Assembly (NCBI GenBank): GCA_017856605.1
Contig: JAFMES010000002.1
Location: 1 to 34,062 of the forward strand
Reading direction: 5' to 3'
Origin: Chitinophagaceae bacterium
Lineage (GTDB): Bacteria > Bacteroidota > Bacteroidia > Chitinophagales > Chitinophagaceae
Length of the DNA: 34,062 bases
Shown here: positions 1 through 34,062 of the stretch, piece after piece
How the letters are laid out: each line of letters opens with the position of its first letter
Numbering within the stretch: the first letter of the stretch is position 1
Made by a program: the position numbers and the translations under genes
Notes under the pieces: generated by a model
Databases searched by the model: none
What the model saw: the letters and a program-made list of their open reading frames with translations, nothing else
Told to the model about the DNA's origin: nothing

Positions 1-620
1 AGCTGGGAGATATGTTCTGGGAGCAATATGCGGCGGGTGCTGTGATTTCAAAAGATGCATCCAAGACCGACAGCATAGAAGCCATCATTCGTGCTATTTG
101 CGTTGCAAATGACATCGATCCTGCAAAAATTAAATTGCATGTTGTTGAAACTCCCGAGGTAAATGCTTTTGCACTACCCGACTACCATATGGTTGTTAAC
201 ACAGGACTACTCAATTATTCTAAGCATCCGGAAGAAGTTGCGGGGGTATTGGGACATGAGATCGCACACATGGAGCTCAGTCACGTGATGAAAAAATTGG
301 GTAAAGAAATTGGGCTTACCGTTATCATGATGATTGTAGGAGGTGATGCTGGAGCAGAAATTATGAAACGTGCTATCGGTACACTGAGTTCGTCGGCCTA
401 TGATCGATCGCTTGAAAAAGAAGCAGATCTGAAGGCAGTGGATTATTTACAAAATGCAAATATGAATCCTAGGATGCTTTCTTCTTTCTTGGGCAGGTTG
501 GACGAGCAATCACAAACTGCTGAAGTACTCCAGTGGCTTAGCTCACATCCCGATACAAAAGAGAGGGTTCGCTATATCAATGAAAAAATAGAGAAAACCA
601 GCCGTCAAGTTTCAAACTAG
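1..620 (+). CDS. M48 family metallopeptidase (5' partial; frame is open to the window edge)
   Basis: HExxH motif (GHEIAHMELSH), EVNAFALPDYHMVVNTGLL and the downstream EKEAD motif; codons upstream of ATG 12 (CTG GGA GAT) stay open. Confidence 0.9.
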   Translation, partial: LGDMFWEQYAAGAVISKDASKTDSIEAIIRAICVANDIDPAKIKLHVVETPEVNAFALPDYHMVVNTGLLNYSKHPEEVAGVLGHEIAHMELSHVMKKLGKEIGLTVIMMIVGGDAGAEIMKRAIGTLSSSAYDRSLEKEADLKAVDYLQNANMNPRMLSSFLGRLDEQSQTAEVLQWLSSHPDTKERVRYINEKIEKTSRQVSN

Positions 621-675
621 GCAAAATGATCAATCGGGCTGGATTGTTTTGGACCAGATTCGTACCATTGATAAA

Positions 676-1536
676 CTAAGGATTGTAAATAAACTTGATC
701 TTCGATCCTGGCCGACATTGTGCAAGCAGTGAAATGTCTGAACCAGAAACGCGCGCAATGCGAGGGTATCCTCCAATGGTTTGTGCATCTGCCATCAATA
801 CAATGGGATCGCCATTATTTGTTACTTGAATGATGCCACGCGTTACAGGAGTTGAGATTAACTCGTGTTCTTTTTTTAATTTAAGTGCAGTCCCGTTTAG
901 ACGATATCCCATGCGATCGGATGAAGGCGAAACAATGAAGGTGCTCTCCGTGAATGCTTTTTTGGACTCCTCTGTGAAGTCATCCCATTCGGGACCGGGC
1001 AACATATGGATATTGGTTGTTGAGTGAATACTTGGTAATTCTATTTCTGGCGCTTTCCAGTTTCCTATTCCAAATCCATCATTGCCGATAACGATTGATG
1101 CAGCGAGATGCGGGGCTGGAATATTTTCAGTGGAAAGTATTTGACCGACGTTCAGTACTTGTCCCGCATTACCTTTCCATCCTCCTGGTGTTGCAAAGTA
1201 GCTTCTGCAACCTTTTTCAAATGGTAGGGTTTTCAGTTGAGAACCTGGAACAACTTTTATCATTCGATTGAAGGGCACTTCCTCGCCATTGATTTGCAAA
1301 CGACATCCTCCACCCGTAACTGCGAACGTTGTTAATTCATCGAATTCAATTACCAACCCATGCAGTGTACATTCAATTACATTCGCATTATCATCATTGC
1401 CGCATAATCGATTGGCGGTTATGGCCGATTCTGAATCCATTGCACCTCCTATTGGAATACCAAATGCTTGCAATCCCCAACGACCGAGGTTTTGAAGCGA
1501 TGAATGAATTCCTGGTTTGATGATGGTGATGCTCAT
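676..1536 (-). CDS. pxpC: 5-oxoprolinase subunit C / biotin-dependent carboxyltransferase family protein
   Basis: MSITIIKPGIHSSLQNLGRWGLQAFGIPIGGAMD...N.L.GN is the typical KipA/PxpC N-terminus; overlaps pxpB by 4 nt. Confidence 0.9.
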   Translation of the reverse strand: MSITIIKPGIHSSLQNLGRWGLQAFGIPIGGAMDSESAITANRLCGNDDNANVIECTLHGLVIEFDELTTFAVTGGGCRLQINGEEVPFNRMIKVVPGSQLKTLPFEKGCRSYFATPGGWKGNAGQVLNVGQILSTENIPAPHLAASIVIGNDGFGIGNWKAPEIELPSIHSTTNIHMLPGPEWDDFTEESKKAFTESTFIVSPSSDRMGYRLNGTALKLKKEHELISTPVTRGIIQVTNNGDPIVLMADAQTIGGYPRIARVSGSDISLLAQCRPGSKIKFIYNP

Positions 1537-2210
1537 AGGTAGGATTCATAATCGGGTAGACTGATCGCTTTAAATCGAACACGATCGCCGGCCTGTAAAT
1601 AACTATAGGGAGGTTGTTCTGGATCGAACATGCGAACAGGAGTTCTGCCAATGACGTTCCAACCACCCGGTGATGTAGATGGGTAGATACCCGTTTGCTT
1701 ACCTGCAATGGCAACGCTGCCGGAGGGAATATTCAGTGAAGGTGTTTTTTTACGACCAATCTCCAGTGCTGGAGGAAGTGTTCCCATGTAAGCGAAGCCA
1801 GGCATGAAACCAATCATGTATACTTTGAACTCATTTTCAGTATGGAGTCGCACGATTGAATCGTGATCCAGACCAGTTGACTGCATCACGATTTCCAGAT
1901 CAACTGCAAGTGAAGGATCATAGCAAACGGGGATCTCTATTTTTCTGTGTACTTCTTCTTCATCCGACTCTTTTAAGTTGCTTGCCTGCTCCTGAAGTAT
2001 TGCATGAACTTCTATTTGTGAAGCAGGCGGTCGAAAATAGACGGTCAGACTTGTATACGCAGGGACTAATTCTACCAATCCATCAAAAGAATTTTTTTCG
2101 ATCACCCTTTTCATCTGCATCACCTTGCGGTGTACTTCCTCACTGATGAGAGTAGAAAACTCGATCGTCAGTGCGTGATCGTGTATTGGATAGATTCGAG
2201 GATACGGCAC
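1533..2210 (-). CDS. pxpB: 5-oxoprolinase subunit B (KipI-like); GTG start
   Basis: FMPGFAYMGTLPPALEIGRKKTPSLNIPSGSVAIAGKQTGIYPSTSPGGWNVIGRTP is the KipI/PxpB signature. Confidence 0.9.
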   Translation of the reverse strand: MPYPRIYPIHDHALTIEFSTLISEEVHRKVMQMKRVIEKNSFDGLVELVPAYTSLTVYFRPPASQIEVHAILQEQASNLKESDEEEVHRKIEIPVCYDPSLAVDLEIVMQSTGLDHDSIVRLHTENEFKVYMIGFMPGFAYMGTLPPALEIGRKKTPSLNIPSGSVAIAGKQTGIYPSTSPGGWNVIGRTPVRMFDPEQPPYSYLQAGDRVRFKAISLPDYESYL

Positions 2211-2211
2211 A

Positions 2212-3339
2212 TTAATAATTGATCACTTGTTCTTCGATCTGCTCAGGCAATTCACGCCAATCGTAATCCTGATTTCGTAATTGAGGCTCGAACCCTGCTT
2301 CTCGAATGGCCTCCTGTATCGATTTATACGTGAATCGATGTGGTGCACCTGCTGCACTCACTACATTTTCTTCGAGCATGATGCTTCCAAAATCATTGGC
2401 ACCACCGTGGAGACAAAGTTGTGCTACTTTTTTCCCAACGGTTAACCACGAAGCCTGAATGTTTTTTATGTTCGGGAGCATGATGCGACTGATTGCTACC
2501 ATTCGTATGTATTCATCATTGGTAGTGAGATTATGTACCCCTCTGATTTTTGCCAATAACGTATCTACATCCTGAAACGTCCATGCTATGAACGCATTGA
2601 ATCCTTTTGCATCCTTTGGTTTTCTTGATTGTACTTCGCGAATTTTGATCAGGTGTTCAAATCGTTCTTCCAAGGTTTCAACGTGACCAAACATCATGGT
2701 TGCGGAAGTGGTGATGTGTTGTTGATGTGCCTCAGCCATGATGTCGAGCCACTCCTGAGCGCCGCATTTGCCGTTGCTGACGAGTCGACGTACGCGATCG
2801 ACTAAAATTTCTGCGCCTGCTCCTGGCAATGAATCAAGTCCCGCCTCCCTCAATGCCTTCAACACTTCACGATGGGTTGATTTTTCCAGTTTGGTGATGT
2901 GGGCAATTTCAGGGGGACCTAATGCATGCAATCGAATATCTGGGAATTCAGCTTTGATTGCACGAAATGTATCAACATAATATTGGAGTCCCAATTCAGG
3001 ATGATGCCCGCCTTGAAGAAGCAATTGGTCGCCTCCCCATTTTAAGGTTTCCTGAATCTTTTTGCGGTACGTTTCCATATCGGTGATATAGGACTCAGGA
3101 TGACCGGGTATGCGGTAGAAGTTGCAAAACTTGCAATTTGCGATACAGACATTGGTGGTATTGACATTACGGTCGATTTGCCAGGTAACTTTTCCGTGAG
3201 GAACCTGAACTTTTCGAAGGGAGTTGGCCACTTCCATCAATTCCGCCAACGGGGCCTCCTTGAACAACAACATGCCCTCTTCGGCTGTTAAGAATTGAAA
3301 GTCAAGGGCTTTTTGGTATAAATCGGTGAAATCTCTCAT
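2212..3339 (-). CDS. mqnC: cyclic dehypoxanthinyl futalosine synthase (radical SAM, futalosine menaquinone pathway)
   Basis: CIANCKFC radical-SAM motif, QGGHHPELGLQYY, ATMMFGHVET. The ORF track starts at a TTG (3360); ATG at 3339 (MRDFTDLY) is preferred. Confidence 0.88.
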   Translation of the reverse strand: MRDFTDLYQKALDFQFLTAEEGMLLFKEAPLAELMEVANSLRKVQVPHGKVTWQIDRNVNTTNVCIANCKFCNFYRIPGHPESYITDMETYRKKIQETLKWGGDQLLLQGGHHPELGLQYYVDTFRAIKAEFPDIRLHALGPPEIAHITKLEKSTHREVLKALREAGLDSLPGAGAEILVDRVRRLVSNGKCGAQEWLDIMAEAHQQHITTSATMMFGHVETLEERFEHLIKIREVQSRKPKDAKGFNAFIAWTFQDVDTLLAKIRGVHNLTTNDEYIRMVAISRIMLPNIKNIQASWLTVGKKVAQLCLHGGANDFGSIMLEENVVSAAGAPHRFTYKSIQEAIREAGFEPQLRNQDYDWRELPEQIEEQVINY

Positions 3340-3413
3340 TTTATAAATAAATAGCAACAAAGTTAGTACAACATTGGTTTAAATTAGAGGAAAGTCGTTC
3401 GTCACCCTCCTAC

Positions 3414-4616
3414 ATGAAAACATTTATTTACATAGGAATTGTTTTTTCTCTGGCACTCATGCCGTTTAAAGGGATGTTTGCTCAGGAACAGTTTATTGAA
3501 CCTCCATCCAAATACATTACTTCTTTCCCCTTTCGACTGCTAACGGGAGGAGTAATTTTAATCAAGGCCAAGGTGAACGATTATGCCGATAGCCTGAATT
3601 TTGTGTTGGATACGGGAAGTGGAGGGATTTCATTGGACTCCATTACTGTAAAAGAGTTCAATATCCCTGTTGTGGAATCAGATAAAACCATCAAGGGAAT
3701 CGGGGGGATTCGAAAAGTTTCTTTTTTATACAATGCTTCATTAAAGCTTCCCGGCTTACAGGTAAATGATCTGAATTTCCATGTCAATGATTATAATCTT
3801 TTAACGAGCGTATATGGCATTAAGATCGATGGCATCATTGGATACAGCTTTCTCATTCGATACATTGTAAATATCAATTACGATAGTTTGCGAATAAATA
3901 TTTACAGTCGCGGTGAACACACCTATCCCCGCGGTGGACAACTATTGAATCCCATGTTTACTGCATTACCTATGCAATACATCACGTTTGTGGATAATGG
4001 AAAATTTGCACAGCGATTTTATCTCGACACGGGTGCTGGATTGAACTTTCTACTCTCTGAAAGTTATGTGCGCGATAGCAGTGTATTACGAAAAAAAAGA
4101 AAACCCCCACTCACCACACAAGCAGAAGGAGTTGGAGGGAAAACCACTATGCAAGTCACTACCATTCGTGAGATTCGCGTAGGTCCGTATCGTTTTCGAA
4201 AGGTCCCCATCTTTATTTTCAAAGATGAATACAATGTGACCAATTATCCGCATTTGGGAGGATTGTTAGGAAACGACTTGATGCGAAGATTCAATGTAAC
4301 GCTGAATTATGTTGAACAGGAAATTCACATCATTCCTAATTCTCATTATCGGGATGATTTTGATTATGCATATCACGGACTTTCTATGTATTACATTGAT
4401 GGTAAAATAATGGTTGATGACGTGGTACCAGGCTCACCTGCCGAAAAGGCGGGTTTCCAAAAAGACGATTTGGTAATAGCTGTAAACAACGATGTGAGCG
4501 GAAACATTCAAGCATACAAGACCCAATTACAGGAAATTGGAGTAAAAATCAATTTTGTAGTACTTAGGGATGGGAAAGCAATTGCGCTTTCGATGAAACC
4601 CATCAGCATTTTATAG
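3414..4616 (+). CDS. aspartyl protease family protein with C-terminal PDZ domain
   Basis: Two retropepsin-type motifs (FVLDTGSGG and FYLDTGAGL) and a PDZ-like segment (VDDVVPGSPAEKAGFQKDDLVIAVNN); N-terminal signal peptide. Confidence 0.85.
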   Translation: MKTFIYIGIVFSLALMPFKGMFAQEQFIEPPSKYITSFPFRLLTGGVILIKAKVNDYADSLNFVLDTGSGGISLDSITVKEFNIPVVESDKTIKGIGGIRKVSFLYNASLKLPGLQVNDLNFHVNDYNLLTSVYGIKIDGIIGYSFLIRYIVNINYDSLRINIYSRGEHTYPRGGQLLNPMFTALPMQYITFVDNGKFAQRFYLDTGAGLNFLLSESYVRDSSVLRKKRKPPLTTQAEGVGGKTTMQVTTIREIRVGPYRFRKVPIFIFKDEYNVTNYPHLGGLLGNDLMRRFNVTLNYVEQEIHIIPNSHYRDDFDYAYHGLSMYYIDGKIMVDDVVPGSPAEKAGFQKDDLVIAVNNDVSGNIQAYKTQLQEIGVKINFVVLRDGKAIALSMKPISIL

Positions 4617-4629
4617 TTAATTTCGTGCC

Positions 4630-5868
4630 ATGATTGGATTTGAGCGTTTTGAATTGTCGAATGGTTTGAAAGTATTGGTTCACGAAGACACCAGTACACC
4701 CATGGCGGTGGTAAATGTGTTGTACGATGTGGGCGCACGCGATGAAGATCCTTCACGAACTGGCTTTGCCCATTTGTTTGAGCATCTCATGTTTGGCGGA
4801 TCAGTCAACGTACCAGATTACGACGAACCACTGCAGTTGGCCGGTGGCGAAAACAATGCGTATACTACCAACGATCTCACTAATTATTATTGTCAACTTC
4901 CTGCTGATAATCTTGAGACTGCTTTTTGGCTGGAAAGCGATCGAATGCTTAGCCTGGCATTTAGTAAAAAAAGTTTGGATGTACAGCGTAAGGTGGTCTG
5001 CGAAGAATTCAAGGAACATTACATCAACAAACCTTATGGAGATGTTTGGCATTTGATGCGCGAGCTTGCATACAAGCAACATCCATATCGTTGGATGACC
5101 ATTGGCAAGGAGTTGTCGCACATTGAGAATGCCCAATTAGACGATGTAAAGAATTTCTTTTTTAAGCATTATACTCCTGTCAATGCAATTTTGGTTGTTG
5201 CAGGAAATGTAAAGGTTGATCAGGTAAGGGCATTGTCGGAGAAATGGTTTGGCGGGATCCCCTCCGGTACGCGATACGAGCGCAAACTCCATTCTGAACA
5301 ACCGCAGCAGGAGGAACGCAGAATGACGGTCCATCGAAACGTGCCAATGGACGCTATTTATAAGACCTGGCACATGTGTGCAAGACGAGCAGACGATTAT
5401 CACGCAACAGATTTATTGACGGATATTTTAGGTGGAGGTGCTTCATCGCGTCTTTATCAGTCGCTTGTCAAAGAGCAACAGTTGTTTTCCAACATCAGTT
5501 GTTATCATTTTGGAAGTCTTGATGCGGGATTGCTTACCATAGAGGGGCAGCTTGTAAAAGGAGTAGAAATTCAAAAAGCGGAAGCTGCTATTGAGGCCGA
5601 ATTGGACAAGGTGCGCGAAAACATATTGGACGATCGTGAACTGCAAAAAGTAAAAAATAAAACTGAAAGCATCATGGCCTTTGAGGATATGAGTGTGATG
5701 AACAGGGCCGGCAGTCTCGCTTTTTATGAATTGTTAGGCGATGGGAACTGGATGAACCATGAGTTTGCAAAATATCAGAATGTGCAATCGTCCGACCTCC
5801 AGCGGATAGCACAGACAGTCTTACAACCGACCAACAGCAATACGCTTTGGTACTTATCCAACAATTGA
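4630..5868 (+). CDS. M16 family zinc metallopeptidase (catalytic subunit)
   Basis: HLFEHLMFGGS (HxxEH) and LGGGASSRLYQSLVKE. Confidence 0.92.
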   Translation: MIGFERFELSNGLKVLVHEDTSTPMAVVNVLYDVGARDEDPSRTGFAHLFEHLMFGGSVNVPDYDEPLQLAGGENNAYTTNDLTNYYCQLPADNLETAFWLESDRMLSLAFSKKSLDVQRKVVCEEFKEHYINKPYGDVWHLMRELAYKQHPYRWMTIGKELSHIENAQLDDVKNFFFKHYTPVNAILVVAGNVKVDQVRALSEKWFGGIPSGTRYERKLHSEQPQQEERRMTVHRNVPMDAIYKTWHMCARRADDYHATDLLTDILGGGASSRLYQSLVKEQQLFSNISCYHFGSLDAGLLTIEGQLVKGVEIQKAEAAIEAELDKVRENILDDRELQKVKNKTESIMAFEDMSVMNRAGSLAFYELLGDGNWMNHEFAKYQNVQSSDLQRIAQTVLQPTNSNTLWYLSNN

Positions 5869-5878
5869 ACAAGCAATC

Positions 5879-7159
5879 ATGGTTAACCGCACAATAGCAC
5901 CACCCATAAAAGACGCAGTAGAATATGATATTATGCTTAAGCGTCCTGAAACATTCTCGTTGACCAATGGGGTGAAGGTTTATCGCGTACAAGCAGGAAC
6001 AGAGGAAGTGGTTCAAATTGAATGGGTATTTCGTGCCGGCAATTGGTTTGAAAAAAAACGCACCATTGCATCGTCCACTAATTTTTTAATCAAGAATGGC
6101 ACTAGTTCTCGCTCGGCATACGAGATCAATGAATTCGTGGATTTTTACGGCGCCTATCTCAATCGTACTTGTTTCAATGAGACAGCAGTCATTACGCTGC
6201 ATTGTTTATCCAAGCAATTGGAACAGCTCTTGCCTCTTGTTCGCGAACTCATTACTGATGCAATTTTTTCAGAACAGGAGCTAACCATCTATCGGCAGAA
6301 CATGAAGCAAAAGCTCGCAGTCAATTTGAAAAAATGCGATTTTGTTGCTGGTAGAAAAATTGATGCGATGTTGTTTGGCGAACATCATCCATATGGAGTG
6401 TTTAGTCGCACGGAAGATTACGATGCGCTGGATCGAGAGGAATTAAGAAAATTCTATTCTGAATATTACACCCACGGGTACTGTACTATTTTTTCAGCAG
6501 GCATTCTTCCTTCGAACAGTTCAGCGTTGATGGAGCGGTATTTTGGTGATCTTCCTTTGAATACCGATGCAAAAGAGGGAGTACAACATGCAATTGTACC
6601 ACAATCGGATAAACAGTTGGAACTCATCAATGATCCAGATGGCGTTCAGGGGGCAATTCGCATAGCGCGACCATTCATTACGCGGCATCATCCTGATTTT
6701 CCGAAAGTGCAGGTGCTGAATGCTTTGTTTGGTGGATTTTTTGGATCGCGACTGATGACCAATATTCGGGAGGACAAGGGATATACGTATGGGATTTACA
6801 GTTATTTTCAGAACCACATCCATGCCGGTGCCTGGATGATCAGTACCGAAGCTGGTCGCGATGTGTGCCGCGCTACCATCGATGAGGTCTACAAGGAGAT
6901 GCGGGAGCTTCGGGAAGGGGATATTGATGCCGATGAGTTGATGTTGGTAAAGAATTATTTGATAGGTACTTTGCTAGGCGACCTTGATGGGCCGTTTCAG
7001 ATCATTGGTCGCTGGAAAAACCTGATCCTGAACGGTCTGGATGACCAATTCTTCTATCATTCGGTAGCAACCATTAAATCAATTGGAGCAGAAGAATTAA
7101 AAGAATTGGCCAACAAGTATCTGCATCCCGAAGAATTTTATGAACTTGTTGTGGTATAA
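5879..7159 (+). CDS. M16 family peptidase homolog, probably the non-catalytic partner
   Basis: M16 fold features (LNALFGGFFGSRLMTNIREDKGYTYGIYS) but no HxxEH at the expected N-terminal site (ASSTNFLIKNGTSS); 10 bp downstream of an active M16 gene. Confidence 0.88.
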   Translation: MVNRTIAPPIKDAVEYDIMLKRPETFSLTNGVKVYRVQAGTEEVVQIEWVFRAGNWFEKKRTIASSTNFLIKNGTSSRSAYEINEFVDFYGAYLNRTCFNETAVITLHCLSKQLEQLLPLVRELITDAIFSEQELTIYRQNMKQKLAVNLKKCDFVAGRKIDAMLFGEHHPYGVFSRTEDYDALDREELRKFYSEYYTHGYCTIFSAGILPSNSSALMERYFGDLPLNTDAKEGVQHAIVPQSDKQLELINDPDGVQGAIRIARPFITRHHPDFPKVQVLNALFGGFFGSRLMTNIREDKGYTYGIYSYFQNHIHAGAWMISTEAGRDVCRATIDEVYKEMRELREGDIDADELMLVKNYLIGTLLGDLDGPFQIIGRWKNLILNGLDDQFFYHSVATIKSIGAEELKELANKYLHPEEFYELVVV

Positions 7160-7173
7160 GTCGACCGCCCCTA

Positions 7174-9174
7174 ATGGAATTTGATCGCAAACATCTTACC
7201 GACGCAGAACTGATTTCCTTTTATAAGGAATTATTGTATTCTCGACAGATCGAGGAAAAAATGATTGTGTTGTTGCGTCAGGGGAAAGTCGCAAAATGGT
7301 TCAGCGGAATTGGGCAAGAAGCTATTTCGGTTGGCGCTGCAATGGCCTTGCACAAAGATGAATGGATTATGCCCTTGCATCGCAACCTGGGTGTCTTTAC
7401 GGTCAGGGGCATGACACTCGAAAAGTTATTTCTGCAATGGCAAGGGAGCAAGGAGGGGTACAGTAAAGGCAGAGAACGGAGCTTTCATTTTGGATCAGCA
7501 GATCATCATATAGCAGGAATGATCTCCCATTTGGGTCCTCAGTTAGCACTAGCCGATGGTGCAGCGTTGGCGTATAAATTAAAAGGTGAGCATAAAGTTG
7601 CACTTGCTTTTACGGGCGATGGTGGAACTTCGGAAGGAGATTTTCACGAGGCGTTGAATGTTGCTGCGGTTTGGGATCTTCCCGTCATTTTTGTGATTGA
7701 GAACAATGGGTATGGCTTGAGTACACCTACTGCTGAGCAATACCGCTGCGAATCATTGATCGATCGTGCAATCGGCTATGGCATAGAAGGGGTAAAGATT
7801 GATGGAAATAATATATTGGAAGTTTACGATACGATCCGAGGCGTGCGTGAGTATTGCATTGAACAACAGAAGCCTTACTTGATCGAGTGCATGACATTTC
7901 GTATGCGGGGGCACGAAGAGGCCAGCGGTGTGAAGTATGTCCCTCCGCAGTTATTTGAGCAATGGGAAAAGAAAGATCCGGTAGTTCGTTACGAAGAATG
8001 GCTGTTGATGAATGAGGTCATCAATGTAGATGAGCTCTGCGCCATCAATGATGCCATTCGTCATCGCATAGAAGAAGAATTGAAAGCGGGACTTGCATTT
8101 GAGAAAAATGCAGTCGATGTTGAAGAGGAAATTCAAGATGTATTTGCCCCTTCACCTACTTCGTTGCCATTGAGTTTTGAACTGTCGCAATCTGGTTTTC
8201 CGCAGCGCGATACTCCGGTTCGCATGATCAATGCCATTACAGAGGCGCTCGATCAATCGCTCACCATCCATGAAAATCTTGTGTTGATGGGACAAGACAT
8301 TGCAGAATATGGAGGCGCGTTTAAGGTTACCGAAGGGTTGGTTGATAAATATGGGAAAGAACGCATCCGCAATACACCGTTGTGTGAGAGTGCCATCATT
8401 GGAGCTGCATTGGGACTTTCACTTGAAGGGTTTAAGTCGGTTGTAGAAATGCAGTTTGCCGATTTCGTTTCAGTTGGTTTCAATCAGATCGTGAATAACC
8501 TTGCCAAGATTCATTATCGGTGGGGACAATCCGCTGACGTGGTGATTCGAATGCCAACCGGTGCAGGAGTTGGTGCGGGACCTTTTCATTCCCAAAGCAA
8601 TGAAGCATGGTTTTTTCATGTACCGGGCTTGAAAATTGTTTATCCTTCCAATCCTTCTGATGCAAAAGGATTATTGATGGCGGCAATCAATGATCCAAAT
8701 CCTGTATTGTACTTTGAGCACAAGGCATTGTATCGGAGCATAAGTGGTCGCGTTGATCCTGCTCCTTATGAAGTTGAAATTGGGAAAGCGACTCTTGTAC
8801 AATCAGGGGATGATATCAGCATCATTACCTATGGAGCGGGAGTACATTGGGCATTGGAGTATGCAACCCAACACCCCGAACTCTCCATTGAACTACTCGA
8901 TCTGCGATCACTTGCTCCACTCGATCTTCCTGCCATTGAACAAACTGTCCGAAAAACAAATCGGGTATTGGTGTTGCATGAAGATAATTTAACGGGGGGC
9001 ATAGGTGCTGAGATTGCAGCATGGATATCTGAAAATTGTTTTGCTGCACTGGATGCTCCAGTCATGCGATGCGCCAGTTTGGATACTCCTATACCATTCT
9101 CACCGGAGTTGGAGCAACAGTACCTTGCGAAATCACGACTGCATACAGCAGTTCAACGACTCATTTCATTTTAG
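7174..9174 (+). CDS. 2-oxo acid dehydrogenase E1 component, fused alpha and beta subunits (thiamine-dependent)
   Basis: ThDP motif GDGGTSEGDFHEALNVAAVWDLPVIFVIENNGYG in the N-half; beta-subunit hallmarks (MGQDIAEYGGAFKVTEGL, RMPTGAGVGAGPFHSQSNEAWFFHVPGLKIVYPSNP) in the C-half. Confidence 0.92.
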   Translation: MEFDRKHLTDAELISFYKELLYSRQIEEKMIVLLRQGKVAKWFSGIGQEAISVGAAMALHKDEWIMPLHRNLGVFTVRGMTLEKLFLQWQGSKEGYSKGRERSFHFGSADHHIAGMISHLGPQLALADGAALAYKLKGEHKVALAFTGDGGTSEGDFHEALNVAAVWDLPVIFVIENNGYGLSTPTAEQYRCESLIDRAIGYGIEGVKIDGNNILEVYDTIRGVREYCIEQQKPYLIECMTFRMRGHEEASGVKYVPPQLFEQWEKKDPVVRYEEWLLMNEVINVDELCAINDAIRHRIEEELKAGLAFEKNAVDVEEEIQDVFAPSPTSLPLSFELSQSGFPQRDTPVRMINAITEALDQSLTIHENLVLMGQDIAEYGGAFKVTEGLVDKYGKERIRNTPLCESAIIGAALGLSLEGFKSVVEMQFADFVSVGFNQIVNNLAKIHYRWGQSADVVIRMPTGAGVGAGPFHSQSNEAWFFHVPGLKIVYPSNPSDAKGLLMAAINDPNPVLYFEHKALYRSISGRVDPAPYEVEIGKATLVQSGDDISIITYGAGVHWALEYATQHPELSIELLDLRSLAPLDLPAIEQTVRKTNRVLVLHEDNLTGGIGAEIAAWISENCFAALDAPVMRCASLDTPIPFSPELEQQYLAKSRLHTAVQRLISF

Positions 9175-9987
9175 TGAACGAAGAAAAGCCAGACTTTTAG
9201 GAACCTGTTGCATGACCCGGGTAGATTCATCTTCGATGAAATAATGCTTGACAGCCGAACGTTTTGCTGCTTCCATGATTCCTTTGATGTTGACATCGCC
9301 CTCCCCCAACACCACATTGGTTTCTTCGTCGGCGTGACCGGTATCATTGCATGCAGTACCGTGCTGACGATCCTTTAGATGCAATAGCTTAATCCTAGAA
9401 GGATATTTTTTCAAGATCTCAACTGGATCCGCACATCCTTGCTTGGCCCAGTACACATCAAGTTCATAGTTTACGTAACGAGCGTCGGTCTTGGCAACAA
9501 GGTCATCAAAAAGCGTTCCTCCTGCAGAAGGACGAAACTCATACCCGTGTGGGTGGTAGCAAAACTCCAGTCCATTTTCTTTGAGGATCTTTCCAGCTCG
9601 ATTGAATCGTGTAGCCGCTTCTTCAACTTCTTTTTGGGTAAATGAATTGCCTTCGTGTCCGATCCAGAAGCACACCACGTAGTGTGAGCCCAGCGCTTTA
9701 GCTTGCGCAATTGTTTTGGATAGATCACCCGTCAAATCATTATAATCAATACCAATGCTCACCATTTTGTATCCCAACTCATCCAGCATTTTTTTGTAGG
9801 ACATTACATCCATACCATACAAATCTCCTCCTTCCAGTTCGCGGATGCCCATCGCACGGACCTGCTGAAGCGTACCCTTTAGATCTTGCTTGACTTCATT
9901 GCGAACGGAATAGAGTTGAATACCGATTTCCTGTGCCTGCAGCACTGTAGTGCAGATGCACGCGATGATGAGGATGATTTTTTTCAT
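9166..9987 (-). CDS. sugar phosphate isomerase/epimerase-like TIM-barrel protein with signal peptide
   Basis: GIQLYSVRNEVKQDLKGTL, FCYHPHGYEF, ELDVYWAKQG, IKLLHLKDR; N-terminal MKKIILIIACICTTVLQAQ. Confidence 0.85.
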   Translation of the reverse strand: MKKIILIIACICTTVLQAQEIGIQLYSVRNEVKQDLKGTLQQVRAMGIRELEGGDLYGMDVMSYKKMLDELGYKMVSIGIDYNDLTGDLSKTIAQAKALGSHYVVCFWIGHEGNSFTQKEVEEAATRFNRAGKILKENGLEFCYHPHGYEFRPSAGGTLFDDLVAKTDARYVNYELDVYWAKQGCADPVEILKKYPSRIKLLHLKDRQHGTACNDTGHADEETNVVLGEGDVNIKGIMEAAKRSAVKHYFIEDESTRVMQQVPKSLAFLRSLK

Positions 9988-10024
9988 TAAGCAATTGATT
10001 TATTGATTAGACTCATATCTATAT

Positions 10025-12235
10025 TTATTTTCTCACGCGACCAGGTGCAGCAGAGCCTGTTGGGGTTCCTTTGCGTTCACCGGGGCGGTATTGTTCTTCG
10101 AGATTATTGAGTACATCTTCTTTATAAAAAAGTACATCTTTGAATTCACCTTTTGCGTAGCGTTCCGCCTGGTCTTTGAAATGGCTGGAACGCGGATCTC
10201 CGCTTTCACCTCCGGCTAACAGCGAGCGGGCTTTGATTTTTTTACCAAATTCAACTGCACACACAAAGCTGTTTCCGCCATACCCATAGCGTTTTTTACT
10301 TTCTTGGTAATAGCGACTGTTGAAGGAGGGAAGACTTCCCCAGGTGGAGGATGCAAATGGAACTGGAATGCTGGGCTGGTTATCGTCGTACCGACTGATA
10401 AGTTGATTATCGATTCGTTGAAAGCGATTGATGTCGCCCCAAGCCACTTCCCAAGTGCCCCAATCGGCTTTCAGTTTTTTCAACACATCGATCAGGAAAC
10501 TTATTTTAGTTGCATCCGATGCCATCTTCATTAATCGTGGCAATTCCAATGTCAGGTCCATATCACCCAATTGACCTTTGGTGAGATACGGCAGTATACG
10601 TTCTGCCCAAAGAATGGCCAAGGTGGTGGCGACGGAACTGGACGACGAGTTCCGGTCCCATGCTGCAAGTACTTGAATGGCCTTATTCACATCCGCTTTC
10701 ATATCGTCGGCAATTGCAGTACGATTGGAGGTGATCAAAGAGGGAATCATCACATCGAAAGCAGCGAGGTGTCGATCGTATCCTGCAGTAATTAATGTTG
10801 AGATGTCCAACTTAGAATAGCTACCGAGTACCCGAACTGCATTGATGCCTCTGAAGTTTTCAGGATCGGGGGCCATATACGATGGATACTTTTTTGGGTT
10901 GATGCTTCCATTACCACCGGCAGTGAAGGGAGTAGCGTTGCAATTTTGCAACCAACCGGTAGAAGGGTTGATGAGGTGTACCGTTTCTTCAACTGTGTGC
11001 AATCCTTTCCAGTCGGTTGCGGAGGTAGATCCGTCTACGATCCCGCTCCAGTCATATTGCGGATCGCGCTTGGGCATGAAGTTACCGTGCCAGTATGCGA
11101 TGTTACCCTGATCGTCGGCATAGACCGTATTATTTGAAACATTCGAGCGCAATGCCATTGTCTTTTTGAATTCATCGAACGTCTTTGCCTTGGTGCGCGA
11201 CCACGATTGAATCAGTCCATCGAGCGAACGATTGTTTGAACGCATTGCGATCCATTTGTCGTCTTGCATGGCCATAATGGGACCTTGATGCGTTTCATAA
11301 ATAGTAAAATCCCGAATAGTTAATCCTGTAGCAGTTCGGTATGCAATGCTGGTTTTTTTTGTTTTGATTGGGAGTAGTTTTTTATCGTGTTGATAAAAAA
11401 TACCGCCACTGTTTTTGATAATAGACACTTCGTACAAATCAGCAACATCTGCTTGCGAGGAAGTATGCATCCATCCACAGTGCTCATTGAATCCTTGGTA
11501 AACAAAAAATTGTCCCCATGTGACTGCACCATACGCATTGAGTCCCTCTTCACTCACCATGTGCACTTCGGGGCGAAAATAAAAAGTGACATGGGGATTG
11601 ATATACAGCATGGCGTTGCCCGTTGCACTTTTGGCTGGGGCAATTGCAAATCCATTGGATCCGATGAGCTGTTCGGGATCTTTCTTTTGGCGATGAGCCA
11701 TATCGCTTGAAAGTCCAGCATAAAATTTCTTTATGTCATTCGCTGTCAGATCACTTGTTTGAATTGCGGATATGCTTCCGTCGGTATAGGTCAGCGGGTA
11801 CCAGGGTTTGAACGTCTTAAGGAGTTTAGGACGCACCATTGGATTTTTATATAGATAGTAATTCACACCATCGGCAAAAGCGGTGAGGAGTTTTTTGAGC
11901 CATTCGGGACTCCTATTGAAGTCGTTGACGGCTTCTGTTGTATCGATCACCATGCGGACCAGCAAATCTTCGTAAAGGTCTTTTTCTCCATTTACTTCCG
12001 CACTTCTTCCAAGCATGGTGATGTAGTTCATTTCTACGCGCTGAAAATCGTCTTCACATTGTGCATACATCAATCCAAATACGCAGTCCGCATCCGACTT
12101 ACCGTAGATATGCGGGATGCCCCATTTGTCGCGGAGCACCTCTACGCGTTTAGCCGTTTCTTGCCATCGTGCGATATCTGAATTGTTTTGCGCAAGCGAC
12201 CATAGGGGAAGCAATAAAAGAATCAGTCGTTTCAT
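10025..12235 (-). CDS. penicillin acylase family protein (Ntn hydrolase, exported)
   Basis: RDKWGIPHIYGKSDADCVFGLMYAQCEDDFQRVE, nucleophile region GSNGFAIAPAKSATGNAMLYINPH, WMHTSS; signal peptide MKRLILLLLPLWSLAQ. Confidence 0.9.
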   Translation of the reverse strand: MKRLILLLLPLWSLAQNNSDIARWQETAKRVEVLRDKWGIPHIYGKSDADCVFGLMYAQCEDDFQRVEMNYITMLGRSAEVNGEKDLYEDLLVRMVIDTTEAVNDFNRSPEWLKKLLTAFADGVNYYLYKNPMVRPKLLKTFKPWYPLTYTDGSISAIQTSDLTANDIKKFYAGLSSDMAHRQKKDPEQLIGSNGFAIAPAKSATGNAMLYINPHVTFYFRPEVHMVSEEGLNAYGAVTWGQFFVYQGFNEHCGWMHTSSQADVADLYEVSIIKNSGGIFYQHDKKLLPIKTKKTSIAYRTATGLTIRDFTIYETHQGPIMAMQDDKWIAMRSNNRSLDGLIQSWSRTKAKTFDEFKKTMALRSNVSNNTVYADDQGNIAYWHGNFMPKRDPQYDWSGIVDGSTSATDWKGLHTVEETVHLINPSTGWLQNCNATPFTAGGNGSINPKKYPSYMAPDPENFRGINAVRVLGSYSKLDISTLITAGYDRHLAAFDVMIPSLITSNRTAIADDMKADVNKAIQVLAAWDRNSSSSSVATTLAILWAERILPYLTKGQLGDMDLTLELPRLMKMASDATKISFLIDVLKKLKADWGTWEVAWGDINRFQRIDNQLISRYDDNQPSIPVPFASSTWGSLPSFNSRYYQESKKRYGYGGNSFVCAVEFGKKIKARSLLAGGESGDPRSSHFKDQAERYAKGEFKDVLFYKEDVLNNLEEQYRPGERKGTPTGSAAPGRVRK

Positions 12236-13308
12236 AGTCGTTGATTTTCCTTGAAGACTCGGATAAAATTTTCACCTAAAATTTTTCGAACATCTTTTTT
12301 TGAATACCCTCTTTTGAGTAATTCTTCTGTGATGAGTGGCATTTTGGTGACATCGTTCAATTCTTTAGGGGCCGAGCTGATGCCATCAAAATCAGAACCA
12401 AGTCCCACGTGATTTACTCCTATCAATCCAACAATGTGATCGACATGATCAATCAATTGTGACAGCGATGGCTGAACCCCGGTGCGTTGAAAACTGGTAT
12501 CTACAAATGCAGAATAAAAATTGATATGAATCACGCCACCATTTTTACCCAATGCACGGATTTGATCATCGGTCATGTTGCGCGGAACGGGACACAACGT
12601 GTAGGTATTGGAATGAGAAGCGATGACCGGTTTGGTGCTAACCCGCACGGCATCGTAAAATGTTTGTTCCCCTACATGCGAGACATCGACGATCATTCCC
12701 AGCTCATTCATTTTGCGAACAACGTTTTCACCGAATGAGGTTAGACCGTAAGGTCGACCTAAATCAGTTTTTCCTCGTTCGTCAACTGCCGAACTTGCCC
12801 ATGAGGTACTGTTGTTCCAGGTAAGCGTCATATAACGTGCGCCACGGTTGTACAATTTTTCAAGATTGCCCAGATCATCTTCGATCATGTGTCCCCCTTC
12901 CACTCCCATCATGCATCCGAGTTTACCGGATGCGACTGCTGATTGGAGTTCAGCGGGATTGCGTACGGCCATCATCTGATCGGAATTGCGTGCAATAGCG
13001 GCATCTACACTATCCATTTCTCGGATAGCGTGATTGTAGGCAGTTCCCTTTCCGAATTGTTCGTTACAGAAGATGGAAAAAATTTGAATATCGACACCTC
13101 CCTTCTTCATGCGTTGAAGATCAGAATGCGTTATTCCGGTGAGGTCTTGTTCGAACCGAACCGATTTTTCAATTGCAGTGGATGGAAAATCATTATGGGT
13201 ATCAATCACGATGGATTGATTGTGTAATTTTTTATACGATTGACCAGTAGCGGTCAGTGCAACTGCATATAATAATGGTATCAGAAAAAATCGTGTAGGC
13301 ATAATCAA
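12232..13308 (-). CDS. membrane dipeptidase, M19 family
   Basis: IDTHNDFPS, GVEGGHMIEDDLGNLEKLYNRGARYMTLTWN, DVSHVGEQTFYD, SHSNTYTLCPVPRNMTDDQIRALGKNGGVIHINF, HVGLGSDFDG. Confidence 0.93.
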   Translation of the reverse strand: MIMPTRFFLIPLLYAVALTATGQSYKKLHNQSIVIDTHNDFPSTAIEKSVRFEQDLTGITHSDLQRMKKGGVDIQIFSIFCNEQFGKGTAYNHAIREMDSVDAAIARNSDQMMAVRNPAELQSAVASGKLGCMMGVEGGHMIEDDLGNLEKLYNRGARYMTLTWNNSTSWASSAVDERGKTDLGRPYGLTSFGENVVRKMNELGMIVDVSHVGEQTFYDAVRVSTKPVIASHSNTYTLCPVPRNMTDDQIRALGKNGGVIHINFYSAFVDTSFQRTGVQPSLSQLIDHVDHIVGLIGVNHVGLGSDFDGISSAPKELNDVTKMPLITEELLKRGYSKKDVRKILGENFIRVFKENQRL

Positions 13309-14621
13309 TCATTGATGGCTTGATACATGAGTACTTTGAAGCGGTCGTGGATATCGCCGCGATCGGTAGGATAAACATTTGTGAAAAAGAGTCCCACGAT
13401 CTTTTCTTTCGGATCTGCCCAATAAGTAGTAGAAAACATTCCGCCCCACTGAAAGCTGCCTGCATTCAAAGGGAGGATGCTGCTACCCTTTTCGGTTACG
13501 ACACCGAAACCGAGACCCACTTTATTCACGCCATTATTCAGTTCACCGATCTGATTTTGGGTCATCATGCGAACGGTATTGCGACTCAAAATGCGTACGC
13601 CATTGTATTCTCCTCCGTTGAGCATCATTTGCATAAAAATCGCATAATCCATTATAGTAGAGGAAAGACCACCGCCACCACTTTGCATGGGGAAATTCAT
13701 GTTGGGGAAATCGCGGTAAATCTTGGTGCCTTTCAACACAGTACTTTCCGGAGAACGGAAAAGATTTCCATTGACACTTGAATGCAACATCACCAGACGA
13801 TTTTGTTTGTCGGATGGTATGTTGAAGTAGGTATCCTTCATGCCCAGTGGTTCAAATATTCGCTTGCGCATGAATTCGTATAGAGAAACTCCAGAAATTT
13901 TTTCAACGAGGTACCCGAGTACATCGGTATTCATGCCGTAGAGGTATTTTTCACCGGGCTGATGAAAGAGCGGAGTTGTTGCAAGCAATTGCATGTTTTC
14001 TTGCAGGGTTTGTTTTTCTACCGCGATGCCTCCCGTTGCTCCAGCCTTAGCATAGATTGCAGTTGCCATTTGAGAACCGATTTGCGGATAGGCGAATCCT
14101 GCAGTGTGGGTGAGTAATTCGCGAATGGTAAATTCTTTTTTCGCAGGTACGGTAGTATAGGTGGTATCTGCTTCATTGAATTTATCAATCACCTTCATGT
14201 TTTTGAATTCCGGCAGGTATTTGGATACGGGATCATCCAATAAAAATTTTCCTTCCTCGTAGAGCATCATTGCAGCAGTGCTGGTGATTGCTTTTGATTG
14301 AGATGCAATTCGGAAAATATGATCAGTTCGCATGGGTGTTTTTTTGTCGAGGTCTTCATACCCAAATGCCTTGTAGTATTCTACTCGTCCATTTCGGATG
14401 AGCAAGGCTACTCCCCCGTTCATCCATTTTTTATCTACCCATTCTTGAATGGCTTTATCGGCAGTCTGCAAACGAGCAGCGTTCAAAGAGGGTTTGGTGA
14501 CGGCATCCTTGATCTTTTGCTCAATTCCTTTGATGGTTGAACTAGCCGAGTTGTTGGTGGTTTGTGCGAGCGTGAACAGCAGTGAGGTGCTGAACAGCAG
14601 GGAGATAACAATCCGTTTCAT
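13305..14621 (-). CDS. serine hydrolase (beta-lactamase class C / EstB-like family), exported
   Basis: FRIASQSKAITS (SxxK), YGMNTDVLGYLVEKISG (YxN), signal peptide MKRIVISLLFSTSLLFTLAQ. Confidence 0.92.
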   Translation of the reverse strand: MKRIVISLLFSTSLLFTLAQTTNNSASSTIKGIEQKIKDAVTKPSLNAARLQTADKAIQEWVDKKWMNGGVALLIRNGRVEYYKAFGYEDLDKKTPMRTDHIFRIASQSKAITSTAAMMLYEEGKFLLDDPVSKYLPEFKNMKVIDKFNEADTTYTTVPAKKEFTIRELLTHTAGFAYPQIGSQMATAIYAKAGATGGIAVEKQTLQENMQLLATTPLFHQPGEKYLYGMNTDVLGYLVEKISGVSLYEFMRKRIFEPLGMKDTYFNIPSDKQNRLVMLHSSVNGNLFRSPESTVLKGTKIYRDFPNMNFPMQSGGGGLSSTIMDYAIFMQMMLNGGEYNGVRILSRNTVRMMTQNQIGELNNGVNKVGLGFGVVTEKGSSILPLNAGSFQWGGMFSTTYWADPKEKIVGLFFTNVYPTDRGDIHDRFKVLMYQAIND

Positions 14622-14648
14622 GGTATAAAAGATGAAGACGAAAGTTAA

Positions 14649-15401
14649 TTAAAAACGGTCTTCTTCCACGCGGACTTTTGGGAGGATGCCAGAACGAAAA
14701 TAGCGTGAGGCATCAAGAATGTATTGGTGAAACTGATATTCTTGTGTGAAGGCTACCAATTCGTAGGGGGGGCGCCACAGTTTCATGAAGCGTTCGATAT
14801 CGCGATCGTTGAGACCGGTTATTTGTCGCACTAACGCCTTTGTAAATCGGGAGTCGACAAATTTTTGTTGTTCTTCCAGGATCAAGCGACTCTGGAAGCT
14901 GCGCATGACTTTATTTTTTCTGAACTTGAACGAATTGATGAGGCTGTTGGGATCCAGGAAACCGGATGAGGTCGTTTGGAGTCCCCCTCCTTCAAACTCA
15001 AAAATGCTTCGATAGCGTTCTCTGTTCTCCAGCGAATCTTGTCGGTAGGATTTACCGATGACCACCACTTCTTTGAGCGTTCTGTAGCGGTCTTGAACAG
15101 TGACCTGAAGGGATACATCAAATCCAGCCGGGTAGCGTATTTCACGAACTGGAAAGAAGGTCGTGGATTTGCCGCGATAGGTAAATGCAATGGAATCATC
15201 TTTTTGAACATAGAAGCCGTATCGACCAATGGAGTCGGTAAAAGTAAACACACCTCTTTTACTGGTCACTTTCACAGCGGGGATGGTAACCATGCGGGTG
15301 GAATCGTACACTTTTCCAGTAAGCCATACTTGGGCATGGAGAGGCTGTTCTGAGCAGAGCAGCAGGAGGGCAATGATTGGAATAGTTATTTTGATGCCCA
15401 T
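14649..15401 (-). CDS. carboxypeptidase-regulatory-like domain protein, function unknown
   Basis: Signal peptide then GKVYDSTRMVTIPAVKVTSKRGVFTFTDSIGRYGFYVQKDDSIAFTYRGK, typical of the Bacteroidota CarboxypepD_reg domain. Confidence 0.75.
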   Translation of the reverse strand: MGIKITIPIIALLLLCSEQPLHAQVWLTGKVYDSTRMVTIPAVKVTSKRGVFTFTDSIGRYGFYVQKDDSIAFTYRGKSTTFFPVREIRYPAGFDVSLQVTVQDRYRTLKEVVVIGKSYRQDSLENRERYRSIFEFEGGGLQTTSSGFLDPNSLINSFKFRKNKVMRSFQSRLILEEQQKFVDSRFTKALVRQITGLNDRDIERFMKLWRPPYELVAFTQEYQFHQYILDASRYFRSGILPKVRVEEDRF

Positions 15402-16294
15402 TTCTCGATCACCTTTGGATAATGGAGGTGTTCCAATTGGTGTATTTTTTGAGCCAGTGATTCGGGGGTGTCGGAGGAATCTACGGCGGTCCTGGCCTGG
15501 AAAATTGTTTTTCCATGGTCATATTCGCCGTCCACCAGGTGGATGGTGATGCCCGATTCGGGGTCGCCAGCGGCCAGGACCGCCTTATGGACATGTTCCC
15601 CATACATGCCCTTTCCTCCATGGGAGGGAAGCAGTGCCGGGTGAATGTTGACCATCCGGTTCGGAAAGGCATTTATTAGATTATCGGGAATTTTCCACAG
15701 AAAACCAGCCAAGACTATATGTGTAATTCGTTGATTTTTAATACTTTGAACATATTGATCCGAATGCATAAACGGTTCCCGTTGGAGGATCAGTTTGGGG
15801 ATGGAGTACCGATCTGCAATATCCAGCACCCCTGCGTCCGGGCGGTTGCATGCAATCAACGATACTTTTATAAATTTATGATTATCAAAGTATTGTATAA
15901 TTTTTTCTGCATTACTTCCCTTCCCGGAGGCAAATAGAGCGAGTCGCACTTCCGGGTAGCTCATGAGTCCCATTCTCCTCAGGATCTTTTTTTCATAGTT
16001 CCAGAAGAAGGGAAATTGTCCAAAAACCACGGAAACCAGGAGCAGAATGACTTGATAACCGAAGATCAGGACGGATAATCGAAGGAGGAGTCGCCATACC
16101 CAGTAGGTTTGTTCATCAAAACCTACCCACTGTGTGATTTCTCGTGAAACAATCGCCGTAGAGGTACCGGTTACAGCAAATGTGCAGAGGATGAGAAAGA
16201 GTTGAATTGGTGAAACGTTCCACTTTTGCTGCAGTTTGTTGAACATTCTGCAAAGAGAAGAAAAAAATGTTTTCTGTCTCTTTCCGTCTGTCAT
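15386..16294 (-). CDS. purN: phosphoribosylglycinamide formyltransferase (PurN) fused in frame to an N-terminal DUF6787-like membrane module
   Basis: PurN motifs: VRLALFASGKGSNAEKII, MVNIHPALLPSHGGKGMYG, GITIHLVDGEYDHG. N-terminal ~110 aa hydrophobic module (MFNKLQQKWNVSPIQLFLILCTFAVTGT...FGQFPFFWNYEKKILRRMGL). PurN-only start possible at ATG 15964. Confidence 0.85.
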   Translation of the reverse strand: MTDGKRQKTFFSSLCRMFNKLQQKWNVSPIQLFLILCTFAVTGTSTAIVSREITQWVGFDEQTYWVWRLLLRLSVLIFGYQVILLLVSVVFGQFPFFWNYEKKILRRMGLMSYPEVRLALFASGKGSNAEKIIQYFDNHKFIKVSLIACNRPDAGVLDIADRYSIPKLILQREPFMHSDQYVQSIKNQRITHIVLAGFLWKIPDNLINAFPNRMVNIHPALLPSHGGKGMYGEHVHKAVLAAGDPESGITIHLVDGEYDHGKTIFQARTAVDSSDTPESLAQKIHQLEHLHYPKVIEKWASK

Positions 16295-16323
16295 TTATTT
16301 GTCTTCTATTTTTTTTCATTCTG

Positions 16324-16356
16324 TTGATATTATGTTGAAATCCTGACTTAAATTTG
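16324..16356 (+). promoter_or_regulatory. putative Bacteroidota-type promoter of the act/cox operon (TTG-N22-TAAATTTG)
   Basis: TTG at 16324-16326 and TAAATTTG (TAnnTTTG) at 16349-16356; 52 bp separate it from the actA ATG, and it lies in the divergent intergenic region. Confidence 0.5.
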
Positions 16357-16367
16357 CACGCGATTTG

Positions 16368-16388
16368 ATGAGGCTCTGCCTCATTTTT
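16368..16388 (+). promoter_or_regulatory. leader hairpin upstream of actA (ATGAGGC-TCT-GCCTCAT followed by TTTT)
   Basis: Perfect 7-bp inverted repeat with 3-nt loop at 16368-16384, then a T-run, between the putative promoter and the actA start codon. Confidence 0.5.
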
Positions 16389-16408
16389 CACACCATTCAA
16401 TAGAGGGT

Positions 16409-17668
16409 ATGAATCATATAAGAAAAGCCTTTTTCAGTTTATTTTTTCCGTTTTTTTTATTGTTCTCTTTCTCGCTCGGTTCGAATGTCAATGCTCAGGA
16501 TGGTAAAGCACTTTTCAATCAGAAGTGTGCTTCCTGTCACGCGATTGACAAGAACCTCGTGGGCCCTGCACTGAAGGGGGTAGAGGAGCGTTGGGACGAT
16601 AAAAGCATGTTGTACGATTGGGTACGCAACAGTGCTGCAGTAATTAAAAAGGGATATCCCCGTGCAGTAGCCGTATACAATGAATACAACAAGGTGCAGA
16701 TGACTGCGTTCCCTGAATTGAAGAACGAGGACATCGATGCAATTCTGGGCTACATCAATACTGGTGGTGCAAAGGCAGCTGCTGCAGCTACGGATGTTCC
16801 AGCAGGCGGCTCACCTGAAAGCAAAGCTGCGGAAGACGATTCCAATTTGCTGTATGGTATCCTCACCATCATCCTGGCGGTGATTGCAATGATCCTCTTG
16901 CAGGTGAACAGCAATCTGAGTAAGATGTCAGAAGAGGCGGAAGGAAATGCAGTAGCAGAGCCGGTTCCATTCTATCGCAATAAAGCGTACATCGCCATTT
17001 TTGCGATTTTGTTGTTCTTGGGTGGTGGGTACATGACCTTCCAGGGTGCACAAAATTTGGGGCGTTCAAAAAATTATCAGCCGGAGCAACCTATTTATTA
17101 TTCTCATACCGTTCACGCAGGAATCAATCAAATCAACTGTTTGTATTGCCATGGTGGTGCGCAAGAAAGTAAGCACGCCAACATTCCATCCGTGAATGTG
17201 TGTATGAATTGTCACATGGGTATCAATGAATATGCTAAAGGTCCCCAGTTGTACCGCGAAGATGGTTCTAAGGTCGACGGAACAGCAGAGATTCAAAAGT
17301 TGTACAAATATGCAGGTTGGGATCCAGCCAAGAAATTATATACAGGAAAGGGGCAAGCGATTGAGTGGGTGCGCATCCACAATCTTCCCGACCACGTGTA
17401 TTTCAATCACGCGCAGCACGTAACTGCCGGGAAGCAGCAGTGTCAGACGTGTCATGGTGAGATTCAGAAGATGGGTGAGGTGTATCAGTACAGTGATTTG
17501 AGCATGGGATGGTGTATCAACTGCCACCGTGAATCAAAGGTGCAGTTCACCGACAATAAATTTTACAGCATTTACGAGCAGTTCCATGAGGACATGAAGA
17601 ATAAAAAACTCGACAGTGTAACAGTCGAGAAGATTGGCGGAACGGAATGTCAAAAATGCCACTATTAA
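16409..17668 (+). CDS. actA: Alternative Complex III subunit ActA, multiheme c-type cytochrome with N-terminal monoheme domain
   Basis: Six CXXCH motifs (CASCH, CLYCH, CMNCH, CQTCH, CINCH, CQKCH); signal peptide; two predicted TM segments between the first and second heme motifs; followed by actB-F. Confidence 0.93.
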   Translation: MNHIRKAFFSLFFPFFLLFSFSLGSNVNAQDGKALFNQKCASCHAIDKNLVGPALKGVEERWDDKSMLYDWVRNSAAVIKKGYPRAVAVYNEYNKVQMTAFPELKNEDIDAILGYINTGGAKAAAAATDVPAGGSPESKAAEDDSNLLYGILTIILAVIAMILLQVNSNLSKMSEEAEGNAVAEPVPFYRNKAYIAIFAILLFLGGGYMTFQGAQNLGRSKNYQPEQPIYYSHTVHAGINQINCLYCHGGAQESKHANIPSVNVCMNCHMGINEYAKGPQLYREDGSKVDGTAEIQKLYKYAGWDPAKKLYTGKGQAIEWVRIHNLPDHVYFNHAQHVTAGKQQCQTCHGEIQKMGEVYQYSDLSMGWCINCHRESKVQFTDNKFYSIYEQFHEDMKNKKLDSVTVEKIGGTECQKCHY

Positions 17669-17693
17669 TAATTACGACAACCCAACAACTGTT

Positions 17694-20600
17694 ATGAAGC
17701 ATAAAAAGTATTGGCAGAGTTACGGTGAACTGAAGGGCAGTGATGCTCACCAGGAGCGTGTGCAAGATGAATTTGGAGAAGATCTGGTTTCAGCTCCTCG
17801 TCGCGATTTCCTCAAGTACCTTGGTTTCAGCACTGCTGCTGCAGCTGTTGCTGCGAGCTGTGAAATGCCCATTAAAAAGAGCATTCCGTATTTGAATAAA
17901 CCTGATTCCATCACTCCTGGTGTAGCCAATTATTATGCTACCACCTATGTGATGGATGGTGAGGCAGTTCCTGTTGTTGCAAAAGTCAGAGATGGTCGCC
18001 CTATTAAAGTAGAGGGCAACGACCTCTCTTCCATCACCATGGGTGGAACGTCAGCACGTGTGCAGGCTTCGGTGTTGGGATTGTACGATACAGCGCGCTT
18101 GCGTTTCCCACTTGCAGGAGGAAAAGAAGTGAGCACGTTTGATGCGTTTGATAAAATGGTAGGTGAAGCCATGGCGGGAATCGGCGGGAAGTCGGTTGTC
18201 CTCCTCACCGAGACCATTACTTCTGTTACAACAAAAAATGTCATTGCAGGATTTTTATCTAAATATCCAGGATCACGTCACGTGCAATATGACGCAGTTT
18301 CCTATGCAAGCATCTTGAATGCCAACGCGATCAGCTTTGGTAAGCGTGCTATTCCTTCTTATCATTTTGATAAGGCCAGCACGATTGTAAGTCTTGGAGC
18401 TGACTTCCTTGGAACCTGGTTGAGTCCCATTGAGTTTTCACGTCAGTACGCTGCCGGAAGAAGGATTGATCAGAACAATCCTCAGATGAGCAAGCACATT
18501 CAATTTGAGTCAAAGTTGAGTTTGACAGGTGCGAATGCAGATGACCGATATGTTATTCGTCCCACTGAATTGGGAGCTGTTGCTTTGAACCTGTATGCTG
18601 CTTTAGGCGGGAACGTAACTGCTCCTGCGTTGAGCGATGAGCGGTTGAAGAAAGGAATTCAGCAAGCGGCTCAATCTCTTAAAGCATCCGGTGCTTCTTC
18701 TTTGGTTGTGGGTGCTCGTGCCAATGCAGAAGTTCAGTTGGTGGTCAACGCCATCAATCAGCTGTTAGGCGCTTACGGTACTACCATCAACTGGGGCACT
18801 ACCATCAATTCTGCTCAAGGAGATGATGCAGCCATGGTTCAATTGGTTCAAGACATGAACGATGGCAAGGTGGGTGCAGTGTTGATCCACGGAGTGAATC
18901 CGGCCTATGATTATTTTGATGCTAAGAAATTTGAAAGCGGACTCGCTAAGGTTGCGGTATCCGTTTCATTCAATGATAAAGAAGATGAGACTTCAGTGCT
19001 CTGCAAGTTTCAAATTCCTGATCACCATTTTCTGGAAAGCTGGGGAGACGCGGAACCTAAATCCGGTTACCTCTCTTTCCTACAGCCAACCATTGCGCCC
19101 TTGTTCCAAACACGTCCCTTCCAGACTTCTTTAATGAAATGGAGTGGTGATGCTACAGCAAATTATGGCGACTACTTCAAGCAGTATTGGTTGAAGTACT
19201 TTGGTTCACAGGCAGCGTGGGACAAAGCCCTTCAGGATGGAGTGGTGGAAACACCTGCTGCTGTTTCCGGTGGTACTTATTCTGCAGCTGGACTTACAGA
19301 AACTGTTGCGAAAATCAATTCTAACAAACCTGGAACGGGCAAAGACATTGTTCTTTATACAAAGATTGCGATTGGTTCTGGTAAAGAAGCCAACAATCCT
19401 TGGTTGCAGGAAATGCCTGATCCCATTACAAAAGCAACGTGGGACAACTACGCTGTGATTTCTTTTGCCACTGCAAAAGAACTGGGCATTACGGTGGATG
19501 ATAATTATGAAGTAGAAGTTGCCAAGCCGGTTGTAAAGATCACAGTGAGCGGAAAGGAAATAAAACTTCCTGTGTTGGTGATTCCCGGTATGCACAAAGA
19601 CACCATTGCCATAGCATTGGGATATGGTCGTTCTGAAAAAGCAGGAAAAGCTGCAGCGGGTGTGGGACAGAATATGTTTCCATTGGTTTCATTTGACGGA
19701 ACACTCTTCCACTATGCTGCACAGAATGCAACCATCGAAAAAACAAACGAATCGTTCAAGCTTGCCTATACTCAAACCCATAACCAATATGAGGGAAGGG
19801 ATGAAGTGGTGCGTGAATTTTCGCTGAGCGATTTCAAAGCGCATCCTACCAAGTTGAAAGACGATCGTCACAAGTTGGTAGAAGATTATGCAAAGAATAC
19901 AGGCGATTACCGCGCTGAAGGAACCTTGTATCCCAACTATCCTTATCCTGGAGCGAAGTGGGGAATGAGCATCGATTTAAATACCTGTACCGGTTGTGGT
20001 GCATGTACTGTAGCGTGTACAGCAGAAAACAACGTTGCAGTTGTAGGTAAATCAGAAGTATTGCGTGCACACGAAATGCACTGGTTGCGCATCGACCGTT
20101 ATTTTGCTACGTTCCGCGATGATTCCGGAAACGACAACCTGGATGATTTGAATGTGGTGTTCATGCCGATGTTGTGTCAGCATTGCGACAATGCTCCGTG
20201 CGAGAATGTTTGTCCCGTTAATGCCACCAACCACAGCAGTGAAGGGTTGAATCAAATGACTTATAACCGTTGTATCGGTACGCGTTATTGCGCCAACAAC
20301 TGTCCTTATAAAGTTCGTCGCTTCAACTGGGCGGATTATATGGGAGCCGACAGCTTCCCGGATAACCAGCGTGGTAAGTTGGATGATTCAGTGATGATGA
20401 TGAATGACGACCTCACCCGCATGGTATTGAATCCGGATGTAACGGTAAGATCTCGCGGTGTGATTGAAAAGTGTTCATTCTGCGTTCAGCGTTTGCAAGA
20501 AGGCAAGCTCAAAGCGAAGAAAGAGAATCGACCACTCGAGACTGGCGCCAATGGCAAATGGGACATCAAGACTGCGTGTCAACAAGCGTGTCCAACCAAT

Positions 20601-20780
20601 GCCATCGTATTCGGAAACGTGAACGACGAGAACAGTCCCGTGAGCAAGATCCGCAACGAAGAACAAACCAACCGCGTATTTTATTCACTCGAACAATTAC
20701 ACGTATTGCCTGGTGTGAGCTATCTGGCGAAGATCAGAAATACCGACAGGCACGTGGGTGTTCAAGAAGAATCACATTGA
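17694..20780 (+). CDS. actB: Alternative Complex III subunit ActB (TAT-variant-translocated molybdopterin oxidoreductase-like / iron-sulfur protein)
   Basis: RRDFLKYLGFSTAAAAVAASC twin-arginine segment; C-terminal ferredoxin-type clusters CTGCGACTVAC, CQHCDNAPCENVCP, CIGTRYCANNCP, CSFCVQR/CQQACP. ATG 17694 (MKHKKYWQSYGEL) preferred over the upstream start at 17634, which overlaps actA. Confidence 0.94.
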   Translation: MKHKKYWQSYGELKGSDAHQERVQDEFGEDLVSAPRRDFLKYLGFSTAAAAVAASCEMPIKKSIPYLNKPDSITPGVANYYATTYVMDGEAVPVVAKVRDGRPIKVEGNDLSSITMGGTSARVQASVLGLYDTARLRFPLAGGKEVSTFDAFDKMVGEAMAGIGGKSVVLLTETITSVTTKNVIAGFLSKYPGSRHVQYDAVSYASILNANAISFGKRAIPSYHFDKASTIVSLGADFLGTWLSPIEFSRQYAAGRRIDQNNPQMSKHIQFESKLSLTGANADDRYVIRPTELGAVALNLYAALGGNVTAPALSDERLKKGIQQAAQSLKASGASSLVVGARANAEVQLVVNAINQLLGAYGTTINWGTTINSAQGDDAAMVQLVQDMNDGKVGAVLIHGVNPAYDYFDAKKFESGLAKVAVSVSFNDKEDETSVLCKFQIPDHHFLESWGDAEPKSGYLSFLQPTIAPLFQTRPFQTSLMKWSGDATANYGDYFKQYWLKYFGSQAAWDKALQDGVVETPAAVSGGTYSAAGLTETVAKINSNKPGTGKDIVLYTKIAIGSGKEANNPWLQEMPDPITKATWDNYAVISFATAKELGITVDDNYEVEVAKPVVKITVSGKEIKLPVLVIPGMHKDTIAIALGYGRSEKAGKAAAGVGQNMFPLVSFDGTLFHYAAQNATIEKTNESFKLAYTQTHNQYEGRDEVVREFSLSDFKAHPTKLKDDRHKLVEDYAKNTGDYRAEGTLYPNYPYPGAKWGMSIDLNTCTGCGACTVACTAENNVAVVGKSEVLRAHEMHWLRIDRYFATFRDDSGNDNLDDLNVVFMPMLCQHCDNAPCENVCPVNATNHSSEGLNQMTYNRCIGTRYCANNCPYKVRRFNWADYMGADSFPDNQRGKLDDSVMMMNDDLTRMVLNPDVTVRSRGVIEKCSFCVQRLQEGKLKAKKENRPLETGANGKWDIKTACQQACPTNAIVFGNVNDENSPVSKIRNEEQTNRVFYSLEQLHVLPGVSYLAKIRNTDRHVGVQEESH

Positions 20781-20811
20781 TAAAAGAGGGTAAACCATAA
20801 ACGACCAACAC

Positions 20812-22287
20812 ATGAGTGTTACAAAGTATGAATCACAGTTAAGAGAACCATTGGTCAATGGCGACAAGACCTATGGTCAGGTAACCCAAGACATTGTGCA
20901 TACCATTGAAGCCAAACCTACCCGTTTGTGGTACATTGGTTTCTATGTTTCCGTAGCACTGTTGTTGTTTGGTGTCTACTCTGTATACCGCGAGGTGACT
21001 TACGGTATCGGACAGTGGAACGTTAACCGCACCATTGGTTGGGGTTGGGACATCACCAACTTCGTTTGGTGGGTCGGTATCGGTCATGCCGGTACACTGA
21101 TCTCAGCGATTCTGTTGTTGTTCCGTCAAGGATGGAGAACCGGTGTAAACCGCGCGGCAGAGGCGATGACCATTTTCGCCGTTATGTGTGCCGGTCAGTT
21201 TCCCATCTTCCACATGGGTCGCGTTTGGATGGCGTTCTTTACTCTTCCTTATCCCAACACACGCGGACCACTTTGGCCCAACTTCAATTCGCCGTTGATG
21301 TGGGACGTGTTTGCGATCTCTACGTATTTTACTGTTTCGTTGTTGTTCTGGTATTCTGGTTTGTTGCCTGACTTGGCAACAGTTCGCGATCGTGCCAAAA
21401 CAAAATTGCGTAAGCATTTATATGGTATTGCTTCATTTGGATGGAGCGGAAGTACCAAGCACTGGCAACGCCACGAGAGTTTGTCGCTTGTACTTGCGGG
21501 ACTTTCAACGCCGCTGGTACTTTCTGTACACACCATCGTATCGTTCGACTTCGCCACTTCGGTCATTCCCGGATGGCATACCACCATCTTCCCTCCCTAC
21601 TTCGTAGCGGGTGCAATCTTCTCCGGATTTGCAATGGTGCAAACCCTGATGCTGGTATTGAGAAAAGTGATGAACCTGCACGATTATATTACGCTGGGTC
21701 ACATTGAAGCGATGAACAAAATCATCGTATTGACCGGATCCATCGTAGGTTGTGCCTACCTCACTGAGTTGTTTATGGCGTGGTATTCTCAGGTTCCATT
21801 TGAACAAGATATTTTCTTCAAGTACAGGATTGCTGGTCCTTACGGCTGGAGCTATTGGCTGATGATGACCTGTAACGTGATTTCTCCGCAGTTGTTCTGG
21901 TTCAGAAAACTCAGGAGAAATGTACTCTTCACATTCATCATGAGTATCGTGGTGAACATCGGTATGTGGTTTGAGCGTTTTGTGATCATCGTGTCTTCGC
22001 TCTACCGCGACTACCTGCCTTCTTCCTGGTCGGTGTATTACCGCCCCACCATTTGGGAAGTTGGTTTCTATTTGGGAACATTCGGATTGTTCTTCACTTG
22101 CTTCTTCCTCTTTGCAAAGTACTTCCCGGTCATTGCAATTGCAGAGATCAAGTATGTGTTGAAGACAACCGGTGAAAGCTATAAAGACAACATGGAGAAT
22201 CTCGAGAAGAAGTCCGTTGACGAATTCGTTCACGAGATGCACCACGATCATCATGCAGAAGGCAAGGTGACCGTAGCGCACCATTAA
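20812..22287 (+). CDS. actC: Alternative Complex III subunit ActC (NrfD-like quinone-interacting membrane subunit)
   Basis: NrfD/PsrC-like polytopic protein (WWVGIGHAGTLISAILLLFRQGWR, FPIFHMGRVW); position in the act operon. Confidence 0.94.
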   Translation: MSVTKYESQLREPLVNGDKTYGQVTQDIVHTIEAKPTRLWYIGFYVSVALLLFGVYSVYREVTYGIGQWNVNRTIGWGWDITNFVWWVGIGHAGTLISAILLLFRQGWRTGVNRAAEAMTIFAVMCAGQFPIFHMGRVWMAFFTLPYPNTRGPLWPNFNSPLMWDVFAISTYFTVSLLFWYSGLLPDLATVRDRAKTKLRKHLYGIASFGWSGSTKHWQRHESLSLVLAGLSTPLVLSVHTIVSFDFATSVIPGWHTTIFPPYFVAGAIFSGFAMVQTLMLVLRKVMNLHDYITLGHIEAMNKIIVLTGSIVGCAYLTELFMAWYSQVPFEQDIFFKYRIAGPYGWSYWLMMTCNVISPQLFWFRKLRRNVLFTFIMSIVVNIGMWFERFVIIVSSLYRDYLPSSWSVYYRPTIWEVGFYLGTFGLFFTCFFLFAKYFPVIAIAEIKYVLKTTGESYKDNMENLEKKSVDEFVHEMHHDHHAEGKVTVAHH

Positions 22288-22308
22288 TAATAGTATAAAA
22301 GAGATACA

Positions 22309-22893
22309 ATGGCGTTGAAAAAATTTGTTGTAGGCTGTTTTCAGGACGAGAAAGTCCTCTTCCCTGCTGTTGAAAAGGTGAGGAAGGCGGGCTATAAGTT
22401 CCACGACATCTACACTCCTTTCCCTGTTCACGGATTGGATAAGGCAATGGGCTTGCGTGATACCAGTCTGCACACTGCAGGTTTCCTGTATGGATTGATT
22501 GGAACCACAACGGCGGTAACATTCATGACATGGGTGTTTACAAAAGATTGGCCAGTGAACATTGGCGGTAAACCCAATTTTGCTTTTCCCGCATGGATTC
22601 CCATCACGTTTGAGATGACGGTATTGTGTGCGGCGGTGGGCATGGTGTTGACTTTTTGCTATATCTGTCAGCTCGCTCCCTTTGTGAAGCGTCATCATTT
22701 TCATCCCCGTGCTACAGACGATCTGTTTGTGATGGTGATTGAATGTGGTGAGAAGACCAATGAAGACGAATTGAAATCCTTGTTGAATAGCGTGGGTGCA
22801 GAAGGAGTGAATACACAAGTAGCAGAAGAAGGATGGTGGATCGGTCGCTACGACAAAGAACAAGAACTCTATAAGGAACCCAACATAGCTTAA
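22309..22893 (+). CDS. actD: Alternative Complex III subunit ActD (DUF3341)
   Basis: VGCFQDEKVLFPAVEKVRKAGYKFHDIYTPFPVHGLDKAMGL is a DUF3341 hallmark; operon position. Confidence 0.94.
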   Translation: MALKKFVVGCFQDEKVLFPAVEKVRKAGYKFHDIYTPFPVHGLDKAMGLRDTSLHTAGFLYGLIGTTTAVTFMTWVFTKDWPVNIGGKPNFAFPAWIPITFEMTVLCAAVGMVLTFCYICQLAPFVKRHHFHPRATDDLFVMVIECGEKTNEDELKSLLNSVGAEGVNTQVAEEGWWIGRYDKEQELYKEPNIA

Positions 22894-22897
22894 TCAG

Positions 22898-23491
22898 ATG
22901 AAAAGAACAACAATTGTATTCTGTGGGATGGCGGCCTTGATGATGGCTGTCGTGGGGTGCAGCGATGTGAAGCGTACACCCGGTACGGTGTATATGCCAG
23001 ACATGGCGTACAGTCGCGCCTACGAAACGTATTCTTCCAATCCCCTTTTCGCAGATGGTCGCACTAACCGCGAACCGGTTGCTGGCACGGTCAAGCGTGG
23101 CGAAACCTATCCGGTACACATCGAGATGGATGCTGTTGGCGATACTGCAAACTATTATGCTTCCCGTTCTCTTGTTAATCCAATCGATTCATTGGATGAG
23201 AAAGGAATGAAAGAAGCAGAGCGTTTGTATTTGATCAACTGTGGTATTTGCCATGGTGCTAAACTCGACGGTAACGGTCCCCTTTGGAAAGACGGCGATG
23301 GTCCTTATCCTTCCAAGCCTGCGACCCTGGTGGGCGATGCGAAGTATGAGAATATGCCCAGCGGACAAATGTTCTATTCCATTACGTACGGCAAGAACCT
23401 GATGGGCAGCTATGCTTCTCAGCTCACGCCTCAGCAACGATGGGAAGTAATTACCTACATCAAAACCAAGCAAGGCAAAGGAGCCAACTAA
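22898..23491 (+). CDS. actE: Alternative Complex III subunit ActE, monoheme cytochrome c lipoprotein
   Basis: Lipobox-like VVGCSD; single CGICHGAKLDGNGPLW; C-terminal M..ITYGKNLMGSYASQLTPQQRWEVITYIKT. Confidence 0.93.
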   Translation: MKRTTIVFCGMAALMMAVVGCSDVKRTPGTVYMPDMAYSRAYETYSSNPLFADGRTNREPVAGTVKRGETYPVHIEMDAVGDTANYYASRSLVNPIDSLDEKGMKEAERLYLINCGICHGAKLDGNGPLWKDGDGPYPSKPATLVGDAKYENMPSGQMFYSITYGKNLMGSYASQLTPQQRWEVITYIKTKQGKGAN

Positions 23492-23518
23492 CATAACCAA
23501 CGTATTAAATCATCAGGA

Positions 23519-24739
23519 ATGACCAAGCAACATTTTGAAATATCGGCCGGCTACAAGAAGTGGACGAACATCCTTTTGGGTGTAGGCGGACTGGCCCTTG
23601 TGTTGGGATTCATTTTCCTCGGCATGAGCAAGGATGAGCATGCGCAAACCCGCTTCTGGGCTGTGCTTCTGCAAAACAGCACCTTCTTCTTGCTGGTGGT
23701 GAATGCCAGTATGTTCTTTATCTGTGTAACCACACTTGCAATGGGTGGCTGGCAAATGGCATTCCGTCGCGTTCCCGAAGCCATCTCTTCTCTTGTTCCT
23801 GTTTTCTCTATCCTCGCATTGATTGTGTTTGCAGGTATCATCTTCGGACATCAGCACCATATTTATCACTGGTTGGACAAAGAGCATGTGGAGCACGATC
23901 CGATCCTGAAAGGCAAGAGCGGATTCTTGAATCCAACTTTCTTTTTTGCATGGACCTTGATTTCCGTCGGAATTTGGTCGTGGGTAGGAGCTAAAATGAG
24001 AAAATTATCTGCACAGGCCGATGAGCCCATGGAAAAAGAAGGTGCAAAAAAATTCATCTGGAACAATACCGTGTGGGGTGCAATTTTTGTGGTGTTCTTT
24101 GGACTCACCGTGGGTTCAACCATTCCTTGGTTGTGGCTCATGAGCATTGATGCGCACTGGTATTCTACCATGTACAGCTGGTATACATTTGTGAGTTCGT
24201 TTGTAGCGGGTATGTCGCTTGTTGCACTCTACGTTATTTATCTAAAGAACAACGATCACCTTGAATATGTAACCGAAGAACACCTGCATGACTTGGGTAA
24301 GTTCATGTTTGCGTTCTCTGTTTTCTGGACGTATTTGTGGTATTCCCAGTTCATGCTGATCTGGTATGCCAACATTCCTGAGGAGACCGTTTACTTCAAG
24401 CCCCGTATGCAGGGACCTTACAGGGGATTGTTCTTCCTCAACCTCATTGTGAATTTTGCGGTGCCTTTCTTGTTGTTGATGAGAAGGGGATCGAAAAGAA
24501 ATTATACTACGGTGACCTTCCTTGCCGTGATCATTATATTGGGACACTGGATCGACTTCTATCAGATGGTGATGCCAGGACCTTTGGGTGAACACTACAG
24601 CTTAGGATGGTTTGAATTCGGTATTCTGATTCTGTATGCCGGATTGATCATGCTCTTGGTGGGCAGAGCGTTGGCGAAAAAACCGCTGACGGCAATGCAT
24701 CATCCTTTCTTCAAAGAGAGTACGATTCACCATACCTAA
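23519..24739 (+). CDS. actF: Alternative Complex III subunit ActF (second NrfD-like quinol:cytochrome c oxidoreductase membrane subunit)
   Basis: Polytopic; WTYLWYSQFMLIWYANIPEETVYF, HWIDFYQMVMPG; immediately upstream of coxB. Confidence 0.93.
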   Translation: MTKQHFEISAGYKKWTNILLGVGGLALVLGFIFLGMSKDEHAQTRFWAVLLQNSTFFLLVVNASMFFICVTTLAMGGWQMAFRRVPEAISSLVPVFSILALIVFAGIIFGHQHHIYHWLDKEHVEHDPILKGKSGFLNPTFFFAWTLISVGIWSWVGAKMRKLSAQADEPMEKEGAKKFIWNNTVWGAIFVVFFGLTVGSTIPWLWLMSIDAHWYSTMYSWYTFVSSFVAGMSLVALYVIYLKNNDHLEYVTEEHLHDLGKFMFAFSVFWTYLWYSQFMLIWYANIPEETVYFKPRMQGPYRGLFFLNLIVNFAVPFLLLMRRGSKRNYTTVTFLAVIIILGHWIDFYQMVMPGPLGEHYSLGWFEFGILILYAGLIMLLVGRALAKKPLTAMHHPFFKESTIHHT

Positions 24740-24786
24740 GGATCAACAAGCGAAACATGAATTCATTAACAAAATACAATTGAGCA

Positions 24787-25791
24787 ATGTCGGGTTATTT
24801 CATTTTAGCCATTCTGACGCTGGCCTTCGTGGTAACATTCCAGATCGCCAAAGCGAGCGAGTACGTGTCCGTGCTGAAAGGCGAAGAGAAAGCCTTTAGG
24901 CAGAACAACCGCATCAATGCGTTTCTGTTCATTGTCTTCCTCGTACTGGGATTGATCGGTGCGTGGTGGTGCAATGAGTTGTTCTACGAAAAAACCCTGT
25001 TGGTGCAGCCAGCTGCTTCTGATCATGGAGAGAAAATTGACTTCATGCTTTGGATTACGTTGGCGGTAACGGGACTGGTATTTTTTATCACTCAGATTTT
25101 GCTGTTCTGGTTTGCTTACAAATATCAGTACAGTGAAAAACGTCAGGTTTTCTTTTTCCCGCACAATAACAAGTTGGAATTGATCTGGACAGTGGTGCCT
25201 GCTATCTTCCTTACGGTATTGGTGGGATTTGGATTGTTCTACTGGTTCAAGATCACCGGCGATGCTCCAAAAGATTCACAGGTAGTGGAGATTACCGGCA
25301 AGCAATTCAACTGGATGATGCGTTATCCAGGAAAAGACAATGTATTGGGCAGAAAGAATTATCGACTTACCGATGCCTCCAATGGTAATGCATTGGGTGT
25401 GGATTGGGAAGACGAAGCCAGTCACGATGACATCGAAGCAACCGAAATGCACCTCGTTGTGGGTAAGCCTGTGCAGTTGGTGATCAATGCGCAGGATGTG
25501 ATTCATGACGTGGGATTGGTACACTTCCGTCTCAAAATGGATGCCGTTCCCGGTATTCCTACTACACTTTGGTTCACGCCAAAGTATACTACTGCACAAA
25601 TGAAAGAGATCACCGGCAACAAAGATTTTGTTTATGAAATCTCTTGCGATCAAATGTGCGGAAGCGGTCACTACTCCATGCGGGGTGTGATTGTTGTGGA
25701 AACACAAGCAGAATATGATGCATGGATGGCTTCCAAGAAGCCACAGTATGCAGTAGTTAAAGAAGCAGCACAGCCTGAATCAAAACCATAA
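24787..25791 (+). CDS. coxB: cytochrome c oxidase subunit II (CuA)
   Basis: Two N-terminal TM helices; CuA motif CDQMCGSGHYSM; ITGKQFNWMMRYPG; no fused cytochrome c domain. Confidence 0.94.
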   Translation: MSGYFILAILTLAFVVTFQIAKASEYVSVLKGEEKAFRQNNRINAFLFIVFLVLGLIGAWWCNELFYEKTLLVQPAASDHGEKIDFMLWITLAVTGLVFFITQILLFWFAYKYQYSEKRQVFFFPHNNKLELIWTVVPAIFLTVLVGFGLFYWFKITGDAPKDSQVVEITGKQFNWMMRYPGKDNVLGRKNYRLTDASNGNALGVDWEDEASHDDIEATEMHLVVGKPVQLVINAQDVIHDVGLVHFRLKMDAVPGIPTTLWFTPKYTTAQMKEITGNKDFVYEISCDQMCGSGHYSMRGVIVVETQAEYDAWMASKKPQYAVVKEAAQPESKP

Positions 25792-25801
25792 AAATTGAAC
25801 A

Positions 25802-27622
25802 ATGAGTAGCGAAGCAATCAAACACGGTCATGCAGTTGCAGAAGTACATTCGCACGACGCTCATGATTCACATGGTCACGACCATCACCATGAGGAGTCG
25901 TTCCTGACGAAGTACATTTTTAGTACCGATCATAAAATGATCGGCAAGCAGTTCCTCATCACCGGTATTATTTGGGCGATTATCGGTGGATTGTTCTCTG
26001 TCCTCTTCCGTTTGCAGTTGGGTTATCCCGAGATGTCGTTTCCATTTTTGGAGGACCTCTTTGGTAAGTGGGCTGCTGGTGGAAGGATCTCCAATGATTT
26101 TTATTATGCGCTGGTGACCATGCACGGAACCATTCTGGTATTCTTCGTGTTGACAGCCGGTCTCAGCGGAACGTTCGCTAACATTCTTATCCCTCTGCAG
26201 GTAGGTGCGCGCGACATGGCATCAGGATTCCTGAACATGCTGAGCTACTGGTTCTTCTTCCTTGCAAGTGTGGTGATGTTCGCATCGCTCTTCATTCAAA
26301 CCGGTCCCGCTTCCGGCGGATGGACCATCTATCCACCACTGAGTGCATTGGGTCAGGCCAGTGAAGGTTCCAAATTGGGAATGGATTTCTGGCTCATCTC
26401 TATGGCACTGTTCATTGTTTCTTCATTGCTGGGTGGTTTGAATTACATCTCTACGATTTTGAACCTGCGTACCAAAGGCATGAGCATGACGCGCTTGCCG
26501 TTGACCATCTGGGCCATCTTCTTCACTGCCGTACTCGGAGTACTTTCTTTCCCTGTATTACTTTCCGGAGCGGTGTTGTTGTTGTTTGATCGCAACCTGG
26601 GTACCAGCTTCTATCTTTCTGACATTGTTGTAAAAGGAGAAATTCTTCCCAACGAGGGTGGTTCAGCAATTCTGTTCCAACACTTGTTCTGGTTCTTAGG
26701 ACATCCTGAAGTATACATCATCCTGTTGCCTGCAATGGGAATGGTTTCTGAAATCCTTTCTGTGAATTCACGGAAACCCATCTTCGGATACCTCGCGATG
26801 GTAGGCTCGTTGTTTGCCATCTGTATCCTCGCCTTCCTGGTTTGGGCACACCACATGTTTGTAACGGGACTCAATCCGTTCCTTGGCGCATTCTTCGTGT
26901 TGCTTACGTTATTGATTGCGGTTCCATCTGCAATCAAGGTATTCAACTGGTTGACTACGATCTGGCGTGGTAATATTCGCTTCACTCCTGCGATGTTGTT
27001 TGCGATTGGTTTTGTGAGTTTGTTCATCTCTGGTGGATTGACTGGTATCTTCCTGGGTAACTCAACATTGGATATTCATTTGCACGATACCTATTTTGTT
27101 GTGGCACACTTTCACATCGTAATGGGTGTTGCTTCATTCTTTGGAATGTTTGCTGGTGTATACCATTGGTTTCCTAAGATGTACGGACGTTATCTTAATA
27201 ACACGATGGCGTACATCCATTTCTGGGTAACCCTCGTAGGATCTTACTTGATTTTCTGGCCCATGCATTACTCTGGTCTTGCAGGTATGCCCCGTCGTTA
27301 TACCGATTGGAGCAACTGGCAGTCGTTCAACCAGTTTGCAGATATGAATCGATTCATCAGTACAGTAGCGATGGTTGTATTTGCCGTTCAGTTGTTGTTT
27401 GTCTTCAACTTCTTCTATTCCATATTCAAGGGTAGAAAGGTGAAGTCGCAAAACCCATGGGGCGCCAACACATTGGAATGGACTACTCCCATCAATCCCG
27501 GTCATGGAAACTGGCCTGGTGATATTCCAGAAGTGCACCGTTGGGCGTATGATTATGGAAAGGATGGAAGAGAATTCATCCCACAGACTGAGGCAGTAGG
27601 AGAGCACGAGTCGAAGCATTGA
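25802..27622 (+). CDS. coxA: cytochrome c oxidase subunit I, A-type heme-copper oxidase
   Basis: FLGHPEVYIILLPAMGMVSEI, WAHHMFVTG, HDTYFVVAHFHIVM; His-rich N-terminus. Confidence 0.96.
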   Translation: MSSEAIKHGHAVAEVHSHDAHDSHGHDHHHEESFLTKYIFSTDHKMIGKQFLITGIIWAIIGGLFSVLFRLQLGYPEMSFPFLEDLFGKWAAGGRISNDFYYALVTMHGTILVFFVLTAGLSGTFANILIPLQVGARDMASGFLNMLSYWFFFLASVVMFASLFIQTGPASGGWTIYPPLSALGQASEGSKLGMDFWLISMALFIVSSLLGGLNYISTILNLRTKGMSMTRLPLTIWAIFFTAVLGVLSFPVLLSGAVLLLFDRNLGTSFYLSDIVVKGEILPNEGGSAILFQHLFWFLGHPEVYIILLPAMGMVSEILSVNSRKPIFGYLAMVGSLFAICILAFLVWAHHMFVTGLNPFLGAFFVLLTLLIAVPSAIKVFNWLTTIWRGNIRFTPAMLFAIGFVSLFISGGLTGIFLGNSTLDIHLHDTYFVVAHFHIVMGVASFFGMFAGVYHWFPKMYGRYLNNTMAYIHFWVTLVGSYLIFWPMHYSGLAGMPRRYTDWSNWQSFNQFADMNRFISTVAMVVFAVQLLFVFNFFYSIFKGRKVKSQNPWGANTLEWTTPINPGHGNWPGDIPEVHRWAYDYGKDGREFIPQTEAVGEHESKH

Positions 27623-27669
27623 CCGATCGCCGTTTGATCGCAAGGTCATGCGGCACAAAATAAATTTTG

Positions 27670-28569
27670 ATGCACACGAATGAAACGAAGGGAAGGGAGG
27701 CATCAACGGTATCATCCAAGCTGAAAGATTATCAGCAGCTGATGAAGTTCACGCTCAGTTTCACTGTGGTGTTCTCATCTGTGGTATGTTACCTACTGGT
27801 TCCCGGGGTGGAGTTCGATGGCATATCAGTTCTTTTACTTTTTGCAGGTGGACTCCTGGTAACAGGTGCCGCCAATGCCATCAACCAGATTGCAGAGAAA
27901 GATACCGATGCGATCATGAAGCGAACGGCGAATCGTCCGCTTGCGTCCGGTAGGATGTCAGTCGACGAAGCCGCTACATTTTCTGTAGTTGCAGCTGTCT
28001 TCGGCATTTTCATCCTTGGTCTCTGGTTCAACTGGACCGCAGCGGGGTTGTCAGCATTCAGTCTTTTTCTCTACGGATTCATTTATACTCCGTTGAAAAA
28101 AGTGCATTCGATTGCTGTTCTGGTTGGCGCCATTCCTGGTGCACTGCCTTGCCTCATTGGCTGGGCTGCTGGGGATCCGGACTTGGGCATTGGTGGATGG
28201 GTAATGTTCGCGTTGCAATTCTTTTGGCAGTTCCCCCATTTTTGGGCCATTGCCTGGGTTGCACACGATGATTACACCAGAGCCGGTTTTCGTCTCTTGC
28301 CTTCAACAGGCGGTCCAACCCGATATGCAGCGGTCCAAGCGATTCTGTATTCCGTTCTGCTTCTTCCCATCGGTGTATTGCCGTTTGTGTTGGGCATGTC
28401 GGGATCGGTGAGCTTGGTGATCGTAGCAGTAGCGAATCTGGCGATGCTTTGGCAATCCATTCAGTTATTTAGAAAAATGGATGTGGCATCAGCACGGCGC
28501 GTGATGTTTGGTTCCTATATCTACTTACCTGTAGTCTTGTTGTCGTTGTTAGCCGACAAGATGGGGTAG
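27670..28569 (+). CDS. ctaB: protoheme IX farnesyltransferase (heme O synthase)
   Basis: ANAINQIAEKDTDAIMKRTANRPLASGRM, HFWAIAWVAHDDYTRAGFRLLP; UbiA-type prenyltransferase. ATG 27670 preferred over the TTG at 27667. Confidence 0.93.
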   Translation: MHTNETKGREASTVSSKLKDYQQLMKFTLSFTVVFSSVVCYLLVPGVEFDGISVLLLFAGGLLVTGAANAINQIAEKDTDAIMKRTANRPLASGRMSVDEAATFSVVAAVFGIFILGLWFNWTAAGLSAFSLFLYGFIYTPLKKVHSIAVLVGAIPGALPCLIGWAAGDPDLGIGGWVMFALQFFWQFPHFWAIAWVAHDDYTRAGFRLLPSTGGPTRYAAVQAILYSVLLLPIGVLPFVLGMSGSVSLVIVAVANLAMLWQSIQLFRKMDVASARRVMFGSYIYLPVVLLSLLADKMG

Positions 28570-28583
28570 AAAAAAATTGAAAG

Positions 28584-29159
28584 ATGATGCAAGCGATGAG
28601 TGAGCAGAAACGAAAAATACATCCCCATAAGTTCACCTTGTGGGTAGCGATGGGAAGCATACTGATGATGTTCGCTGGTTTAACCAGTGCGTACATCGTC
28701 AAGCGCAGCCAAGCCAGTTGGATGATGCTGGAAATACCGATGGTATTTTGGTATTCCACTGTCACCATCGTTGTAAGCAGTCTTACCGTGCATCTTGCAC
28801 TCAAAGCAATCCGCGCACGCGAAATGGTTGCTTATAGAAGATGGATGGTGACTACTGCTGCACTCGGAGCTCTTTTTTTATTGCTGCAGGTAGTAGGATT
28901 CAATGCGTTGGGTGAAAATGGTATTCGACTAGTCGGTGCCGGATCCAATGCGTCGTATTCCTTCTTGTTGGCCATCTCCGGTTTGCACGGATTGCACGTG
29001 CTGGGTGGAGTGATTGCTTTGATGGTGATTGCAATCAAAGCCGTGAGCACCACGAGCAGGACCTACAGCAGTTTACCGCTGGAAATAGCGGCAACCTATT
29101 GGCATTTTGTAGATGCGTTATGGATCTACTTATTCATATTTTTCAATTGGATGAAATGA
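28584..29159 (+). CDS. cytochrome c oxidase subunit III-like protein (short paralog)
   Basis: SGLHGLHVLGGVIALMVIAIKAVS...EIAATYWHFVDALWIYLFIFFNWMK, the subunit III C-terminal signature. Confidence 0.9.
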   Translation: MMQAMSEQKRKIHPHKFTLWVAMGSILMMFAGLTSAYIVKRSQASWMMLEIPMVFWYSTVTIVVSSLTVHLALKAIRAREMVAYRRWMVTTAALGALFLLLQVVGFNALGENGIRLVGAGSNASYSFLLAISGLHGLHVLGGVIALMVIAIKAVSTTSRTYSSLPLEIAATYWHFVDALWIYLFIFFNWMK

Positions 29160-29196
29160 TCATCTAGTTGAGCTGAACCTTAAAACAAGTAATAGC

Positions 29197-29943
29197 ATGG
29201 CAACAGCCCAAGCACAAATGGAAACCAAATGGTGGAACGGAGGCAGAAGCCCGTTCAACGTGGAGTATGGGAAATTGATGATGTGGTATTTCCTGATGAG
29301 TGACGCGTTCACCTTCGGTGCATTTCTGATTTCGTATGGTACCATTCGTTTCAGCCAAAACTATTGGCCTGATCCCAACGTGGTATTCAATGCATTTCCG
29401 TTCGCCGGACACGCAAACCTTCCTCTTGCATTCGTGAGTTTGATGACCTTCATTCTGATCGTGAGCTCCGTTACCATGGTGCTCGCTGTGCATGCCGGTC
29501 ACAATATGGATAAAAAAGGAGTGGTGAAGTGGATGATTTGGACCATCATCGGTGGATTGGCATTCCTTGGATGCCAGGCATGGGAATGGACGCACCTCAT
29601 TACCGGAGATCACCTGGTATTGATGGATGGTCAGGTGAAAGAACTCGGAACAACTGTGAGCATGAACCCATGGGGACCAGCCGCAAATGTCACTGGACAT
29701 GAGGGTCATCATGTTTCAACACCCGGACCTGTTGCCTTCGGTGGCTATTTCTTCGGCATCACCGGATTCCACGGATTCCACGTGTTCTCCGGCGTGATCA
29801 TCAACATTGTGATGCTCGTGATGGCCATGAATGGAACATTTGAAAGAAGAGGACACTACCTGATGATCGAGAAAGCTGGTTTGTACTGGCACTTCGTTGA
29901 TCTGGTTTGGGTATTCGTATTCCTTTGCTTCTATCTTATTTAA
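29197..29943 (+). CDS. coxC: cytochrome c oxidase subunit III
   Basis: FFGITGFHGFHVFSGVIINIVMLVMA...EKAGLYWHFVDLVWVFVFLCFYLI. Confidence 0.93.
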   Translation: MATAQAQMETKWWNGGRSPFNVEYGKLMMWYFLMSDAFTFGAFLISYGTIRFSQNYWPDPNVVFNAFPFAGHANLPLAFVSLMTFILIVSSVTMVLAVHAGHNMDKKGVVKWMIWTIIGGLAFLGCQAWEWTHLITGDHLVLMDGQVKELGTTVSMNPWGPAANVTGHEGHHVSTPGPVAFGGYFFGITGFHGFHVFSGVIINIVMLVMAMNGTFERRGHYLMIEKAGLYWHFVDLVWVFVFLCFYLI

Positions 29944-29961
29944 AACGACCAATACATTATT

Positions 29962-30369
29962 ATGGAACATAGCGTACAAGAAGTAACCTTCCACCACGAA
30001 CCCGGCGGAAATGAGGTTGTAAAAAAGATCATTAAAACGACGGTCATCTTATCGGTGATCACGGTCATTGAATTGGGATTGGGTCTGGCGATGTACGCCT
30101 TCCCAATGGCAGATGCATTGAAGCTTTTCCTCAAGGGAGCCATCGTGATCTTATCACTTGCAAAAGCCTTCTACATCGTGGGAGTATTCATGCACCTCGG
30201 CGATGAGATCAAGAATCTGATCATGACGATCGTAGTTCCTTTATTGTTGTTCATTTGGTTCATCGCTGCTTTCTTGTGGGATGGCGCCTCTTGGAGGAAT
30301 CTCCGCAATACCTATAATGGTGCACCTGCGGCTGCTCCAACTGAGCAACACGATAGCGGGAAGCACTGA
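29962..30369 (+). CDS. cytochrome c oxidase subunit IV family protein
   Basis: Three-TM small protein (ALKLFLKGAIVILSLAKAFYIVGVFMHLGDEIKNLIMTIVVPLLLFIWFIAAFLWDG) directly after subunit III. Confidence 0.88.
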   Translation: MEHSVQEVTFHHEPGGNEVVKKIIKTTVILSVITVIELGLGLAMYAFPMADALKLFLKGAIVILSLAKAFYIVGVFMHLGDEIKNLIMTIVVPLLLFIWFIAAFLWDGASWRNLRNTYNGAPAAAPTEQHDSGKH

Positions 30370-30390
30370 TGTACATAGAATTCTTTAGAG

Positions 30391-30428
30391 AAAGCATCGT
30401 TCGGCTAAAACCTGATGGTGCTTTTTTT
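30391..30428 (+). terminator. putative intrinsic terminator after the oxidase subunit IV gene
   Basis: AAAGCATCGTT (30391-30401) pairs with GATGGTGCTTT (30414-30424) over 11 positions including G-T wobbles; followed by T7 (30422-30428). Confidence 0.65.
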
Positions 30429-30442
30429 GTTAATAGATAGAG

Positions 30443-31141
30443 ATGAAAAAAAGAACCCTGATAGCCTTGTTAGTAGTGATTGTCCTTCCCGTGGTCAGCT
30501 ATCTGTTTGTAGAAAAACTCAGCAAGGATGCCGTACAAATGCCCCGTCGCTATTTCTATGATACAGTAGTGGTGAAAACAGAGAAGGGTAAACAAGTGAA
30601 CGATACGGTATGGCACAAGGTGCGACCTTTCAAATTGACCAACCAGCTCGGAAAAGAAGTGGGAATAGAAGATTTTGGAAATAAAATTATCATTGCTGAT
30701 TTTTTCTTCACTTCCTGTCCAACTATTTGTCCCACGCTCACCCGCAACATGAAGCGATTGCAAGATGCGTTCAAAAAAACAGATACTATCGTTCGCTTTG
30801 TTTCGTTTACGGTTGATCCCGCTCGGGATACGGTTTCAAAAATAAAAGCGTACGGAGATCGCTTTTCCATCGATCACGATACCTGGTGGATGCTTACGGG
30901 TTCCAAAGATGAGATTTATGATATAGCGCTCAACGAGTTCAAAGCGAACATTGCTTCGGGAGGAAACATCGATACAGGGTTCATACATACGGAGAAATTC
31001 TTTCTATTGGATCGCGACCGCGTAGTGCGCGGCTGGTACAATGGAATGGACAGCGTGAATTTGGATCGCCTAATAAAAGATGTTGTTTTGCTCAGTATGG
31101 AGCGGGATAAGAAAAAGAAGCGCAACCTTTTTAGAAAGTAA
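30443..31141 (+). CDS. SCO family copper chaperone / thioredoxin-like protein
   Basis: FFTSCPTICPTLTRNMKRLQ (CxxxC), VSFTVDPARDTVSKIKAYGDRF, TGFIHTEKFFLLDRDRVVRGWYNG. Confidence 0.92.
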   Translation: MKKRTLIALLVVIVLPVVSYLFVEKLSKDAVQMPRRYFYDTVVVKTEKGKQVNDTVWHKVRPFKLTNQLGKEVGIEDFGNKIIIADFFFTSCPTICPTLTRNMKRLQDAFKKTDTIVRFVSFTVDPARDTVSKIKAYGDRFSIDHDTWWMLTGSKDEIYDIALNEFKANIASGGNIDTGFIHTEKFFLLDRDRVVRGWYNGMDSVNLDRLIKDVVLLSMERDKKKKRNLFRK

Positions 31142-31158
31142 GAACTAAAACCTTCTAT

Positions 31159-31701
31159 ATGTTACCAGCAACTTTTCAGAAAAACGATAAACTCGCTAAC
31201 CTACTAATTATTCTATTCTCAATCATTGTATTTGTTGCAGTGGTATTTCTCTCCCGCATCAAGGTTGATATTGCGTTGCCTTTTAATGTACACGTGTTTG
31301 CGCAGTTGAATGCAGTCATCAATTCTGCAGTTTCGTTTTTGTTGTTGGTGGGACTCCTATCTGTCAAACGCGGTCGCTACAGCTTGCATAAAAAAGTTAT
31401 GATGAGCGCCATGGTTCTCTCGTTGCTTTTTTTGGTTTCGTATATCTGTCACCATCTGCTCTCTGAATCCACCACCTATGGAGGTGAAGGCATCATGAAG
31501 ACTGTTTATTATTTCATATTGATCACACACATCATCTTGGCTGGCATCATTTTGCCATTCATTTTATATACTTCTTATCGCGCATTGGTTGCAGAATGGC
31601 CTCAACACCGCAAGCTGGCAAAGATTACCTGGCCGATTTGGTTTTATGTTTCCGTGACGGGGGTAGTGGTGTATTGGATGATCAGTCCCTATTACGCCTA
31701 A
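31159..31701 (+). CDS. DUF420 domain-containing membrane protein
   Basis: HVFAQLNAVINSAVSFLLLVGLLSVKRGRYSLHKKVMMSAM...YRALVAEWPQHRKLAKITWPIWFYVSVTGVVVYWM. Confidence 0.9.
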   Translation: MLPATFQKNDKLANLLIILFSIIVFVAVVFLSRIKVDIALPFNVHVFAQLNAVINSAVSFLLLVGLLSVKRGRYSLHKKVMMSAMVLSLLFLVSYICHHLLSESTTYGGEGIMKTVYYFILITHIILAGIILPFILYTSYRALVAEWPQHRKLAKITWPIWFYVSVTGVVVYWMISPYYA

Positions 31702-32034
31702 TCAGAGCTCCAGCTCCTTATTGGGATCCCAGAATAATTTTTGAAAGTCGACAACCTTATCGTTCACGACTTTCACTCCTTCTTTCTCCAACAGTTCCTG
31801 CATCAGCGTAGGGGTTGCAAAATGATGCTTACCGGTAAGCAAACCATTGCGATTGACTACGCGTTGCGCAGGTACAGGAGGATCTGCGATGTGTGATGCA
31901 TTCATGGCCCATCCCACCATGCGGGAAGAAAGACCACTGCCGAGGTATTTTGCAATGCTTCCATAATTGGTAACGCGACCTTTAGGAATCAATCGCACAA
32001 CTTCGAAAACATCTTCAAAAAAATTACGCTGCAT
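31702..32034 (-). CDS. alkyltransferase-like (ATL/MGMT-fold) protein lacking the acceptor cysteine
   Basis: VRLIPKGRVTNYGSIAKYLG...MVGWAMNAS...PVPAQRVVNRNGLLTGKHHF; PAQRV occupies the PCHRV position. Confidence 0.9.
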   Translation of the reverse strand: MQRNFFEDVFEVVRLIPKGRVTNYGSIAKYLGSGLSSRMVGWAMNASHIADPPVPAQRVVNRNGLLTGKHHFATPTLMQELLEKEGVKVVNDKVVDFQKLFWDPNKELEL

Positions 32035-32239
32035 TTTGCTTTTTGTTGAGCCGTTCTTTCAGCTCTGAACGCTTGGGTTCGGGTACGTTGATGTGGTCAT
32101 ACGGACAATTCATGCATCCATTGCCACAACAGTTTCCATTTTCTAAATGGTACTTCGCAGTGAGCACCATGTATCCTTGCTCATTGTAATAGAAATGTTC
32201 TCCTTCAATCAGTTTCTTCTTCATTGCTTTTCTCTTCAT
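32024..32239 (-). CDS. DUF5522-like small Cys-rich protein
   Basis: HFYYNEQGYMVLTAKYHLENGNCCGNGCMNCPYDH; the alternative Met at 32224 would reduce overlap with trmB. Confidence 0.75.
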   Translation of the reverse strand: MKRKAMKKKLIEGEHFYYNEQGYMVLTAKYHLENGNCCGNGCMNCPYDHINVPEPKRSELKERLNKKQNAA

Positions 32240-32927
32240 CCTTTACGCGTTCCAGGAGAACAGCATCCAATGCAGGATCCAGATTTCCTTTCAATGCGAA
32301 TTTAAGATAATGGATCCGGTTACTCTTGGCAATGTCGAGTCCCTCGTAGTGAGTTTTTATCAACAATTCCGGGATCTGTTTAACATCGTCTCGTATATCA
32401 TCCGAATCGTGAAACAGTTCCAGTCCATATAGCTCAATCACTGTTTTTGTGAAACGATACAGTACCGGAGAATCCGTCTTCAGGTGGATATAACCGCCAG
32501 GCGACAGGATTTGTTGATACTTGCGTAAAAATTCCGGATGAGTGAGCCTGCGTTTGCATTTGGATGAACGCAGTTGCGGATCTGGAAATGGAAGCCAGAT
32601 TTCGTTCACTTCCTTTGCCACAAAATAATTTTGAATCAAACCGATTTGCGAACGAATGAACGCAACGTTGGTGAGTTTTCGTTCAATGCATTGTTTAGCA
32701 CCTACCCAGATGCGATTTCCTTTGATATCAACGCCAATATAATTGCGCTCGGGGTGGAGTGTGGCCAACCCCACACTGTATTCTCCTTTGCCACAAGCCA
32801 GTTCCAATGTGATGGGATGATGATTACCAAAATGATCATGCCATTTTCCCGCAATGTCAGTTGGATATTCAAGAACGTTCGCGAATGAGGCGATTTCCGC
32901 AAAGCGTTTCAATTTTTTTTGTCCCAT
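32205..32927 (-). CDS. trmB: tRNA (guanosine(46)-N7)-methyltransferase
   Basis: LELACGKGEYSVGLATLHPERNYIGVDIKGNRIWVGAKQ, IWLPFPDPQLRSSKCKRRLTHPEFLRKYQQIL. Confidence 0.94.
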   Translation of the reverse strand: MGQKKLKRFAEIASFANVLEYPTDIAGKWHDHFGNHHPITLELACGKGEYSVGLATLHPERNYIGVDIKGNRIWVGAKQCIERKLTNVAFIRSQIGLIQNYFVAKEVNEIWLPFPDPQLRSSKCKRRLTHPEFLRKYQQILSPGGYIHLKTDSPVLYRFTKTVIELYGLELFHDSDDIRDDVKQIPELLIKTHYEGLDIAKSNRIHYLKFALKGNLDPALDAVLLERVKDEEKSNEEETD

Positions 32928-32948
32928 GGAGTGGCAAAGGTAAGAAAG

Positions 32949-34062
32949 CTAATTGCCTTCCCATTTCTTGAATGCAAGAACCGCATTGAGTCCCCCGAAC
33001 GCAAACGCATTGGAAAGAGCATAGCGTATATTCTTTGGACGAGAGGCGTTGGGGACTACATCCAGATCACAGGCTTCATCTTTTTCTTCAAAGTTGGCAG
33101 TAGGAGGAAGAATACCTTCTTTCAGTGCCATAACCGTGGCGATTGCTTCCAGCGAGCTGGTGGCACCCAGTGCGTGACCATGCATCGATTTTGTAGAGCT
33201 GATGGCCAGTTGAGCGGCATGGGTTCCAAAAACTGATTTAACAGCTGCTGTTTCCATGGCATCGTTTACCAGTGTAGCAGTGCCGTGTGCATTGATGTAG
33301 TCGATTTGTTCTGGAGTAATGCCTGCATCTTTGAGCGCCAGTGACATCGCTCGTTCTGCTCCTAGTTGATCCGGTTTGGTTATGTGTGAAGCATCACTGG
33401 TCATACCAAATCCGATGATCTCGCCTAGTATAGTAGCACCTCGTTGTTGAGCGTGCTCTAGTGTTTCGAGCATGAGCATTCCACCGCCCTCACCCAAGAT
33501 CATTCCTTGTCGGGTTTTTGAAAACGGTCGACAGGTATCCGGAGCAACCACCCGAATGGCTTCCCATGCTTTTAAAAATGTATACGTGAAAGGTGTTTCA
33601 CTACCGCCTGCAATGGCCTGATCGCACACACCGCTTCGGATGAGCCAGAATGCATTTCCGATGGCATGATTGGAAGACGCACAAGCAGTGGAGATCGTAT
33701 AAACGGGTCCCCTGATTCCCATTTGCATACTGATGTTGCTTGCAGCACCATTGGGCATGGTCTTGGGAATGGAAAGCGGATGGACTCTTGTTTTATTCTC
33801 GCGATAGAGGTCGTAATACGATTGTTCTTGCGCATGCACGCCACCGATGGAGGTTCCGCAAATGACTGCAGTGCGATATGCATTGTCTTCGTTGAATTGA
33901 AACCCCGACTGCTGAACAGCTTCTTTGGCAGCAAGTACCGCAAACTGAGCGAAGCGATCCATCAAATCGAGATCCGCTTTTTCTATGTGTGCGCTTGCAT
34001 CAAAGTTTTTGACATCAGCTCCGTGCTTGAAACGGATTTGATCGGCGAAGGGGGAGTCGTAC
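32949..34062 (-). CDS. fabF: beta-ketoacyl-ACP synthase II-like protein (5' partial; frame open to the window edge)
   Basis: Active-site STACASSNHAIG, NAHGTATLVND, KSMHGHALGATSSLEA. Upstream codons read YDSPFADQIRFKHGADVKNFDASAHIEKADLDLMDRFAQF without a stop. Confidence 0.88.
   Translation of the reverse strand, partial: YDSPFADQIRFKHGADVKNFDASAHIEKADLDLMDRFAQFAVLAAKEAVQQSGFQFNEDNAYRTAVICGTSIGGVHAQEQSYYDLYRENKTRVHPLSIPKTMPNGAASNISMQMGIRGPVYTISTACASSNHAIGNAFWLIRSGVCDQAIAGGSETPFTYTFLKAWEAIRVVAPDTCRPFSKTRQGMILGEGGGMLMLETLEHAQQRGATILGEIIGFGMTSDASHITKPDQLGAERAMSLALKDAGITPEQIDYINAHGTATLVNDAMETAAVKSVFGTHAAQLAISSTKSMHGHALGATSSLEAIATVMALKEGILPPTANFEEKDEACDLDVVPNASRPKNIRYALSNAFAFGGLNAVLAFKKWEGN

Follow-up and report, generated by a model that had tools for sequence, protein, structure and literature searches.

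PurN, the folate-dependent GAR transformylase, is a textbook soluble enzyme. In eukaryotes the same activity belongs to the trifunctional protein GART (GARS-AIRS-GARTfase), in which an N-terminal partner of GAR transformylase is tolerated. DUF6787 (PF20584) is a small, free-standing membrane protein of Bacteroidota, about 100 residues long. Our literature search found no paper that names DUF6787 and nothing relevant on membrane-bound or fused PurN.

The window analyzed here is a stretch of 34,062 nucleotides from a Chitinophagaceae bacterium (contig JAFMES010000002.1). On its minus strand, an ORF at 15386-16294 runs for 302 codons without a stop, and a Pfam search found two modules in this single frame, a DUF6787 membrane hairpin and, after it, a complete GAR transformylase. 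GAR transformylase is the C-terminal part both here and in eukaryotic GART, but in GART it is joined to soluble enzymes that act in the same pathway, and in the window to a membrane hairpin. Alignment with near relatives showed that the first 16 codons of the ORF have no counterpart, and that the first Met of the relatives is that of MFNKLQQKW, with none upstream. For these two reasons we place the probable start at the ATG at 16246, 48 bases inside the ORF. The initial annotation was right that the frame is open for 302 codons and joins two modules, but the true start likely lies at this inner ATG. Below, residue numbers for the catalytic residues, M111 and the Pfam spans follow the 302-codon frame, and those of the model helices follow the 286-residue product.

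15386..16246, minus strand: DUF6787-PurN fusion gene from its conserved, probable start (286 aa), the first Met common to near relatives (MFNKLQQKW)
16247..16294, minus strand: 16 extra codons of the 302-codon ORF, unconserved and probably untranslated

The module boundaries given by the initial annotation are present in the sequence, with DUF6787 at residues 34-111 and PurN at residues 117-296 in the Pfam search. The hydrophobic N-terminal module, originally described as DUF6787-type, matched PF20584 at 74.2 bits (cut-off, 27.5), and a search of the genome (77.1 bits) found it to be the sole DUF6787 copy. Like the stand-alone protein, it has a full-length profile match, two hydrophobic helices, an MF..LQxKW start and a basic end; it differs in running on into PurN.

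15962..16195, minus strand: DUF6787 (PF20584) match, 77.1 bits in the genome search
16124..16210, minus strand: predicted first membrane helix, model residues 13-41 (AF2 model, local pLDDT about 63-72; hydropathy 1.88 over 19 residues)
16025..16102, minus strand: predicted second membrane helix (TM2), model residues 49-74 (AF2 model; hydropathy 2.52 over 19 residues)
15974..16015, minus strand: basic helix after TM2 (FFWNYEKKILRR), the conserved end of the DUF6787 module (AF2 helix 78-91; alignment)
15947..15970, minus strand: eight-residue linker GLMSYPEV (8-64 residues in other fusions)

The three helices lie in a DUF6787 half that is modeled with moderate confidence (pLDDT 63-75). Hydropathy revealed two hydrophobic helices upstream of PurN in all 45 of the fused proteins, and in these 45 the positive charge is higher at the ends of the hairpin than in its loop. 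By the positive-inside rule, this charge pattern suggests that both ends are cytoplasmic, on the side of the PurN substrates; membrane insertion and topology are predictions from hydropathy, charges and the model.

Across our phylum sample, DUF6787 occurred in 69 of 248 genomes, and outside Chitinophagaceae it is a free protein of about 100 residues. At 20 loci outside this family, no purN lay within about 6 kb of DUF6787. The neighbors of stand-alone DUF6787 in other families shared no common theme (serine synthesis genes, DUF937, DUF6146, a TonB receptor, a histidine kinase and PriA). In three genomes of another family (f5), DUF6787 proteins with frames of about 180-200 residues (L232:2733-3344, L233:2892-3476 and L234:2568-3101) carry an additional, weaker hydrophobic unit on their N-terminal side, resembling a doubled hairpin.

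The C-terminal half is a full-length PurN, as had been read initially. It matched PF00551 (Formyl_trans_N) with 126.5 bits (cut-off, 26.1), and the top fold matches of the predicted model were GAR transformylases, with a pLDDT of about 90 or more across most of this half. The Asn, His and Asp listed below align with those of solved PurN proteins and are invariant in relatives; we take their E. coli equivalents, N106, H108 and D144, to have the catalytic roles generally assigned to them.

15389..15946, minus strand: PurN catalytic domain (PF00551; TIGR00639, about 132-134 bits; fold match to solved GAR transformylases)
15647..15649, minus strand: catalytic Asn N216, equivalent to E. coli N106
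15641..15643, minus strand: catalytic His H218, equivalent to E. coli H108
15518..15520, minus strand: catalytic Asp D259, equivalent to E. coli D144

With known PurN (PF00551, TIGR00639; 3p9x, 1cde) the fusion has in common the fold, the length, the catalytic Asn-His-Asp and its place as apparent sole copy among the purine genes; it adds the N-terminal two-helix membrane module. Its TIGR00639 score of 132 bits compares with a cut-off of 150.1 and a next best family at 49.6 bits. Other Chitinophagaceae PurN proteins, fused and unfused, scored 135.7-152.6, the unfused ones likewise near the cut-off, so the low score probably reflects a family trait measured against a strict model.

A profile search of the contigs found one PurN match in the assembly besides Fmt, and hence no second, stand-alone purN of the kind that the initial annotation had suggested looking for, although a second copy could have been missed in an assembly that is 91.6% complete. 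One candidate for such a copy, on C61, reads as Fmt. No PurT was found in this 91.6% complete assembly; the best candidate (88 bits against a cut-off of 502) proved to be the end of PurK running into PurE, both named from reading their sequences. PurH is present at full length, with 502 bits, just below its cut-off of 528. PurM gave weak partial matches alone (C182:11155-11517 and C21:15905-16294, L229 and L230; 64 bits against a cut-off of 236), which may represent a divergent or split gene. With one PurN, no PurT and other purine genes present, the fusion should be the working GAR transformylase of the cell.

The fusion is widely shared. A scan of public genomes recovered the complete fusion in nine relatives, of which eight show 64-69% best-segment identity and one, isolate PMP191F, shows 50%. 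In many of the 150 Chitinophagaceae genomes of our initial sample the two parts share a single frame, and a stop-to-stop analysis of 140 genomes and the window found the fusion in 36 of these 141, from 27 genera. Among the remainder, DUF6787 lies just upstream of purN on the same strand in 17, is linked in 7, lies elsewhere in 9 and is absent from 72, half of the family. Since it occurs in 36 of 141 family genomes and in nine further relatives, the fusion is far beyond chance and is not an error. Later checks revised some assignments: G124, first classed as having DUF6787 elsewhere, has a fusion cut by a contig end, and overlapping gene pairs were seen in G260 and G067. Adjacent, unfused genes are found in about 18 genomes. 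(In G124, L242:3110-3439, DUF6787 continues in frame into VRVAIFASGTGTNAR, where the contig ends.) The dN/dS ratio is low in both modules, at about 0.02-0.12 in close-relative pairs with unsaturated silent sites, and points to strong purifying selection on the frame in these pairs; comparisons of the window with its relatives were set aside because their silent sites are saturated. Genus g54 is discordant, with adjacent genes in one genome (L133, G053) and a fusion in another (L084, G141), and provides a good pair for direct comparison.

The genes on either side of the fusion are as follows:

16409..17668, plus strand: ActA, first gene of the divergent alternative complex III operon, marking the orthologous locus (beside purN in 113-114 of 150 loci)
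14649..15401, minus strand: downstream gene overlapping the stop of the fusion by 16 bases, with a weak CarboxypepD_reg-like match (family beside purN in 55 of 150 loci)

ActA and alternative complex III are presumptive names that follow general usage for these families. As purN is divergent beside ActA in about 113 of 150 loci, the purN loci are orthologous; synteny with ActA-E is kept, and where DUF6787 is missing, ActA and PurN lie closer together by roughly the length of one DUF6787 gene (median distance, 298 versus 589 bases). Elsewhere in the window, at 7174-9174, a 666-residue frame reads like both 2-oxoacid dehydrogenase E1 subunits in one protein.

On a tree of concatenated ActA-E proteins, the fused and adjacent states interleave. 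The 51 taxa in either of these states require a minimum of 11 switches, and well-supported branches force 10 of these. The tree represents one linked operon, and if the whole locus were transferred between lineages, the tree genes and purN would travel together. With regain of DUF6787 forbidden, a fused ancestor requires 10 splits and an adjacent ancestor 16 fusions, and both scenarios entail about 23 losses of DUF6787. At six adjacent loci (L103, L127, L132, L151, L159 and L194), DUF6787 and purN overlap as TAATG or ATGA, an apparent sign of coupled translation. One small indel would join such overlapping frames, while splitting needs a new stop and a new start, and this difference would favor repeated fusion over repeated splitting. 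The linkers of the fusions, 8-64 residues long, vary freely without conservation and look like former spacer sequence.

We consider it likely, if not assured, that the gene yields one obligate, anchored and active PurN fusion that arose by the joining of translationally coupled neighbors. The DUF6787 hairpin, with two membrane helices and both ends cytoplasmic, would anchor a complete, active PurN on the cytoplasmic side of the inner membrane. There it would carry out the normal third step of purine synthesis as the cell's only folate-dependent GAR transformylase. The ancestral state would have been a DUF6787-purN neighbor pair beside the alternative complex III operon, with stop and start overlapping or nearly touching, so that one small indel or stop loss could join the frames; this joining, or its reversal, would have happened at least 10 times in Chitinophagaceae. 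The role of the tether is the least certain part: it may be tolerated, or useful mainly for joint expression, and may not be needed for catalysis. It cannot be generally needed, because PurN without it serves half of the family well, and where present, a protease could free PurN from its anchor. That the state switches often, that linkers vary freely and that half of the family has lost DUF6787 all argue for a tether that is tolerated or serves simple co-expression. Some functional link is suggested by how closely DUF6787 stays tied to purN within the family.

Such a link might go further, with the anchor bringing PurN close to a partner in the membrane or into a purine complex bound there, and selection keeping the fusion for that role. 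Its maintenance in 27 genera, with both modules constrained, is consistent with this, as is the finding that the 70 genomes keeping DUF6787 are mostly fused or adjacent (36 and about 18). However, the frequent switching, the many DUF6787 losses, the lack of linker conservation and the occurrence of DUF6787 away from purN in other families lead us to regard selected tethering as unlikely, though with a real chance of being correct. In its boldest form, this reading would have about a quarter of Chitinophagaceae perform the third purine step obligately at the inner membrane, and the repeated, independent fusion of one gene pair would stem from selection for purine enzymes assembled at the membrane and anchored by DUF6787, a proposal that we hold to be distinctly doubtful.

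A single obligate product was not what the initial annotation had envisaged: it proposed that an internal start at the junction could let one locus make both the anchored full-length fusion and a soluble PurN. The elements on which this rested are indeed in the sequence, with in-frame ATGs at 15973 and 15964 and AGGAG at 15975-15979, and an ATG occurs in 13 of 45 fused linkers.

15962..15964, minus strand: proposed internal start ATG, M111 of the 302-aa frame, unconserved (I or L in L035, L036, L037, L038, L039, L040 and L062)
15975..15979, minus strand: AGGAG within the AGG AGA codons of the conserved KKILRR motif, no credible ribosome site (sequence; Shine-Dalgarno use in the window; Bacteroidota reports)

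However, of the eight nearest relatives one has Met at the position of M111 and the other seven have I or L. In nine fused loci spread over several genera (L036, L039, L040, L073, L080, L081, L082, L086 and L114), the stretch that joins DUF6787 to the first strand of PurN lacks ATG, GTG and TTG codons alike; their nearest upstream start is 31 to 104 codons off, and the next one downstream falls within PurN. Linker ATGs are near the number expected from codon use (15 observed versus 12.6), and start-like codons as a whole fall below expectation (30 versus 45.5). A Shine-Dalgarno-like 4-mer precedes 2 of the 22 window genes. The AGGAG falls in the two codons for the conserved RR of KKILRRMG, and Shine-Dalgarno pairing is reported not to be used by the ribosomes of Bacteroidota (PMC6847099, PMC9976891); for both reasons the AGGAG is no credible ribosome site. 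An internal start is no conserved feature of the fusion, and while a second product may yet be made in the window species or some others, we judge the dual-product reading improbable.

An assembly or sequencing error, or a recent stop loss in the window genome, had also been raised, and the metagenome-like assembly of 252 contigs and the separate adjacent genes of relatives lend it some color, but with the same frame under purifying selection and recurring in many independent genomes, including the single-contig genome G087, the evidence from relatives rejects it.

The cell's apparent only copy of PurN, membrane-anchored and gained or lost many times at one locus, would make this family a natural experiment on gene fusion and splitting. 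The fusion to PurN is also a concrete lead on DUF6787, and an anchored PurN would make it possible to test directly whether purine synthesis can take place bound to a membrane.
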